A DNA stretch of 64,000 bases from Pseudomonas oryzihabitans (GTDB taxonomy: Bacteria; Pseudomonadota; Gammaproteobacteria; Pseudomonadales; Pseudomonadaceae). Made by a program: the position numbers and the translations under genes. This document shows positions 1 to 64,000 of the stretch, in pieces. Where the stretch lies: contig NZ_CP017024.1 of the NCBI RefSeq assembly GCF_014522265.1, positions 4,412,501 to 4,476,500 of the forward strand, written 5' to 3'. The notes below the pieces were generated by a model, which worked only from the letters and a program-made list of their open reading frames with translations, searched no databases and was not told the DNA's origin. Each line of letters starts with the position of its first letter. Positions within the stretch are counted from its first letter, which is position 1.

Positions 1-64
1 GCCCACCGGTGAACGACAGGCCCCCTGATGCCACCCTGTGCGATCACGGCGCAAGACGCCTGGC

Positions 65-700
65 TCAGGCGACGCCTCGGCCAGGCGGCCGCTGGCCGTC
101 CCACAGCGTCATCGCCATTGCGATGGCGCCCTCGATGACCGGCAATGCCACGCCATCCCGCGCCATGGGTGAGATGCCCAGCAGAAAGCCTTCGAACAGC
201 GTCGCCAGGGCATGAGCGTCGGTGCCTTGCGCAAGGTCGCCGCGGGCGATGCCGCGCCCGACGCAGGCCAGCAGACCGGCGCGGATCCGGGCGCGGGCCT
301 CGCGCAGGGGCAGCGGCAGGCTGGAGTCTTCATCCGCATAGGAGCCCAGGGTGCCGAGCGCCACCAGGCAACCCTTGGGCAGGCGCTCATCGCATTGCAT
401 CCGCGCGGAGCGCGACAGGGCCGCGGCGATCGCCTCTCGCGGGGCCAGGGTCTCGTCGAACAGCGGATCGTTCACCCGGCCATGGGTTTCCATGTAGCGG
501 GCGACCACCTCCTTGAACAGCGCCTCCTTCGAACCGAAGGCCGCATAGAAGCTGGGCGCGGTGATACCGCCGCCGATTGCCGCCTTGAGCCGACTCAGGG
601 AGGTCGCCTCATAGCCATAGCGCCAGAACAGCAGCAGCGCGTCATCGATTGCCTGGGTCCGGTCGAAGGACCGCGGACGCCCTAGCTGAGCCACAGCCAT
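65..700 (-). CDS. TetR/AcrR family transcriptional regulator
   Basis: A 211-residue protein with an N-terminal helix-turn-helix at about residues 13-60 (EATSLSRLKAAIGG then SFYAAFGSKEALF, the usual TetR recognition-helix and helix-4 pattern) and a C-terminal ligand-binding half. It is read divergently from an MFS exporter 111 bases away, the classic arrangement of a drug-responsive repressor with its pump. The ATG at 700 is preceded closely by GAGGAG. The ligand is not predictable. Seen: fold motif and divergent layout. Inferred: repression of the neighbouring pump and of itself through the inverted repeat between them. Confidence 0.9.
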   Translation of the reverse strand: MAVAQLGRPRSFDRTQAIDDALLLFWRYGYEATSLSRLKAAIGGGITAPSFYAAFGSKEALFKEVVARYMETHGRVNDPLFDETLAPREAIAAALSRSARMQCDERLPKGCLVALGTLGSYADEDSSLPLPLREARARIRAGLLACVGRGIARGDLAQGTDAHALATLFEGFLLGISPMARDGVALPVIEGAIAMAMTLWDGQRPPGRGVA

Positions 701-745
701 ACTCCTCGTCAGATTCGATTTTTATACTAGACGATACAGAATTAA

Positions 746-775
746 TTGACCAGCCAGAGCATCTGCTGCTTAGAT
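746..775 (+). promoter_or_regulatory. candidate promoter of the MFS pump
   Basis: TTGACC at 746-751 is a good -35 element. With 18-base spacing the -10 would be TTAGAT at 770-775, a weak match lying inside the left arm of the inverted repeat at 769-800. A bound repressor there would cover the -10. This is pattern matching only. Confidence 0.35.
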
Positions 776-800
776 ATGTACCGATCGATACATATCTAAG
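769..800. promoter_or_regulatory. perfect 12-bp inverted repeat, candidate TetR operator
   Basis: Left arm CTTAGATATGTA (769-780), spacer of 8, right arm TACATATCTAAG (789-800): all 12 positions pair. The right arm ends at the Shine-Dalgarno (AAGGAG) of the MFS gene, so the element overlaps both the likely -10 and the ribosome-binding site. Binding by the adjacent TetR protein is inferred from position. Confidence 0.65.
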
Positions 801-810
801 GAGCCTACCC

Positions 811-2013
811 GTGACCGCGACCTCCGATCCTGAACGCCTGCCAGTCGCCGCGCTGCTGGCGCTGGCCATGACCGGTTTCATCTGCATCATGACCGAGACC
901 CTGCCCGCCGGCCTGCTCCCCGAGATCGCCCAGGGGCTCCAGGTTTCCCCTGCCCTGGCCGGGCAGACGGTGACCGCCTATGCCGCCGGCTCGCTGACCG
1001 CCGCCATCCCCCTCACCCTGGCAACGGCGCGCTGGCGCCGCCGTCGGGTGCTGCTGGCGACCATCCTGGGCTTTCTGCTGTTCAACACCCTCACCGCCCT
1101 CTCCTCCAGCTATGCGCTGACCCTGGGCGCCCGCTTCGCCGCCGGAGCCGCGGCCGGCCTGGCCTGGAGTCTGCTGGCCGGCTATGCCCGGCGTCTGGTA
1201 GTGCCGCGCCTGCAAGGCCGGGCGATGGCCATCGCCATGATCGGCACACCGGTCGCCCTGTCCCTGGGCGTGCCCCTGGGGACCTGGCTCGGTGGTCTGC
1301 TGGGCTGGCGGCTGGCCTTCGCCTGCATGTCCGCCCTCACCCTGGGCCTGATCGTCTGGGTCCTGGCCAAGGTGCCCGACTATCCGGGGCAGACCGAAGG
1401 CCAGCGCCTGCCACTGCGCGAGGTGTTCGCCACGCCCGGCATTCGCGCCATCCTCGGCGTGGTCTTTACCTGGATGCTGGCCCACAACCTGCTCTACACC
1501 TATATCGCGCCCTTCGTCGCCCAGGCCGGCCTGGGCGATCAGGTCGACCGGGTGCTGCTGAGCTTCGGGGCGGCGTCGTTGCTGGGGATCTGGATCACCG
1601 GGCGGCTCGTCGACCACAGCCTGCGGCGGGCCGTGCTGGTGAGTCTTGCCGGCTTCGCCGCGATCGCGCTGCTGCTGGGGCTCAATCGTGACTCGTCGCT
1701 GCTGCAGTACCTGGGCGTCTTCGGTTGGGGCCTGACCTTTGGCGGCGCGGCCACCCTGCTGCAGACCGCCCTGGCGGATACCGCCGGGAGTGGTGCCGAT
1801 GCGGCCCTGGCGATGAACGTGGTGACCTGGAACAGTGCCATCGCCGGGGGCGGCATCCTCGGCGGGCTGTTGCTGGACGGCATCGGCCCCCAGGCCCTGA
1901 GCTGGGCCGTGGTGGCGCTGGCCCTGGGCGCCCTGGCCATCGCCACCCGTGCCCGACGCCACGGCTTTCCCGCCGGCACCCGAGCGAGCGGTTCAGCGGT
2001 TATGGGTCACTGA
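811..2013 (+). CDS. MFS transporter, DHA1-type efflux pump
   Basis: A 400-residue membrane protein with about 12 hydrophobic segments. The start is the GTG at 811, because AAGGAG sits 8 bases upstream and the operator-like repeat ends just before it; an upstream ATG in the same frame lies within the TetR gene and is unlikely. The first segment (MTGFICIMTETLPAGLLPEI) is typical of the AraJ/arabinose-efflux type DHA1 exporters, with an RxxxGR-like loop (RRLVVPRLQGRAMA) between segments. It probably expels a small drug-like or sugar-like compound. Substrate unknown; regulation by the divergent TetR gene is inferred. Confidence 0.88.
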   Translation: MTATSDPERLPVAALLALAMTGFICIMTETLPAGLLPEIAQGLQVSPALAGQTVTAYAAGSLTAAIPLTLATARWRRRRVLLATILGFLLFNTLTALSSSYALTLGARFAAGAAAGLAWSLLAGYARRLVVPRLQGRAMAIAMIGTPVALSLGVPLGTWLGGLLGWRLAFACMSALTLGLIVWVLAKVPDYPGQTEGQRLPLREVFATPGIRAILGVVFTWMLAHNLLYTYIAPFVAQAGLGDQVDRVLLSFGAASLLGIWITGRLVDHSLRRAVLVSLAGFAAIALLLGLNRDSSLLQYLGVFGWGLTFGGAATLLQTALADTAGSGADAALAMNVVTWNSAIAGGGILGGLLLDGIGPQALSWAVVALALGALAIATRARRHGFPAGTRASGSAVMGH

Positions 2014-2044
2014 GCCTGGGGGCGGGTGCCCTGCCCGCTCCCAT

Positions 2045-3586
2045 TCAGCCCTGGTGCGGGACCGCCTCCAGTGTCACGCCCTGGAAGAACGCCGGCGCAC
2101 GCCAGCGGGCGAACAGCATCAGCGCCAGACCCAGCCCCAGGATCACCACGGCGATGATGAACACCAGGCCGATGCCGCCGAGGTGGGAGCCGCTGCCGAA
2201 GTCCGGCGACAGGCTGGCGAGGGCGGTCTGCCAGAAGATCACCGAAAGGATGAGGGCGCCGAGCAGCGGACAGAGGCCGCGCAGCAGTGCATGGCGCAGG
2301 CTGGCGAACAGGCTGCGGCGGAAATACCAGACGCAGGCGTAGGCGGTCAGCGAGTAGTAGAAGCAGATCATCATGCCCAGGGCGGTGATGGTGTCGGCCA
2401 GGACGTTGTCGCTGAGGATGCGCATGACCACATAGAAGCCGCCGGTGGCGATGCCGGCGGCAACGGTGGCATAGCGCGGCGTGCGCGATCTCGGGCAGAT
2501 GTGGGCGAAGCGCCGCGACACCGCGCCGTAGTACCCCATCGCCAGCAGGGTGCGGGCCGGGGAGATGAAGGTGGACTGCAGCGAGGCGGCGGTACTGGCC
2601 AGCACCGCGATGGACATCAGGATCGCCAGCGGCCCCATCACCGGTCCGGCCAGGTGGGCGAAGACGTTCTCCTGGATCTCCGGATTGCCCAGGCCCAGGC
2701 CGGCTTCGCTGATGCCGGCGAATTGCAGGGTCGCCGCGGCGGTGAAGAGGTACAGCAGCAGGATCAAGAGCACCGTGACCGTGGCCGCCCGCCCTGGCAC
2801 CTTCTGGCTGCCCACCGACTCTTCGCTCACCGTGAGGCAGACATCCCAGCCCCAGAAGATGAAGATCGACAGCGACAGCCCCGCGGCGAAGGCGGAAAAG
2901 GATTCGACGTTGAAGGGATTGAACCATTCCGGGTGGAAGACCACCGGCGCCGCCGCGGGCGCGGCGCTGAAGGCCGCCAGGGAAAAGCCGATCAGCACCA
3001 GCAGCTGCAGGGCGACCAGACCGTACTGGACACTCATGGTCATGCCGATGCCGCGACAGCTGATCCAGACCGCGATGGCGATGAACACGCAGCAGGTGAC
3101 GATGTTCACCAGCAGGTGCTGCGACAGCGTGGCCAACTCCGCCCGCCCGCTGAGCTGGGCGAGGAACAGGTAGAAGAAGTCCACCGCCACGCCAGCGAGG
3201 TTGGAGAGGACGATGGTGGTGGCCGTCACCAGCCCCCAGCCACCGATCCAGCCGATCATGGGTCCGAAGGCGCGGGTGGACCAGGTAAAGGAGGTGCCGC
3301 TGTCCGGATCGACGGCGTTCAGCTCGCGATACCCCAGGGCCACCAGCAGCATCGGCAGGAAACCGACGATGAAGACGGCGGGCAGATAGACGCCCACCTC
3401 GCGCACGGTGGGCCCCAGGGCACCGGTCAGGGTGTAGACGGGGGCAATGGTGGAAATGCCCAGCACCACGCAGGCGAGCAAACCCAGGGAGCCGGCAGCC
3501 AGGCCCTTGGCGGACGGATCGGCCAGGGCTGCCGGCCCGGCGGTATCCGAGCCGCCGGCCGGCGTGCCCTTGCGCTGTTCAGTCAT
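2045..3586 (-). CDS. APC superfamily amino acid/amine permease
   Basis: A 513-residue transporter with about 12 membrane segments. The N-terminal stretch GISTIAPVYTLTGALGPTV is the APC-fold first helix with its GI(S/G) substrate-binding break. It is the last gene of a five-gene minus-strand run with puuD, puuB, puuC and puuA homologues, 58 bases after puuD, so it probably imports the amine or amino compound degraded by them. It is longer than Escherichia coli PuuP (about 460) and not obviously its orthologue, so no symbol is given. Confidence 0.88.
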   Translation of the reverse strand: MTEQRKGTPAGGSDTAGPAALADPSAKGLAAGSLGLLACVVLGISTIAPVYTLTGALGPTVREVGVYLPAVFIVGFLPMLLVALGYRELNAVDPDSGTSFTWSTRAFGPMIGWIGGWGLVTATTIVLSNLAGVAVDFFYLFLAQLSGRAELATLSQHLLVNIVTCCVFIAIAVWISCRGIGMTMSVQYGLVALQLLVLIGFSLAAFSAAPAAAPVVFHPEWFNPFNVESFSAFAAGLSLSIFIFWGWDVCLTVSEESVGSQKVPGRAATVTVLLILLLYLFTAAATLQFAGISEAGLGLGNPEIQENVFAHLAGPVMGPLAILMSIAVLASTAASLQSTFISPARTLLAMGYYGAVSRRFAHICPRSRTPRYATVAAGIATGGFYVVMRILSDNVLADTITALGMMICFYYSLTAYACVWYFRRSLFASLRHALLRGLCPLLGALILSVIFWQTALASLSPDFGSGSHLGGIGLVFIIAVVILGLGLALMLFARWRAPAFFQGVTLEAVPHQG

Positions 3587-3644
3587 AGGTCTCTGCCCTG
3601 CGGTTGGAATTGTTATTCAGCGTCCGGCGTAGGCGGCAAGGTGC

Positions 3645-4391
3645 CTAGCGCGCGGCGGCATGGCGCTGGCAGGCGTCGCGAAAGGCGTCCAACAGCGCCA
3701 GGGATTCGGGGTTGTCGCGGAAATTCCACTCGGGATGCCACTGCACGCCGACGACGAAGCCCGGGGCGTCGGCCAGGGAGACCCCTTCCACCAGGCCATC
3801 CGGCGCCTGGGCCTCGATGCGCAGCCCGGGCGCCAGGCGCGCGATACCCTGGCTGTGCAGCGAATTCACCTGGAAGCTGGCCGGCAGGCCGAGGCGTTCG
3901 AACACCCCGCCGGGCGGCACCGCGACCGGATGGGTGGGCGCGTACTGCTCGGCGAGCAGCTCGCTCTGGGGCTCGCGATGGTCGTCATGCCCGGGCAGGT
4001 CCTGCACCCGCTGGTGCAGGCTGCCGCCGAGGGCCACGTTCAGCTCCTGGAAGCCGCGGCAGATGCAGAACACCGGGATGCCGCGGTCGATGGCCAGGCG
4101 CAGCAGCGGCAGGGTGTAGGCGTCGCGGGCGGCATCGTGCTGGGTGCCGGCGAGACTCGCCGGCCCCTGGTAGTGATGGGGCTCGACGTTGGAAGGCGAG
4201 CCGGTGAACAGCAGGCCGTCCAGGTGCGCCAGCAGCGCCTGCGGGTCGCTCGGCACGCTGCGCGCCGGCAGCACCACCGGCACACCGGCATGACCCGCCG
4301 CCTCGACGTACTTGTCGCCAACGGTATGGGAATCGTATTTGCCGAGCGTCTGCCGGCACGCCGTCACGCCGATCAGGGGCATAGGGGACAT
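3645..4391 (-). CDS. puuD: gamma-glutamyl-gamma-aminobutyrate hydrolase family protein
   Basis: A 248-residue class-I glutamine-amidotransferase-like hydrolase. The nucleophile elbow is CICRGFQE with Cys111; the His and Glu of the triad are in VQWHPEW (His219, Glu221). Family members release glutamate from gamma-glutamyl-GABA or related amides as the last step of the gamma-glutamylated putrescine pathway. The gene lies 45 bases after the FAD oxidase gene in the same operon. The symbol follows the E. coli pathway; Pseudomonas paralogues (spuA type) act on similar substrates, so the exact amine is uncertain. Confidence 0.87.
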   Translation of the reverse strand: MSPMPLIGVTACRQTLGKYDSHTVGDKYVEAAGHAGVPVVLPARSVPSDPQALLAHLDGLLFTGSPSNVEPHHYQGPASLAGTQHDAARDAYTLPLLRLAIDRGIPVFCICRGFQELNVALGGSLHQRVQDLPGHDDHREPQSELLAEQYAPTHPVAVPPGGVFERLGLPASFQVNSLHSQGIARLAPGLRIEAQAPDGLVEGVSLADAPGFVVGVQWHPEWNFRDNPESLALLDAFRDACQRHAAAR

Positions 4392-4436
4392 GGCTTATCT
4401 CCAGAGAACCCGCCGGTACGCGGCGGGCGGACAGGG

Positions 4437-5714
4437 TCAGATACCGAGGCGATCGCGCAGCTGGTAGTAGGTCGCGCCCAGTGCGGTGAAGGGCACGCGC
4501 AGGAGCTGCCCGCCCGGGAAGGGATAGTGCGGCAGGCCGGCGAAGGCATCGAAGCGCTCGGCCTGGCCGCGCAGGGCCTCGGCCAGCACCTTGCCCGCCA
4601 GGTGGGTATAGGTGACGCCGTGACCGCTGCAGCCCTGGGAGTAGTAGATGTTGTCGCCGAGGCGGCCCACCTGGGGCAGGCGCGACAGCGTCAGCAGGAA
4701 GTTGCCGGTCCAGGTGAAGTCGATCTTCACGCCCTTGAGCTGCGGGAAGGTCTGCAGCATCTTCGGCCGGATGATCGCCTCGATGTCCGCCGGATCCCGC
4801 GCGCCATAGACCACGCCACCGCCGTAGATCAGCCGGCGATCGGCGCTGAGGCGGAAGTAGTCGAGCAGGTAGTTGCAGTCCTCCACGCAATAGTCCTGGG
4901 GCAGCAGGCTGCGCGCCATGTCCTCGGACAGCGGCTCGGTGGTGAGCACCTGGGTGCCGCAGGGCATGGACTTGGCGGCCAGCTCCGGCACCAGCCCGCC
5001 TAGGTAGGCGTTGCCGGCCACCACCACGAAGCGTGCCTTCACCTGGCCATTGGCGGTATGCACCACCGGATTGGCGCCACGGTCGATACGGACGGCCGCG
5101 CTCTGCTCGTAAATCTTGCCGCCCAGGGACGCCACGGCCGCCGCCTCGCCCAGGGCCAGGTTGAGCGGATGGATATGGCCGCCGCTCATGTCCAGCAAGC
5201 CGCCCAGATAGCGATCGGTTCCGACCACCTTGCCGATGGCGGCCTTGTCGAGCAGTTGCAACTGGGTATGGCCGTAGCGCTCCCAGAGCTTCTGCTGGGC
5301 TTCCAGGTGACCGAGCTGCTTGCCGGTCAGGGCGGCGAAGACGCCGCCGTCCTTGAGATCGCACTGGATGTCGTAGCGGGCGATGCGCTCGCGAATGATG
5401 CGCCCGCCTTCGAAGGCCATCTCGCCCAGCAGTTGCGCCTGCCTGGGCGGCAACTGGCGTTCGATGGTATCGATGTCGCGGCTGTAGCTGTTGACGATCT
5501 GGCCACCATTGCGCCCGGAGGCGCCGAAGCCGACCCGCGCCGCTTCCAGCACCGTCACGCTGAAGCCGTGCTCCAGCAGGAACAGCGCGGTGGAAAGCCC
5601 GGTGTAACCGGCGCCGATGACGCAGACGTCGCTGTCGACACTGTCTTGCAGCGCCGGGTATTCGGTGTGGAGGTTGCGCGAAGCCGCGTAGTAACTGTCG
5701 ACGTGTTGTTGCAT
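4437..5714 (-). CDS. puuB: FAD-dependent gamma-glutamylputrescine oxidase-like protein
   Basis: A 425-residue DAO-family flavoenzyme. The Rossmann FAD motif is CVIGAGYTGL (glycines at 34, 36, 39), followed by GASGRNGGQ, a signature of the PuuB/OoxB group. The ATG at 5714 is chosen because the FAD motif then falls at the usual distance from the N-terminus; the frame stays open further upstream without family support. The enzyme would oxidise a gamma-glutamyl-amine to the aldehyde used by the preceding dehydrogenase gene product. A distant paralogue with the same GASGRNGG motif lies at 54208-55503. Confidence 0.87.
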   Translation of the reverse strand: MQQHVDSYYAASRNLHTEYPALQDSVDSDVCVIGAGYTGLSTALFLLEHGFSVTVLEAARVGFGASGRNGGQIVNSYSRDIDTIERQLPPRQAQLLGEMAFEGGRIIRERIARYDIQCDLKDGGVFAALTGKQLGHLEAQQKLWERYGHTQLQLLDKAAIGKVVGTDRYLGGLLDMSGGHIHPLNLALGEAAAVASLGGKIYEQSAAVRIDRGANPVVHTANGQVKARFVVVAGNAYLGGLVPELAAKSMPCGTQVLTTEPLSEDMARSLLPQDYCVEDCNYLLDYFRLSADRRLIYGGGVVYGARDPADIEAIIRPKMLQTFPQLKGVKIDFTWTGNFLLTLSRLPQVGRLGDNIYYSQGCSGHGVTYTHLAGKVLAEALRGQAERFDAFAGLPHYPFPGGQLLRVPFTALGATYYQLRDRLGI

Positions 5715-5769
5715 GGTGAGAGTCCTCTGCCTGCGGCTCCGGCGCGAACGCCCGGGCCGCCGCGCCTGT

Positions 5770-7263
5770 TCAGAGCTTGATCCAGGTCGCCTTGAGTTCG
5801 GTGTATTTGTCGAAGGCGTGCAGCGACTTGTCGCGTCCGTTGCCGGATTGCTTGAAGCCACCGAAGGGCGCCGTCATGTCGCCGCCATCATACTGGTTGA
5901 CCCAGACACTGCCCGCACGCAAGGCGCGGGCCACGCGATGGGCGCGGGAAAGGTCACGGGTCCAGACGGCGGCGGCCAGCCCATAGGGGGTGTCGTTGGC
6001 AATGCGCACGGCCTCTTCTTCGTCATCGAAGTCGATCACCGCGAGCACCGGGCCGAAGATCTCTTCCCGGGCGATGCGCATGGCATTGTCCACCCCGTCG
6101 AAGATGGTCGGGGTCACGTAGCTGCCGCCGGTTTCGCTCAGGGCCCGCGCGCCGCCGCTCACCAGTCGCGCACCCTCGGCGCGGCCGGCTTCGATGAAGC
6201 CCAGCACGGTGCGCAGATGGCCCTCGTCCACCAGGGCGCCGACGCGGGTGTCGGGATTCAGGGCATGACCCGGCGCCCACGCCTGCAGCGCCTCCGCCAC
6301 CAGTGCCAGGAAGCGCGCCTTAATCGAGCGCTCGACCAGCAGCCGCGACCCGGCGATGCACACCTCGCCCTGATTGAAGGCGATGGCTGCCGCGGCCGCT
6401 TCGGCCGCTGCCCTCAGGTCCGGGGCGTCGGCAAAGACGATGTTGGGACTCTTGCCGCCCGCCTCCAGCCAGACGCGCTTCATGTTCGACTCGCCGGCAT
6501 AGACCAGCAGCTGCTTGGCGATGCGGGTGGAACCGGTAAAGACCAGGGTGTCGACGTCCGGATGCAGCGCCAGCGCCTGGCCGACGGTGTGACCGTAGCC
6601 GGGCAGCACGTTGAACACCCCCGCCGGGATGCCGGCCTCCAGCGCCAGGGCGGCGATACGGATGGCGGTCAGCGGCGATTTCTCGGACGGCTTGAGGATC
6701 ACCGAATTGCCGGTGGCCAGCGCCGGCCCGAGCTTCCAGCAAGCCATCATCAGGGGGAAATTCCAGGGCACGATGGCCGCGACCACGCCTACCGGTTCGC
6801 GGGTCACCAGGCCCAGCTGGTCGCGCGGGGTGGGCGCCACCTCGTCATAGACCTTGTCAATGGCCTCGGCGCTCCAGCGCAGGGCGTTGGCTGCCGCCGG
6901 CACGTCGATGGCAAGCGAGTCGCTGATCGGCTTGCCCATGTCGAGGGTTTCCAGCAGGGCCAGCTCCTCGGCATGGGCCAGCAGTAGCTCGGCGAAGGCG
7001 ATCAGCACCCGCTTGCGCTGCGCCGGCGCCTGATGTGCCCAGTCGCCCCGGGCGAAACTCGCCCGGGCGGCTCGTACGGCCAGTTCGGCATCCTCGGCCA
7101 TGCAACTGGCCACCCGCGCCAGGTGGCGACCATCCACCGGACTCAGGTCGTCGAAGGTCGCACCGCCCAGGGCGGCCTGGTAGCGGCCGTCAATGAAGGC
7201 ACGGGCTTCGACGGTCAATGCCTGGGTGCGTTGCTCCCAGTCCTGTTGCGTCAGCACGGTCAT
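5770..7263 (-). CDS. puuC: aldehyde dehydrogenase, gamma-glutamyl-gamma-aminobutyraldehyde type
   Basis: A 497-residue NAD(P)-dependent aldehyde dehydrogenase with all key residues: PWNFP with Asn168, FTGST of the cofactor loop at 242-246, general-base Glu267 in LEAGGKSPN and catalytic Cys302 in GEVCIAGSR. The ATG at 7263 is preferred over a GTG six bases earlier because AGGAGG lies 7 bases before the ATG. It follows puuA with 11 bases between, consistent with co-transcription. Predicted to oxidise the aldehyde made by PuuB; similar enzymes (KauB) are broad-range, so substrate is inferred from context. Confidence 0.9.
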   Translation of the reverse strand: MTVLTQQDWEQRTQALTVEARAFIDGRYQAALGGATFDDLSPVDGRHLARVASCMAEDAELAVRAARASFARGDWAHQAPAQRKRVLIAFAELLLAHAEELALLETLDMGKPISDSLAIDVPAAANALRWSAEAIDKVYDEVAPTPRDQLGLVTREPVGVVAAIVPWNFPLMMACWKLGPALATGNSVILKPSEKSPLTAIRIAALALEAGIPAGVFNVLPGYGHTVGQALALHPDVDTLVFTGSTRIAKQLLVYAGESNMKRVWLEAGGKSPNIVFADAPDLRAAAEAAAAAIAFNQGEVCIAGSRLLVERSIKARFLALVAEALQAWAPGHALNPDTRVGALVDEGHLRTVLGFIEAGRAEGARLVSGGARALSETGGSYVTPTIFDGVDNAMRIAREEIFGPVLAVIDFDDEEEAVRIANDTPYGLAAAVWTRDLSRAHRVARALRAGSVWVNQYDGGDMTAPFGGFKQSGNGRDKSLHAFDKYTELKATWIKL

Positions 7264-7274
7264 GATCACGCCTC

Positions 7275-8657
7275 CTAGACGGTATGCAGATACCAGTTGT
7301 ATTCGAGATCGGAGATGGTGGTCTCGAACTCCTCCAGCTCGGCCTCCTTGCAGGCGACGAAGATGTCGATGTACTCGGGGCTGATGTACTGATTCATCAC
7401 CGCGCTGTCGTCCAGCCGGCGCAAGGCATCGCGCAGGTTGTTCGGCAGGCTCTGTTCGAGCTGTTCGTAGGAGTTGCCGCTGACCGGAGCGCAGGGCTCC
7501 AGGCCCTGGGTCATGCCGTGATGAATGCCGGCGAGGATCGAGGCCATCATCAGATAGGGATTGGCATCGGCCCCGGCGACGCGGTGTTCGATGCGGATCG
7601 CCTCGCTACTGCCAGTGGGCACACGCACCGCCACGGTACGGTTGTCCAGGCCCCAGCTCGGGGCGTTGGGCACATAGAACTGGGCACCGAAGCGGCGGTA
7701 GGAATTGACGTTCGGACAGAGGAAGGCCATCGACGCCGGCAGGGTTTCCAGGATGCCGGCGATGGCATGGCGCAGCGGCGCATGGTGCTCGGGATCATCG
7801 GTGGCGAAAATATTCTGCCCGGTCTGCTTGTCCAGCAGCGAGATGTGTACGTGCAGACCGTTGCCGGCCTGACCGGGATAGGGCTTGGCCATGAAGGTGG
7901 AATCCATCTCATGGTCGTAGGCGATGTTCTTGATCAGCCGCTTCAGCAGCACCGCATGGTCGCAGGCCTTGATGGCGTCTTCGACGTGATGCAGGTTGAC
8001 CTCGAATTGTGCCGGCGCGGATTCCTTGACGATGGCATCGGCCGGCAGCCCCTGCTCCTTGGCGCCTTCGAGCATGTCCTGCAGGCAATCCACATACTCG
8101 TCCAGGTCATCGATCAGATAGACCTGGGTGGAGACCGGTCGCTTGCCGGAGATCGGCGAGCGCGGCGGCTGCGGCCGGCCGTTCACGTTCTCCTGGTCGA
8201 TCAGGTAGAACTCCAGTTCGAAGGCGGCGCAGATGGTCAGGCCCAGGTCGTCGAACTTCTTCACCACCCGCCGCAGCACCTCGCGCGGATCGGCGAAGAA
8301 CGGCGAGCCGTCCTGCTCGTGCATGGTCATCAGCAGTTGCGCGGTCGGGCGCTTCTGCCAGGGCTCGTAGCTCAGGGTGCCGGGGATAGGAAAGCAGGTG
8401 CGATCGGCATCGCCGATGTGCAGGCCCAGGCCGGTGCTTTCCACCGTGGAGCCGTTGATGTCCAGGGCGAACAGCGAGGCCGGCAGATTGATGCCGCGCT
8501 CATAGACCTTGGAGAGACTGGCCCGCTCGACGCGCTTGCCCCGGATGACGCCGTTCATGTCGGTGATCAACAGATCGACGTACTGGATTTCCGGGTGCTC
8601 CTTGAGAAAGCCGTTGGCTTCGGTGAGCTGGACGACGCGGGGGGATATCGAATTCAT
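7275..8657 (-). CDS. puuA: glutamine synthetase family protein, gamma-glutamylputrescine synthetase-like
   Basis: A 460-residue glutamine-synthetase-fold ligase. Metal and substrate residues are visible: ELEFYL (Glu147, Glu149), QFEVNL (Glu219), GNGLHVHIS (265-273, with His269 and His271), the NRTVAVRVP arginines and IEHRVAGADANPYL near 356-369. It joins glutamate to an amine at the cost of ATP, the first step of the pathway. The start at 8657 has AAGGA upstream. It is first in the five-gene operon. The acceptor amine (putrescine or another) cannot be told from sequence. Confidence 0.88.
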   Translation of the reverse strand: MNSISPRVVQLTEANGFLKEHPEIQYVDLLITDMNGVIRGKRVERASLSKVYERGINLPASLFALDINGSTVESTGLGLHIGDADRTCFPIPGTLSYEPWQKRPTAQLLMTMHEQDGSPFFADPREVLRRVVKKFDDLGLTICAAFELEFYLIDQENVNGRPQPPRSPISGKRPVSTQVYLIDDLDEYVDCLQDMLEGAKEQGLPADAIVKESAPAQFEVNLHHVEDAIKACDHAVLLKRLIKNIAYDHEMDSTFMAKPYPGQAGNGLHVHISLLDKQTGQNIFATDDPEHHAPLRHAIAGILETLPASMAFLCPNVNSYRRFGAQFYVPNAPSWGLDNRTVAVRVPTGSSEAIRIEHRVAGADANPYLMMASILAGIHHGMTQGLEPCAPVSGNSYEQLEQSLPNNLRDALRRLDDSAVMNQYISPEYIDIFVACKEAELEEFETTISDLEYNWYLHTV

Positions 8658-8798
8658 GGGAGGCATCCTTGACGCTGGCCCGCTTGGTTGTGCTTGCTCG
8701 TGCGGGTCTGGCAGCGTGGCTGTGGGCGGTGGTTGCTGCAGGCGCCGACCCTCTTTGCCAAGGTCCGCCCTTCCACCTGATTGCCCTCGACGGGCTGG

Positions 8799-8814
8799 GC
8801 CAGTATAAATTGGC
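8799..8814. promoter_or_regulatory. short inverted repeat, candidate LysR site
   Basis: GCCA-GTATAAAT-TGGC lies between the divergent puuA-like and LysR genes. The short arms around an AT-rich core resemble a LysR-type T-N11-A box, and the core could also be a -10. Weak on its own; its position is the main support. Confidence 0.3.
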
Positions 8815-8860
8815 ATGAGCGCAACCCATATCGGCGAATCGGCAAAGGAAGAATGCACGG

Positions 8861-9748
8861 ATGCAATATCAGATAGGCCATGCCGATCTCAAGCTGATCC
8901 TCGCCCTGGTGCGCGGCCGGACCCTGGCCAGGGCTGCCGAGCAGTTGCAGGTGGACGTCTCCACGGTCTTTCGCGCTATCCGCAAGCTCGAAGCCAATCT
9001 GCAGGTCGCGCTGTTCGACAAGACCCGCCGCGGCTACACCCCGACCCAGAGCGCCAAGGCCCTCGCCGAACAGGCCGAGCGCGCCGAACAGGCGCTGGAG
9101 GCGGCACGCATCGCCCTCACCCAGGGCGAGAACGTCATCAGCGGCACGGTCCGCCTGACCTGCACCGATGCCGTGCTGCGCAGCCTGCTCCTGCCGGGGC
9201 TCGCCGAGCTCATGCCGCGCTATCCGGCGGTCGCCCTGGAAGTCGCCACCTCCAACACCTTCGCCAGCCTGAGCCGGCGGGATGCGGACATCGCCCTGCG
9301 CCTGTCCAACGCCCCGCCGGAACACCTGATCGGCCGCCGGCTCGGTCGCAGCTCCTACTTCGTCTGCGGTCACGAGCGCTATCGCGCCGGTTACGGCCAG
9401 TTGGCCACCGAACTGCCCTGGATCGCCCCGGACGACTCCCTGGCCGATCACGTCTCGGTCACCTGGTTGCGCCAGGCCTACCCCAGCCTCACCCCGCGCT
9501 ATCGCTGCAGCAGCATGTCCTCGGTCGGCAGCCTGGTCGGCGCCGGTCTCGGGGTGGCCGCCCTCCCCGACTTCATGATCAGCAGTCTGGACGGCGTCGA
9601 GCGCCTGGGTCCGGCGCTGCCCGGTTGCGACACCGATATCTGGCTGCTGACCCGCCCGGACAATCTGTCGCTGCGCTCGGTGCAGATCCTCTTCGATGAC
9701 CTGGCGAATCTGTTGAAAGCCCGGATAGCGGATGTTTGCCAGGCCTGA
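8861..9748 (+). CDS. LysR-type transcriptional regulator
   Basis: A 295-residue LysR protein: winged helix at about residues 8-65 (TLARAAEQLQVDVSTVFRAI) and a periplasmic-binding-like effector domain behind it. In most LysR proteins the recognition segment reads S.xS.xI; here DVSTVFRAIRKLE is an atypical variant. It is divergent from the gamma-glutamylated amine operon and probably controls it. GGAAG lies rather far (about 12 bases) before the ATG, so translation may be modest. Confidence 0.9.
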   Translation: MQYQIGHADLKLILALVRGRTLARAAEQLQVDVSTVFRAIRKLEANLQVALFDKTRRGYTPTQSAKALAEQAERAEQALEAARIALTQGENVISGTVRLTCTDAVLRSLLLPGLAELMPRYPAVALEVATSNTFASLSRRDADIALRLSNAPPEHLIGRRLGRSSYFVCGHERYRAGYGQLATELPWIAPDDSLADHVSVTWLRQAYPSLTPRYRCSSMSSVGSLVGAGLGVAALPDFMISSLDGVERLGPALPGCDTDIWLLTRPDNLSLRSVQILFDDLANLLKARIADVCQA

Positions 9749-10031
9749 CGCGAAGCGCTGGTTCGTTGATCGAAGAAGTCCTGCCCCTGAACCCTTCACC
9801 GTCTGGGTGCTATCAACGTCGAGCCTGGCTTGGGGTTTCGCCGAATCATTCACGATGGTTCCGCAGAAAGGGTGACTAGCACCCACCACCCTGTTCGCTG
9901 GCTATCCGCGGTGCTGCGTCAACCCCTGGAAGCAGCATTCTGACGCACGTCGTCGGCGACGAACCACCTCAACAAACCCGCTTGCCAGACGATATCGAGG
10001 GTCATGGTGGTCAGTTAACACGGAGACAAGG

Positions 10032-10244
10032 ATGAGCAACCGCCTCGCCATACCCGACAATCCCGACCGCGATTGCCTGTTGAACATTCACCGGTTGCTG
10101 ACGCGGAGAATCGATCAGCTCCGCGAAGTGGATATGGGCAGCCCGGAATTGCAGGACATCCTCTTTCAATTTGAAGCCCTGACGGCAGAAACCATCCAGC
10201 TGGTCGAGGAAGTCGCCGTAAGACTGGCGACCGAGCCGCATTAG
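10032..10244 (+). CDS. small hypothetical protein, 70 residues
   Basis: An acidic, helical-looking protein (MSNRLAIPDNPD start, then a long amphipathic stretch through LLTRRIDQLREVDMG and FQFEALTAETIQLVEEVA) without membrane segment or signal. GGAGACAAGG lies directly before the ATG. Nothing in it identifies a function. The 283 bases between the LysR gene and this start hold no other recognisable feature. It could be a small regulatory or partner protein. Confidence 0.6.
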   Translation: MSNRLAIPDNPDRDCLLNIHRLLTRRIDQLREVDMGSPELQDILFQFEALTAETIQLVEEVAVRLATEPH

Positions 10245-10337
10245 CGGGCAGCGGCCGCAGTGTTCCAGGGCGACGAACTGTCCGGCGCGATCCCGGACAA
10301 CCCGAGCGACGATAGCCGGCTCTGCCGCGCCCGAGTG

Positions 10338-11333
10338 TCAGCGGCCGCGGCAGACCCCGGTACTCCCCCGCACCACCAGTTCGAAGGGCAGCACCACCTC
10401 CCGGGTGGTGGGCGCCGCGCCGCTGAGGATCTCCAGCAGCAGGGCGACGGCACGCTGGCCGAAGGCCTCCGCCGGTTGGGCGATGGTGGTCAGCGGGGGA
10501 TCGCTGTAGGCGGCGAAGGCGATGTCGTCGAAGCCCGCCAGCGACAGGTCCTCGGGCACTCGCAGGCCCGCGCCGCGAAGGCTTTGCAGGGCGCCGATCG
10601 CCATCTCGTCGCTGCAGCAGAACAGCGCGGTGGGCCGCGCCGGTAGCGCCAGCAGCGTCCTGGTCGCGGCGGCGCCAGCGGCCAAGGTGAAATCGCCCGG
10701 ATGCAGCAGATCCGGGTCCAGCGGGATGCCGGCTTGGGTGAGCGCCTCCTGGTAACCGGCCAGGCGCTCCAGGGTCAGCGGGCTGTCTTCCGGACCCTTG
10801 ATCAGGGCGATGCGCCTGTGACCGAGCGCCAGCAGGTGGTCGGTCAGGCAGCGGGCGGCGGCGCGATTGTCCAGCCGCACCTTGGGCCAGGTGTGCTCGG
10901 CGAGCACCTCGCAGGCATTCACCACCGGCGGTGCGTCGGCATCACCGGCGAAGGGATCGAAGGCGCGCAACTGGATCACCCCATCCGCCTGCCGCGCATA
11001 GACCAGTTCGGCGTACTCGCGCTCGCGGGCCTCGTCCCCCGCGGTATCGCACAGCAGCACCCGGTACCCCGCCGCCTGGGCCGCCTGCTGGATGCCGGCG
11101 ATGACGCGGGCGAAGAAGCTGTTGGCGATCAGCGGCACCAGCACCACCAGATTGCCGGTACGTCGCGAACGGAACTGCACCGCCATCCCATTGGGCCGGT
11201 AGTTGGCCGCGGTCACGGCGGCCTGCACCCGTTCGCGGGTCGCTGGCGCCACCACCTCGGGATTCTTCAGGGTGCGCGACACGGTAGCGACCGATACCCC
11301 GGCCAGTTCGGCGACCCGGCGGATGTTGGACAT
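10338..11333 (-). CDS. LacI family transcriptional regulator
   Basis: A 331-residue LacI/GalR-type repressor. The helix-turn-helix IRRVAELAGVSVATVSRTL occupies residues 4-22, followed by the hinge region and a sugar-binding domain (GLRVPEDLSLAGFDDIAFA is the family's conserved C-terminal pattern). It is divergent from a Gfo/Idh/MocA - isomerase - MFS operon and a perfect palindrome lies between them, so it very likely represses that operon until a sugar-like inducer binds. Inducer unknown. Confidence 0.93.
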   Translation of the reverse strand: MSNIRRVAELAGVSVATVSRTLKNPEVVAPATRERVQAAVTAANYRPNGMAVQFRSRRTGNLVVLVPLIANSFFARVIAGIQQAAQAAGYRVLLCDTAGDEAREREYAELVYARQADGVIQLRAFDPFAGDADAPPVVNACEVLAEHTWPKVRLDNRAAARCLTDHLLALGHRRIALIKGPEDSPLTLERLAGYQEALTQAGIPLDPDLLHPGDFTLAAGAAATRTLLALPARPTALFCCSDEMAIGALQSLRGAGLRVPEDLSLAGFDDIAFAAYSDPPLTTIAQPAEAFGQRAVALLLEILSGAAPTTREVVLPFELVVRGSTGVCRGR

Positions 11334-11412
11334 GCGGCCTCGGTGAGCGTGGGAAAGGTTGTCACTGTGCGCAAAGCCCTGCGTACGGGCAAGCCGTACG
11401 TCCGCCGGGCGC

Positions 11413-11442
11413 TTGACTAACGACCGCCACGGGCTCCAAATA
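11413..11442 (+). promoter_or_regulatory. candidate promoter of the LacI-controlled operon
   Basis: TTGACT at 11413-11418 and CAAATA at 11437-11442 with 18 bases between. The operator palindrome at 11451-11464 follows directly, near the expected transcription start. Confidence 0.4.
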
Positions 11443-11450
11443 ACCGCAGA

Positions 11451-11464
11451 TGTAACCGGTTACA
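11451..11464. promoter_or_regulatory. perfect palindrome, LacI-family operator
   Basis: TGTAACCGGTTACA is a perfect 14-bp palindrome with the central CG typical of LacI/GalR operators. It lies 31 bases before the first gene of the operon and 117 bases from the start of the divergent LacI gene. Confidence 0.75.
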
Positions 11465-11495
11465 CTCAACACAACAATAAACCGAGGGTAAGAGG

Positions 11496-12661
11496 ATGCA
11501 GGCGGAAACCGGCGGCAAGGTCCGCTACGGCATGATCGGGGGCGGCCAGGGCGCCTTCATCGGCGCGGCCCACCGGTGCGCAGCCGCCCTGGATGGCGCG
11601 CTCGAACTGGTCTGCGGCACCTTCAGTCGTGATCCCGCCAACAACGGCGCGACTGGACGGGAACTCGGTCTGGCGCCCGCGCGGGTCCATGCCTCCTGGC
11701 AGACCCTGCTGGCCGATGAAGCCCGGCTACCCCCGAGCAGCGGGTCGAGTTGCTGGTGATCGTCACGCCCAACGACCTCCATGTGCCCATCGCCCAGGCA
11801 GCCCTGACCGCCGGCTTCCACGTCTTCTCGGAAAAACCCGCAGGCATCTCGCTGGCCGAGGTACAGCGCCTGGCGGACACGCTGGCCGCCCTGCCCCTGC
11901 GCTACGCCCTGGCCCACAGCTACCTCGGCTATCCGCTGGTATGGGAGGCCCGCGAGCGGGTCGCCCGCGGAGAGCTGGGCGCCCTGCGCAAGATCCATGT
12001 GGAATACCCCCAGGGCTGGCTCGCCCAGGACCTGGCCGCCACCGGCAATCGGCAGGCGGCCTGGCGCGACGATCCGGCCGCCTCCGGCCCGGGCGGTTGC
12101 CTGGGCGACATCGGCACCCATGCCTTCAGCCTCGCCGAATTCATCGGCGGCCAGCCCATCACCCGTCTCAGTGCCCAGCTGCGCAGCCACCTGCCCGGTC
12201 GGCGGCTGGACGACGATGTCATGGTGCTGTTCGAAACCGCCGCGGGCGCCAGCGGCAGCCTGTTGGCCAGTCAGGTCTGCATCGGCGAGGAAAATGGCCT
12301 GCGCATCCGCCTCTACGGTGAGCGCGGCAGCCTGGAATGGCGGCAGCAGGAACCCAACAGCCTGCTGCAGCGCAGCCTCGACCAACCGCCGCAGGACCTG
12401 CGCGCCGGCCTCGGTCTGCCCTGGCTGAGTGCCGGCACCCAGCAGCGCCTGCGCCTGCCCGCCGGGCACCCGGAGGGCTATCTCGAAGCCCTGGCCAATC
12501 TCTATCGCCAGCTGGCCGCGGCCATTCGCGATCCCGCCGATCCCGCGGCAGGCCTGCCTGGCATCCATACGGGCTGGCGCGGGCTGGCCTTTATCGAAAC
12601 CGCCCTGGCCAGCCATCGGCGCCAGAGCGCCTGGACCCCCTTACCGACCCCAGGAGCCTGA
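11496..12661 (+). pseudogene. Gfo/Idh/MocA family oxidoreductase, interrupted by one missing base
   Basis: The N-terminal part (11496 on) carries the NAD-binding start KVRYGMIGGGQGAFIG. The frame then changes at a C run (11730-11734); from there the other frame gives ELLVIVTPNDLHVPIA and the catalytic-region motif SEKPAG, continuing to the stop at 12661. Adding one C to the run restores a single protein of about 388 residues, normal for the family. It would oxidise or reduce a sugar or inositol-like ring with NAD(P). It is first in an operon with the isomerase gene 2 bases on. The break may be a sequencing error (see findings); if real, the enzyme is lost. Confidence 0.8.
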
Positions 12662-12663
12662 AC

Positions 12664-13734
12664 ATGGCCGCCAACGCTCGTCCCGGCCTCAAGGGCCCGG
12701 CGATCTTTCTCGCCCAGTTTCTCGATGACCAGCCGCCCTTCGACACCCTGCCCAACCTGGCGCGCTGGGCGGCGGACCTCGGCTACCGGGGCATCCAGCT
12801 GCCGACGCTGGGGCCCCAGTGCCCGAATCTGGAGCGCGCCGCCGCCAGCCAGGACTACTGCGACGAACTGCTCGGCCAGTGCGCCGCCGCCGGAGTGGCC
12901 ATCAGCGAACTCTCCACCCACCTGCAGGGACAACTGGTAGCCGTGCATCCAGCCTTCGGCGAGGCCTTCGACGCCTTTGCCCCGCCGGCACTGCGCGGCC
13001 GCCCGGAAGAGCGCCAGGCCTGGGCGGTCAAGCAGCTCAAGCTGGCCGCCAAGGCCAGCCGCCGCCTCGGTCTCAAGGCGGTGGCGAGCTTTTCCGGCGC
13101 CCTGCTCTGGCCCTATGTCTATCCCTGGCCGCAGCGTCCGGCGGGCCTGGTGGACGAAGGCTTCGCCGAGCTGGCCCGTCGCTGGCGCCCCATCCTCGAC
13201 GTCTACGGCGAAGAAGGCATCGACCTCTGCTTCGAATTGCACCCCGGCGAGGACCTCCACGATGGCGCCACCTTCGAGCGCTTCCTGGCGGCGGTCGACG
13301 ACCATCCCCGGGCGCGGATCCTCTATGACCCCAGCCATTTCGTCCTGCAGCAGCTGGACTACCTGGGCTTCATCGACCGCTATCACGCGCGCATCGGCAT
13401 GTTCCACGTCAAGGACGCGGAATTCCGTCCCGATGCGCGCAGCGGCGTCTATGGCGGCTACCAGGACTGGGCCGAGCGGCCGGGGCGCTTCCGTTCCCTG
13501 GGCGACGGCCAGGTCGATTTCGGCGCCATCTTCAGCAAGCTCACCCAGTACGGCTTCGACGGCTGGGCGGTGCTGGAATGGGAGTGCTGCCTCAAGGACG
13601 CGTCCCAGGGCGCGGCCGAAGGAGCGCCCTTCATCCAGCGGCACCTGATCCAGCCGGCTACCCGCGCCTTCGACGACTTCGCCGGCAGCGAGGCCGATCC
13701 GGCGCGCAATCGGCGAATGCTCGGCCTGGAGTAA
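12664..13734 (+). CDS. sugar phosphate isomerase/epimerase (TIM barrel)
   Basis: A 356-residue AP-endonuclease-2-type TIM barrel. The likely metal ligands are all present: Glu191 (CFELHPGED), Asp222 (YDPSHF), His248 (FHVKDAEF) and Glu305 (VLEWECC). The ATG at 12664 is 2 bases after the stop of the oxidoreductase gene and has AGGAG upstream. Pairs of this type with Gfo/Idh/MocA enzymes occur in inositol, keto-sugar and rare-glycoside pathways; which one applies here is not visible. The reaction is probably a keto-sugar epimerisation or isomerisation (inference). Confidence 0.87.
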   Translation: MAANARPGLKGPAIFLAQFLDDQPPFDTLPNLARWAADLGYRGIQLPTLGPQCPNLERAAASQDYCDELLGQCAAAGVAISELSTHLQGQLVAVHPAFGEAFDAFAPPALRGRPEERQAWAVKQLKLAAKASRRLGLKAVASFSGALLWPYVYPWPQRPAGLVDEGFAELARRWRPILDVYGEEGIDLCFELHPGEDLHDGATFERFLAAVDDHPRARILYDPSHFVLQQLDYLGFIDRYHARIGMFHVKDAEFRPDARSGVYGGYQDWAERPGRFRSLGDGQVDFGAIFSKLTQYGFDGWAVLEWECCLKDASQGAAEGAPFIQRHLIQPATRAFDDFAGSEADPARNRRMLGLE

Positions 13735-13781
13735 GGACCCCCTCGTTTTTTCGTCACATAACCCACAACAAGGAAACGACG

Positions 13782-15017
13782 ATGAACGCACTTTCGCTAC
13801 GCCTGAGCACCCTGATGTTCCTGCAGTTCTTTATCTGGGGCAGCTGGTTCGTCACCCTGGCGACCTTTCTCGGCAACACCCTGGGCGCCAATGGCGGCCA
13901 GATCGGCCAGGCCTTCGCCACCCAGTCCTGGGGCGCGATCCTGGCGCCCTTCGTGATCGGCCTGATCGCCGATCGCTACTTCAACGCCGAGCGCATCCTC
14001 GGCCTGCTGCACCTGGCCGGTGCGGTGCTGCTCTACCAACTTTATGCGGCGGCCGACTTCACCACCTTCTATCCGCTGGTGCTGGCGTACATGCTCTGCT
14101 ACATGCCGACCCTGGCGCTGGCCAATTCCGTGGCCTTCCGCCACCTGGCCGATCCGGCCCGGCAGTTCGCCAGGATCCGCGTCTGGGGCACCCTGGGCTG
14201 GATCGCCGCGGGCCTCGCGATCAGCTTCGTCTTCGCCTGGGACAGCCGCAGCGGCATCGCCGCCGGCGCCCTGCGCAACACCTTCCTGCTCGGCGCCGCG
14301 GCCTCCCTCCTCCTCGGCCTCTACAGCTTCAGCCTGCCGCGCACCGCGCCGCTGCCGGCCACCCGCGGCGGACTGGGCGCGATGCTCGGCCTGGACGCCC
14401 TGCGCCTGCTCAAGGACCGCAGCTTCGCGGTGTTCTTTGCCGCCTCGGTGCTGATCTGCATTCCGCTGGCCTTCTACTACCAGAACGCCAACCTCTTTCT
14501 CGCCGAGCTGGGGGTGGCCAACCCCACCGGCATGATGACCCTCGGCCAGGTGTCCGAGGTGGGCTTCATGCTGCTCCTGCCGCTGTTCATCCGCCGCTTC
14601 GGCCTCAAGCGCACCCTGCTGGTGGGGATGCTGGCCTGGGCGGTGCGCTATGGCTGCTTCGCCCTGGGTGCCCAGGGTGACGCCCTCGCCTATCTGCTGC
14701 TCGGCATCGCCCTGCATGGGGTCTGCTACGACTTTTTCTTCGTGTCCGGGCAGATCTATACCGACGCCAAGGCCGGCGAAGCGAACAAGAGTGCGGCCCA
14801 GGGCCTGATCACCCTGGCCACCTATGGCGTGGGCATGCTGGTCGGCTTCCGGGTGGCCGGGATGGTCTCGGATCACTATGCCAGCGCCGCCGGCCACGAC
14901 TGGCAGGGCATCTGGCTGTTCCCGGCGGTGTTCTCCCTGGGCGTGCTGCTGGCCTTTCTGGTCAGCTTCCGCGACGCCCGCCCGGCGCGTGCCGGCGCGG
15001 CTGCGCCCGTGCGCTAG
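13782..15017 (+). CDS. MFS transporter, nucleoside:H+ symporter (NupG)-like
   Basis: A 411-residue, 12-helix transporter. Its start (RLSTLMFLQFFIWGSWFVTL) and the segment AQSWGAILAPFVIG-like region match the NupG/XapB branch of the MFS, members of which also import glycosides. AAGGAA lies 8 bases upstream. It closes the LacI-controlled operon and probably brings in its substrate. Its stop codon overlaps by 4 bases with the convergent LysR gene. Confidence 0.85.
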   Translation: MNALSLRLSTLMFLQFFIWGSWFVTLATFLGNTLGANGGQIGQAFATQSWGAILAPFVIGLIADRYFNAERILGLLHLAGAVLLYQLYAAADFTTFYPLVLAYMLCYMPTLALANSVAFRHLADPARQFARIRVWGTLGWIAAGLAISFVFAWDSRSGIAAGALRNTFLLGAAASLLLGLYSFSLPRTAPLPATRGGLGAMLGLDALRLLKDRSFAVFFAASVLICIPLAFYYQNANLFLAELGVANPTGMMTLGQVSEVGFMLLLPLFIRRFGLKRTLLVGMLAWAVRYGCFALGAQGDALAYLLLGIALHGVCYDFFFVSGQIYTDAKAGEANKSAAQGLITLATYGVGMLVGFRVAGMVSDHYASAAGHDWQGIWLFPAVFSLGVLLAFLVSFRDARPARAGAAAPVR

Positions 15018-15922
15018 GATGCCTCCTCGGCCTCCGGATCGTGGATGAAGTAGCGGCGCGCCTGATGCAGAAAGAGCGGCAAGGCGGGATTGCTGTTGTC
15101 TTCTCGCCAGGCCATCCAGACCTCCGCGTGGAGTTCGGCGTCCGTCAGCGGACGGAAGCAGACCTGATCGACGTGCAGATGCGCCGCCGATGCCGGCAAC
15201 AACGCGACGCCAACCCCGGCGCGGACCAGGCCCAGGATGGAATGGGTCTGGCCCAAGTGCTGAACGAAGCGTGGCCGGACACCGGTACTGGCGAAGAGGC
15301 CGGCAATGCTGTCGTAGAAATAGCGACCTTCGCCGGGCGAATACATGACGAAGGGCTGGTGTTCCAGCGCCCGCACCGACACCGCCCGCTGTGCCGCCAG
15401 CGGATGGCCAAGGGGCAAGGCGAGCAGCAGCGGCTCCCGCCAGACCCGCTCTCCCCGCAGCGGTCCGCGCGGCGCCAGCTGGCGTAGAAAACCCACGTCG
15501 ATCATCTGCGCGGCCAGCGTCTCGGTCTGGTCGGTGGTGACCTGTTCCTGCAGCACGAGATCCACTTCCGGCAGGGCGCCCTGGAGGTGCCGCACGAGTT
15601 CGGGGATCAGGCGATAACCCGCGACGGCGGTGAAGCCCAGGCTGAGCCGGCCGCTGCTGCCCCGTGCCAGACTGCGGGCGGTCTCTCCCGCCCGCTCGGC
15701 GAACAGCAGGACGTGCCGGGCGTCGCGCAGGAAGCCGACGCCCGCCGCGGTGAGGCGTACCTGGCGGTTGGAGCGCTCCAGCAACTGGACACCGAGATCA
15801 CGTTCCAGCAGCTGGATCTGCCGGCTCAACGGCGGCTGGGTCATGAACAGCCGCCGGGCGGCACGGCCGAAGTGCAACTCCTCGGCGACGGCGACGAAGC
15901 AGCGCAACTGATGTAATTCCAC
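15014..15922 (-). CDS. LysR-type transcriptional regulator
   Basis: A 302-residue LysR protein with a textbook helix-turn-helix (HFGRAARRLFMTQPPLSRQI, about residues 17-36) and effector-binding domain. The short-N-terminus MELHQLRCFVAVAEELHFGR form is typical of aromatic- or hydroxyacid-catabolism LysR proteins. It is divergent from the D-2-hydroxyacid dehydrogenase gene, which is its likely target together with the MFS gene after it. Its 3' end overlaps the end of the convergent MFS gene. Confidence 0.92.
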   Translation of the reverse strand: MELHQLRCFVAVAEELHFGRAARRLFMTQPPLSRQIQLLERDLGVQLLERSNRQVRLTAAGVGFLRDARHVLLFAERAGETARSLARGSSGRLSLGFTAVAGYRLIPELVRHLQGALPEVDLVLQEQVTTDQTETLAAQMIDVGFLRQLAPRGPLRGERVWREPLLLALPLGHPLAAQRAVSVRALEHQPFVMYSPGEGRYFYDSIAGLFASTGVRPRFVQHLGQTHSILGLVRAGVGVALLPASAAHLHVDQVCFRPLTDAELHAEVWMAWREDNSNPALPLFLHQARRYFIHDPEAEEAS

Positions 15923-16023
15923 GATTCAATCCGCGCATCAATCCATCCAGCATCTATGTTAGACGTATATCGATGCAGTTCCTATGCTCGGCGGCAACAT
16001 CCGGCAAAGGATCAGACTCCACC

Positions 16024-16947
16024 ATGACTGCATTGCTGCTTACCCAGGCCGTACCCGCCCCCATCGATGCGAGACTCCGGGCAGCCTACGAGATTCACCG
16101 ACTCGATCTCGCCGAAGATCCCGAGGCGCTGCTGGACGAGGTCGCCCCGCGTATTCGCGGGGTCGTGACCGGCGGCGCCAGGGGCTGCGCCAGGACGCTG
16201 ATGGATCGCCTGCCCAGGCTGGAGATCGTGGCCGTCGCCGGCGTGGGGACCGACGCCGTCGATCTGGACGAAGCCGCGCGACGTGGCATCCGGGTCACCA
16301 CGACACCCGGGGTCCTCACCGACGATGTCGCCGACATGGCGCTGGGGCTGCTGCTGATGACCCTGCGCGACCTCGGCCTGGGAGAGCGGCTGGTCCGGGC
16401 GGGCCAGTGGGGCCAGACGGCACAGGCGCTGGCGCGCAAGGTGACGGGCATCCGCCTGGGCATCATCGGTCTGGGGCAGGTGGGCAGGGCGATCGCCCGA
16501 CGCGCCACGGCCTTCGACATGCGGATCGCCTATGCCGATCCCCAGGCGCAGCTCCAGCTCCCCTATCGCCACGAGCCGGATCTGGTCGCCCTGGCGCGGG
16601 ACAGCGATGCGCTGATCCTCGCCGCCTCGGCCGATCAGGAACGGGTGCTGATCACCGCGGAGGTGCTGGAGGCGCTGGGACCCCAGGGCTATTTCATCAA
16701 CGTCGCCCGCGGCAAGCTGGTGGATGAACCGGCCCTGGTACGGGCGCTGCAGGAACGCCGCATCGCCGGCGCCGGCCTGGACGTCTTCACCGACGAGCCC
16801 CACGTCCCGCCGGCCCTGCTGGATCTCGATAACGTCGTGCTGCAACCACACCGCGCCAGCGCGACCGAGCAGACCCGCCTGGCCATGGGCGAGATCGTCC
16901 TGCGCCACCTCGCCGAGTGCTTCGCCAGCGAAGCCGCCGTCGGCTAG
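16024..16947 (+). CDS. D-isomer-specific 2-hydroxyacid dehydrogenase
   Basis: A 307-residue NAD(P)-dependent dehydrogenase with the dinucleotide motif GLGQVG (149-154) and the catalytic Arg229 (NVARGKLVDE), Glu258 (FTDEP) and His276 (LQPHRAS). Family members reduce glyoxylate, hydroxypyruvate or 2-ketogluconate. The ATG at 16024 gives the usual N-terminus; AAAGGA lies about 12 bases before it. The next gene is a glucarate-type MFS importer 48 bases on, so a sugar acid is the likely substrate class (inference). Confidence 0.88.
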   Translation: MTALLLTQAVPAPIDARLRAAYEIHRLDLAEDPEALLDEVAPRIRGVVTGGARGCARTLMDRLPRLEIVAVAGVGTDAVDLDEAARRGIRVTTTPGVLTDDVADMALGLLLMTLRDLGLGERLVRAGQWGQTAQALARKVTGIRLGIIGLGQVGRAIARRATAFDMRIAYADPQAQLQLPYRHEPDLVALARDSDALILAASADQERVLITAEVLEALGPQGYFINVARGKLVDEPALVRALQERRIAGAGLDVFTDEPHVPPALLDLDNVVLQPHRASATEQTRLAMGEIVLRHLAECFASEAAVG

Positions 16948-16995
16948 GCAGCCGCTTGTCGCCCTGCACAATAACAACACGGAGGCGCCCCAGAC

Positions 16996-18363
16996 ATGCA
17001 CAGCAAGCCCCTCACCTCGACGCTCGCCACTACCGCTACCAACGCCCTCGGACGCCATCGGTACGCGGTGCTGGCGCTGATCTTCCTGGTCACCGTCATC
17101 AACTATGCCGACCGGGCGACCCTTTCCATCGCTGGTACCGGGGTGATCGCCGAGCTGGGCATCGACCCCATGGCCCTGGGCCTGATCTTCTCGGCCTTCG
17201 CCTGGGCCTATGCCCTCGGCCAGATCCCCGGCGGCTGGTTGCTGGATCGCTTCGGCGCGCGGCGGGTCTATGGCTGCAGCCTGCTGCTGTGGTCGGTGTT
17301 CACCCTGCTCCAGGGCACGGTAGGCGGCCTGGGTTTCGTCGGCGCCTCGGCGGCGGTCGCGCTGTTCTGCCTGAGGTTCATGCTCGGCCTGGTGGAGTCA
17401 CCCGCCTTCCCGGCCAACAACCGCATCGTGTCCTGCTGGTTTCCTACCCGTGAGCGCGGCACGGCCTCGGCCCTGTTCAACTCGGCCCAGTACATGGCGG
17501 TGGTGGTGTTCACCCCGCTGATGGCCTGGCTGACCCACGCCCTCGGCTGGGAGCACGTCTTTCTCTGGATGGGCGCCCTGGGCCTGCTGCTGACCCTGGT
17601 GTGGTTCGCCTATTACCGCGAGCCGCTGAGCGATCCCCGCCTGACCGCCGCGGAACTGGCGACCATGCGCGACGGGGGCGCCCTGGTCGATCTGGAGCAG
17701 CAGCGCATCAGCCAGCGGGAAAGACCCAAGGGGCGGCAGATCATGCAACTGTTCACCCAGCGGACGCTGTGGGGCATCTACCTGGGTCAGTACTGCATCA
17801 CCGCCCTCACCTACTTCTTCATCACCTGGTTTCCCATCTATCTGATCAAGGGCCGCGGCATGACCATCATGGAGGCCGGCTGGGTCGCGGCGCTGCCGGC
17901 CATCTGCGGCTTCAGCGGCGGCGTGCTAGGCGGGATGCTGTCCGACTACCTGATACGCCGCGGGACCCATCCGTCGCTGGCCCGCAAGATCCCCTTCGTG
18001 ACCGGCATGGCACTCTCCACCACCCTGGTGCTCTGCAACTTCGCCGAGACCAATGCCACGGTCATCGCGCTGATGGCGCTGGCCTTCTTTGGCAAGGGCC
18101 TGGCCGCCGTCGGCTGGGCGGTGCTGTCCGACACGGCGCCGAAGAGCATGGTGGGTCTGAGCGGTGGCGTCTTCAACGGCCTGGGCAATCTGGCGGGTAT
18201 CGTCACCCCGGTGGTGATCGGGCTGGTGCTCGCCCGCACCGGCTCCTTCGACCTGGCGCTCTGGTTCGTTGCTGCCCATGGCGTGCTGGGGATCTTCGCC
18301 TACACCGTGCTCGCCCGCCGCTTCGAGCGCCTCGAACTCAAGCCCGACGCGGCTCCTGCCTGA
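16996..18363 (+). CDS. MFS transporter, anion:cation symporter family (GudP-like)
   Basis: A 455-residue, 12-helix transporter. VTVINYADRATLSIAG in the first segment is the ACS-family signature (INYxDR), shared by glucarate/galactarate and hexuronate importers, and GQIPGGWLLDRFGARRVYG is the matching loop 2-3 motif. GGAGG lies 10 bases before the ATG. With the dehydrogenase before it and the LysR gene it forms a small sugar-acid uptake and reduction unit; a terminator follows about 100 bases later. Confidence 0.88.
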   Translation: MHSKPLTSTLATTATNALGRHRYAVLALIFLVTVINYADRATLSIAGTGVIAELGIDPMALGLIFSAFAWAYALGQIPGGWLLDRFGARRVYGCSLLLWSVFTLLQGTVGGLGFVGASAAVALFCLRFMLGLVESPAFPANNRIVSCWFPTRERGTASALFNSAQYMAVVVFTPLMAWLTHALGWEHVFLWMGALGLLLTLVWFAYYREPLSDPRLTAAELATMRDGGALVDLEQQRISQRERPKGRQIMQLFTQRTLWGIYLGQYCITALTYFFITWFPIYLIKGRGMTIMEAGWVAALPAICGFSGGVLGGMLSDYLIRRGTHPSLARKIPFVTGMALSTTLVLCNFAETNATVIALMALAFFGKGLAAVGWAVLSDTAPKSMVGLSGGVFNGLGNLAGIVTPVVIGLVLARTGSFDLALWFVAAHGVLGIFAYTVLARRFERLELKPDAAPA

Positions 18364-18461
18364 ACAAGGCGGCAGTGCCGTCCGCTGGTCGCCTCGCCCA
18401 GAGCGGCAGGCGACGAGTCCGGCGATCCCGCCGACGCCTCTGACCACGGCACTCGATCAAG

Positions 18462-18490
18462 ACGGCCACAGCCTTGCCTGTGGCCGTTTT
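18462..18490 (+). terminator. rho-independent terminator
   Basis: A perfect 10-bp stem ACGGCCACAG / CTGTGGCCGT with a 6-base loop (18472-18477), followed by TTT then CATTTT. It lies 98 bases after the stop of the GudP-like gene and ends that unit. Confidence 0.85.
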
Positions 18491-18589
18491 CATTTTCCCC
18501 GCTCGTACACCTCGCCGCTGTTGCGAAAGCCTCGCCTGAGTGAGGACCGCCCCCGCGGGGCCTGCGAGCAGCGTGCGAATCCGGCCCCG

Positions 18590-18634
18590 ATCTGGCAAGA
18601 CCAATTCTAAAAAATCAAATTGGTCTTGCCAGAT
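18590..18634. promoter_or_regulatory. paired GntR-type operators in a 17-bp inverted repeat
   Basis: ATCTGGCAAGACCAATT (18590-18606) and its exact reverse complement AATTGGTCTTGCCAGAT (18618-18634) are separated by 11 AT-rich bases. Each arm is itself an imperfect dyad of the form TGG-n5-CCA, the kind of site recognised by FadR/PdhR-group GntR dimers (PdhR sites read ATTGGT-n3-ACCAAT). It lies 80 bases before the sugar ABC operon whose last gene encodes a GntR protein. Binding by that protein is inferred. Confidence 0.7.
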
Positions 18635-18714
18635 ATCCGAACGGGGGTGTAGCTTTCCCTGCCATGGATCTCACATAGGGCAATGACCCTAGAACAACAA
18701 AAAGAGAGAGCACC

Positions 18715-20264
18715 ATGCTGGATACCCCATCGCCCCGCGGCGAAGGTGGCGGCCCCGTACCGGCCGCGCCCGCGCCCTGCCTGACGCTCGAAAACATTTC
18801 CAAGCGCTTTCCCGGCGTCGTGGCCCTCGACGACGTCAGCCTCAGCCTCTACCCGGGTGAAGTCCACGCCATCTGCGGCGAGAACGGCGCCGGCAAGTCC
18901 ACCCTGATGAAGATCGTCAGCGGCCAGCAGCCGCCGGACGAGGGGCGGATCCGCTACCTCGGCGAAGAGCGGCACTTCAAGTCCGTGTCGGAAGCCGAGC
19001 ATGTCGGCATCGCCATCATTCACCAGGAACTCAACCTGGTGCCCCACCTTACGGTGGCGGAAAACATCTTCCTGGCCCGCGAGCCGGCGCGCTTCGGCCT
19101 GATCGACAGACGCAAGATGCAGGCGGACACCGAAGCCTGCCTGGCGCGCCTGGGCGTGGTCATCAGCCCCGCGCCCCGGTGGCCAAGCTGTCGGTGGCCC
19201 AGCAGCAGATGGTGGAGATCGCCAAGGCGCTGTCGCTGGACGCCCGGGTGCTCATCCTCGACGAACCGACCTCCTCGCTGACCGAAAGCGAAACCCAGGC
19301 ACTGTTCAAGGTCATCCAGGACCTCAAGGCGCGCGGCGTCGGCATGCTCTACATCTCCCACCGGCTGGACGAGATGCGCCACATCGTCGACCGGGTAACC
19401 ATCCTGCGCGACGGTCGCTACGTCTCCACCCAGCGCTTTGCCGACACCAGTGTCGACGCCATAGTGGCGGGCATGGTCGGGCGCTCCCTCGACGAGAAAT
19501 TTCCGCCGCGCACCTCGGTGCCCACCGGCGAGGTGCTGCTGCGGGCGCAAGGCCTGAGCCGCAAGGGGGTCTTCCAGGACATCAGCTTCGAATTGCGCCG
19601 CGGCGAGATCCTCGGCTTCGCCGGCCTCATGGGCGCCGGGCGCACCGAGATCGCCCGGGCGATCTTTGGCGCCGATCGGCTGGATGCCGGCCAGGTGGAA
19701 ATCAACGGCCGCGCGGTCACTATCCGCAGTCCGCGCGACGGCATCGACCAGGGCATCGCCTACCTGTCCGAAGACCGCAAGAAGGACGGCCTGGCGGTCA
19801 AGATGACCCTGGCGCACAACCTGACCCTGGCCAATCTGGATGCCCTCTGCGGGCCGCTGGGCTTCATCCGCTTCAAAGAGGAGGCGCGGGTCGCCCAGGA
19901 CTACGTGCGGCGGCTGGACATCCGCACGCCCTCGATCGACAAGGTCACCCGCTACCTCTCGGGCGGCAACCAGCAAAAGATCATCATCGGCAAATGGCTG
20001 TTCCGGGACGCCCGGATCATGTTCTTCGACGAGCCCACCCGGGGGATCGACGTCGGCGCCAAGTACGCCATCTACGAAATGATGGACCAGCTGGCGGCCC
20101 AGGGCATCGGTGTCGTCCTGATCAGTTCGGAACTGCCGGAATTGCTGGGCATGAGCGATCGGATCCTGGTCTTTCACGAAGGTCGCCTGACCGGTGACGT
20201 CGAGACCCGGGCCACGTCCCAGGACCAGATCATGCACTACGCCTCCGGCTGCACGTCGCACTGA
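18715..20264 (+). pseudogene. sugar ABC importer ATPase (RbsA/MglA type), interrupted by one missing base
   Basis: The protein has two ATPase domains. Domain 1 has Walker A GENGAGKST at 55-63; domain 2 has the degenerate GLMGAGRTEIA, the signature LSGGNQQKIIIG and FFDEPTRGIDVG, as usual in this family. The frame changes between 19167 and 19177, where two C4 runs lie; one extra C in either joins VVISP to VAKLSVAQQQMVEI, giving about 516 residues, the normal length. First gene of the importer operon. Possibly a base-calling error; if real, uptake would fail. Confidence 0.82.
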
Positions 20265-20301
20265 CGGCAGGTCGTCCACGCGTGTCGAGCGAGACAGAGA
20301 A

Positions 20302-21288
20302 ATGACCGAAAAACAAAAAGAATTTCTGCAGAAGTTTGGCGCCCTGGTCAGCCTGCTGGCCCTGATCGCGGTGTTTTCCTCCATGAGCAGTGCCTTCCTC
20401 ACCATGGGCAACGGCATGAGCGTGGCCTTGCAGGTCACCTCCATCGCCTTTCTCGGCCTCGGTGCGACGGCGGTGATCATCACCGGCGGCATCGACCTCT
20501 CGGTGGGCTCGGTGCTGGCCCTGGCCGGCGTGGCCAACGCCATGGCGGTCAAGGCCGGGGCGTCCATCGAGGTGGGCATCCTGGTCGGGCTGATCGTCGG
20601 CGGGATCTGCGGCGCGATCAACGGCCTGTTCGTGACCCTGGTCAAGCTGCCGCCCTTCATCGCCACCCTGGGCATGATGCTGGTGGCCCGCGGCCTGGCG
20701 CTGCGACTGACCGATGCCCAGCCCATCTCCGGCCTCGGCGCCGCCTTTGGCGTACTCGGCAACGGCACCCTGGGCCGCATCGAACGCATCGGCGACGACG
20801 GCTTTCCCAACGTGATCTTTCCGGGCATCCCCTACCCGGTGATCATCATGATCGTCCTGGCCATCGCCCTGTGGCTGGTGCTCAGCCGCACCCGCCTGGG
20901 CCGCCACATCTATGCCGTGGGCTCGAACGCCGAAGCGGCCCGGCTCTCCGGGGTCAAGGTGCGCGCGGTCACCCTCTTCACCTATGTGCTGTCCGGCGTG
21001 CTGGCCGGCCTGACCGGCGCGGTGCTGATGTCGCGCCTGGTCACCGCCCAACCGAACGAAGGGGTGATGTACGAACTGGACGCCATCGCCAGCGCGGTGA
21101 TCGGCGGCACCTCGCTCTCCGGTGGCATCGGCAGCGTGTCGGGCACCCTGATCGGCGCCTTCACCATCGGCGTGCTGCGCAACGGCCTCAACATGCTCGG
21201 CGTCTCCAGTTTCACCCAGCAGATCATCATCGGCCTGGTGATCCTGCTGACCGTCTGTATCGACCAGCTCCGCAACCGCAAGAAGTGA
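20302..21288 (+). CDS. sugar ABC importer permease (RbsC type)
   Basis: A 328-residue membrane protein with about 9-10 hydrophobic segments. TGGIDLSVGSVLALAG is the characteristic RbsC-family motif, and YAVGSNAEAARLSGVK is the conserved cytoplasmic EAA-like loop that contacts the ATPase. The ATG at 20302 follows the ATPase gene by 37 bases. It forms the channel with the ATPase and binding protein on either side. Confidence 0.92.
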   Translation: MTEKQKEFLQKFGALVSLLALIAVFSSMSSAFLTMGNGMSVALQVTSIAFLGLGATAVIITGGIDLSVGSVLALAGVANAMAVKAGASIEVGILVGLIVGGICGAINGLFVTLVKLPPFIATLGMMLVARGLALRLTDAQPISGLGAAFGVLGNGTLGRIERIGDDGFPNVIFPGIPYPVIIMIVLAIALWLVLSRTRLGRHIYAVGSNAEAARLSGVKVRAVTLFTYVLSGVLAGLTGAVLMSRLVTAQPNEGVMYELDAIASAVIGGTSLSGGIGSVSGTLIGAFTIGVLRNGLNMLGVSSFTQQIIIGLVILLTVCIDQLRNRKK

Positions 21289-21318
21289 ACCCTCGATAAC
21301 AACAACAAGGAACGACCG

Positions 21319-22263
21319 ATGAAAAACTTCAAGAAAGTGGTCCTGGGTGTCGCCCTCTCCGCCGCGACCTCCCTGGCGCTGGCCGGTAACGGCGAGATCG
21401 CCGTCATCGTCAAGAGTGCCAACTCCAACTACTGGCAGAACGTGCAGAAGGGCGTGCAGGAGACGGCCAAGCAACACACCAGCTACAAGGTCACCTTCCA
21501 GGGACCGGCCTCGGAATCGGCGATCGCCGACGAGGTGAACATGGTGGTCAATGCCGTCAACCGCGGCGTCTCGGGCATCGTGCTGGCGCCGTCCGACCCG
21601 GACGCCCTGGTGCCGGCCATCAAGCAGGCCTGGGAAGCCCATATCCCGGTGGTGCTGATCGACTCCTCGGTCGCGGAAAGCGGCGCGCCCTACTACCAGT
21701 CCTTTCTCTCCACCGACAACAACAAGGCCGGCGAGCTGTCCGCCCAGCGCATGATCGAGAAGGTCGGCAAGACCGGCAAGATCGCCATCATGTCCTATGT
21801 GCCGGGCACCGGCTCGGAAACGGGCCGGGTCGGCGGCTTCCGCAAATACCTGGAGCAGCATTCGCAGCTGACCGTGGTGGGCCCCTTCTATTCCCAGTCG
21901 CAGATGGCCAACGCCCTCAACCAGACCACCGACGTCCTGGCCTCCAATCCTGACCTCAAGGGCATCTACGGCGCCAACGAACCCACCGCGGTCGGCATGG
22001 CGCGGGCCATCGCCCAGTCCGGCAAGGCCGGCAAGCTGCAGGCCATCGGCTTCGACGGCAACGAAGATCTGCAGGGCTTCGTGCGCGACGGCACCCTGGA
22101 CGCCATCGTGGTGCAGAGTTCCTATCGCATGGGCCTGGAATCGGTCGCCACGGTGATCAAGGTCATCGAGAAGCAGAAGGTACCCAAGTTCATCGACACC
22201 GGCGTCCTGCTCATCGACAAGGCCAACCTGGACAGCCCTAACGCACGCAACGTGCTCTATTGA
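21319..22263 (+). CDS. periplasmic sugar-binding protein (RbsB type)
   Basis: A 314-residue secreted binding protein. Signal peptide at 1-22 (KNFKKVVLGVALSAATSLALA), then a type-I periplasmic binding fold with the family's NxxAxEMxxxVnxGVxGI-like region (VNMVVNAVNRGVSGIVLAPS) and the IGFDGNEDLQGFVRDG segment near the end. AAGGAA precedes the ATG. It supplies the substrate to the ABC importer; context points to a hexose or deoxyhexose (inference). Confidence 0.92.
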   Translation: MKNFKKVVLGVALSAATSLALAGNGEIAVIVKSANSNYWQNVQKGVQETAKQHTSYKVTFQGPASESAIADEVNMVVNAVNRGVSGIVLAPSDPDALVPAIKQAWEAHIPVVLIDSSVAESGAPYYQSFLSTDNNKAGELSAQRMIEKVGKTGKIAIMSYVPGTGSETGRVGGFRKYLEQHSQLTVVGPFYSQSQMANALNQTTDVLASNPDLKGIYGANEPTAVGMARAIAQSGKAGKLQAIGFDGNEDLQGFVRDGTLDAIVVQSSYRMGLESVATVIKVIEKQKVPKFIDTGVLLIDKANLDSPNARNVLY

Positions 22264-22277
22264 GCGGAGGCCTGGCG

Positions 22278-23294
22278 ATGAATCTCTCCGAACGGCGTCC
22301 CCTGGCGAAAAGCCCGCTGGCCCTGCCGGTGCTCGGACTCGGCTGCTCCCAGCTGGGCGGACTGTACCGGGACATGCCCCTGCAGCAGGCCGTCGACACC
22401 CTGGCCGGCGCCTGGCGGCAGGGCATCCGCTATTTCGATACGGCGCCCTTCTATGGCTATGGCCGCTCGGAGCATCGCCTCGGGGCCTTTCTCGACGAAT
22501 TGCCGCGGGATGAAGTCGTGCTCAGCAGCAAGGTGGGCCGGCTGCTCGCGCCCAACGGCAGCGAGCGCGCCAACGACGACGGCTGGGCCCGGCCACTGCC
22601 CTTCAAGCCGGTCTACGACTACAGCTACGACGCCATCCTCAGGTCCCATGAAGACAGCCTGCAGCGACTGGGGCTGGCGCGGATCGACATCCTCTATGTG
22701 CACGACATCGGCCGCCGCACCCATGGCGAGCGGCATGACCGGCACTGGCAGGAGCTGACCCGCGGCGGCGGTTTCCGCGCGCTGGAGGAGTTGCGCAGCG
22801 GAGGCCAGATCCAGGCCATCGGCCTGGGCGTCAACGAATGGGAGGTCGTGGTCGACAGCCTCGACGAGTGCCCGCTGGACTGCACCCTGCTGGCCGGTCG
22901 CTACACCCTGCTGGAGCAGGAGAGCCTGAGACCCCTGCTCGATCGCTGCCTGGCCCAGGGCCACGCCATCGTCGCCGGCGGGGTGTTCAACTCCGGGATC
23001 CTAGCCGGTGGCCAGCACTTCGACTATGGCGCCGCGCCGCCAGCGGTGGTGGCCAAGGTGCGGGCCCTGCAGGCTGTCTGCGCCGATTTCGCGATCCCGC
23101 TGGCCGCCGCGGCCCTGCAATTTCCCCTGGCGCATCCGGCGGTCGCCTCCGCGGTCATCGGCGCGCGCAGCGCCGAGCAGGTGGCCAGCAACCTGGCCTG
23201 GCTGCAGACGCCCATTCCGGCGGAATTCTGGAGCACCCTCAAGCAGCGCGGCCTGCTGGACGCCGATGCCCCCGTGGCAGGAGCCCCGGCATGA
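22278..23294 (+). CDS. aldo/keto reductase, L-fucose/aldose dehydrogenase-like
   Basis: A 338-residue AKR TIM barrel with the catalytic tetrad Asp54, Tyr59 (FDTAPFYGYGRSE), Lys85 (SSKVGR) and His142 (VHDIG). The arrangement with a DYSYDAILRSHEDSLQRLG segment matches the D-threo-aldose / L-fucose / pyridoxal dehydrogenase branch, which oxidises free aldoses to lactones. The ATG at 22278 has GCGGAGG 7 bases upstream, only 14 bases after the binding-protein stop. Substrate identity is inferred from the branch and from the mutarotase gene nearby. Confidence 0.82.
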   Translation: MNLSERRPLAKSPLALPVLGLGCSQLGGLYRDMPLQQAVDTLAGAWRQGIRYFDTAPFYGYGRSEHRLGAFLDELPRDEVVLSSKVGRLLAPNGSERANDDGWARPLPFKPVYDYSYDAILRSHEDSLQRLGLARIDILYVHDIGRRTHGERHDRHWQELTRGGGFRALEELRSGGQIQAIGLGVNEWEVVVDSLDECPLDCTLLAGRYTLLEQESLRPLLDRCLAQGHAIVAGGVFNSGILAGGQHFDYGAAPPAVVAKVRALQAVCADFAIPLAAAALQFPLAHPAVASAVIGARSAEQVASNLAWLQTPIPAEFWSTLKQRGLLDADAPVAGAPA

Positions 23295-23405
23295 AATTGC
23301 ACAGCCCTTGCCGCCCCGCTCCCGGGCGCCGGACGCTGACTGCCATTCCCGGCGCGCGCCGCACCATGAATCCAATGTGCATCCCGAGCGATGCGGAGTC
23401 TTCCT

Positions 23406-24415
23406 ATGCTGACCGTCATCTGTGAAAAACCCGGCCTGCTGGTCTCCCGCGATACCCCAAGCCCGCCCGTGGCGCAGGCGAAACCCTGATCCGTATCCGC
23501 CGGGTCGGCGTCTGCGGGACCGACCTGCACATCTACGAAGGCAACCAGCCCTATCTGGAATACCCACGGGTGATGGGCCACGAGATTTCCGGCGTCGTCG
23601 AGGAAACCGACGACAGCGGGCGCCTGCAGGCGGGGGACATCGTCTACGTGGTGCCCTATCTGTCCTGTGGCCAGTGCATCGCCTGCCGCCAGGGCAAGAC
23701 CAACTGCTGCACCAAAATCGCGGTCCTGGGCGTGCATCGCGACGGCGCCCTGACCGAATACCTCAGTCTGCCCGACCGCTTCGTCTTCAAGGCCGAAGGC
23801 CTCACCCTCGACCAGGCGGCCATGGTGGAATTTCTCGCCATCGGCGCCCATGCCGTGCGCCGTTCGGGCCTGGGCCAGGCACAGCGCGTGCTGGTGGTGG
23901 GCGCCGGGCCCATCGGTATGGCGGCGGCGATCTTCGCCGGTATCGCCGGGGCCCAGGTCACCGTCCTGGACACCCGCAGCGATCGCCTGGAATTCTGTCG
24001 CCAGCACCTGCAGGTCGCGGCCACGGTCACCGTCGGTGACGGCGACAAGGACGAACTGGCGCGGCTGACCGATGGCGACTTCTTCGACGTGGTGTTCGAC
24101 GCCACCGGCAACGCCCGCGCGATCGAGCGGGGTTTCGAATTCGTCGCCCATGCCGGCAGCTATGTGCTGATCTCGGTGGTCAAGGATCACATCCGCTTCG
24201 CCGATCCCGAGTTCCACAAGCGCGAGACCACCCTGCTGGGCAGTCGCAACGCCACCGCCGAGGATTTTCAGCACGTCGAGCGCTGCCTGCGCGAGGGCCT
24301 GATCCCGGACGCGGCACTCAATACCCATCGCCTGCAACTGGCCGAGCTGCCCAACCGTTTCGCCGAGCTGCTGGACCCGGCCCGGGGCGTTGTCAAAGCC
24401 ATCGTCGAAATCTGA
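23406..24415 (+). pseudogene. zinc-dependent alcohol/sugar-alcohol dehydrogenase, interrupted by one missing base
   Basis: From the ATG at 23406 the frame reads MLTVICEKPGLLVSRDTP and soon stops; from the C4 run at 23455-23458 the next frame carries the rest: VGVCGTDLHIYEG (catalytic zinc Cys), VMGHEISG, the structural-zinc cysteines in SCGQCIACRQGKTNCC, and VVGAGPIGMAAA for NAD. One extra C gives a 336-residue medium-chain dehydrogenase with all zinc ligands. Such enzymes oxidise polyols, or sugar acids at a secondary alcohol. It lies in the importer operon. Break possibly artefactual. Confidence 0.8.
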
Positions 24416-24453
24416 ACGGTCTGATCGGCCGCCACCGGCCGAGGAGCGAGAAC

Positions 24454-24792
24454 ATGACACGCTACTGTCTGCTGCTGGACCTGCGGGACGACCCCGCGCT
24501 CATCGCCGAATACGAACGCCAGCACGCGGCGGTCTGGCCCGAGGTCATCGCCCACCTGCGCGAAGCCGGCGTCGCCAACATGACCATCTGGCGCCTCGGC
24601 TGTCGGCTGACCATGCTGCTCGAAGCCGGGCCGGGCTTCTCCTTCGACCGCCTGCACCAGCTGGAACAGCGCAATCCCAGAATCCAGGAATGGGAAACCC
24701 TGATGGCGCGCTATCAGCTGTCCTCGCCCGAGGCGGGATCGGAGAAATGGCAGCTGGCGACCCCGCTGTTCGAGCTGGCCGCCCTGCCCTGA
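24454..24792 (+). CDS. L-rhamnose/L-fucose mutarotase family protein (RhaM-like)
   Basis: A 112-residue single-domain protein of the RhaM (ferredoxin-like dimeric) family: a conserved His24 in YERQHAAVWPEV and the WRLG / MxLEA strands match. These enzymes interconvert alpha and beta anomers of 6-deoxyhexoses, supplying the right anomer to a dehydrogenase. GAGGAGCGAGAAC lies directly upstream of the ATG. Its presence is the best hint that the operon handles a 6-deoxyhexose such as L-fucose or L-rhamnose. Confidence 0.85.
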   Translation: MTRYCLLLDLRDDPALIAEYERQHAAVWPEVIAHLREAGVANMTIWRLGCRLTMLLEAGPGFSFDRLHQLEQRNPRIQEWETLMARYQLSSPEAGSEKWQLATPLFELAALP

Positions 24793-24841
24793 GCCGCTGG
24801 CGCCGAACCGGGTAGCCCATGAGATACTGAAGCCCTTGAAG

Positions 24842-25564
24842 ATGCAGGTTTCATCGATGACGCTGCCCACTGCCACCACCGAAAGAAAGCTCTACCAGAA
24901 GATCGCGGATCGCCTGCGCCAGCATATCCGCGAGGGCGCCATCGAAGCCGGTACCCGCCTGCCGCCGGAGCGCGACCTGGCGCTGTTGCTGGGCGTCTCC
25001 CGGCCGTCGCTGCGCGAAGCCCTGATCGCCCTGGAAATCGAAGGCAGCATCGAGGTCCGCCAGGGCTCCGGGATCTATGTGAACGCCGCGCTGCTGAACA
25101 ATGGCGCCCGGACCTCCACCCTTGGCGAAAGTCCTTCGGAGTTGATGCACGCCCGGGCCATGATCGAGGGCGCGACCATCGTGCTGGCCTGTTCCCTGGG
25201 TGGCAAGGCCGATTACCGCTACCTGGCGAAGTGCATCCAGAACATGAGCGACAAGATCGCCCAGGGGCTTTCGCCCATGGAGGACGATCGCAAGTTCCAC
25301 TGCCGCCTGGCCAGGATGAGCGGCAACTCCACCCTGGTGCGCATCATCACCTCGCTGTTCGACGAGCGTCACAGCCCCCTCTCCACCCACGTCGCCGAGC
25401 AGACCGAAAGCCAGAAGACCTGGGGCGTCGCCGTGGCCGAACACGAAGCCATCCTGCGTGCGGTGGAAGCCCGCGACCTGATCGGTGCCCAGACAGCCAT
25501 GCGCCACCACCTGCTCTGTTCGGAAGCGCGCTGGCTCGAGGGCTTCGCCTCCAGCGAGGATTGA
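24842..25564 (+). CDS. GntR family regulator, FadR subfamily (FCD domain)
   Basis: A protein of about 240 residues with a winged helix in the first 75 (GTRLPPERDLALLLGVSRPSLREAL is the GntR hallmark) followed by an all-helical FCD effector domain, whose metal-binding residues appear as the D..FH pattern in DDRKFHCRLA. ATG 24842 is used; ATG 24857, five codons later, is equally possible since neither has a strong Shine-Dalgarno. Last gene of the sugar operon; the paired operator at 18590-18634 is its probable target. Confidence 0.9.
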   Translation: MQVSSMTLPTATTERKLYQKIADRLRQHIREGAIEAGTRLPPERDLALLLGVSRPSLREALIALEIEGSIEVRQGSGIYVNAALLNNGARTSTLGESPSELMHARAMIEGATIVLACSLGGKADYRYLAKCIQNMSDKIAQGLSPMEDDRKFHCRLARMSGNSTLVRIITSLFDERHSPLSTHVAEQTESQKTWGVAVAEHEAILRAVEARDLIGAQTAMRHHLLCSEARWLEGFASSED

Positions 25565-25587
25565 GGACCGTAGGCCGCCAGACATCC

Positions 25588-26196
25588 TCACCCCAGCAAC
25601 AGCCGAATGGCCCGCTCGATCCGCTCCGCCGCCTGAGCCCGCAGTGCCCTGGGATCATCGCCCAGCAGCGCCCGCAACTGATGCGGCGCGAAGACCAGAT
25701 CGATGAATCCCTCGAGCAGCCGCTCGACATCGTCCGGCTGATCCGGGCCCGCCTCGATGGCCTGTCGCACCCGCAGGCGACCCGCCTCCCAGCCGATCCG
25801 GGTCGCCTCGGCCGCTACTGCCGGAAAGCGATCGGCCGTGGCGATCACCAGGCGCATCATCGCCAGGGTTTCCGGCCGCGAGGCGTGCTCCAGCATGTCC
25901 TGACCGGCCAGCCGCAGACGCTCCGCGAGCGGCAGGCCGGAGGGCACGGGTTCGAGCTGCGGCAGGGTTGCCGAATGACGGCGGATCACCGCCTCGAACA
26001 GCTGATCCTTGTTGGCGAAGCGCGCATAGAGGCTGGCCTTGCCCGCACCGGCCAGCCGCGCCACCGCCTCGCAGGAGGTCCCGGCAAAGCCCTGGGCGAG
26101 GAAGAGTTCGAAGGCAGCGTCCAGCAGGCGGCGATCGACAGCGCCGGCCTCTTCGCGCCGGGGTCGCCCGCCGCGTGGTTTGGTCATTTCGGTCAT
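25588..26196 (-). CDS. TetR/AcrR family transcriptional regulator
   Basis: A 202-residue TetR protein: helix-turn-helix at about residues 24-70 (FAGTSCEAVARLAGAGKASLYARFANK) after a basic N-terminus (GGRPRREE), then an AefR/RutR-type helical domain. It is divergent from the epoxide hydrolase gene, with a 9-bp inverted repeat between them, and most likely represses it. Ligand unknown. Confidence 0.9.
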   Translation of the reverse strand: MTEMTKPRGGRPRREEAGAVDRRLLDAAFELFLAQGFAGTSCEAVARLAGAGKASLYARFANKDQLFEAVIRRHSATLPQLEPVPSGLPLAERLRLAGQDMLEHASRPETLAMMRLVIATADRFPAVAAEATRIGWEAGRLRVRQAIEAGPDQPDDVERLLEGFIDLVFAPHQLRALLGDDPRALRAQAAERIERAIRLLLG

Positions 26197-26229
26197 GGGC
26201 GAACCTTAAGCGGATTGACAGCGCCTGTA

Positions 26230-26251
26230 AACTGAACGATAACGTTCAGTT
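26230..26251. promoter_or_regulatory. inverted repeat, candidate TetR operator
   Basis: AACTGAACG (26230-26238) and CGTTCAGTT (26243-26251) are exact reverse complements with a 4-base spacer, the size of typical TetR-family operators. It lies 33 bases from both the TetR start and the epoxide hydrolase start. Confidence 0.7.
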
Positions 26252-26283
26252 ATTCGACTGCGCCCTTCCTTGCGAGGCTCTCC

Positions 26284-27438
26284 ATGACCGATCTCATCCA
26301 GCCCTTTCCCATCCACGTACCCCAAGCCCAGCTCGATGAGCTGGCGGCAAGACTCCGGCTTACACGCTGGCCCGACCGCGAGACCGTCCACGATGGCAGT
26401 CAGGGGCCGCAACGGGAGCGCCTGCAGGCCCTGGTGGAGCGCTGGCGCGGCGGGTACGACTGGCGGGCGGCCGAGACCCTGCTGAACGGCTGGGGCAGCA
26501 GCCGCACCGAGATCGACGGCCTCGGCATCCACTTTCTGCATGTGCGCTCTCCCGAACCGACGGCTACCCCCCTGCTGCTCACCCACGGTTGGCCAGGCTC
26601 TGTGCTGGAGTTTCGCGACGTGATAGGGCCGCTGAGCGATCCAGTCGCCCATGGCGGTGAAGCCGCGGACGCCTTTCACCTGGTCATTCCCGCGCTACCC
26701 GGCTTCGGCTTCTCGAATCAGCCCAGCGAGCCCGGCTGGGGAGTGAGCCGCACCGCCCTGGCCTGGATCGAACTCATGCGCCGACTCGGCTACGGCGATC
26801 ACTGGCTGGCCCAGGGCGGCGACTGGGGCGCCGCGGTGACCACCGCCCTGGCCCATATGCGCCCGGCGGGCCTGGCCGGCGTGCACCTGAACATGGTGAT
26901 GTTCCAGCCCACTGCCGAGGAGGTCGCGGCGGCCACGCCGGACGAGCAGCGGATGCTCGCCGACGCCGCCCGCTACGAGCGTGAATACTCGGGCTACATG
27001 AAGGTGCAGACCACCCGCCCGCAATCGGTGGGCTTCGCCCTGGCCGATTCGCCGGTAGGCCTGGCGGCCTGGATCTACGCCCTGTTCCAGGACGTCTCGG
27101 ACAGCGCGGGCGAACCGGAGTGCGTCCTGCCGCTGGATCATCTGCTCGATGACATCATGCTCTACTGGCTGCCCAATGCCGGCGCCAGTTCGGCGCGTTT
27201 CTACTGGGAGGCCAGGCGCGAGATGGCGAACGGCATGGCCAGCGCGTTGCTGCCCCTGCCCGCGGGCGTCAGCATGTTCCCTGGCGAGCAATTGCGGCTG
27301 TCGCGCCGCTGGGCCGAGCGGCGCTTCGCCGATCTGCGGTTCTTCGCGGAAGCCGATCGGGGTGGGCACTTCGCGGCGATGGAGAATCCGCGAGAATTCG
27401 TCGGTCACCTGCGGGAGGCCTTCCGGACGATGCGCTGA
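26284..27438 (+). CDS. epoxide hydrolase (alpha/beta hydrolase with EHN domain)
   Basis: A 384-residue protein. The N-terminal EHN domain (PFPIHVPQAQLDELAARL, about residues 7-115) precedes the hydrolase core. HGWPGS (101-106) forms the oxyanion region, Asp180 in QGGDWG is the nucleophile, Tyr residues near 237-240 could protonate the epoxide, and His362 in GGHFAAME is the general base. It converts an epoxide to a diol, probably in detoxification or xenobiotic use. Divergent TetR gene and operator suggest induction by its substrate (inference). Confidence 0.92.
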   Translation: MTDLIQPFPIHVPQAQLDELAARLRLTRWPDRETVHDGSQGPQRERLQALVERWRGGYDWRAAETLLNGWGSSRTEIDGLGIHFLHVRSPEPTATPLLLTHGWPGSVLEFRDVIGPLSDPVAHGGEAADAFHLVIPALPGFGFSNQPSEPGWGVSRTALAWIELMRRLGYGDHWLAQGGDWGAAVTTALAHMRPAGLAGVHLNMVMFQPTAEEVAAATPDEQRMLADAARYEREYSGYMKVQTTRPQSVGFALADSPVGLAAWIYALFQDVSDSAGEPECVLPLDHLLDDIMLYWLPNAGASSARFYWEARREMANGMASALLPLPAGVSMFPGEQLRLSRRWAERRFADLRFFAEADRGGHFAAMENPREFVGHLREAFRTMR

Positions 27439-27540
27439 GGGCGCGCTCCATTGACTGCAAGCAGGGGATCTCGCGCATTGTCGCTACCTCACCCCAGGGG
27501 CACCGACAGACTCGATGCCCTTGAAGCCTAGGGCGCTGTC

Positions 27541-28464
27541 CTAAGGCTTTTCCTCTGCGCATGAAATGAGCACACCCGCGCTCAAGATCATCAACATTCC
27601 ACCCCAGGTAAAGAGGTCTGGGATCTCCTGGAATAATAGATATCCCCATAGACAGGCGAAGACCAGATAGGCGTAGTCGAAGGTACCGACCAGCGCCGCC
27701 GGGGCGATCTGATAGGCTCTGGCGGTGGCCGTATTGATGAAGACCAAAGCCACGGCGTAGCAGACGATGAAGGCCATCTCCTCGCGACCAAGTGGCTGCC
27801 AGGGAGACAATAGAAAATCGGCCTGAGCAGCCACCGCCTTACTGACCGCGAGCGAGGCCAGACCTCCCAGGCAGGCCGCTACCAAAAAGGCGATATTCAA
27901 TCCCAGGGCCAATACCAAAGGGTGTTCGTTGCGGCAGTGTCGACGCGTGACCACCATTGCGAGCGCGTAGAACAGCGCACCAATGACCGGTAGCAGCGTG
28001 GCAGGAGAAAAGGCGTCCGCGCCTGGGCGTAGTACCAGGGCCACGCCGGCAAAGCCGACGCCTACCGCAGACCAACCCAGCCTGGACAGGGACTCACCGC
28101 CATAGCAGGCCGCTAGAAGCGCGATGAAAATGGGGGTCGTATAGATAGCGACGGCCGCTACTGACAGAGGAATGAAAGGAAGCGCAGCGTAATAGCTGAT
28201 CCACATCAGCAAGAGCAGAATACTTCTGGCCATCACCCAGCGGATCGAGCCTATCCCTAGGCGACCGGCCTTGAAGCGGCCGATCGCCCAGAAGCCAATC
28301 GCGGGCACCGAAAGGCAGGCTACTGCAAGAAAAAGCTGCCAAAGCGGTAGTCGAGCACTAAAGTATTTGACCGCAGCATCCACCAGGGACAGGACAAAAA
28401 CCGCCGCGACGATCAGGCTGATTCCCTGGCGGACGCGGTCGTTGCCGACATCCTTTTGTGCCAT
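27541..28464 (-). CDS. EamA/DMT family transporter
   Basis: A 307-residue protein with about 10 membrane helices arranged as two EamA repeats (first ending near AGVALVLRPGADAF, second near FLTWGGMLMILSAGVL-like segments). DMT members export or import metabolites and amino acids; no substrate can be named. It stands alone: neither neighbour is related. Its codons are clearly less GC-rich than those of the adjacent genes, hinting at recent acquisition. Confidence 0.88.
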   Translation of the reverse strand: MAQKDVGNDRVRQGISLIVAAVFVLSLVDAAVKYFSARLPLWQLFLAVACLSVPAIGFWAIGRFKAGRLGIGSIRWVMARSILLLLMWISYYAALPFIPLSVAAVAIYTTPIFIALLAACYGGESLSRLGWSAVGVGFAGVALVLRPGADAFSPATLLPVIGALFYALAMVVTRRHCRNEHPLVLALGLNIAFLVAACLGGLASLAVSKAVAAQADFLLSPWQPLGREEMAFIVCYAVALVFINTATARAYQIAPAALVGTFDYAYLVFACLWGYLLFQEIPDLFTWGGMLMILSAGVLISCAEEKP

Positions 28465-28677
28465 CCGTAAGACCTCTCTCTGAAGCCGCGCCGCTAAGAA
28501 GCATCGCGTTCCAGAGATGCCTCATAGTGACTCGGGTCGCCCCTGGACACCATCAGTGGCGCACTATGAAAGTCCTTGTCTTTACCGTCGTTGCTGTCAC
28601 AGCAAGGTACTTCCAGTGTATCCCGAGGGTGCCACGCCATGTTGGCGTGGGTGGCGGAGCGGTAGCTGCCGCGAGTG

Positions 28678-30479
28678 CTAGGCATTGCGCGCCATGACCG
28701 CATAGAGCCCACCCTGTTTCATCAACTCTTCATGGGTGCCCTGCTCCACCAGTTGCCCGGCCTGGATGACCAGAATCCGATCCGCCTGCCTGACGGTGCT
28801 GAGGCGATGGGCGATCGAAATCAGGGTCCGCGGCCCCTCCAGCGAGGCCAGGGCCGCGGCCATCGCCGCCTGGGTGCTGCTGTCCAGGGCGCTGGTCGCT
28901 TCATCCAGGAGAATGATCGGTGGATCACGCAGCAGCATACGCGCCAGGGACAGACGCTGGCGCTCGCCACCGGACAGCTGATAACCCCGGTCACCGACCC
29001 CGGCCCCAGCCCCTCGGGAAGCCTGCGCACCGTGGCATCCAGTTGCGCCCTTTCCAGCGCCCACCAGAGTTCCGCCTCGCTCGCGTCGGGCCTGGCGAAG
29101 CGCAGGTTGGCCTCGATGCTGGCGTTGAGCAGGAATGTATCCTGGGTCACGATGCCGACCAGGCTGGCCAGCGTCGCGAAGCTCAGCTCGCGGCTATCGA
29201 TGCCGTCGTAGCGGATACACCCCTGATCGGCGTCGTACAGGCGCGCGAGGAGATAGGAGATGGTGGTCTTGCCAGAGCCGGTGGGGCCGACCAGCGCCGT
29301 GTGCTTTCCGGCCGGTATCTCGAACGTCAGATCCTTGAGTACGGCGCGGTCGCCATAGGCGAAGCTGACGTTCTCGAAACGGATGCCCTGCTGGAAATCC
29401 TGCCGCGCAAGAGTCGTCGGTGAGCTCGCCTCGACGACCGTCGCCGGCGTATCCAGATAGCTGAACACCCGCGCCAGCAAGGCGCGTCCCTTGGCGAATT
29501 CGATCCGCGTCTCAAAGATCTCCAGCAGCGGCCAGAGCAATTGCTCCTGCAAGGCGATAAAGGCCACCAGGGTGCCAATGGACACCTGCAGCCCCAGGCC
29601 GATGAACAGACCGCCGCCCAGGAAGGTCAGCGCCGGCAGCAGATCCAGCGCCAGGAAGACGAGCGCGAATTCCCATTGTCCCGCCGTGCTGGCCTGGGTT
29701 TCCAGGCGCGCCAGCTGCGCGGAGTCACGCTGAAAGCGCTGCACGAGATAGTGCACGCGGCCCAGGGTACGCGACAGGATGATGCCGCCGGCCGACAGGG
29801 ACTCGGCGATGTTGGCGGAAAGGTCCGCCACCTGCTCCTGTTGCCGGTAGGTCACCCGCTCCCGCAGCTGGGCGACGCGGCCATTGATCCAGACCAGCAA
29901 GGGAATGACGGCGAAGGAGACACCCGCCAGGCGCCAGTCCAGCAGCAGCATCGCCACCAGGGTCGCCGCCACGACGCTCAGGTGCTTCGCCAGATCCGTG
30001 GCGGAGTGGGTCAACAGCGTCTGCAGACCGGCGATGTCGCTGGACAGGCGCGCCTGCACTTCGCCCGCGCGGGTACCGGCGAAAAACGCCAGCGAGAGGT
30101 TTTGCAGGTGGCCGTACAGGCGGGTTCGCAGGTCGTGCATGACGCTCTGGCCCACCCGAATCGCGACATAGGTCTGGGTCAGGTTGGCGATGGCATTGAA
30201 CAGCGCCACCCCGACCAGACCGGCGGCCAGATAGACCAGCAGCGTCAGGTCCTTCGCCGGCAAGGCATCGTCGACGATGCTGCGGATCAGGAAGGGACTG
30301 GTCACGCCGCTGATCCCGGCGACCGCGATCAGCAACACCACCAGCACCAGTGCGGCCCGGTGCGGAGCCAGTAGTTCGAGAATCCGCGCGAAGGTGACAT
30401 GACGCCTGGCCAGGTCACCATAGTCGTCGAGGGTCTCGGTTTCAGCCGGCGATCGTGGGGAAGAAGAGGAACTGGACAT
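28678..30479 (-). pseudogene. ABC exporter, fused membrane and ATPase domains, interrupted by one missing base
   Basis: About 330 residues of six-helix ABC transporter domain lead into the ATPase: Walker A GPTGSGKTT, Q-loop VTQDTFL, then after the break the signature LSGGERQRLSLARML, Walker B IILLDEATSALD and the IAHRLST switch. The frame changes at a run of four C (28998-29001; G4 in the coding strand), right before the signature; one extra base joins LPEGLG to VGDRGYQLSGGERQ and gives 600 residues, normal for MsbA/LmrA-type exporters. It follows the histidine kinase gene on the same strand by 84 bases. Likely drug or lipid export. Confidence 0.83.
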
Positions 30480-30563
30480 TTGTTTGCTTTCAGGTCGGTC
30501 AGAGGAAGGAACGGACTCAGGTCCGCGTCATCGGGTGCCAAGGAGGCCTTGAGCTGCTGCTGG

Positions 30564-31871
30564 TCAGGACACGAGGGCGTCGGTCAGCCGGATGTCGAAG
30601 CGCGCACCGCCTCTTTCGCTTTGCGCCAGCGCCAGCTGCCCGCCCTGCTTCTCTATGGCGCGACGGCTGATCGACAGCCCCAGGCCAAAGCCGCCGGTGG
30701 CGCGATCCCGACTGCGATCCAGGCGATAGAAGGGCTCGAACACCCGCTCCCGCTCGCCCGGCGGAATACCCTCGCCATCGTCCTCGACGGTGATCAGCAG
30801 GGTGTCGGCGTCGCGGCCAACGGTCAGCCAGACCCCTCGCTGGCAATAGCGCAGAGCATTGCCAATCAGGTTCTGCAACGCGCGCGCCGTGAGTCTAGGT
30901 GCCAAGAGGGCTTGCTCGGGCGCAGCGGCCATGTCCAGGCTCAGAGTGACGCCACGCCGTTCCTGTTCCTCGCTGAAATCCGCCAGGACACTGTCCAAGA
31001 AGGCACCGAGCTTGAGCGCCTGACGCTCGGGTGCCTGCTGACTGGACTGCAGGCGGGCGTAGGAAAGCAGCTCGTTCACCAGCGCATCCAGTTCGCGCAC
31101 GTGGCGAATCTGCTGCTCCAGCTGTCGCTGTGTTTCAGCGGGCAGCGGGTCGGCCTGCATTAGGGCCAGGCCGAATTCCAGACGGGACAGTGGCGTGCGC
31201 AGCTCATGGGAGACCGCATTGAGCAGGTCGCGCTGCTGGACAATCAGGGTTTCGAGATCCTGGGCCATGTCATCGAAGGCCCGCGCCAGCTGGCCGATGT
31301 CCGAGCGCGGCGAGATCGCGGTACGCTCCTGCAGATGCCCCTTGCCCAGGCGCGCCGCCGTGCGCCTGAGCCGCTCCAGATCACGCCAGTGCGGCCGCAG
31401 CCAGACATACAGACAGATGAGCAGCGCCGCACCGATCAGGGCGTTCATGGCCCAATAGGTCAGGGCTATGTCGGTCGGAACCTCGGCGAAGCCGACCCAG
31501 AGGACGTGCCCGCCCTGCAGGGGGATCAGGGCCACGCTGGGATCGCCATCGTCGGTCAGGCGGACGCGCCGTTCGCCTTTGGCCAGACGGTGGCGCTCGG
31601 CGCTCGTCAACTGGGGATCGCTCTGCAGCCCCAGTTGCAAGGTGACGGGCGCGATGTCGGCGTTCAGCTCAGCCAGCAGCGCCGGCCAGTGGGCGAATGG
31701 CGTTTCCACGAAGGTCCGCTCCACCAGCTTCAGCGGGCCATTCATCTGCTCCAGACTGACGCGGCTATAGCGATCACTGAACATCTGCTGCAGGGCTTCC
31801 GGGACCAGATAGCTGGCTGCGCCATAGGTCACCAGCAGCACGCAATAGAGCCTTATCAGGATCTTGAGCAT
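30564..31871 (-). CDS. sensor histidine kinase, orphan (RstB-like architecture)
   Basis: A 435-residue inner-membrane kinase. Helix 1 at about 5-23, a periplasmic sensor to about 137, helix 2 at about 138-158, HAMP, then H-box SHELRTPLSR with His222, N-box QNLIGNAL (Asn338), DDGEGIP (364-370) and GFGLGLS. All catalytic motifs are intact. No response-regulator gene lies on either side in any frame, which is unusual for this RstB/EnvZ-type layout. Its gene is divergent from an outer-membrane efflux lipoprotein and followed by an ABC exporter, so it may respond to envelope stress or drugs. Confidence 0.9.
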   Translation of the reverse strand: MLKILIRLYCVLLVTYGAASYLVPEALQQMFSDRYSRVSLEQMNGPLKLVERTFVETPFAHWPALLAELNADIAPVTLQLGLQSDPQLTSAERHRLAKGERRVRLTDDGDPSVALIPLQGGHVLWVGFAEVPTDIALTYWAMNALIGAALLICLYVWLRPHWRDLERLRRTAARLGKGHLQERTAISPRSDIGQLARAFDDMAQDLETLIVQQRDLLNAVSHELRTPLSRLEFGLALMQADPLPAETQRQLEQQIRHVRELDALVNELLSYARLQSSQQAPERQALKLGAFLDSVLADFSEEQERRGVTLSLDMAAAPEQALLAPRLTARALQNLIGNALRYCQRGVWLTVGRDADTLLITVEDDGEGIPPGERERVFEPFYRLDRSRDRATGGFGLGLSISRRAIEKQGGQLALAQSERGGARFDIRLTDALVS

Positions 31872-32282
31872 CTAGCAGGACTCGACGCCGCGGCGCGGTC
31901 GTCCCTGCGGGTCACATCCGGACCGTTTTGCCAGCCTGAACGACGGCCAGCACGAGCCGTGGCCCGCGCCTTCCTGGCGCGGGCCAGGCAAGGTCACGAA
32001 CGCGTATCGGCGACGCTGGTCGGTGGCCACCGGCGCGGCAGGGGTGATGACGTTTTCGACGCTGAAAAAGAGTTTCACAGATAGGTCCCGGGACAAGGAG
32101 GCGGCGAGCATAACGGAGCGCCAAGCCCTCAAGGTCAGCCCTTAACACTCTTTCACAAGAGACCTACAGACCTTTACAAGGCCGCCCAGGCGGGCCCTCT
32201 ACCATGGCGTTCTCCACGAGGACGTCCGATGTTCCACTACCCACTCTTCCCTTCCTGCCAACCCGGAAAAAAGCGGATCCAG

Positions 32283-33818
32283 ATGCCATCACGCACCTTG
32301 GCTCGGCCCCGCTGCCCATCCCTGTCCCTGGGCAAACGGCCCGCGGCAGGCAGGCTCGTCATGACAGGAGTGACCGTCATGGCCCTGAGTGTCCTGCTCG
32401 CGGGTTGCTCCCTGGCACCCCGCCATGAACGACCGCAGCCGCCGGTCCCGGAGCGCTATCCCGTGCTGACGGCGTCCGCGGACCTGTCGCCTCACCGCCA
32501 AAGCCTGTTCGCCGATCCGCACCTGCACGCCTTGATCGATCAGGCCCTGGACGGAAATCGGGATCTGCGGCTGGTCGCGCTGGATATCCAGGAAGCGCGC
32601 GCCCGCTATCGCATCAGCCGTGCCGACCTCATGTTCGAACTGGGTGCCACCGCCAGCCGGACGCGGGAACGGACCGGGAGCCTGGATAGCGCCTCGCGCA
32701 CCGATCAGCAGCGAAGCGGCAGCCAGACGGCCAACAGATACAGCGTCGGGTTGGGTACGAATGCCTACGAACTCGATCTGTTCGGCCGGCTGGGGAATCT
32801 GCGCGATGCGGCCCTGGACGAGTACCTGGCCCAACGCGATACGCGCAGCGCGGTGGAGCTGTCACTGATCGCCGAGGTGGCGACGGCCTATCTGAATCAG
32901 CGCGCCCTGGATGAGAGACTGCTCGTGAGTCGCAGCACTCTGGAAAGTCGCCAGCGAGGCCTCGCCCTGATGGAACAGCGCCATGCCGCCGGGGTGAGTT
33001 CGGCGCTGGACCTGGCCCAGGCTCAAACGGCGCTAGAGACCACCGAAGCCGATCTCGCCGTCCTGGAACGGAATCGGGCACAGGCGGACAACAGCCTGCG
33101 CCTGCTGCTCGGCGGAGAGCCGCGCGGCGACCTGCCCGCGCCCTTGCCGCTCGCGCGCCAGGGTCTCGACCTGCCCGTCCCGGCGGGCTTGCCCTCTGAC
33201 CTGCTGCAACGCCGTCCGGACATTCGCGCGGCCGAATACCGCCTGCGGGCGGCCAACGCCAACATCGGCGCCGCTCGGGCTGCCTTCTTCCCGCGCATCA
33301 CCCTGACGGCCAGCGCCGGCTACCTGAGTTCCGATCTGAACGGCCTGTTCAACCCCGGCAATCAGGTGTGGAGCTTCGTCCCCCAATTGCAGGTACCGCT
33401 ATTCGACGGCGGTCGTAACCGCGCCAACCTGGACCTGGCGGAGGTGCGGCGCGATCAGGATATCGCTCGCTACGAGAAGAGCATCCAGGTCGCCTTTCGC
33501 GAGGTGGCCGATCAACTCGTCGCCGAGGCGCCCCTGAGACGGCAGCTCGCGGCCCAGCAGCGTCTGCATGACATCACCGCGCGCAGTGTCGAGCTGGCGA
33601 GCGAGCGCTATCGGCAGGGGCTCGACAACTACCTGAATCTGCTCGACAGCCAGCGCAGCCTCTACCAGGCCGATAACGCCCTGATCGAAATCCGGCTGCA
33701 GCTGATGATCGCCCACGTCGACCTGTTCCGGGCACTGGGCGGCGAATGGGAGCGGAGCGGCGAAGCGGATCTTCCCGCTCCACCCGCTGCGACCCCGTCG
33801 CCCATGGCCTCGCGTTAA
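32283..33818 (+). CDS. outer-membrane efflux lipoprotein (NodT/OprM family)
   Basis: A protein of about 511 residues with a lipobox ALSVLLAGC (lipidated Cys42) and two TolC-family repeats; LQRRPDIRAAEYRLRAANAN and YRQGLDNYLNLLDSQRSLYQ are the usual family signatures. ATG 32283 is chosen since it gives a basic signal sequence; ATG 32361 or 32229 are possible. It forms the exit duct of a tripartite pump, but no membrane-fusion or RND/MFS partner is encoded nearby. It may serve the ABC exporter or a distant pump. Confidence 0.88.
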   Translation: MPSRTLARPRCPSLSLGKRPAAGRLVMTGVTVMALSVLLAGCSLAPRHERPQPPVPERYPVLTASADLSPHRQSLFADPHLHALIDQALDGNRDLRLVALDIQEARARYRISRADLMFELGATASRTRERTGSLDSASRTDQQRSGSQTANRYSVGLGTNAYELDLFGRLGNLRDAALDEYLAQRDTRSAVELSLIAEVATAYLNQRALDERLLVSRSTLESRQRGLALMEQRHAAGVSSALDLAQAQTALETTEADLAVLERNRAQADNSLRLLLGGEPRGDLPAPLPLARQGLDLPVPAGLPSDLLQRRPDIRAAEYRLRAANANIGAARAAFFPRITLTASAGYLSSDLNGLFNPGNQVWSFVPQLQVPLFDGGRNRANLDLAEVRRDQDIARYEKSIQVAFREVADQLVAEAPLRRQLAAQQRLHDITARSVELASERYRQGLDNYLNLLDSQRSLYQADNALIEIRLQLMIAHVDLFRALGGEWERSGEADLPAPPAATPSPMASR

Positions 33819-33925
33819 CACTTGTTTACCGGCCTTCATGAGGTTTTACACGGGCCGTTCTACCGATCGATATCCTGATTCACAGGCGCCATCCACCGAG
33901 CGCGCGCACACAAGAGGAGACGCTA

Positions 33926-34141
33926 GTGAGGCACGTCGTAAAAAGCATCGGCTTCATCGCCATGATACTGGGCGTGGCGGCCGTACTCGTGGGGTGGCTC
34001 ATAGACCCTACCGTCTCCTTGAACAACGGCATCAAGCTGGTTTCGATAAAGCGCGAGTTCCTGCAAACCGACTTCTTTCTCTGGGGCGCCATGTTGTTTG
34101 CCGCCGGCTTCAATGGCTATTCACTGCATACCGATCTCTGA
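33926..34141 (+). CDS. small membrane protein, 71 residues
   Basis: Starts at GTG 33926 with AGAGGAGA 6 bases upstream. Two hydrophobic segments (IGFIAMILGVAAVLVGWLI and FFLWGAMLFAAGFNGY) flank a short charged loop, so it is a two-helix inner-membrane protein. No family recognised. It lies between the efflux lipoprotein and a secreted protein gene, on the same strand as both. Confidence 0.65.
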   Translation: MRHVVKSIGFIAMILGVAAVLVGWLIDPTVSLNNGIKLVSIKREFLQTDFFLWGAMLFAAGFNGYSLHTDL

Positions 34142-34216
34142 GACCGACGCGACCTTTCCTTGCGTCGATCCACGGGAATACGTCTCCGCTCCCAGGACAT
34201 TTCACGAGCCTTGGCC

Positions 34217-34960
34217 ATGCGCTCCTTCAGCGTCTCGATGATTTTGCTGCTGGCCTGCCTGTCCACCGTGCTCGGCCTGGTCGACCTCGACGAGGCCGAC
34301 GTGATACGGATCGCCATCTATAGAGGTCCGGCCACGTACGAGGGTTGTGCCGAGGCGGTAAAGGATGCCATCGAACGGCTTGGGTCGGCCTACCAGGTTG
34401 ATTTCCTCGGCCCGGACGAACGCCTGGATGTTTCCAGCGCAAACCTGCAGCGCTACGAAGCCTACGTCCAGCCGGGGGGTGGTCAGGACATACCGGCCGC
34501 CCTGGCCAGTCTGGGCAAGGACAGGATCGCTGCCATACGCGCCTATGTCGCCCAGGGCGGTCAGTATCTCGGAATCTGCATGGGCGCCTACCTCGCGGAT
34601 GCCGACAATCTCGGCCTGCTCGATGCCGAGCTGGATTCGGAGGTTGGCCGCCCGGGCTTTCCGGTCACCTCCATAGACGACAGCGTGGTGCTCCTGAGGT
34701 GGGGCGGTCGTGAAGATCAGGTGTTCTTCCAAGATGGCCCCTATCTACCGTCTGGATCGGGCGACGGTTTTCGCGTGATCGCCAGCTATGGCAATGGTGA
34801 CATCGCTGCGGCGCGCTACCGGTTTGGCGCAGGCGTCGTGGTCTTGAGCGGCCCCCATCCCGAAGCCGATGAGTCCTGGTTTCAGGAGGCGCACCTGTCC
34901 ATGAGCCGGTTTCCCAGAGGCGAGCCGTTCAGGACCCTGTTCGATGCCCTCGACTTCTGA
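34217..34960 (+). CDS. secreted BPL_N-type amidotransferase-like protein
   Basis: A 247-residue protein. Residues 1-20 (RSFSVSMILLLACLSTVLG) form a signal peptide or membrane anchor; the ATG at 34217 is chosen for this reason over one 19 codons earlier. The rest matches the class-I glutamine-amidotransferase-like domain found at the N-terminus of eukaryotic biotin-protein ligases: QPGGGQD, nucleophile elbow YLGICMGAYLA (Cys121) and GPHPEAD (His214, Glu216). Bacterial stand-alone copies are mostly uncharacterised. Function unknown; export of such a fold is notable. Confidence 0.75.
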   Translation: MRSFSVSMILLLACLSTVLGLVDLDEADVIRIAIYRGPATYEGCAEAVKDAIERLGSAYQVDFLGPDERLDVSSANLQRYEAYVQPGGGQDIPAALASLGKDRIAAIRAYVAQGGQYLGICMGAYLADADNLGLLDAELDSEVGRPGFPVTSIDDSVVLLRWGGREDQVFFQDGPYLPSGSGDGFRVIASYGNGDIAAARYRFGAGVVVLSGPHPEADESWFQEAHLSMSRFPRGEPFRTLFDALDF

Positions 34961-35066
34961 CAGCCACCACAGGCCCTCACGGGCAGGCTGAGCCAGGATT
35001 GCCAACAGTTGCCTTTCTGTCCGTCTCCCGGCACGGTGATCCGCCCACTCGATCGGGACGCTCACC

Positions 35067-35483
35067 TTGACCCCTACCCTGCACATCGCCGCCGCCATCC
35101 TCCTGAACGACCGCCAGCAGGTGCTGCTGGTGCGCAAGCGGGGCACCACCGCCTTCATGCAACCGGGTGGCAAGGTGGATCCGGGGGAGCAACCCCTGGA
35201 GGCGCTGATCCGCGAGTTGGAGGAAGAGCTTGGCCTGGTCATCACGACAGAGGCTGCGACCTTTCTCGGCAACTACCAGGCGCCGGCCGCCAATGAACCC
35301 GGTTTCAGGGTCGATTGCGCGCTGTATCAGGTAGCCATGGGCGCGGAAGTCCAGGCGGTGCCTGCCGCCGAAATCGAAGAGGCGGTGTGGATAGCCGTAG
35401 ACGAACCCGGCGATCTGCCGCTGGCGCCCCTGACCCGCGACGTGATTCTTCCACTGCTGAGGCGGCGACTGCTGCACCCTTAG
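35067..35483 (+). CDS. NUDIX hydrolase
   Basis: A 138-residue protein with a perfect Nudix box, G35 to L57 (GKVDPGEQP then REL.EELGL: Gx5Ex7REUxEExGU). It hydrolyses a nucleoside diphosphate linked to another group; MutT-like size, substrate unknown. The conserved N-terminal VRKRGTTAFMQPGGK segment reappears, decayed, at 40771-41035. The neighbours do not suggest a pathway. Confidence 0.9.
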   Translation: MTPTLHIAAAILLNDRQQVLLVRKRGTTAFMQPGGKVDPGEQPLEALIRELEEELGLVITTEAATFLGNYQAPAANEPGFRVDCALYQVAMGAEVQAVPAAEIEEAVWIAVDEPGDLPLAPLTRDVILPLLRRRLLHP

Positions 35484-35578
35484 CGAGCAGCCCTGCGCCT
35501 TGGCCCCGGATTTCAGCTTTGCCAGGCCAGGCCGGGCCAGGTCGCCTGAAGCGTCGGGCGGCCTGGCGTCGGCCAGCG

Positions 35579-38026
35579 TCAGACCTTGGGCAAGGGCCGC
35601 CACCCCCCGGCCGTACGCATCTCGAGGCACGCCGGCAGGCCATCCAGACGCAGCAGGTGCAACCAGCCGTTGCGCACCAGATCGCGCACTACGGACTGGT
35701 TGGCGATCACCTGATCGATCATCGCGCGCGGCGCCTCGATCACCACGTGCAGCCGTAGCGGACGATGCATCCACTGCTGGCCATCGTGCAGCGACTGGCG
35801 CGCCAGACCGGTGCGCAGGTCGCCGCCGTTGCCTTCGAACACGCCGATATGGCCGCCCACCACGTTGTGCAGCAACTTGTTGCCGCTGCCAAAGCGCAGG
35901 TTGTCGGTGGTCGAGGTGAAGTACTGCAGGTTGATCCAGTGCGCCACCACCATGGGCGCCGTCATGATCAGCTCCAGCACCCTGCCCTCCTGGTCTTGCC
36001 GCCAGTCGTAGTCGTGCAGGAAGACGCGACCCTCCAGGTCCACCGCGCGGGTGCGCGCCCGCGGCGCGGCGATGAAGGCGGCATTGCCGGCGAGGCCCCA
36101 TTCCGGCCGGGTCTGCGCCCAGTCCCGAGCGCGCCGGCGCAGCTGCCCGAGCAATCTGTCCGGCTGTTCCGGCAGCGGTGCCAGGCCCAGTTTGCCAGCC
36201 CGCTGCCGCCGCACCTCGGCGCTGGCGCTGTCCAGCGCCAGCCGCAGGCGCTGCCAGCTGGGCTGGAGCTCTGCGGGAAGCCCCTCGTACCCGAAGACCC
36301 GGACCTCATCCGTCGTGGTGTTGTGCAGCCCGGCCAGCACCTGGCAGTGCGGCGGCAGGTCGAGGCCGCGCACCCGCAGCCCGTCACGCACCTCGGGCTC
36401 GTTGAGCAGGCCGGCCAGTAGCCGCGCGTTGATCTCGCCGCTCTGGCCACAGCAGGCACCGCAGTCCAGACCCGCTGCCTGAGGATTATTGGCGCTCTGG
36501 CTGCCGTGGCCGAGCAGCACCAACAGGGACGGCACCGGCCCGTTGAGCCCCATGGCCCTGAGAATGCGCTCGGCCAGGTCGACCTGCTGCAGCCGGGACA
36601 TCGCCGGTAGCTGTGGTTGCAGCTGTTGCCGTTCGTGACGGCGCCAGGCGCTGAGTTCGGGCGAAGGCGCGCCACCGGCCAGGCCATAGGTCCGTCCCAG
36701 CAGCGCCCCGGCGTAGCCCAGCCCGACGCTTTCCACCAGGGTGAAGGTCGAGGCCGGCAGCCGCTCGAACAGCCGCCAGCGGCCCTGCCGCGCCAGGCGC
36801 CCCTGACGCAGCTGTGCCAGCTGGCGATCCCGTGTGGCATCGCCACTGCCCTCGCTGACCTGCAGTTGCGGCGCGAGCAGGCCCGGCAACTGCGGGCGCG
36901 TGGCACCGGTACCCAGCGGCGTATAGGCGATGGGCAGCCCGAAGAAGCCGGCGAAACCGCCGGTTTCCAATGTCGGGCAGGTCTGCTCCAGGGCGCGCCT
37001 GAGGGGCTCGGAACGTACGTCGATACAGAAGAACAGCTTGGCCAGCGGCACCGGGGGCAAGGCTGCCGGGATGCTCAGGCACAGCGCCTGCTGCAGGTGC
37101 TCCTGCCAGGCCAGCTCGTCGGCGCGCTGCCAGAGCTGCAGGGCCTGCCAGTTGGCCGAAGGCATCCGCTGCAAGCCCTCCTCCCAGGCCGCCCGCCAAC
37201 TGTGCCAGCGGCTCTCGGCATCGCGCCGGCGATCATCCACCAGCCACTCCCAGGCCGCGCGGATGGCCAGCAGCTCCAGCACCGTCTGGTCGTCCTCGCC
37301 CTGCAGCCGGGCCTGCCAGCGCCGATAGGCGCACCAGGAGGCCCAGCCCAGGTTGCGCAGCAGCAGGCAGTCGAACCAGGCGGCCCAGTCTGGCGCTGGC
37401 AGTCCCAGGTGTTCGACCGCCGCCTCCAGGGCCGCTTCGGGTTGCGCGGGCAACGCTGCGATCCGCTGGTGCAGATCCCGGCAGCCACTGAGGACGCTCA
37501 GGCCCCGGTCGGCCAGCAGGCTGGCGCGCCAGGTCTGATAGAGCCCGCCACCCTCTGCCGGACGCCAATCCGCCTGCTCGTGATCGAACCAGGCCGCGCA
37601 GCTCTGCCCGATCTGATGGGTGATCAGCGCCGGCCAGCCCGGAAGCGGGATCCCCGGCTCGGCCAGATCTTCCAGCAGCGGCAGACCGTGGCCGACCTCC
37701 GCGGGGGCGTCCAGTGCCTCCAGCAGCCTTACCGGCTTGCAGGATTCCCCCTGCTCGGCCAGCGCCTGCTGCAGATGGCGCTCGGCGATGCGACCGTCCT
37801 GCCAGGCCTGGCGATAGTCGGCGGCGTCCAGGGTCAGGCGGCTGCCGGCGCGCTGCCAGAGCTGCGCGGCCACGCTCTGCCAGGCCTGATCGCGCCGCTC
37901 CCACAGCGGGTTGACGGCGATCATGCGATCCAGCGGCCAGGTCGGCGCGATGCGCGCACAGGCCTGGCGGGCCGCCTCGTGCAGCGCCTGGTGCTTGGGG
38001 CTGGAAAGCGTTTCGAAGGCAGTCAT
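35579..38026 (-). CDS. dabA: inorganic carbon transporter subunit DabA (DUF2309)
   Basis: An 815-residue cytoplasmic protein, normal family length. The beta-carbonic-anhydrase-like zinc site is present: Cys334 and Asp336 (FFCIDVRSEP), His507 (LLGHGSQ) and Cys522 (GLDCGACCG), with the same His-to-Cys spacing as characterised DabA. It captures CO2 as bicarbonate with the energy of the membrane partner. The start at 38026 overlaps the dabB stop by 4 bases, so the two are translationally coupled, and GGAG lies upstream. Confidence 0.92.
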   Translation of the reverse strand: MTAFETLSSPKHQALHEAARQACARIAPTWPLDRMIAVNPLWERRDQAWQSVAAQLWQRAGSRLTLDAADYRQAWQDGRIAERHLQQALAEQGESCKPVRLLEALDAPAEVGHGLPLLEDLAEPGIPLPGWPALITHQIGQSCAAWFDHEQADWRPAEGGGLYQTWRASLLADRGLSVLSGCRDLHQRIAALPAQPEAALEAAVEHLGLPAPDWAAWFDCLLLRNLGWASWCAYRRWQARLQGEDDQTVLELLAIRAAWEWLVDDRRRDAESRWHSWRAAWEEGLQRMPSANWQALQLWQRADELAWQEHLQQALCLSIPAALPPVPLAKLFFCIDVRSEPLRRALEQTCPTLETGGFAGFFGLPIAYTPLGTGATRPQLPGLLAPQLQVSEGSGDATRDRQLAQLRQGRLARQGRWRLFERLPASTFTLVESVGLGYAGALLGRTYGLAGGAPSPELSAWRRHERQQLQPQLPAMSRLQQVDLAERILRAMGLNGPVPSLLVLLGHGSQSANNPQAAGLDCGACCGQSGEINARLLAGLLNEPEVRDGLRVRGLDLPPHCQVLAGLHNTTTDEVRVFGYEGLPAELQPSWQRLRLALDSASAEVRRQRAGKLGLAPLPEQPDRLLGQLRRRARDWAQTRPEWGLAGNAAFIAAPRARTRAVDLEGRVFLHDYDWRQDQEGRVLELIMTAPMVVAHWINLQYFTSTTDNLRFGSGNKLLHNVVGGHIGVFEGNGGDLRTGLARQSLHDGQQWMHRPLRLHVVIEAPRAMIDQVIANQSVVRDLVRNGWLHLLRLDGLPACLEMRTAGGWRPLPKV

Positions 38027-39549
38027 GAGCGGTCTCCAAGGGTTGCGCTCAGGGGCTGGGGCACACGCGCCGGCCACAGGCGAAAGGTCAGGCGGGTGAA
38101 GTGCTCATCCAGGTAGAAGCCGGCAAAGGCCAGCGGGTAGAGACGTTGCGCCAGGGCGCCGCGCGGCCGGGCCAGCAGCAGGCCCTGCAGCAGGTAGAGC
38201 CCGACCAGCATGACCATCGCCACCAGGGCCAGCGGCAGCGGCGCCGCAGCGAGGTGCTGGCCGAGGATCCAGCCGGCCGCCTGATGCCACAGCAGGTAAG
38301 CGCCGAGCAGCAGGCCGAACATGAGCAAGCCATGGGCTGGCTGGTCGCGGCGCAGGATCCAGGGCGCCAGGCCGATCGCCAGCAGCGTCAGGGCCACCAG
38401 GGGCAGCGCATGACCGGGCAGCAGCCAGGCGCAAAGCCCTTGCAGCAGCGCCAGCATCAGCGCGGCCACCAGCAGTGCGCGCAACAGCCCGTTCAAGTCG
38501 AGCGCCGCGGCCTGCGGCTGCAGGGCATGCTGGCGGGCGTGGGCGACCGTCTCACCCGCGGCCAGGAAGGCATGGGCCTTGTAGAGCGAGTGGGCCAGCA
38601 GGTGCACCAGCGCCAGTTCGTACAACCCCAGCCCGCATTCCAGCAGCATCAGGCCCATCTGCGCGCAGGTCGACCAGGCCAGGCGGACCTTGATGCTGAT
38701 CCGGGTCATCATCACCAGGGCCGCGAGGACCGCGGTCAGGCCGCCGACCAGCACCAGCAGGCTCTGCGCCGGAACCGCAGCGGAAAACAGCGGGGCGAAG
38801 CGCAGCAGCACGAAGCCGCCCAGGTTGACCACCCCGGCATGCAGCAGGGCCGAGACCGGCGTGGGAGCTTCCATCACCTGGATCAGCCAGCCATGCACCG
38901 GCAACTGGGCCGATTTCAGGATCACCGTCAGCGCCAGCAGCAGCGCCGCGCCCTGCAGCTCCCAACCGAGCGCACCCCCCGCGTGCACCTGGGCGTTCAC
39001 CGCGGCGAGGATCAGCGAGAGCTGGCTGCTACCGCCGGCCTGCACCAGCAGCAGGGTCGCCAGCAGCAGGCTGACATCGGCGAGGCGGCTGGCGAGGAAT
39101 TTCTTGTGGGCCGCGACGACGGCCTGCGGGCGCTCGCGGTAGAAGGTCAGCAGCTGGTGCAGGCACAGGCTGGACAGGATCCAGGCCCCGGTAATCAACA
39201 GCAGGTTGCCGCTGGTGACCACCGTCGCCACCGCCGCCAGGGTGGCCAGCAGGGCGAGCACGTAGCGCCGCTGCCCTGCTTCCCCCTCCAGATAGCGCCG
39301 GGAATACTCGATGATCACCAGCGCCAGCAGGCTGATGAGTCCGGCCATCGCCAGGCCGAGGCGATCAGGATCCTGGGTGCCGACGAGCGCCTGTAGCCAG
39401 GCCGCCAGCACCAGCAAGACACCCAGATAACCCGCGACCCGCGCAGGTATCCAGAGTTGGCTCGGTGAAGCGAGGAAGAGCGCGGGCAACAGCGCCAGGG
39501 CATAGACCCAGGGCAACAGTGGGGCGAGGGAAAACAGCAGGCCAGACAT
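38023..39549 (-). CDS. dabB: inorganic carbon transporter subunit DabB (NuoL-like)
   Basis: A 508-residue membrane protein of the proton-conducting NuoL/MrpA antiporter family with about 13-14 helices. LKSAQLPVHGWLIQVMEAPTPVSALLHAG carries the family's key lysine and proline-broken helix (given here as the region near 38820-38930), and HSLYKAHAFL the later conserved Lys/His. It uses the proton gradient to drive DabA. The ATG at 39549 has GGAG 8 bases upstream. First gene of the dabBA operon. Confidence 0.9.
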   Translation of the reverse strand: MSGLLFSLAPLLPWVYALALLPALFLASPSQLWIPARVAGYLGVLLVLAAWLQALVGTQDPDRLGLAMAGLISLLALVIIEYSRRYLEGEAGQRRYVLALLATLAAVATVVTSGNLLLITGAWILSSLCLHQLLTFYRERPQAVVAAHKKFLASRLADVSLLLATLLLVQAGGSSQLSLILAAVNAQVHAGGALGWELQGAALLLALTVILKSAQLPVHGWLIQVMEAPTPVSALLHAGVVNLGGFVLLRFAPLFSAAVPAQSLLVLVGGLTAVLAALVMMTRISIKVRLAWSTCAQMGLMLLECGLGLYELALVHLLAHSLYKAHAFLAAGETVAHARQHALQPQAAALDLNGLLRALLVAALMLALLQGLCAWLLPGHALPLVALTLLAIGLAPWILRRDQPAHGLLMFGLLLGAYLLWHQAAGWILGQHLAAAPLPLALVAMVMLVGLYLLQGLLLARPRGALAQRLYPLAFAGFYLDEHFTRLTFRLWPARVPQPLSATLGDRS

Positions 39550-39652
39550 CGTGCACACTCCATGAACACCAGATAGCGACAGTGTCCGGATGTGTACGAA
39601 TTATTTAAAATAGATTGATCAGAACCTAACGTTCACTTTTGAAGAACGAAGC
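39550..39652. promoter_or_regulatory. divergent dabB / lysR control region
   Basis: An AT-rich patch (AATTATTTAAAATAGATTG, 39599-39617) stands out against GC-rich surroundings, and CGTTC (near 39630) and GAACG (near 39645) form a short inverted repeat just before the LysR start. Both would fit promoter and LysR-box positions, but neither is a strong match. Confidence 0.35.
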
Positions 39653-40585
39653 ATGCGCCGACTCAATTTCCATCACCTGCACTACTTCTGGGCCGTCGCC
39701 AAGGAAGGCAATCTCACCCGTGCCGCCGAGGCGCTGCATGTCTCCCAGTCCGCCCTCTCTACCCAGATCCGCGTGCTGGAAGACCAGCTTGGCCATCCCC
39801 TGTTCATCCGCTCCGGACGCAGTCTGCGGCTGACCGAAGCCGGGCAGTTGGTGCTGGACTACGCCGACACGATCTTCGCCCTGGGCAGCGAGTTGCAGGA
39901 CACCCTGCAGAACACCCAGGAAGCCAACCAGACACTGCGCATCGGCTCCGTGGCGACCCTCTCGCGCAACTTCCAGGAAAACCTGCTGCGCCCCTTCCTC
40001 GGTCGTGAGGACCTGGTGCTGACCCTCGAATCCGGCAGCGTGGACGAATTGCTGGAGCGCCTGGCCCTGCACAAGCTGGACGTGGTGCTGACCAACCAGG
40101 CGGTGAGCGCCGACAGCCAGCGCACCTGGCAATGCCGCCTGCTCCATCGCCAGCCGGTGTGCCTGATCGGTCCACCGCGCCAGGACAGCCGCCCCTTCGA
40201 TCTCCACCGGGACCTGCAACAGGCCCGCCTGATCGTGCCCGGGCGCAGCAGCGACGTGCGCAGCCAGTTCGACGTCTATTGCAGCGGCCAGGGGCTGACG
40301 CCGCGCATCTGCGCCGAGGTCGACGACATGGCCCTGCTGCGTCTGCTGGCCCGCGACTCCGGCGACCTGGCCCTGCTGCCCGCCGTGGTGGTGCAGGACG
40401 AACTGCGCAGCGGCGCACTGCAGCTCTACGCCGAAGTCCCCGAGATCGCCGAACGCTTCTATGCGGTGACGCTGCAGCGGCAGTTCAGGTTGAGCATTCT
40501 GGAGGAGTTGCTGGGGCGGGCGGCCGCTCAGGCTGAGCACCCTGGCGCTGCCGTTGCAGCGAGGCCACGGGATTCAGCGGTATAA
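39653..40585 (+). CDS. LysR-type regulator divergent from dabBA
   Basis: A 310-residue LysR protein with helix-turn-helix NLTRAAEALHVSQSALSTQI (about residues 21-40). The opening LNFHHLHYFWAVAKEGN matches the NhaR/CbbR-like branch commonly found beside dabBA loci. It probably activates dabBA when inorganic carbon is scarce (inference). The right end lies near the AT-rich island. Confidence 0.9.
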   Translation: MRRLNFHHLHYFWAVAKEGNLTRAAEALHVSQSALSTQIRVLEDQLGHPLFIRSGRSLRLTEAGQLVLDYADTIFALGSELQDTLQNTQEANQTLRIGSVATLSRNFQENLLRPFLGREDLVLTLESGSVDELLERLALHKLDVVLTNQAVSADSQRTWQCRLLHRQPVCLIGPPRQDSRPFDLHRDLQQARLIVPGRSSDVRSQFDVYCSGQGLTPRICAEVDDMALLRLLARDSGDLALLPAVVVQDELRSGALQLYAEVPEIAERFYAVTLQRQFRLSILEELLGRAAAQAEHPGAAVAARPRDSAV

Positions 40586-40770
40586 AGCCTACTCAATGTC
40601 TTGCGCTCTAGAGCCATTTCTAACACCGTTTGGCCAACGCGTGGCAGATGTTGAGCCGGCTCTAACAAACCTTGCACCGAGAGGTACACTGGCGGCCAAC
40701 GTAATGCCCAACCTTCCAGACACCGGCGACGTTGCGCCCCAAATCCGCTATCCGATCAATGAGTACCAAC
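40586..40770. other. intergenic stretch, no gene seen
   Basis: GC content drops gradually here. TCTAACAC and TCTAACAAACC repeat loosely, but no integron site, tRNA end or transposase remnant could be supported. Confidence 0.4.
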
Positions 40771-41035
40771 GTGACATTCGTCATCCGCATCACCGCTGTC
40801 TCCCTCGAACGAACACTAACAATTGCTGTTAGTTCGCGAGCTCGGTACCACCGCCTTCATGTAGCTCGGCGGCAAGGGAGATCACGGCGAGCAGCTGCTG
40901 GAGGTGCTGATAAGGGACCTGAACGAACAGCCGGGCTGGTCTTGGCACCGGAGGCGGTGACCTTCACTAGCCAATACGGGACGCTAGCGGCCAAGGAGCC
41001 GGGCTGCACCGTTGATTGCGCGCTATATTGAGTTG
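40771..41035 (+). pseudogene. decayed NUDIX hydrolase copy
   Basis: Read across frames, this stretch gives VIRITAVSL, LLLVRELGTTAFM, an in-frame TAG, LGGKGDHGEQLLEVLIRDL, a frame change near 40930, GLVLAPEAVTF and KEPGCTVDCALY then TGA. Each piece lines up in order with the intact NUDIX protein at 35067-35483 (LLVRKRGTTAFM, PGGKVDPGEQPLEALIREL, EPGFRVDCALY). At least two stops and two shifts exclude function, and unlike the other broken genes here this one shows many changes, so it is a true relic. It sits at the left edge of the island. Confidence 0.85.
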
Positions 41036-41133
41036 AGATGGAGCCGGAAGGTCGGGATGAGGTATTTTTTGACTGACTAAAGCTATGGCCTTTCATCTCT
41101 TTAGGTAGCAAAAAACAAAAACCCAGAAGCCAC

Positions 41134-41158
41134 TTTTTAAAATTTTCTATTTTAAAAA
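41134..41158. promoter_or_regulatory. AT-only inverted repeat upstream of the island operon
   Basis: TTTTTAAAA (41134-41142) and TTTTAAAAA (41150-41158) pair perfectly around a 7-base spacer. It lies 40 bases before the first island gene, inside the region that must hold its promoter. It may be an operator or simply part of an AT-rich promoter. Confidence 0.4.
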
Positions 41159-41173
41159 CTCTTAAGACCAAAA

Positions 41174-41190
41174 CTCCTCAAAATCAGGAG
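41174..41190 (+). promoter_or_regulatory. possible Shine-Dalgarno hairpin of the island operon
   Basis: CTCCT at 41174-41178 can pair with AGGAG at 41186-41190, which is the Shine-Dalgarno 8 bases before the first ATG. A 5-bp helix with a 7-base loop would partly hide it, suggesting restrained translation. Marginal stability. Confidence 0.35.
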
Positions 41191-41198
41191 CTCGACAT

Positions 41199-42104
41199 AT
41201 GGATAATGTATCTTACAAAACTCTGCTAGATGAGACCCCGGAATACGCCCTAAAAGTAAAACAATACGCAAAGCTATTAATCGACCAAAAGATTTGGGAC
41301 TCGATATCTCACAGCAGCCTAGAGAGCTGGCTAAATAACTTCAAAAGCCAGGAAGAAGAGTTAATAGCAGCACTTCTTCTTGACGGGCTAGTCTATCGAT
41401 CAGCGCAACAGACTACATCATTGCTCATCGCCGCGCTTGAATGTGCACTGCCATTCGCCGTCTACAACACTCCAGACGCAATCATTTCTGGCCTAGATTT
41501 TATAAAAATTTTTAGTTCCAAGACAATTGACAATTCTATAAAAATAGTACCAGTCATACGCGATGCGGACCCGCCCACCAAAAGTGGGCCATCGATTGCA
41601 AGGATGTATCGTCGACAGCTGGGAATAAATGACGACTACATGATATGGCCTTGGCTTATAGACAGCAACGTAAAGGCAGGAGTCAAAACTATAGTATTCA
41701 TTGATGACGTATTGGCCACAGGAAACCAAGCATCAGATTTTCTAAAAGGACTTAAACTTGAAAGATATCCTGAGGTAGATTTTTCATACATACCACTATT
41801 GGCGCACGAAGACGGAATAAATAAACTTATAAAAGATCATCCCAAAATAAAAGTAAGTGCAGTGGAAGTAATTGACAATACAAATTGTTTTTTTAAAATT
41901 GAAAAAATGGCACAAATAGGCGACCTAGAGGATCTATACTTATCTGTCTCAAAAAAACATTTGAACAAAAGACTTTACAAGGGCATGGCCAAAGGCTACA
42001 AAGATTTAGCTCTGACTTTTTCTTATTACCATGCGACCCCAAATGCCAGCCTACCTCTTTACTGGTATGAAAGCGAAACCTTTAGCCCTCTAGTTAGGAG
42101 GTAG
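41199..42104 (+). CDS. phosphoribosyltransferase-like protein, island gene 1
   Basis: A 301-residue soluble protein. Residues 165-177 read IVFIDDVLATGNQ, an exact PRPP-binding loop of type-I phosphoribosyltransferases (two acidic residues Asp169-Asp170, then Thr174-Gly175). The hydrophobic strands before it fit the same Rossmann-like core, but the flanking helical regions match no nucleotide-salvage enzyme I recognise. It resembles the PRTase-like proteins predicted in bacterial conflict systems beside ORC/CDC6-like ATPases (from memory, unverified). Very AT-rich, unlike the host genes. The next ATG is 2 bases after its stop, with TAGGAGG in its last codons. Confidence 0.8.
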   Translation: MDNVSYKTLLDETPEYALKVKQYAKLLIDQKIWDSISHSSLESWLNNFKSQEEELIAALLLDGLVYRSAQQTTSLLIAALECALPFAVYNTPDAIISGLDFIKIFSSKTIDNSIKIVPVIRDADPPTKSGPSIARMYRRQLGINDDYMIWPWLIDSNVKAGVKTIVFIDDVLATGNQASDFLKGLKLERYPEVDFSYIPLLAHEDGINKLIKDHPKIKVSAVEVIDNTNCFFKIEKMAQIGDLEDLYLSVSKKHLNKRLYKGMAKGYKDLALTFSYYHATPNASLPLYWYESETFSPLVRR

Positions 42105-42106
42105 CA

Positions 42107-44101
42107 ATGCAAAACGTCGCCAATGAAATATCACAAGTAAAGCACTCTTTAACCAAAAACAGATCCGAGCACTTAGGAAAAGATGTTTGGAGCGATTTTG
42201 TAATACCACGTTTTTTTAGAAAAGTTGATTTAATCTCAACAATGCCAACTAGGTTGGAAGGAGGCAGAGGCAGCGGAAAAACGATGCTTTTACGCTACCT
42301 ATCGTATAACAGTCAATTTTCACCTAACAGATCAGATATCCCTGATGACGCTACAGATCGTATCGGCCTATACTGGAAAGCTGACACGCAATTTCTACGT
42401 CTTATGCAGAAGCGAGGTCTTGATAACGAATCATGGCTTCCAGTATTTGACCATTACTTAAACTTAAAACTTAGCCTGGAAGTCCTATCAAGCATAATAG
42501 CAATCTCGGAAAGCAGTTATAGAAAAATTGACTTTCACCATATAGAATCATCATATCTAGAAGGGATAGAAGATTTTGGATTTCAAAGCAAAAAATTCAG
42601 AGCCGTCGCGCGGGAGATAAATTCCAGAATAGTAAAAACAGAACTCGCGATTCAAAACATTCACGGCATTGATAGACTAGAGAAACTTCCGATCTCATTT
42701 TTACGCTTCATCGTAAGCAGTGTCATATCTATTTTCCCATGCTTGAAAGATACAGTTTACTCAGTCTATATAGACGAATACGAAAATTTACTAGATTACC
42801 AACAGAGGGTAATCAACACCTTGATCAAGGGCTCCGAGCCCCCACTAATATTCAACATCGCCATAAAACTTAATGGCATGTCTGAGACGCTTACTCTCAG
42901 CGATGAAAAGCTTGAAAATAGAGCTGACTATACAATAGTAAATTTAGACAAGCTAATTAATGAAAACAGCTTCGAAATTTTTGTGGCAGAAATCTTTTTG
43001 AAGAAACTGACTGAAGCGTCGCCTTCTATCGCCAAAGATCTAAAAATAGATTTATCCGGATGCTCTGACGCCAGCCAACTAGATAAAAGACACACAGTTA
43101 AGCACGAGGAAAATTGCCGAATTCTGATTGAGAAAATCTTCCCAGGGAGAACTCATCAAGATCTAGCCGATGAAATATTTTCAACACCCAGATATTTCAA
43201 CAAAGTAGTTACAGAGATTGAGCGAGCTCTCACGCAAAAATCAACCAAGCATTTAACCGCAAATGACTTTATTCTTTATAACCATAAAAAAGCAACTGTT
43301 GTATGCACCTCGCTACTTTACCGAAAAAACCTTACGCCAGATCAGGTGCTAGCAGAGCTTGAAAAACTTAAATCAGGAGAAGCAAATAAATTTAACAACC
43401 AGACAGATTGGGAGCATAACAATTTCATTGGATGCTACTTAAGAATAATACGCGCTAACAAAGCGAGCAGTACTTTTTATTCTGGATTTGACGTTTACTC
43501 TGCCCTATCAGGCGGGAATGTTCGGCATTTCCTAGAGCTGTGCAAAAGCGCCTTCTCACTAATCGACGACAGTGCACTTTCCGAAAGTTTTACCGTTGAT
43601 AGAAAACTCCAACATTTAGCTGCAAGAAATACCAGCGACGAACTAATTAAAGAAATTCATCGCTTTACGCCGCTTGGCTCACAACTCAGCAACTTTGTCA
43701 AAGCAATTGGTAAAATTTTTCAGCTATGCCAGGATAGAGACACTCAGAGTGAGACCGAAGTTACTCACTTTGGAATAAAAGAAGAAATATCCCCTTTAAC
43801 AGAAGAAGATGACCGGTTCTTTAAAGAGGCAGAAAAATGGGGGGTTCTCAAGGCAATTGAGTCCACAAAGAACAAATCTTCAGCGTCAGCAGCTACATAC
43901 GATTATGTTTTAAACCCTATTTATGCACCTTTTTTCTTGATTAGTTATAGAAAAGGTAGAAAAATAGAAATAGAAGCCTCCGCGCTTCGAAAGATGTACA
44001 TAAGTGGCGAGGCTGCTATAAATAATGATTTAAGAAGGAGCCTCCGTCTGTGGGGAGCTGAAGAGCCCACAGACTCTCCTAAACAGGCCACACTTCTATG
44101 A
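42107..44101 (+). CDS. ORC/CDC6-type AAA ATPase, island gene 2
   Basis: A 664-residue protein. Walker A is GGRGSGKT (52-59) and Walker B is VYIDEYENL (Asp223-Glu224), followed by a sensor-like strand (FNIAIKLNG). A long helical insert separates the two, and the C-terminal 250 residues are helical with a probable winged helix (EEDDRFFKEAEKWGVLKAI). This fits the ORC/CDC6-like ATPases of predicted defence operons. It is likely the nucleotide-driven sensor or loader of the system. It overlaps the next gene by ATGA (44098-44101), so the two are translationally coupled. Confidence 0.82.
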   Translation: MQNVANEISQVKHSLTKNRSEHLGKDVWSDFVIPRFFRKVDLISTMPTRLEGGRGSGKTMLLRYLSYNSQFSPNRSDIPDDATDRIGLYWKADTQFLRLMQKRGLDNESWLPVFDHYLNLKLSLEVLSSIIAISESSYRKIDFHHIESSYLEGIEDFGFQSKKFRAVAREINSRIVKTELAIQNIHGIDRLEKLPISFLRFIVSSVISIFPCLKDTVYSVYIDEYENLLDYQQRVINTLIKGSEPPLIFNIAIKLNGMSETLTLSDEKLENRADYTIVNLDKLINENSFEIFVAEIFLKKLTEASPSIAKDLKIDLSGCSDASQLDKRHTVKHEENCRILIEKIFPGRTHQDLADEIFSTPRYFNKVVTEIERALTQKSTKHLTANDFILYNHKKATVVCTSLLYRKNLTPDQVLAELEKLKSGEANKFNNQTDWEHNNFIGCYLRIIRANKASSTFYSGFDVYSALSGGNVRHFLELCKSAFSLIDDSALSESFTVDRKLQHLAARNTSDELIKEIHRFTPLGSQLSNFVKAIGKIFQLCQDRDTQSETEVTHFGIKEEISPLTEEDDRFFKEAEKWGVLKAIESTKNKSSASAATYDYVLNPIYAPFFLISYRKGRKIEIEASALRKMYISGEAAINNDLRRSLRLWGAEEPTDSPKQATLL

Positions 44102-44999
44102 TCGAAGTAAAATCTACGTTTAGTCTTGAACCGTATTCATTTCCATTTGAATTTTCGCACGGAATATTTGGGACAGCTATTGACTCTCGATCAGAGTACT
44201 CAGTCGACTTTGTAAGACACCAGTGCGCACTGACGTTGGCAATACAATATCGCCAAGAGTCATTGGATATCATGATAAATAACGTTCCAGTTGAGTGCCA
44301 CCTATTACCCGAATACGTAAATCAACATGCCTTCACCTCTGTACTGATCGACTCTACGAGCTTAGACATTCCCGAACTGGCGTTGATATTAAAAGCTCTT
44401 CATCAATTCAGCGGACTACGCGTTATTGTTTTATATGTGGAGCCATTTGAGTATACTTCTGGTGAAACCAGCGCTCTTAACCAAGAAGAATTCTCTCTTT
44501 CAGAAGAGATATCTGGGTTTGAAGGTGCTGGCATACCTACAATATCGATGCCCGTCGATAACGACCTGCTCAGACGTTTTATCTTCTTTGTAGGTTTTGA
44601 AGGCGGCCGACTGCAGAGTGCGATCGAGACATATGATATTTCTAGCGAAGAGGCTAGAATTTTCTTTGGACTTCCTGCTTTTAAGCCTGGATGGGAAACC
44701 AAATCAATTCGCCGCAATCTGCAATCACTAACTGACCAGTCATTTAGTGGACGAATTTTTTACTGCAGTGCGAGCAGTTGTACAGATGCATTAAGATCAC
44801 TACACAAAGTAAAATCAAATGAACCCGGCACAATAAACTATGTTATCCCCTAGGTACAAAACCTAACTCGCTTGCGGCAATATTGTTCGCATTAGAAAAC
44901 CAAAATTCTGTTCGCATACTTTACGATCAGCCAAGTAAAAAGCCTGGTCGTAGCAAAGGCATAGGGCGCCGCCACTACTACCATTACTTGGTACCATAA
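44098..44999 (+). pseudogene. unknown island protein 3, interrupted by one missing base
   Basis: The first frame (251 residues) ends NEPGTINYVIP at TAG 44851-44853. Directly beyond the C4 run at 44847-44850 the next frame reads LGTKPNSLAAILFALENQN, then SVRILYDQPSKKPGRSKGIG and YYHYLVP, stopping at 44997-44999, 2 bases before the next ATG. One extra C joins them into a 300-residue protein. Alternating strands and helices and the GTKPNSLAA loop suggest a Rossmann-like nucleotide-binding domain, faintly like the GTKP loop of CARF proteins, but no family is recognised. Break possibly artefactual. Confidence 0.75.
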
Positions 45000-45001
45000 T
45001 A

Positions 45002-46278
45002 ATGCACTTTCACAAAACCCCATACGAAGTTGTCAGATTAGCTAAAAAACATGTCCCTAAAACGGCGAGAATAATTTTAGAGCCGGCTGTGGGTGAAGGT
45101 GCGCTTCTACAGGCTTTATATCCCTTTCAACTAAACGAAAATTTAGCCCTTGTGGACATTGATAGCCGTAGGTTGGATGCTATTAAGCTGATTCACCCTG
45201 AGCTATCTGCGATAAATGCTGATTTCACTAATTGGGCTCTTGAAAATAGTAAAAATCGCTTCGACCTAATCATTACTAATCCACCTTTTTCAGGCAGGGC
45301 GGAAAACTGGAAGGATTTAGGGGATCGAAAGGCACCTATAGAATATCTTTTTTTTAAAAAATGCATTGAGCTTTTGCTACCAAATGGAACTTTAATAGCC
45401 ATTGTCCCAGACACGATAGTTAACTCTGTTCGACTACAAACAGAGCGGTTCTGGGTGCTTTCTCAAGGTGCAATCACGTTTGCCTACCAATTGCCCAAGA
45501 AAATTTTTGACAAAATTGAGGGGCATTTTATTTATTAGTTTTTAAAAAAGGAGTACGCCAAAAAAATGTAAAGCTAAGAAATCTCTCGGGAGACTCAGAC
45601 ATAAATGTTTCTCTTGACGAGCTTTCGTCATCAGGCTACAGACTCGATCACTCCTACTATAGAAGTAAGTACAAATTTTCACGCCTCACCCCCAAGTCAT
45701 CACTTCCACTATCAAGCTTTTGCCATATAACCAGAGGCCCCATAAGACAAAACTACAAAGAACTGGGAAACTTTCACTCCAACTCATTCATTTCTAATTT
45801 TTGGACAAATTACTCTAATCACAGAAACGATTTTTGCATTGCAGTTAAGCGCGTGTCCAGAAATGCACATTTTTCATTTGGTCTATTTCCTACCGAGGAC
45901 ATCCACAAATCGACAGACTGCATCCTATTTATCAAAACAAGACAAGATCTGGTGCTCAAAACTCTATTTTTCCTGAGAACAACCCTAACTAATAAAGATG
46001 GCGAGCATTTGCTACTGAAAGGAGCCGGCGCCAAATTCATCAAAGTTACGGATTTAAAAAATTTAGCGTATTTCGATTTGGCTGAGCAATATCCTACACA
46101 TTTTCAGAACTATATTTTTGCATACAAAACCAAAGATATTTCTACATGCCTGGACATTGAGAAAAACATACACTACGAACTCGCATGGGGTAAAAAAATT
46201 ACCTGCCTAAAAAGCTTCACCCACAGTGAGAAAATGGAAAGCACTTCAGAGCCGAGTACTTTAATAAGTCATCTCTGA
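45002..46278 (+). pseudogene. N6-adenine DNA methyltransferase, island gene 4, interrupted by one missing base
   Basis: The N-terminal 178 residues hold SAM motif I ILEPAVGEGA (25-34), motif IV TNPPF (92-96) and the usual following strands: an N6-adenine methyltransferase of the Eco57I/TaqI-like (gamma) layout. At the G4 run 45520-45523 the frame changes; one extra G gives IEGAFYLLVFKKGVRQKN and continues through LSSFCHITRGPIRQNY, a likely target-recognition domain, to the stop at 46278: 425 residues in all. The C-terminal half is seen directly in the other frame. No restriction nuclease gene is adjacent. Likely marks host DNA or is an effector part of the system. Confidence 0.8.
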
Positions 46279-46554
46279 CGGCTGATTCTTGGCAGCTTTG
46301 TCTACCTATTTTTTTAGCCTTGAGCTCGCATACACTTGTTCCTGCATTGCTATAGAAGCCACGAAACGTGTTTTACTCACTTTTTATGAGCGGGCTCCGT
46401 TGACTGGTCTAGTTCATCTAGCATTTTACAGCGATGCCACACAGATCAGACTCCGTATCCATAGTAACCACCCAGCACCCCAGGCGTGCCCTCCTCCCCC
46501 TCGCCCGCTACAATGCGCGCCTTGCCGTGCCACGCCTGATCGAGAAGAACCGCC
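46279..46554. other. right edge of the AT-rich island
   Basis: Base composition returns to GC-rich at about 46430-46480. No direct repeat, tRNA or integrase marks the border. T-rich tracts near 46310 may end island transcription, but no convincing hairpin precedes them. Confidence 0.5.
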
Positions 46555-48570
46555 ATGTCCCTGCCCAAGCACCATCTGGAATTGCTCAGCCCGGCCCGCG
46601 ATGTCGGTATCGCGCGAGAGGCCATTCTGCATGGGGCCGATGCCATCTACATTGGCGGGCCGAGCTTCGGGGCGCGGCACAATGCCTGCAACGAGGTCAG
46701 CGAGATCGCCGAGCTGGTGAAATTCGCCCGGCGCTATCACGCGCGGGTGTTCACCACCATCAACACCATCCTGCATGACGACGAGCTGGAGCCGGCGCGC
46801 AAGCTGATCCACCAGCTGTACGACGCCGGCGTGGATGCGCTGATCGTGCAGGATTTGGGCGTGCTGGAACTGGACATCCCGCCGATCGAGCTGCATGCCA
46901 GCACCCAGACCGACATCCGCACCCTGGCACGCGCCAAGTTTCTCGACCAGGCCGGCTTCTCCCAGCTGGTATTGGCGCGCGAGCTGAATCTGCAGGAAAT
47001 CTCGGCCATCGCCGCCGAGACCGACGCGGCCGTCGAATTCTTCATCCATGGCGCCCTGTGCGTGGCCTTCTCCGGCCAGTGCAACATCTCCCATGCCCAG
47101 ACCGGCCGCAGCGCCAACCGGGGCGACTGCTCCCAGGCCTGCCGCCTGCCCTACACCCTGAAGGACGACCAGGGTCGGGTGGTGGCCTTCGAGAAGCACC
47201 TGCTGTCGATGAAGGACAACAACCAGAGCGCCAACCTGCGTGCCCTGGTCGAGGCCGGCGTGCGCTCCTTCAAGATCGAGGGGCGTTACAAGGACATGGG
47301 CTACGTGAAGAACATCACCGCCTACTACCGCCAGTTGCTCGACGAGATCCTCGAAGACCGCACCGACCTGGCGCGCGCCTCCAGCGGCCGCACGGCGCAC
47401 TTCTTCGTGCCGGATCCGGACAAGACCTTCCACCGCGGCAGTACCGACTACTTCGTCACCGACCGCAAGGTCGACATCGGCGCCTTCGACTCGCCGACCT
47501 TTACCGGGCTGCCGGTGGGTCAGGTGGAAAAGGTCAGCAAGCGCGACTTCATCGCCGTGACCGAAGAGCCGTTGTCCAACGGCGACGGGCTCAACGTGCT
47601 GGTCAAGCGCGAGGTGGTGGGCTTTCGCGCCAACGTTGCCGAGCTCAAGGGCGAATTCGAAGAAGACGGGGCGAAGCGCTATCGCTATCGCGTCGAACCC
47701 AACGAGATGCCCGAGGGGCTGTTCCGCCTGCGGCCGAATCATCCGCTGTCGCGCAACCTTGACCACAACTGGCAGCAGGCCCTGCTCAAGACCAGCGCCG
47801 AGCGCCGCATCGGTGTGCGCTGGCAGGCCGAGCTGCGCGAGCAGCGATTGCAGCTGACCGCCATCAGCGAGGAAGGCATGAGCGTCACCGTTGCCCTGGA
47901 CGGTCCCTTCGGTATGGCCAACAAGCCGGAGCAGGCGCTGGATGGGCTGCGCGATCTGCTGACCCAGCTGGGCACCACCGAGTACCACGCGGTGAACGTG
48001 ACCCTGGATGCCCCCCAGGCCTTCTTCATACCCAATTCGCAACTCAAGGCGTTGCGCCGCGAGGCCATCGAGCAGCTGACCGCGGCGCGCATCGCCGCCC
48101 ACCCGCGCGGCCGTCGCAAGGCCGAGACCAGTCCGCCGCCGGTGTATCCCGAGTCGCACCTGTCGTTTCTCTACAACGTCTACAACCAGAAGGCCCGCGA
48201 CTTCTACCACCGCCATGGTGTGCAACTGATCGATGCCGCCTACGAGGCCCACGAAGAGCCTGGCGAGGTGCCGGTGATGATCACCAAGCACTGCCTGCGC
48301 TTCTCCTTCAACCTCTGCCCCAAGCAGGCCAAGGGCGTCACCGGCGTGCGCACCAAGGTCGCGCCCATGCAACTGGTCCATGGTGACGAGGTGCTGACCC
48401 TGAAGTTCGACTGCAAGCCTTGCGAGATGCATGTGGTGGGCAAGATGAAGGGCCATATCCTCGACCTGCCGCTGCCGGGCAGCCAGGCCGCGGCCAAGGC
48501 GCTGGCCAGCATCAGCCCGGAGGACCTGCTCAAGACCATTCGCAACAAGCCGACCGGGTACAGTCACTGA
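46555..48570 (+). CDS. rlhA: U32 family protein, 23S rRNA hydroxylation enzyme RlhA-like
   Basis: A 671-residue U32-peptidase-family protein with the opening LELLSPARDVGIAREAILHG and the iron-sulfur cysteines Cys169, Cys176, Cys192 and Cys196 (GALCVAFSGQC; RGDCSQACR). The length and the extra C-terminal region (DUF3656 type) match RlhA (YdcP), which hydroxylates C2501 of 23S rRNA, rather than the shorter TrhP/YegQ. Its GC-rich codons are host-like. It is the first host gene right of the island. Confidence 0.85.
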   Translation: MSLPKHHLELLSPARDVGIAREAILHGADAIYIGGPSFGARHNACNEVSEIAELVKFARRYHARVFTTINTILHDDELEPARKLIHQLYDAGVDALIVQDLGVLELDIPPIELHASTQTDIRTLARAKFLDQAGFSQLVLARELNLQEISAIAAETDAAVEFFIHGALCVAFSGQCNISHAQTGRSANRGDCSQACRLPYTLKDDQGRVVAFEKHLLSMKDNNQSANLRALVEAGVRSFKIEGRYKDMGYVKNITAYYRQLLDEILEDRTDLARASSGRTAHFFVPDPDKTFHRGSTDYFVTDRKVDIGAFDSPTFTGLPVGQVEKVSKRDFIAVTEEPLSNGDGLNVLVKREVVGFRANVAELKGEFEEDGAKRYRYRVEPNEMPEGLFRLRPNHPLSRNLDHNWQQALLKTSAERRIGVRWQAELREQRLQLTAISEEGMSVTVALDGPFGMANKPEQALDGLRDLLTQLGTTEYHAVNVTLDAPQAFFIPNSQLKALRREAIEQLTAARIAAHPRGRRKAETSPPPVYPESHLSFLYNVYNQKARDFYHRHGVQLIDAAYEAHEEPGEVPVMITKHCLRFSFNLCPKQAKGVTGVRTKVAPMQLVHGDEVLTLKFDCKPCEMHVVGKMKGHILDLPLPGSQAAAKALASISPEDLLKTIRNKPTGYSH

Positions 48571-49064
48571 GCCCGGCAAGGCGCTCGGGACTGATCTGCA
48601 CCGAGGTCTCGCACACCAGGTAATCACCCCCGGGGCCAGGCGGCTGGGACGCTGTCGGTCACCCGGTCGGGCCGCCACTTGCTGCTTCCCTGCGCGCGAC
48701 CGGCGCTCGATCCTCCCGCCTGGCCCTCTCCTTTACCACCTGCCGTCGAGGGTGGGGGAGCCCACTTTTTGTCAGCTTGGCACCGCCCGCCGCAACCACC
48801 GGGCCAGAGGCGCTCGCGCTTGCTAGCCGATTGATCGGCACGCGCCGAACGGTCCCGAACCCTGAAAAAAAGTGCACGGCACCGCCGCAATGGACTCCAA
48901 CCTGGCTGATGCCTGCCGCGGTTTCCTGGCTGAATGGCCGAGCCGGCGGACGGCGTCCTGTGTTCCAGTTGACCAAGAGCGCGCTGGGATAAAACGAGTC
49001 GCGACCGCGCCTGCGCGGCCGAGTCGTGGCGATTTCTGAACCGGCTAGAAGACCCCTTTGCTTT
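48571..49064. other. 494-base intergenic region, no gene seen
   Basis: Contains a near-palindrome GCCGATTGATCGGC around 48825-48838 and a GC-rich hairpin-forming stretch around 48990-49025 (GAGTCG.CGACCGCGCC with CGCGGCCGAGTCG) just before the channel gene. Long apparent open frames on the minus strand have host-antisense character and no family match. No RNA gene recognised. Confidence 0.45.
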
Positions 49065-50209
49065 ATGGATCTCGGATTTTTCAACACCCTGCTATCGACC
49101 AGTCTGCTCGGCATCTCGCTGGCCAACTGGCTCGCCATGCTGTGCATCATCCTGCTCAGCTTCACCCTCGCCCGCACCATCATCGGCTTCGTCCTGAGAA
49201 ATCTGCGGACCCGCGCCGAGAAACCGGGTGCCCATGTCAGCCATATCGCCATCCAGGTGCTCTCCAGCACCAGTAATACCCTGCTGTTGCTGGCCGCCAT
49301 CCTGATCGGCGTGGGAATACTGGATCTCCCGAGCGCTGGCTGACGCGGGTCAGCAGCCTCTGGTTCGTGGTGGCGGCCTTGCAGGCCGGGCTGTGGGCCA
49401 ACCGGGCGGTGGCCCTGGCGCTGCACCACTACTTCGTCAAGCACAGCCAGGCGGACGTCTACCAGGGCAGCGCCCTGGCCACCCTGTCACTCTGGGGCGC
49501 CAAGGTGCTGCTCTGGGCCGTGGTCGGCCTGGCGATGCTGTCCAATCTCGGCGTGAACATCACCGCCTTCGTCGCCAGCCTCGGCGTGGGCGGCATCGCC
49601 ATCGCCCTGGCGGTGCAGAACATCCTCGGCGATGTGTTCGCCTCCCTCTCCATCGCGGTGGACAAGCCCTTCGAAGTGGGCGACTTCATCGTCGTCGGCT
49701 CGCTGGCGGGCACCGTCGAGCACGTGGGCCTGAAGACCACCCGGATCAGAAGTCTGGGCGGCGAACAGATCGTCATGGCGAACGCCGAGATGATCGGCAG
49801 CACCATCCAGAACTACAAGAAGCTGCAGGAGCGTCGCATCGTCTTCAAATTCGGCCTGACCTATGCCAGCCAGCCGAAGCAGATCAGGCAGGTGACTGCC
49901 TCCCTGAAAGACATCATTCAACGGCAGGACAAGACGCGCTTTGACCGGGCTCATCTGCTGGCCTTCGGCGACAGCTCGCTGGACTTCGAGGTTGTCTACA
50001 TCGTTCTGGATGCCAGCTACAACCTGTACATGGACATCCAGCAGGCGATCAATCTGGAGATGATGGAAGCCTTCGCCAAAATCGGCGTGCGCTTCGCCCT
50101 CTCCAGCAGAAGCCTGTACGTCGAATCCCTGCCCGGGGACTTCATGGCCGAGCGGGATCGGCAGGAAGAGAATGAGTCGGTTGGCCAGCACCGGCCAGTG
50201 ATCCAGTAG
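49065..50209 (+). pseudogene. MscS-type mechanosensitive channel, interrupted by one missing base
   Basis: The first frame runs from ATG 49065 through two membrane helices to GILDLP, then stops. At the C run 49328-49330 the next frame takes over with ERWLTRVSSLWFVVAALQAG and carries the MscS pore helix and beta domain: ITAFVASLGVGGIAIALAVQ, VDKPFEVGDFIVVG, TTRIRSLGGEQIVMAN. One extra C gives about 381 residues, fitting small-conductance channels with an extra helix pair (YnaI/YbdG-like). It would open under membrane tension. Break possibly artefactual. Confidence 0.82.
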
Positions 50210-50317
50210 GATTGCGCCAGGAACCTAGGGGTGCCGGCGCTGCCGTCGGGTCGTTCGTTATGGTGGACGCCTCGACGGCAGGCCCGGGCGAGCCGCCGGC
50301 TCAGACGCAGCGGCGAA

Positions 50318-51022
50318 CTACCGTTCGGCTGCCGCGGGTGTGTGGCGCGCAACGCCAGCGTAGGCGTCGAGCATCCGCTCGCACCAGGCGGTGATGGGAT
50401 CGTCCTGGGCCAGCAACGCCTGGGCACTGACGATCCGCGCCCACTGAAAGGCGCCGAAGACGATGTGATCGGCATAGGCCGGGGCTTCGCCGGCCAGGTA
50501 ATCCTGCACCGCCAGGGTGCTGCGCAGGGGTTTCAGGACGTCGCGAAAGGCCTGCAGCGAGGTGTCGCGTTGCCCAGCCAGGGCCTCCAGCGACACGCCA
50601 AATGCCGCCTCGCGCGTCCGCTTGAAATAATCCTGGTCGGCTTCATCCAGCACCCCATGGACGTCGGGCAGGATCAACCGCGCCAGCGCCGGATGGACGC
50701 TGTCCGCGACCCATTGGTTGATGAAGCGCGTCGTTGCCTTGAGCGAGGCATCGCCCAACAGGGCAGGCCGCTCAGGGTACTGGCGATCCAGATACTCGGC
50801 GATGGTCCAGCTGTCACTCACGCACTGGTCGCCGTCGACCAGCACCGGCACCTTGCCCTGGCCGGAAAAGGCGATGGCCTCCTTCTCGTGGAAGCGCCAG
50901 GCCACGGTATCCACCGGCAACCCCTTGTGCGCCAGCGCCAGCCGTATGCGCCAGCAATAGGGGCTGAAGCGGCAGCTATCGTCGGCGCCGGTCAGTTCGT
51001 ACAGACGTAAGGGTTGGGTCAT
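50318..51022 (-). CDS. glutathione S-transferase family protein
   Basis: A 234-residue thioredoxin-fold plus helical GST. The N-terminal DSCRFSPYCWRIRLALAHKG holds the glutathione-activating Ser/Cys region (about residues 15-30), with KVPVLVDG containing the cis-proline and DSWTIAEYLD the gamma-glutamyl contact. The pattern resembles beta-etherase (LigE) and related GSTs, but a substrate cannot be assigned. AGGAGG precedes the start. Confidence 0.87.
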   Translation of the reverse strand: MTQPLRLYELTGADDSCRFSPYCWRIRLALAHKGLPVDTVAWRFHEKEAIAFSGQGKVPVLVDGDQCVSDSWTIAEYLDRQYPERPALLGDASLKATTRFINQWVADSVHPALARLILPDVHGVLDEADQDYFKRTREAAFGVSLEALAGQRDTSLQAFRDVLKPLRSTLAVQDYLAGEAPAYADHIVFGAFQWARIVSAQALLAQDDPITAWCERMLDAYAGVARHTPAAAER

Positions 51023-51492
51023 CAGGAGGTTCCTTTTGGTTGTTCAGCAAGCCATCCAGAAACGGCAGCCCGCAGGAGGGTCGGACCAGCTCGGCGGCGG
51101 CTCTCACCTTGCTAGGACCACGCCTAGACCGCAAGAGTCCAGCTCGGGTGGGATCGCCAGGCCGCGAGCAACCGCTCCCCGACAGGGGACCCGAGGAATG
51201 CATCACCGCAGAAATCGGCCGCCGAGATGACTGTCATGGCCCGAGTGCCGACCGCTCGGAGACGGTCGTCAGGCAGAGGACCTGGCCTTCCAGAGAGGTC
51301 GGCTTACAGCGCTCAGCCACTTTCGCCGCTCCATCCATTCGCCAACCCAAGCCGTCAAACCGACAGGTCATGCCCGTCGATTTTCAATTATTTACCAGCG
51401 AATTGACCCGTTTCGCCGGGTACTGCCCTGCACAACGCCTGCCTACAATGGCCTCACAACAAGAAAAGCGCCAAGCGCGTGAGGACCGAACC
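51023..51492. other. 470-base region upstream of the ABC operon
   Basis: No gene seen. An AT-rich patch ATTTTCAATTATTTACC near 51377-51393 contrasts with its surroundings and could be an Lrp-type site for the Lrp regulator encoded at the end of the operon. TTGACC near 51402 and TACAAT near 51444 are too far apart to form one promoter. Confidence 0.35.
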
Positions 51493-52458
51493 ATGTATCG
51501 CGACCACATCGTCAAACCCCGCGCGACAGACAGCCTTCCGTTCATGGCCGCGGTAGCCGCCGCCGTCTTTCTGCTGGCCTGTGTCTATGGCGTCGGCGAA
51601 GGCGGTCTGGCCCGTCTCATGGGACCGATCGTGCTCGACCTGGAAGCCCCCATGCTGCGCAACATCGCGGTCTCCGGGACGCTGACCCTTACCCTGATGC
51701 TGAACCTGTTCATCCTTGGCCGATTTCCGTTGAAGGCTCAGGTGGCCACCGTCTGGTGCGAGTTGCTGCTGCTGTTCCTGCTGTTCTTCGATACCTTCGA
51801 TCTGTCCTACAGCTTCATCTTCAGCAAAGTCGGTTTCATGATCACCCAAGGGGTGTTCACCACCGTCTACGTCTCGGCGCTATCCATCGCCATCGCTTTC
51901 GTGCTGGCCTTGCTGGGCGCCACTGCGCGCCTTTCGTCCAACGGCTTCGCCGTCGCCATTGCGAGTTTCTATACCTCGTTCTTTCGCGGTGTACCGCTGC
52001 TGATCCAGATCTACCTGATCTACCTGGGCATTCCCCAACTGGGCTATGTCGTGGGCGCGGTGCCCGCGGGGGTGCTGGCACTGTCGCTGTGCTACGGCGC
52101 CTACATGACCGAGATCTTTCGTGCCGGGATCAGCAGCATCCCGCGCGGGCAGTGGGAGGCCTGCCGGGCAATCGGCCTCACGCCCTTCCAGGCCATGACT
52201 CGCGTGATCCTGCCGCAGTCGATGCGGCTCATCATTCCGCCGACCGGCAACCAGTTCATCTCGATGCTCAAGGACAGCTCGCTGGTGTCGGTGATCGGGG
52301 TCTGGGAGCTGATGTTCCTGGCGCGTACCCAGGGGCGCGCGGAGTTCCGCCACCTGGAAATGCTGATCACGGCCGCAGTGCTCTATTGGATGCTGTCGAT
52401 CCTGCTCGAAACCGTGCAGGCCCGTCTGGAAAAGCGCTTCGACCGCGCCCATCGCTAA
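51493..52458 (+). CDS. polar amino acid-type ABC transporter permease
   Basis: A 321-residue membrane protein, longer than the usual 220-240 because of about three extra N-terminal helices (to about residue 110). The C-terminal part is a standard HisM/GlnP permease: [20 protein letters not shown] start of the domain, [18 protein letters not shown] and the EAA loop [22 protein letters not shown] 51493 has GAGG upstream. A single permease presumably works as a homodimer. Together with the ATPase and binding protein downstream it imports an amino acid, opine or amine. Confidence 0.9.
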
Positions 52459-52472
52459 CCCGGGAGCACCCC

Positions 52473-53237
52473 ATGCATCAAACTTCGGCTTCATCCAACC
52501 TCAATGCGGCCGTCGCGGTACGCGATCTGCAGAAATGGTATGGCGACTTCCAGGTCCTCAAGGGGATCGACCTGCACATCGGCAACGGCGAGATCGTCGT
52601 GATCTGTGGTCCCTCCGGCTCAGGAAAGTCGACGCTGATCCGCTGCCTGAACCTGCTGGAGGACTTCCAGCAGGGCGAGGTGCGGATCGCCGGCCAGGTG
52701 CTGACCCGCGAAGCGGCCAGCGTGGCCAGTATCCGCCGACAGGTCGGCATGGTGTTCCAGCAGTTCAACCTCTTCCCACACCTGACGGTGCTGGAGAACC
52801 TGATGCTGGGCCCGCGGCTGGTGGGCAAGCTCGACCAGGCCGAAGCACGAAAACTGGCCCTGCAATACCTGGCGCGGGTACGGATCGCCAACCAGGCGGA
52901 CAAGTATCCCGGCCAGCTCTCCGGCGGCCAGCAGCAGCGGGTCGCCATTGCCCGGGCACTGTGCATGAAGCCACGCATCATGCTCTTCGATGAACCGACC
53001 TCGGCGCTCGACCCGGAGATGGTCAAGGAAGTCCTGGATGTTATGGGCGAGCTGGCTCAGGACGGCATCACCATGCTCTGCGTCACCCACGAGATGGGCT
53101 TCGCCCGCAGGGTGGCCGACCGGATCATCTTCATGGACCAGGGCCAGATCATCGAAGAGGCCCGTCCGGACGAATTCTTCGACAACCCGCGCCAGCCGCG
53201 CGCGCGTGAATTTCTCTCGCAGATCCTCAGTCACTGA
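52473..53237 (+). CDS. amino acid ABC transporter ATP-binding protein
   Basis: A 254-residue ATPase with Walker A GPSGSGKS (46-53), Q-loop [12 protein letters not shown], signature LSGGQQQR, Walker [14 protein letters not shown] and the switch histidine in CVTHEMGFA. It matches the GlnQ/HisP group closely. Start 14 bases after the permease stop with GGGAG upstream. Confidence 0.94.
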
Positions 53238-53292
53238 CCACCGCCGTTACACCCCTCACGACAACAACAAACGTGTATCCGGAGACATCACC

Positions 53293-54132
53293 ATGATCCC
53301 AGCCACTCGTCTTCTCACCGCTGTCGCCGCCGCTGCCGCCCTGAGTGCCGCCCTGCCCTCCGCCTGGGCCGGCGCGACCCTGGACCGCATTCACCAGACC
53401 AAGGTCATGAAGGTGGCAACCGCAGCCAATTGGCCGCCGCAGTCCTTTCTTGGCGAGGACAATCAGCTGCGCGGCTTCGACATCGACGTGGCGACCGAGA
53501 TCGGGCGTCGACTCGGGACCAAGGTGACCTTCGTGACGCCCGAGTACGGCATCATCACCGCCGGTCGCTGGGCCAATCGCTGGGATCTCTCCGTCGGTTC
53601 CATGACGCCGACGACCGCAAGGGCGCGAGTACTCGATTTCCCTGCCGTCTACTACTACACGCCCTATGTGTTCGCGGTGCACAAGGACGCGGCCAAGACA
53701 ACGCTCTCCGCGCTGAATGGCAAGAAGATCGGCGTCGAAGCCGGTACCACTTCAGAGGATTACATCAACAGGCGTCTGAAGATCGATGCCGCCGATGTAC
53801 CCGCGTTCACCTACGAGGTGGAGCCTGGCGAAGTCCTCACCTATGGCGACAGCATGGGGCCGCTCGACGATCTGCGCATGGGTAACGGCACCCGGCTGGA
53901 CGCTACCCTGTCGGCACTGCCGACCGTGCTGGGCGCCATCAAGGCGGGTTACCCCATCGCCGCCGTAGCGGGCAAACCGGCCTACTACGAACCCCTCGCC
54001 ATCGCGGTCGACAAGGGCGACGAGGCCTTCAACGCGGAGCTGGCCAAGGCCATCACCGACATGAAGGCCGACGGCACGCTCAAGCAACTCTCGCAGAAAT
54101 GGTACGGCACTGACCTCACCCTGATTCAGTAA
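53293..54132 (+). CDS. periplasmic amino acid-type binding protein
   Basis: A 279-residue type-II periplasmic binding protein. Signal peptide 1-26 ending SAWA, then the family strand MKVATAANWPPQSFLGEDNQ, GFDIDVATEIGRRLG and the hinge region KKIGVEAGTTSEDY. The substrate-contact arginine normally in SMTPTxxR is present (SMTPTTARAR). The long binding loops could hold an amino acid or opine; substrate not predictable. Follows the ATPase gene by 55 bases. Confidence 0.92.
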   Translation: MIPATRLLTAVAAAAALSAALPSAWAGATLDRIHQTKVMKVATAANWPPQSFLGEDNQLRGFDIDVATEIGRRLGTKVTFVTPEYGIITAGRWANRWDLSVGSMTPTTARARVLDFPAVYYYTPYVFAVHKDAAKTTLSALNGKKIGVEAGTTSEDYINRRLKIDAADVPAFTYEVEPGEVLTYGDSMGPLDDLRMGNGTRLDATLSALPTVLGAIKAGYPIAAVAGKPAYYEPLAIAVDKGDEAFNAELAKAITDMKADGTLKQLSQKWYGTDLTLIQ

Positions 54133-54207
54133 CCATCGCTTCAGACACCCGTACCCGTCATGCGGCGGGTGCGTGGACCGCTGCTGCCCGAAAAAGGACA
54201 CCCGCTG

Positions 54208-55503
54208 ATGGCTGCCTACAGCAACAACTATTACACCGGAACCATGCGTGCAACCACGCCACGCGCGCCTTTGCTAGGCGATGTGGCGGCGGACGTCTGC
54301 GTCATCGGCGGCGGCCTGGCCGGTCTGAGCACGGCCTGGGAGCTGCTGGCGCGTGGCCGTTCGGTGGTCTTGCTGGAAGCGAATCGCGTGGCGTGGGGAG
54401 CCTCCGGCCGAAACGGCGGATTCGTCCTGCAGGGCTGGTCGGAAGGCCTGTCCGCGATCGAACGGCGCTGCGGCCGTCAGACCGCGGCCGCCTTGTTCAG
54501 GCTGTCGCTGGAGGGTGTCGACATCGTCCGGGACACCATCGCCCGCCACCAGTTGCCCGGCTGTGCACCCACGGCCGGCAAGCTCAGCGTGGTGCGCTAC
54601 GAGGATGGCATCAATCTGCAACGGACCCGCGATCGCATGGCGCGGGACTTCGACTTCGAACTGGAGTATCTGGACACCCAGCAGATCCGGGAGCGTCTGA
54701 AGACCGACCGCTATTTTCAGGCGCTACGCGACACCCATGGCTTTCACTTCCACCCCCTGAACTACTGCCTGGGCCTGGCGGAGCTATTCGAGGCCGGCGG
54801 TGGCGTGATCCACGAGTGCACGGCCATGCGCGAGGTGGTGAGCCAGGCGGACCGTCACCGGGTCACGACCGACCAAGGCTCGGTGACCTGTCGCGACGTG
54901 GTCTACTGCTGCGGAGGCTATGGCGGTCCGGAATTCGGACGACTCCGCCGCGCCTTCCTGCCGATCGCCACCTACGTGGTGCTGACCGAGCCTCTGGGCG
55001 AGCGGCTCGCGAGTGCCGTGACCACCACGGATGCGGTCGGCGACAACCGACGCGCCTCGGACTACTACCGCATCGTCGAAGGCGATCGTCTGCTCTGGGG
55101 CGGGCATATCACCACTCACAACCTGCAGGACGAGCAGCGGCTGGGGCAATTGCTCACCCGCGACATCCTCGCTGTCTATCCCCAGCTGCAGGGTCTGAAG
55201 ATCGCCAAAGCCTGGTCCGGACTGATGGGCTATGCGCGCCACAAGATGCCGCACATCGGTCGCCTGGCGACAGGGGTATGGACCTGTACTTCATTTGGGG
55301 GCCATGGTATGAACACCGCACCGATCGGGGGCCGCGTCATAGCGGAAGCCATCTGTGGCGAGACGGATCGTTATCGGCTGTTCTCCGCCTACGGCCTCGA
55401 ATGGAATGGTGGTCCGGTCGGACCAGCGGCCGCGCAGACCGTCTATGCCTATCTCAAGCTGATGGACAGATTTCAGGAAGCCCGGGCGCACGGACACCGT
55501 TGA
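54208..55503 (+). CDS. FAD-dependent oxidoreductase (DAO family), amine or imino-acid oxidase
   Basis: A 431-residue flavoenzyme with the FAD motif VCVIGGGLAGLS and GASGRNGGFVLQGW, placing it near gamma-glutamylputrescine oxidase PuuB and opine oxidases. Terminal SFGGHGMNTAPIGG is the C-terminal FAD contact. The ATG at 54208 is chosen because AAAAAGGA precedes it. It is coded right after the binding-protein gene, so it likely acts on the imported compound. Paralogue of the puuB-like gene at 4437-5714. Confidence 0.87.
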   Translation: MAAYSNNYYTGTMRATTPRAPLLGDVAADVCVIGGGLAGLSTAWELLARGRSVVLLEANRVAWGASGRNGGFVLQGWSEGLSAIERRCGRQTAAALFRLSLEGVDIVRDTIARHQLPGCAPTAGKLSVVRYEDGINLQRTRDRMARDFDFELEYLDTQQIRERLKTDRYFQALRDTHGFHFHPLNYCLGLAELFEAGGGVIHECTAMREVVSQADRHRVTTDQGSVTCRDVVYCCGGYGGPEFGRLRRAFLPIATYVVLTEPLGERLASAVTTTDAVGDNRRASDYYRIVEGDRLLWGGHITTHNLQDEQRLGQLLTRDILAVYPQLQGLKIAKAWSGLMGYARHKMPHIGRLATGVWTCTSFGGHGMNTAPIGGRVIAEAICGETDRYRLFSAYGLEWNGGPVGPAAAQTVYAYLKLMDRFQEARAHGHR

Positions 55504-55517
55504 GCCGAGGAAAGGTC

Positions 55518-55988
55518 ATGGATGCACGCAACACCGGAGCGCTGTTTCAGCTGACCGAGAAGGATCGGCAACTGCTGGCGCTGCTGCAGGCCAATGCCCG
55601 CGAGCCCACCGCGGCCCTGGCGCGCAAGCTTGGCGTCTCACGCTCCGCCGTACAGGAGCGGATCACCCGCCTGGAACGGGCTGGCGTGATCACCGGCTAC
55701 AGCGTCCGCATCGATCAGGATCGCCTGCAGCAGGTGATCAACTGCTTCACCATGACCTCCTGCACCAACAAGAGCTACACCGATGTCATGACGCACCTGC
55801 GCAACATGGAAGCGGTACAGGCCGTGTATGCCGTGTCGGGTGAATCCGACTTCATCATCCACCTCGCCACCCATACGCTCGGCGAGCTGAATGCGGAGCT
55901 CACCCGCATCAACATGATCAAGGGTGTCGCCCACACCGCTTCGCACATCGTGATGGAAACGAAGTTCAGCCGGAAACTGACGATCTGA
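55518..55988 (+). CDS. Lrp/AsnC family regulator
   Basis: A 156-residue protein: winged helix at about 12-60 (PTAALARKLGVSRSAVQERITRLE) and a RAM ligand-binding domain (AVYAVSGESDFIIHL). AGGAAAGGTC lies just before the ATG, 14 bases after the oxidase stop, so it ends the operon. Lrp proteins of this kind sense the imported amino compound and control their own operon (inference). Confidence 0.92.
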   Translation: MDARNTGALFQLTEKDRQLLALLQANAREPTAALARKLGVSRSAVQERITRLERAGVITGYSVRIDQDRLQQVINCFTMTSCTNKSYTDVMTHLRNMEAVQAVYAVSGESDFIIHLATHTLGELNAELTRINMIKGVAHTASHIVMETKFSRKLTI

Positions 55989-56358
55989 ACGGGCGCAATC
56001 GTGCCCAAACCCAGTCTCGATAGCCATTTCCCTCGCCAGTGGCTCATGTATCGCCTGACTGCATTGCAGCAACCGACGGCATACCCCAGCTCGGCTCCCC
56101 CGACAGCCGTCCACCCAGGCTCTCGACGACCTCCCACCTCCTGGCCATGACGAACGCTGTACTCGCCGGACGGACTCTCCATCTGGCTGGCGAAGGTCGC
56201 TAGGCAAGCGACGCTCGCGGGAACATGCCCACAGACCGGGCTCTCCTCCACCGTATCGGCTACAGTTCAGCCAACCCTTCGCCTGTCGCGAACGCCTGGC
56301 ACCGGAAGAGCCACGCGTGAGCCAAGGCGCGCAGAGCACAACAAACCAGGAGTCTCAC
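55989..56358. other. 370-base intergenic region, no gene seen
   Basis: A weak stem GGGC / GCCC directly after the Lrp stop (55992-56011) is the only structure noticed; it has no T-run. No promoter could be placed with confidence. Confidence 0.4.
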
Positions 56359-56991
56359 ATGGAGCAGGACAACCAGGAACAGGACTACATCACCTCGCTG
56401 GAATCGCTGGAAAGTCTCTACGGCGAGGTTGCGGCACCCTCGATCCTCAAGGAAACAGACCACATTCACCCTGCCTACCAGCCCTTCATCGAGGCGGCGT
56501 CCTTCGTGGTATTAGCCTCCTCAGGGCCCCAGGGACTGGATGCCTCGCCGCGCGGCGATGCGCCCGGCTTCGTGCAGGTCGAGGACGCCAGGACGCTCTA
56601 CCTGCCGGATCGCCGGGGCAACAACCGCCTGGATACGCTGCGCAACATCCTCCAGGATCCCCAGGTAGCGCTGCTGTTCCTGATTCCCGGCATTGGCGAG
56701 ACGCTACGGATCAACGGCACCGCCCGTATAGCCGTCGATCCCGCGCTGCTGGCGCGCTTCGAGGTCAAGAGTCAGCGCCCGCGGACGGTACTGGAGATCA
56801 AAGTCAGCAGTGTTTACTTCCAGTGCAGCCGCGCGGTGATCAGGGCCGGCTTGTGGGATGCCACCAGGCACCTGCCGCGCAGTGCCCTGCCCTCTCCCGG
56901 GTCGATCCTCAAGCAGCTATGTCCGACCCAGATAGACGGCGATGCCTACGACCGGGCCCTGCCGCAGCGCATCGCCAACACCCTCTACTAG
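56359..56991 (+). CDS. pyridoxamine 5'-phosphate oxidase family protein
   Basis: A 210-residue split-barrel flavin-binding protein. FVVLASSGPQGLDASPRGDAPGF (residues about 48-70, given in part) and the RRGNNRLDTLRNIL / VALLFLIPG segments are typical of the FMN-dependent MSMEG_1061-like branch. ATG 56359 is used because CAGGAG lies 7 bases before it. These proteins reduce or bind small oxidised metabolites; the exact reaction is unknown. The DUF1993 gene follows after 38 bases. Confidence 0.85.
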   Translation: MEQDNQEQDYITSLESLESLYGEVAAPSILKETDHIHPAYQPFIEAASFVVLASSGPQGLDASPRGDAPGFVQVEDARTLYLPDRRGNNRLDTLRNILQDPQVALLFLIPGIGETLRINGTARIAVDPALLARFEVKSQRPRTVLEIKVSSVYFQCSRAVIRAGLWDATRHLPRSALPSPGSILKQLCPTQIDGDAYDRALPQRIANTLY

Positions 56992-57029
56992 ACTAACCCA
57001 CCCTGCTTCAGACCCAGCAAGGACCCGCC

Positions 57030-57590
57030 ATGACCTTCACGGATATTCTCGTCCCCACCTACAGGAATCTGCTTGGCGCCCTTTCGGCCTGGCTCGGCAA
57101 GGCCGAGGCCCAACGGCCGGATGGCACGGCCAAGACGCTGCTGGCCGCTCGCCTGGCGCCCGACATGTTTCCCCTCGCCACCCAGATCCGCTTCGCCTGC
57201 GTCCAGGCCCAGGAAGGAATGTTGAGACTGCACGACCAGGCCTTTCCGCCCGAACTGACAGACTTGCTCAACGAAGGCCGCAACGCCGGCGAACAACCGG
57301 GCACCCTCGCCCAGGCACAGACCCGCATCCGCGAAACCCTGGACAGGATAGAGGCGATCTCAGGCACAGGCCTTTCCATCCAGGAAGGCGCACCGGTCGC
57401 CCACGAACTGCCCCAGGGCCTGGTATTCGACTTCACGGCCGAACAGTACGTCCGCGACTGGGCCCTGCCGCAGTTCTACTTCCATGTGATGACTGCCTAC
57501 GCCATCCTGCGCGCCCAGGGCGTCGAGCTGGGCAAGGCCGACTATATCGCCCATGTGTTGCCCTACCTGCGCCCTGGGGCGTCGTCCTAG
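57030..57590 (+). CDS. DUF1993 family protein
   Basis: A 186-residue helical protein. The FPLATQIRFACVQAQEGMLRL segment, the conserved Tyr/His positions in YVRDWALPQFYFHVMTAYAI and the length match DUF1993 (DinB-like four-helix fold). Biological role unknown. It ends convergently with the NUDIX gene at 57627, with 36 bases between. Confidence 0.85.
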   Translation: MTFTDILVPTYRNLLGALSAWLGKAEAQRPDGTAKTLLAARLAPDMFPLATQIRFACVQAQEGMLRLHDQAFPPELTDLLNEGRNAGEQPGTLAQAQTRIRETLDRIEAISGTGLSIQEGAPVAHELPQGLVFDFTAEQYVRDWALPQFYFHVMTAYAILRAQGVELGKADYIAHVLPYLRPGASS

Positions 57591-57626
57591 CCGCCAGGCG
57601 GCGAACGCCCAAGGCAGCCCTGGCGA

Positions 57627-58223
57627 TCAGCTGACCGCCAGGCGCGGCATGAGCCTCAGGGCCGCGTACTGCAGCAGCATGATGGTCTTGCCGTCGCGCA
57701 GGATCCCGGCATCGATCATCGCCAGCGCCTCCTCCAGGTCGACTTCGAGCACGGCGATGTCCTCGCCCTCCGCGACATTGCCACCGCCGGCCGACGTGCG
57801 ATCGCCCGGAGCGTACTCGCCGACGAAGAAATGCAGCCGCTCGGTCACCGAACCGGGGCTCATGAAGGCCTCGAACACCTGCCGCACTTCCCGCACCTGA
57901 AAGCCCGTCTCCTCCTCGACCTCGGCGCGGATGCGCACCTCGGGCTCGGCGGCGTCGAGCAGGCCGGCGGGCGCCTCGATCAGCAGGTCGTCGTGCCCGT
58001 TGACGAAGGCCGGATAGCGCAGCTGGCGCGTCAGCACCACGGTACGCCGCTGGGGATCGTAGAGCAGGATGGTCGCGCCATTGCCGCGATCGTAGGTCTC
58101 TCGCGATTGCCGCTGCCAGGTGCCGTCACTGCGCAGGAAGGCGAAGGTGGTTTTCTTCAGCACGAACCAGTCGTCAGATAAAACCTCGACCTCTTCGACA
58201 CGAATACGCGGGGCGATGCTCAT
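57627..58223 (-). CDS. NUDIX hydrolase, NudK (GDP-mannose/ADP-ribose) type
   Basis: A 198-residue protein with the variant Nudix box of the NudK group: GLLDAAEPEVRIRAEVEEE then TGF (residues 87-108). The VVLTRQLRYPAF strand before it is also typical. NudK-type enzymes split GDP-mannose or ADP-ribose. ATG 58223 has GAGGA upstream; an in-frame ATG 27 codons earlier overlaps the DeoR promoter and is rejected. Divergent from the DeoR gene. Confidence 0.88.
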   Translation of the reverse strand: MSIAPRIRVEEVEVLSDDWFVLKKTTFAFLRSDGTWQRQSRETYDRGNGATILLYDPQRRTVVLTRQLRYPAFVNGHDDLLIEAPAGLLDAAEPEVRIRAEVEEETGFQVREVRQVFEAFMSPGSVTERLHFFVGEYAPGDRTSAGGGNVAEGEDIAVLEVDLEEALAMIDAGILRDGKTIMLLQYAALRLMPRLAVS

Positions 58224-58280
58224 GGGCAGTCCTCTGGGTTGGCGAGCGGTGTTTACCGCCCTGGGGCTTCGCGCTAGAAT

Positions 58281-58317
58281 TCGTGCAGTTTCGTGCAACG
58301 TCAAGAATTTTCGTGCA
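58281..58317. promoter_or_regulatory. three phased TCGTGCA repeats before the DeoR gene
   Basis: TCGTGCA occurs at 58281-58287, 58291-58297 and 58311-58317, i.e. at offsets of 10 and 20 bases, on one face of the helix. DeoR-family repressors bind such direct TTCG-containing repeats. The array lies just before the DeoR gene start (58328), suggesting autorepression and possibly control of the divergent NUDIX gene. Confidence 0.6.
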
Positions 58318-58327
58318 GGAGTCCCGG

Positions 58328-59080
58328 ATGCTCACCCGTGAACGCAAGGCGCTTATCCAGCAGGTACTGCGCCAGGAAGGACGGCTGGTCGCCAAGACCT
58401 TCAGCCAGCAGCTGGGGGTCTCGGAAGACACCATTCGCCGCGATCTGCGGGAACTGGCGGCTGACGGTGTGCTGCAACGCGTGCATGGCGGTGCCTTGCC
58501 GGCTTCGGCGGCGGTCGCGGACTACGCCAAGCGCGAAGAGGCTTCCACGGCCAGCAAGGTGGCCCTCGGCCGGGCGGGTGCGCGCTTGATCCAGCCAGGG
58601 CAGATCGTCTTTCTCGATGGCGGCACGACCAATGTCCAACTCGTCCGCCAGTTGCCCAAGGATCTTGCGATCACCGTGGTAACCCATAGCCCGAACATCG
58701 CGGTGGAGCTGGTCGAGCATCCGCTGATCGAGGTCGAGCTCGTGGGCGGCCGCCTGTTCAAGCATTCCATCGTCACCCTGGGGGCGGCCTGCGCGGAGGC
58801 CATCGCCCGGGTGCGGGTCGACAGCTATTTCATGGGCGTGACCGGTCTGCATCCGGAAACCGGTGCCACCACCGGCAATGCCGAGGAAGCGGCGATCAAG
58901 CGCATCATCAGCCGCCAGGCGGCGGAGACCCTGGTCCTGGCGACGCGGGAAAAACTCGGCGCGGCCTCGCCCTACGGCATCATCCCGCTGGCCGACGTCA
59001 GTACGCTGATAACGGATGCGGCGCCTGACGATGAGGTGCTCGGCGCGCTGAGCGCTGCAGTGTCCGTGATCCATGCCTGA
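58328..59080 (+). CDS. DeoR/GlpR family transcriptional regulator
   Basis: A 250-residue protein with winged helix (VAKTFSQQLGVSEDTIRRDL, 21-40, then VLQRVHGGAL) and a sugar-phosphate-sensing domain with FLDGGTTN (95-102). ATG 58328 has AGGAG 7 bases upstream. Its effector is probably a phosphorylated sugar or nucleoside derivative. No obvious sugar operon is adjacent, so its regulon is unclear. Confidence 0.9.
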   Translation: MLTRERKALIQQVLRQEGRLVAKTFSQQLGVSEDTIRRDLRELAADGVLQRVHGGALPASAAVADYAKREEASTASKVALGRAGARLIQPGQIVFLDGGTTNVQLVRQLPKDLAITVVTHSPNIAVELVEHPLIEVELVGGRLFKHSIVTLGAACAEAIARVRVDSYFMGVTGLHPETGATTGNAEEAAIKRIISRQAAETLVLATREKLGAASPYGIIPLADVSTLITDAAPDDEVLGALSAAVSVIHA

Positions 59081-59152
59081 TGCCCGACTAGCGGGAGTGG
59101 CGACTCGCCCCTCCATCGCCGTCCCCCACTGCACCCAATACCGGAGTCGCTT

Positions 59153-60163
59153 ATGGCCAAGGCCGTGACCACCCTTCCGTCTGAAGGCGTGTCGGTGCCG
59201 CAACGCATCGTGCCCTTTCCCACCTCGATCAGCGCGCCGGCGAGGGCTGCGCTGCAACGCCTGGTCACTGCCCAGGGGCTTCCGGTCAATGCGCTTCAGC
59301 CGCTACCGCCGTTAGCGGACAAGGCAGCCTGGCAAGCGCTCAAGGACCAGGTGAACGACCACTATGAGGTGGCGGTGAAAGGCATGGCGAGCCACCCCCG
59401 CGCCAGTGTCGACACCCTGATCCTCGGTGAAACCGAAATCCATGTCGCCACGCCTGAAGGATCGGCACACCCCCAGCGAGCCTGTATCGACCTGCACGGT
59501 GGTGCCCTGTTGTTCGGCGGTGGCGAGGCCTGCCGCGTCGGCGCGCAGCAACAGGCCGACCGCTACGGCGTTCGGTGCTTCGGCGTGGATTACCGCCTGC
59601 CGCCTGACTTTCCCTATCCTGCCGCGCTGGATGACTGCCTTGCGGCCTATCGGCATGTGCTGAGCCAGTACTCGCCTGCCGATATCGTTCTCATCGGACG
59701 CTCGGCGGGTGGCAACCTGGCGCTGGCGACGCTCTTGCGCAGTCGCGACGAAGGTCTGCCGATGCCCGCCGGGCTGGTGCTGCTGTCGCCGGAAGTCGAT
59801 CTGACCGAATCCGGCGACAGTTTCCACACCAACCGCCATGTGGATGTGATGCTGCCCCTCCCCCTGATGCCCATCAATCAACTCTATGCGGGCGACGCGG
59901 ATCTCGCCCACCCCTATCTTTCGCCCTTGTTCGGCCAGCTTGAGGGATTACCGCCCACCTTCCTGCAAACGGGCACCCGCGACCTGTTCCTGTCCAACGC
60001 GGCGCGCTTGCATCGTGGGCTGCGCCGCGCCCGGGTGCCTGTCGAGTTCTACCTCGGCGAAGGCATGCCCCACGGCGGTTTCATGGGCGGAACAGCAGAG
60101 GATGACGACCTGGCCCAAGAGATTCGCGGCTTCGTCGAGGCCCTTTGGTGCCGCCAGGCGTGA
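59153..60163 (+). CDS. alpha/beta hydrolase, hormone-sensitive-lipase family esterase
   Basis: A 336-residue esterase. LHGGALL (114-120) supplies the oxyanion hole; Ser184 (IGRSAGG), Asp277 (TGTRDLF) and His307 (MPHGGF) form the triad. The N-terminal 75 residues form the cap. Probably hydrolyses short esters or carbamates; substrate unknown. It is read away from the DeoR gene, 72 bases after its stop, and convergent with the NIPSNAP gene. Confidence 0.9.
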   Translation: MAKAVTTLPSEGVSVPQRIVPFPTSISAPARAALQRLVTAQGLPVNALQPLPPLADKAAWQALKDQVNDHYEVAVKGMASHPRASVDTLILGETEIHVATPEGSAHPQRACIDLHGGALLFGGGEACRVGAQQQADRYGVRCFGVDYRLPPDFPYPAALDDCLAAYRHVLSQYSPADIVLIGRSAGGNLALATLLRSRDEGLPMPAGLVLLSPEVDLTESGDSFHTNRHVDVMLPLPLMPINQLYAGDADLAHPYLSPLFGQLEGLPPTFLQTGTRDLFLSNAARLHRGLRRARVPVEFYLGEGMPHGGFMGGTAEDDDLAQEIRGFVEALWCRQA

Positions 60164-60177
60164 TCGCCGAGCGTTGC

Positions 60178-60789
60178 CTAGCGTAAGCGCGAATGCTCGC
60201 CTGCCAGGGCGATCAGGGACGTGGCACGCTCAATCTGTTCGGGTGCGCCGCGGGGCGGCCACAGCCCTGCCGCATAGTGCGTTGCTCGCAGGTCGAAACG
60301 CTGCTGTATGGATTCGAAGCCCCAGATGTGCGTGATACGTAGGGGTCCGTCCAGGGCGACCATGTTGGTCACCAGGTGATCGGTATAGGCTTTTGCCGGC
60401 TCCAGCGCTGCCTGCCAGGCGGCGACCGTAATTGGCAGGCCACCTGGTTTCAGCCAATAGGTGCGAAATTCGTAGAGGCCGCCATGGGCGCGCGGTTTGA
60501 TGGCCGGAAGAAAGTCAAAGGCCTGGTAGCTCTCCTGTCGCACGGACCGGATCAGCCCCTTGTCCTTGAATGGCTGGGCACTCTGGTTGTAGCGCTAGCG
60601 TTCCGTCGCCAACTCGTCATAGCTGGCAAAGCTGCGCAAGATCAGGACCCCGCCGAGCTCGCCGACTGCGGAATGCCAATAACCCAGGACAGGTCCGGTG
60701 TCCGCGCCTGCCATCCAATTCACGGCCGCGGTCGAGATCCTCGGCAGCTCGAGTAGTGGGCCCGACAGCTTGGTCAGCTCATGGATCAT
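60178..60789 (-). pseudogene. NIPSNAP family protein with an in-frame amber codon
   Basis: From ATG 60789 the frame reads MIHELTKLSGPLLELPR through VLILRSFASYDELATER, meets TAG (60597-60595), and continues in the same frame as RYNQSAQPFKDKGLIRSV, then QAFDFLPAIKPRAHGGLYEFRTY and so on to the stop at 60178. The frame is intact apart from that codon, a CAG-to-TAG change in a NIPSNAP protein of about 203 residues (two ferredoxin-like repeats). Either a fresh nonsense mutation, a base error, or read-through. NIPSNAP members often accompany degradative gene sets; role unknown. It follows the PrpD-like gene on the same strand. Confidence 0.75.
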
Positions 60790-60882
60790 GTTGACGTCTC
60801 CCTGCACGAATCAAGGTCGATAATCAGGCGTGCCTTCATGAGGCCAACCAGGAGCCGCCCAAAGACTGCACGAGCACCGAGA

Positions 60883-60900
60883 GAATCGCTGCAGCGATTC
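60883..60900. promoter_or_regulatory. perfect 18-bp palindrome
   Basis: GAATCGCTGCAGCGATTC is fully self-complementary. It lies between the PrpD-like and NIPSNAP genes (both minus strand) with no T-run, so an operator is likelier than a terminator. Confidence 0.45.
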
Positions 60901-60940
60901 ATAATGCCAGCACATCTTCAGACCCCGTGGCAGACCCGCA

Positions 60941-62425
60941 CTACACTGTTCCCTGCCGCGCGGCTCGAGCGATCTGGCCGGCATCCGCCAGCTGCTCCAC
61001 CTTCCAGCAGGTATCAATCAGTGCCGAGGTCTGCTTGGCTGGCAGGATGCCTTCGGCGAGGTCACGAAATTTGGCTTCGAGCTGCTCGTCGGTCATGGGC
61101 ACCTCCACGCTGCCGATGGCGTGCTCGATATATTTATGCAGCTCGCGGCCATCCTTGAGCACGACGATCATGTCCACCTGCTGCGGCTTGATCTCAGGAT
61201 CGACCGTGGCCATCACCTTGCCTCGCAAGGCAACCACTGCGGGATCCTGCACCGCTTGATCGCTGTATTGCCGCTCCCCCGCGGCGCCCTGGATCAGCGC
61301 GATGGCCACCGAGTGGTAGATGCTGAACTTGCCTTCCAGGCCCGTCGTGGGGGTCTGCTTGCCGGTCAGCTCCAGCACCAGGGGATGGACGCGCAGGCGC
61401 ACCTCGGCGATCTGTTCGGGCTTGAGCTGATACTGGTTGCGCAGCTGGATGGCCGCATCCAGCGCCGGATGGATGACGATGCCACAGGCGAAGGGTTTAT
61501 AGGTGTTGAGGGCTGCTTCGTAGCGAGTACCGAGGCCTTCGGTAATCTGCGCGAAGTCCTGCTTGGTGCTGATGGTGTGAGCCCAGCCGCGCTTGGCTTC
61601 GAGCATACCCTGGGAACTGGTGAAATCCTGCCCCGCCAGCAATGCGGCGAAGAGCCCGTTGCTGGCCGCCCGACCGGGATTGAAGCTCTTGTTCATGGAG
61701 CCGAAGGATTCCCGCAAGCCCACCGGCTGGGACGCGGCCAGGCCCAGCGCCCAGACCATCTGCTGCTCACTGAGCCCCAGCAGCTTGCCGGCCGCCGCCG
61801 CCGCGCCGAATACCCCCGCCGTGCCGGTGATATGCCAGCCCACATCATAATGATTGGGGTAGACGGCATTGCCGATGCGGCACTCGGTTTCCACACCCAG
61901 CACGAGGGCATTCAGAAAATCCGCTCCCGTCACCGGCCGGTATTCGGCCAGCGCGAGGATGGCGGATACCACCGGTCCTGCGGGATGGATGATGGTTTTC
62001 AGATGGGTGTCATCGTAGTCGAAGATATGACTCGCCACGCCGTTGAGAAAGGCGGCATTCATGATATCGAGTCGCTCGGTCCGGCCGAGCAGACTGGCCT
62101 GTTCAGGCCCGGAGAACGGCTGAAGCGCACGCAGCGCGCGAACGACCGTTTCATGATGCGAGCCGCCCACGGCGACACCCACCCAGTTGAGCAGAGTCCG
62201 TATCCCTTCCTTGCGCACCTTTGCCGGCAGGTCGTCGTAGCGAGCCTTGACCAGATAGGCCGCCAGGATACGTGTAGTGTCCTCGCCCTCCCTGGCTGCC
62301 GACGGGGATGCGACGGCTGGGGCGGCTGGGACGGCATTGGCTGCCAGGGAAAAGCGGGGCACGGCAGCGGCGGCCGAGGCGACGGCGCTGAGCTTGAGCA
62401 AGGTGCGACGATTGAAGGGAATCAT
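60941..62425 (-). CDS. MmgE/PrpD family protein with Tat-like signal
   Basis: A 494-residue protein. Residues 5-35 (FNRRTLLKLSAVASAAAAVP) look like a twin-arginine export signal, ending near SLAANA. The rest is a full MmgE/PrpD domain: HIFDYDDTHLKTIIHPAGPV, GVETECRIGNAVYP, CGIVIHPALDA. Cytoplasmic relatives dehydrate 2-methylcitrate or decarboxylate cis-aconitate; an exported copy is unusual. It is divergent from a LysR gene, its probable regulator. Confidence 0.87.
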   Translation of the reverse strand: MIPFNRRTLLKLSAVASAAAAVPRFSLAANAVPAAPAVASPSAAREGEDTTRILAAYLVKARYDDLPAKVRKEGIRTLLNWVGVAVGGSHHETVVRALRALQPFSGPEQASLLGRTERLDIMNAAFLNGVASHIFDYDDTHLKTIIHPAGPVVSAILALAEYRPVTGADFLNALVLGVETECRIGNAVYPNHYDVGWHITGTAGVFGAAAAAGKLLGLSEQQMVWALGLAASQPVGLRESFGSMNKSFNPGRAASNGLFAALLAGQDFTSSQGMLEAKRGWAHTISTKQDFAQITEGLGTRYEAALNTYKPFACGIVIHPALDAAIQLRNQYQLKPEQIAEVRLRVHPLVLELTGKQTPTTGLEGKFSIYHSVAIALIQGAAGERQYSDQAVQDPAVVALRGKVMATVDPEIKPQQVDMIVVLKDGRELHKYIEHAIGSVEVPMTDEQLEAKFRDLAEGILPAKQTSALIDTCWKVEQLADAGQIARAARQGTV

Positions 62426-62503
62426 GCAAGGCTCCGATGTTGTGGTTTTGGTGGGCGTTGCGCGCCTGCACAGCATGAGTCAGCAGCCCGCTAAACTTAA
62501 CTG

Positions 62504-62516
62504 CATTTATCAAATG
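62504..62516. promoter_or_regulatory. short dyad CATTT-ATC-AAATG in the divergent PrpD/LysR gap
   Basis: Five-base arms around a 3-base spacer, AT-rich in a GC-rich setting, 10 bases before the LysR start. Could be a LysR contact or a -10 region. Weak. Confidence 0.3.
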
Positions 62517-62525
62517 GACCCATGC

Positions 62526-63431
62526 ATGAAAAACATGAATGTCGATATGGGCGATCTGCGTGCCTTTGTCGCGGTGGCGGATCTTGGCAGCTTCGCCGCT
62601 GCCGCACGGGAGCTACATCTGTCCCAACCTGCGCTGTCCCGCCGCATCATCAAGCTGGAGACCAGCGTTGGCGTCCGCCTGCTCAATCGCACCACGCGCC
62701 GTATCGAACTCAGCGCGCCTGGCCGAGCCTTTCTCGGGCGCGCTCGGCAGGTTCTCAACGACTTCGACGAGTCGCTGCTGGACGTAACGGATGCGGCGAA
62801 CCGTCTGACCGGCGAGGTCACCCTGGCTTGCGTCCCCACGGCGGTCAATCAGCTCCTACCCCAGGTGCTCGAGCAGTATCAACAGCAGTATCCGCGCATT
62901 CTGGTGCGGCTGATGGACGAAGGCGCCAGTGATGTACTGACCCGAGTGACGCGTGGCGAGGCGGACTTCGGCATCAACTACCTGGGTGCCCAGGAAGGCA
63001 ATCTGGTCTTCGAACCTCTGCATGAGGACGACTTCGTGCTGGTCTGCCGCAGCACTCATCCCTTGGCTGCGCGCGCTGCAGTGCGCTGGGCAGAGCTCGA
63101 TGGTCACAGGTACATCTCAGTCAACAAGGCCAGTGGCAATCGCATGCTGCTGGATCTGGCCCTGGCCAAGATCCCCAACCTGCCCAAACCGGTTCTGGAA
63201 GCGCGACACGTTAGAACCGTGATCGACCTGGTGGCCGCCGGACTGGGCGTGGCCACGGTACCGCGCCTGGCCATTCCCAGCAGTGCGCTCGACACCTGTC
63301 TGGTTGCCGTGCCCCTGGTTGAACCCTCCATCACCCGTTCACTGGGTATCGTTACCCGGCACGGCCAGCTACTTAGCCCAGCTGCCCAGCGTTTGCGCGA
63401 GCTGCTCAAACAGCAGGTAGCTGCAATCTAG
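62526..63431 (+). CDS. LysR-type transcriptional regulator
   Basis: A protein of about 301 residues with helix-turn-helix SFAAAARELHLSQPALSRRI (about 21-40) and effector domain. Three start codons (62514, 62526, 62535) are close together; 62526 is taken without strong Shine-Dalgarno support. Divergent from the exported PrpD-like gene, which it probably controls. Confidence 0.9.
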   Translation: MKNMNVDMGDLRAFVAVADLGSFAAAARELHLSQPALSRRIIKLETSVGVRLLNRTTRRIELSAPGRAFLGRARQVLNDFDESLLDVTDAANRLTGEVTLACVPTAVNQLLPQVLEQYQQQYPRILVRLMDEGASDVLTRVTRGEADFGINYLGAQEGNLVFEPLHEDDFVLVCRSTHPLAARAAVRWAELDGHRYISVNKASGNRMLLDLALAKIPNLPKPVLEARHVRTVIDLVAAGLGVATVPRLAIPSSALDTCLVAVPLVEPSITRSLGIVTRHGQLLSPAAQRLRELLKQQVAAI

Positions 63432-63728
63432 CGCCCCATCCCGTCGCGCAATGCAGAACGGTCGATCACGACGAATCGAGCCAGGAGGCTAATCCAGGGT
63501 CCAGTGCGGTCCACCCGATTTGGTTGGTCTTCTCGAAAAAGCTATTGCAACAACGTTTATTGGCCAAACTTCAGGAAAGTTCGGCGAATTGGCGGCCATT
63601 TGTAAATGCGGCAAAGAGCCACCATAAACTTCCAGATATTCGATCCGAAAGCCTGACTATTGACGTCACTATCCCGTCGTCGCTTGCAGCTAGCCGTGAC
63701 CGCTAGTCCTTTTCCGAGGAGCTTTCAG
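63432..63728. other. upstream region of the chemoreceptor gene
   Basis: Moderately AT-rich. A 60-codon open frame here (63524-63706) lacks a Shine-Dalgarno and family features. TTGACG near 63661 could be a -35 but no matching -10 is clear. Confidence 0.35.
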
Positions 63729-64000
63729 ATGTTCAAGAATTTCCGGATTGGCACCCGCCTCATCGTGTCCTTCATCGCCGTGGCGTCCATCAGCCTGGTG
63801 GTGGGATTGGCGGGCCTCAGCAACAGCAGCCAGATCAATGATTTGGCCACTCAGCTTTATCAGAACGAGCTGCTCGGCCTTTCCTACATCAAGGAGGCCA
63901 ACATGAATCTGGTCTTCATCGGCCGCGCGCGCAGCAACTACCTGCTGGCAACCTCCGAAGAGGATCGCACTCGTGCCCAGGCGGAGGTCAAGCTGGGCCT
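63729..64000 (+). CDS. methyl-accepting chemotaxis protein, N-terminal part
   Basis: Cut by the window edge after 90 residues. MFKNFRIGTRLIVSFIAVAS leads into a membrane helix (to about residue 30), followed by a helical periplasmic domain with an NELLGLSYIKEANMNLVFIG.AR.NY pattern typical of the 4HB_MCP sensor. CGAGGA lies 8 bases before the ATG. The signalling domain lies outside the window. Confidence 0.85.
   Translation, partial: MFKNFRIGTRLIVSFIAVASISLVVGLAGLSNSSQINDLATQLYQNELLGLSYIKEANMNLVFIGRARSNYLLATSEEDRTRAQAEVKLG

What the first reader, a model, noticed from the sequence alone, without database searches (positions are those of the whole stretch)
41199..46278. Four-gene AT-rich conflict operon: PRTase-like + ORC/CDC6 ATPase + unknown + N6-adenine methyltransferase
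Seen: four genes on one strand, with spacings of 2 bases, a 4-base ATGA overlap and 2 bases, and markedly AT-rich codons against a GC-rich chromosome. Motifs seen: PRPP loop, Walker A/B, SAM motif I and NPPF. Known: PRTase-like proteins next to ORC/CDC6-like ATPases have been predicted in bacterial conflict systems (recalled, not checked). Inferred: an ATPase sensor, a PRPP-using effector or signal enzyme, a nucleotide-binding partner and a methylase for self/non-self marking. I recognise no named defence system with these four parts.
Basis: partly seen in the sequence, partly recalled or inferred. Interest (0 to 1): 0.88.

Follow-up and report, generated by a model that had tools for sequence, protein, structure and literature searches.

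The report
Putative CARF–PRTase–methylase defence system
A conserved four-gene bacterial module, most likely an anti-phage system, joins a DNA methylase, an origin-recognition-like ATPase, a nucleotide-receptor (CARF) protein and a toxin-like enzyme; it recurs in several bacterial phyla, I found no laboratory test of it, and two of its genes are frame-broken in this genome.

Summary
In detail: four same-strand genes at 41199-46278, 39.9% GC in a 66.1% GC window; genes 3 and 4 each carry one frame break. Gene 1 is PRTase-CE (homologous to retron III-A effectors), gene 2 an ORC-CDC6-like AAA+ ATPase, gene 4 an N6-adenine DNA methylase. The 'unknown' gene 3 is a CARF protein (PADLOC CARF6; the model of an intact relative has CRISPR CARF proteins as its first 19 structural matches).

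The set is one system: all four families sit together in 83 of 90 related loci plus the window, and six of the other seven are cut by contig ends. Hosts fall in eight phyla; plasmids carry it. PRTase-ATPase-CARF is a fixed core; the methylase changes position (at least 8 switches) and evolves out of step. In distant relatives the ATPase-CARF pair stays while the partner changes (HD-CE, kinase). At the same site, same-genus genomes hold other genes, some defence-like.

No Csm1-type Cas10 passed the cut-off in 50 carriers, so the CARF ligand is open. Best reading: methylation-guarded abortive infection with an ATPase-CARF switch and a nucleotide-attacking PRTase. The families were named before; two likely sources for the assembled system could not be read.

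The parts
41199..42104 (+). PRTase-CE effector (301 aa); PRPP loop about 41691-41732
   Evidence: Pfam PF24390 E 5.4e-48; PADLOC retron PRTase_III-A 5.2e-22 over residues 38-301; Ser129, Asp169, Asp170 and Gln177 invariant in 41 aligned sequences
42107..44101 (+). ORC-CDC6-like AAA+ ATPase (664 aa); Walker A 42260-42283, Walker B about 42761-42787
44098..44999 (+). CARF6 receptor gene, frame-broken near 44847-44850; the GTKP motif (44853-44864) lies in the second frame
   Evidence: PADLOC CARF6 PDLC01920 E 6.7e-75 on the first piece; both pieces match intact relatives; model of the L114 relative is CARF-like
45002..46278 (+). N6-adenine DNA methylase with TRD-like C-terminal half, frame-broken near 45520-45550; NPPF at 45278-45289
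   Evidence: Pfam Eco57I 9.2e-11 and N6_Mtase 1.5e-6 on the first piece; family profile matches EcoR124II M protein 8.3e-24, BseCI and TaqI
46462..46496 (.). Right edge of the inserted AT-rich segment; DNA homology to 9 same-genus genomes starts here
   Evidence: blastn against relatives L136-L144

Best explanation
A methylation-linked, receptor-gated abortive-infection system. Step 1 (inferred): the methylase marks one sequence of the host's own DNA with N6-methyladenine. Step 2 (inferred): the ORC/CDC6-like ATPase assembles on DNA and, with the CARF protein as ligand-gated partner, distinguishes an invaded cell from a healthy one; the signal could be unmethylated or replicating foreign DNA, a nucleotide bound by the CARF pocket, or both together. 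Step 3 (inferred): the complex releases or activates the PRTase, which attacks free nucleotides or NAD-like substrates with PRPP-type chemistry and stops growth before phage release. Shown here: domain identities, the fixed core order, linkage of the four families among close relatives, separate evolution of the methylase, partner exchange in distant relatives, and insertion at a site that holds other, partly defence-like, genes in sister genomes. Not shown: any activity, the ligand, or phage protection. The copy in this genome may be inactive unless its two frame breaks are sequencing errors.
For: Four families together in 83 of 90 loci plus the window. PRTase homologous to retron III-A PRTases in 41 of 41 family members scanned. 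CARF fold, probably in tandem. ORC/Cdc6 heads the ATPase's structural list, followed among others by TnsC, MuB and clamp loaders. Over 80 loci ATPase identity tracks CARF (Spearman 0.77) and PRTase (0.72) but the methylase only at 0.30-0.38, with at least 8 changes of methylase position on a quick tree. Partner exchange beside a constant ATPase-CARF pair: HD-CE in L122, kinase-ATPase fusions in L123 and L124. At the same chromosomal site other genomes of the genus hold a type II methylase plus HSP90-like ATPase (L166), or a NERD helicase (L167). 151 plasmid records carry the ATPase, 136 predicted conjugative. A small HTH-like gene is divergent from the methylase in 13 loci, as in restriction systems with controller genes (comparison recalled).
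Against: No experiment shows defence. Of 100 flanking ORFs scanned, the matches were a mixture of defence and ordinary genes, without a control set. The loci were chosen by similarity to the ATPase, and the best 80 kept, so tight linkage among them is partly expected. CARF and methylase are frame-broken in this genome. No gene of the operon is an obvious maker of a CARF ligand. Three P-loop-only distant matches (L126-L128) had no CARF neighbour, and no methylase of this family was seen in L122, L124 and L125 (L125 is a 3.6-kb contig). Only 2 of 398 phylum genomes carried the PRTase-CARF set, and no close DNA match was found in 5,426 complete E. coli genomes (near mode only).
Confidence: 0.55

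Rival explanations
1. Addiction module: the methylase protects the host and the ATPase-CARF-PRTase core kills cells that lose it, so the unit mainly stabilises plasmids and islands. Phage resistance would be a by-product.
For: On many plasmids, 136 of 151 records predicted conjugative; self-contained unit; divergent HTH-like gene beside the methylase in 13 loci.
Against: Four different parts with a dedicated receptor are more than a plain addiction pair needs; at least six loci lie on contigs of over 1 Mb (L069, L072, L075, L091, L094, L101), so it is not confined to plasmids; HD-CE takes the PRTase's place in L122.
Confidence: 0.2
2. The CARF protein is an off-switch: it destroys a nucleotide signal, as ring nucleases do, and so restrains the ATPase-PRTase toxin rather than triggering it.
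Against: A tandem CARF without a further catalytic domain fits a receptor equally well; no resident Csm1 or SMODS synthase was found in this genome whose product would need destroying.
Confidence: 0.15
3. A housekeeping or regulatory operon acting on nucleotide pools or DNA replication, unrelated to defence.
For: ORC/CDC6 and PRTase folds also have ordinary roles; dUTPase_2-type neighbours occur in six loci.
Against: Sporadic: 2 of 398 phylum genomes carry PRTase and CARF together; on plasmids; low-GC insert; variable, partly defence-like cargo at the same site.
Confidence: 0.06

Closest known systems
Predicted PRTase-CE / ORC-CDC6-like conflict systems (Pfam PF24390, PF24389; probably Nicastro, Burroughs, Iyer and Aravind, NAR 2023, gkad879)
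   Same: Both protein families and, through HD-CE (PF24391), the idea of exchangeable nucleotide-attacking effectors (content recalled).
   Different: I could not read that paper (only its title seen in a reference list). Whether it describes the CARF gene, the methylase and this four-gene order is unknown to me.
CARF6 clade of CARF proteins (PADLOC models; classification recalled from Makarova et al., NAR 2020, not held)
   Same: Gene 3 belongs to it by sequence; PADLOC's CARF6 kinase-AAA model also matches the CARF proteins of the kinase variants L123 and L124.
   Different: The PADLOC hits seen name no system joining CARF6 with PRTase, ORC-like ATPase and methylase.
Kinase-AAA+-CARF proteins of Makarova et al. 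2014 (PMC4012209, passages read)
   Same: AAA+ ATPase with an arginine inside the P-loop, joined to CARF; here GxRGxGKT has an invariant Arg54. That this is one family is my inference.
   Different: There a single fused protein with kinase; here separate genes, PRTase effector and methylase.
Retron type III-A
   Same: Homologous PRTase (41 of 41 family members match).
   Different: No reverse transcriptase among the four genes; ATPase-CARF takes the sensor place.
Other PRTase-containing anti-phage systems: DprA-PRTase/ShosTA (PMC9122126, PMC11878078, passages read); a PRTase among validated systems of DefensePredictor (PMC13092281, one figure-legend passage read); NCBIfam DS32_1
   Same: A phosphoribosyltransferase as toxin or proposed effector.
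   Different: DS32_1 matches gene 1 only at E 0.0053, 16 bits against a cut-off of 250. I could not tell which genes accompany the DefensePredictor PRTase, so overlap with the present family is not excluded.
BREX and MADS
   Same: N6-adenine methylase plus AAA+ ATPase; BrxD is classed as ORC-Cdc6 (PMC12839542, abstract and passages read).
   Different: None of the four genes matched PglZ; a CARF receptor and PRTase are present instead.
Type III CRISPR ancillary CARF effectors and CBASS SAVED receptors
   Same: Receptor fold: Csm6, Can1, Can2, Card1, then weaker Cap4 and Cap5.
   Different: No Csm1 above cut-off in 50 carriers; SMODS above cut-off in 7 of 50, none in this genome.

Membership tests
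CARF superfamily (CARF6) | Sequence match to CARF6 models | tested here: met
   E 6.7e-75 for the window's first piece; 10 of 10 further proteins tested match, five of them from distant variants
CARF superfamily (CARF6) | CARF Rossmann fold | tested here: met
CARF superfamily (CARF6) | Binds a cyclic oligonucleotide | not testable with these tools
   Ligand unknown; GTKP lysine nearly invariant
Type III CRISPR ancillary protein | Genome encodes Cas10 (Csm1 model TIGR02578) | tested here: not met
   0 of 50 carrier genomes above the 170-bit cut-off, 5 with matches of 20-24 bits; own genome 0. Cmr2-type Cas10 was probed only with PF22335, whose hits look like GGDEF domains
CBASS | CD-NTase (SMODS) in the genome or operon | tested here: not met
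   No SMODS match in own genome; 7 of 50 carriers over cut-off. PF18144 may not cover every CD-NTase
PRTase-CE | Domain match and PRPP loop DDxxxTG | tested here: met
   E 5.4e-48; Asp169 and Asp170 invariant, Gly175 nearly so in 41 sequences
Retron type III-A | Reverse transcriptase and ncRNA next to the PRTase | tested here: not met
   No RT among the four genes; the ncRNA was not searched
ORC-CDC6-like AAA+ ATPase | Family match, Walker A and B, ORC/Cdc6 fold | tested here: met
Gamma-type N6-adenine DNA methylase | NPPF and motif I, homology to DNA methylases | tested here: met
   EcoR124II M 8.3e-24, BseCI 2.9e-23, TaqI 1.3e-21; Asn93-Pro94-Pro95 invariant in 30; the class name 'gamma' is recalled
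BREX | PglZ in the operon | tested here: not met
   No PglZ match among the four genes
Type II restriction-modification | Restriction nuclease partner | tested here: not met
   No nuclease domain matched in the four genes

The most novel reading that the evidence does not exclude
A nucleotide-signalling restriction system independent of CRISPR and CBASS: recognition of unmethylated DNA by the methylase-ATPase pair leads to a small nucleotide signal, made by a component of the operon or host, that the tandem CARF receptor reads before the PRTase fires.
Probability: 0.22. Interest if true: 0.88.

Novelty: new variant of a known kind. Interest (0 to 1): 0.62.

Why it matters
It would place a CARF receptor, best known from type III CRISPR, inside a restriction-like system without a known signal synthase, and so makes the question of what CRISPR-independent CARF proteins sense directly testable. 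It also shows an ATPase-CARF core that takes different partners (PRTase, HD, kinase) and different methylases, and it is carried on many conjugative plasmids, where it could affect phage resistance and plasmid compatibility.

Tried and rejected
Rejected: gene 3 as zinc-ribbon (Pfam PF15909, E 0.029, below cut-off). Rejected: BREX and retron membership, see tests. Cas10 search with PF22335 was uninformative: 29 of 50 genomes matched and 19 passed the cut-off, but with short matches of at most 38.5 bits that look like GGDEF domains, and E. coli rang in the controls. A profile of the CARF relatives found nothing among solved structures, and Foldseek ranked KaiC, SirB and sugar-binding proteins among the first rows for the CARF model, with CARF proteins from row 12 on; the CARF reading rests on PADLOC and on the VIA second look. 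Foldseek alone was weak for the ATPase. At the island edges there was no tRNA and no long direct repeat; the only pair across the island is 21 bases at 86%, inside GC-rich coding DNA. Flank survey: 100 ORFs of 180-1200 aa within 6 kb of the system, nearest first, out of 73 loci considered. PADLOC gave 140 families, of which 25 are shown: among them Qat, Mokosh, AbiEii, SoFic, type I and III restriction, with at most two members each; Pfam also gave metabolic genes; without a control set this is weak evidence. Ten of the 12 phylum genomes with a PRTase hit had weaker, longer relatives; one of these (L184) has a weak ORC-like neighbour. Quality check of the assembly: against three same-genus stretches, 18 ORFs matched in the window; 9 matched whole, and one of the other 9 showed a frame switch; the rest were shorter matches, three of them at the window end. 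No close DNA match in E. coli genomes; the only two phage records with the ATPase are the same Acinetobacter record type, which looks chromosomal. Literature: searches found no description of the four-gene set; the likely sources tried were not held.
Full report
Observation. The segment has 39.9% GC against 66.1% elsewhere in the window. Genes 1 and 2 are intact. Gene 3 breaks frame near 44847-44850 and gene 4 near 45520-45550. The parts on both sides of each break still resemble intact relatives (gene 3: 71% and 78%; gene 4: 67% and 52% identity to L114). A third gene outside the operon, split at 49026-49343 and 49367-50209, is one 381-aa frame in the single same-genus stretch compared that has it (L172). 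All three breaks shift the frame the same way, so sequencing or assembly error is a serious possibility, but I cannot exclude true decay.

One system. With L002, L032, L033 and L034, 90 loci were examined: 83 have all four families, as has the window. Of the other seven, L042, L057, L073, L079, L102 and L111 are cut by contig ends, and L120 has only a distant ATPase. Some loci are identical or near-copies (L032/L076, L070/L071, L069/L115, L058/L059, L036/L037, L002/L063). By record titles the hosts fall in eight phyla, mostly Pseudomonadota. Among plasmids 151 records hold the ATPase and 145 the CARF, 130 and 128 of them Klebsiella. In an even sample of 398 phylum genomes the system is rare: CARF matches in 3, strong PRTase matches in 2 of these; the ATPase lies beside the CARF in all 3.

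Core and exchangeable parts. PRTase-ATPase-CARF has this order in all 83 loci. In the 80 loci with full-length genes the methylase is downstream on the same strand (33), downstream on the opposite strand (26) or upstream (21), with at least 8 switches on a quick ATPase tree. Pairwise identities over 3160 pairs correlate at 0.77 (ATPase-CARF), 0.72 (ATPase-PRTase) and 0.60 (PRTase-CARF), but 0.17-0.38 with the two halves of the methylase; L068 and L065 share 69% of the ATPase but 26% of the methylase. Pairs are not independent and methylase alignments near 20% identity are noisy. I infer that target specificity lies in the methylase, as in type I or BREX systems, and that the core does not read a fixed sequence by itself.

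Distant relatives. Of 369 class genomes, 10 passed the ATPase cut-off. Stretches of eight were fetched. In five the gene directly after the ATPase is CARF6; in the three P-loop-only matches (L126-L128) it is not. The gene before, or fused to, the ATPase varies: HD-CE (L122, 7.3e-34); kinase fusions with an N6/N4 methylase-like gene before them (L123, L124); a ParA-like fusion with the methylase downstream and an unknown gene before it (L121). For L125 the contig is too short to tell. ATPase-CARF is therefore the likely switch and the rest are effectors or guards. A kinase-AAA+-CARF family with an arginine in the P-loop was reported in 2014 (PMC4012209, passages read); here Arg54 of GxRGxGKT is invariant in 37 sequences. 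That these are one family is my inference.

Surroundings. Of 12 other same-genus genomes, 9 have a close copy of the gene right of the island (94-99% identity), a U32-peptidase-like gene named by eye. DNA homology to these 9 begins at 46462-46496, while the DNA upstream differs. Four carry other cargo: L166 and L168 hold genes of matching lengths (443 and 694 aa), of which L166 was scanned: a type II methylase (2.4e-131) and an HSP90-like ATPase; L167 a NERD helicase (RTasNERD-Hel 4.4e-42); L165 a weak helicase match and a gene without match. Four others have a transporter-like gene, recognised by eye, and one (L143) DNA resembling other parts of the window. The site thus behaves like an insertion hotspot whose cargo is partly defence-like. 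A small HTH-like gene lies divergently beside the methylase in 13 loci (three tested, all with Pfam HTH matches below cut-off), a dUTPase_2-type gene is next to the system in 6 (two tested, both above cut-off), and a second weakly ORC-like ATPase with a partner gene is present in 5.

Signal. The own genome and 49 other carriers show no Csm1 above cut-off, five with weak matches, and SMODS is above cut-off in 7 of 50. The CARF ligand is therefore not explained by either standard synthase. Cmr2-type Cas10 was not cleanly tested.

Mechanism and novelty. The best reading is abortive infection guarded by methylation, switched by ATPase-CARF, executed by the PRTase. Other PRTases serve as toxins or proposed effectors in retrons and with DprA (PMC9122126, PMC12548924, PMC11878078, passages read). 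The families are named in Pfam and PADLOC, and Nicastro et al. 2023 (title seen in a reference list; content recalled) very probably discussed PRTase-CE with related partners. A PRTase also occurs among the validated systems of DefensePredictor (one legend passage), with partners I could not see. I found no named system with the four parts among PADLOC v2 or NCBIfam r20 hits or in the paper searches, but key papers were not readable. I therefore call it a new variant of a known kind.

Noticed in passing
window 49026-50209: A channel-like gene (named by eye) is split in two frames (49026-49343 and 49367-50209), while same-genus L172 has one 381-aa frame; it suggests sequencing errors in this assembly.
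   Followed up: partly
L034, L043, L044, L048, L064, L072: A dUTPase_2-type gene (Pfam PF08761 confirmed for L034 and L072) lies next to the system in six loci, perhaps a second nucleotide-acting part.
   Followed up: partly
L052, L075, L080, L089, L110: A second, weakly ORC-like ATPase of about 575 aa and a 280-330 aa partner (three tested, no Pfam match) sit beside the system in five loci.
   Followed up: partly
L055, L059, L061, L070, L078, L083, L084, L086, L089, L090, L092, L096, L099: A small HTH-like gene is divergent from the methylase in 13 loci, like controller genes of restriction systems (Pfam matches weak in the three tested).
   Followed up: partly
L165 340-2904: An 854-aa gene at the same insertion site in a relative matches nothing in PADLOC or Pfam at E 0.001; possible unknown defence gene.
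   Followed up: no
L034 (CAKLQF020000018.1): A record labelled Acinetobacter phage carries efp, kamA, cstA and a tRNA around the system and looks chromosomal.
   Followed up: no
window 40807-41028: A short stretch left of the operon resembles DNA upstream of the peptidase-like gene in relative L143, which also resembles window 35009-35459; origin unclear.
   Followed up: no
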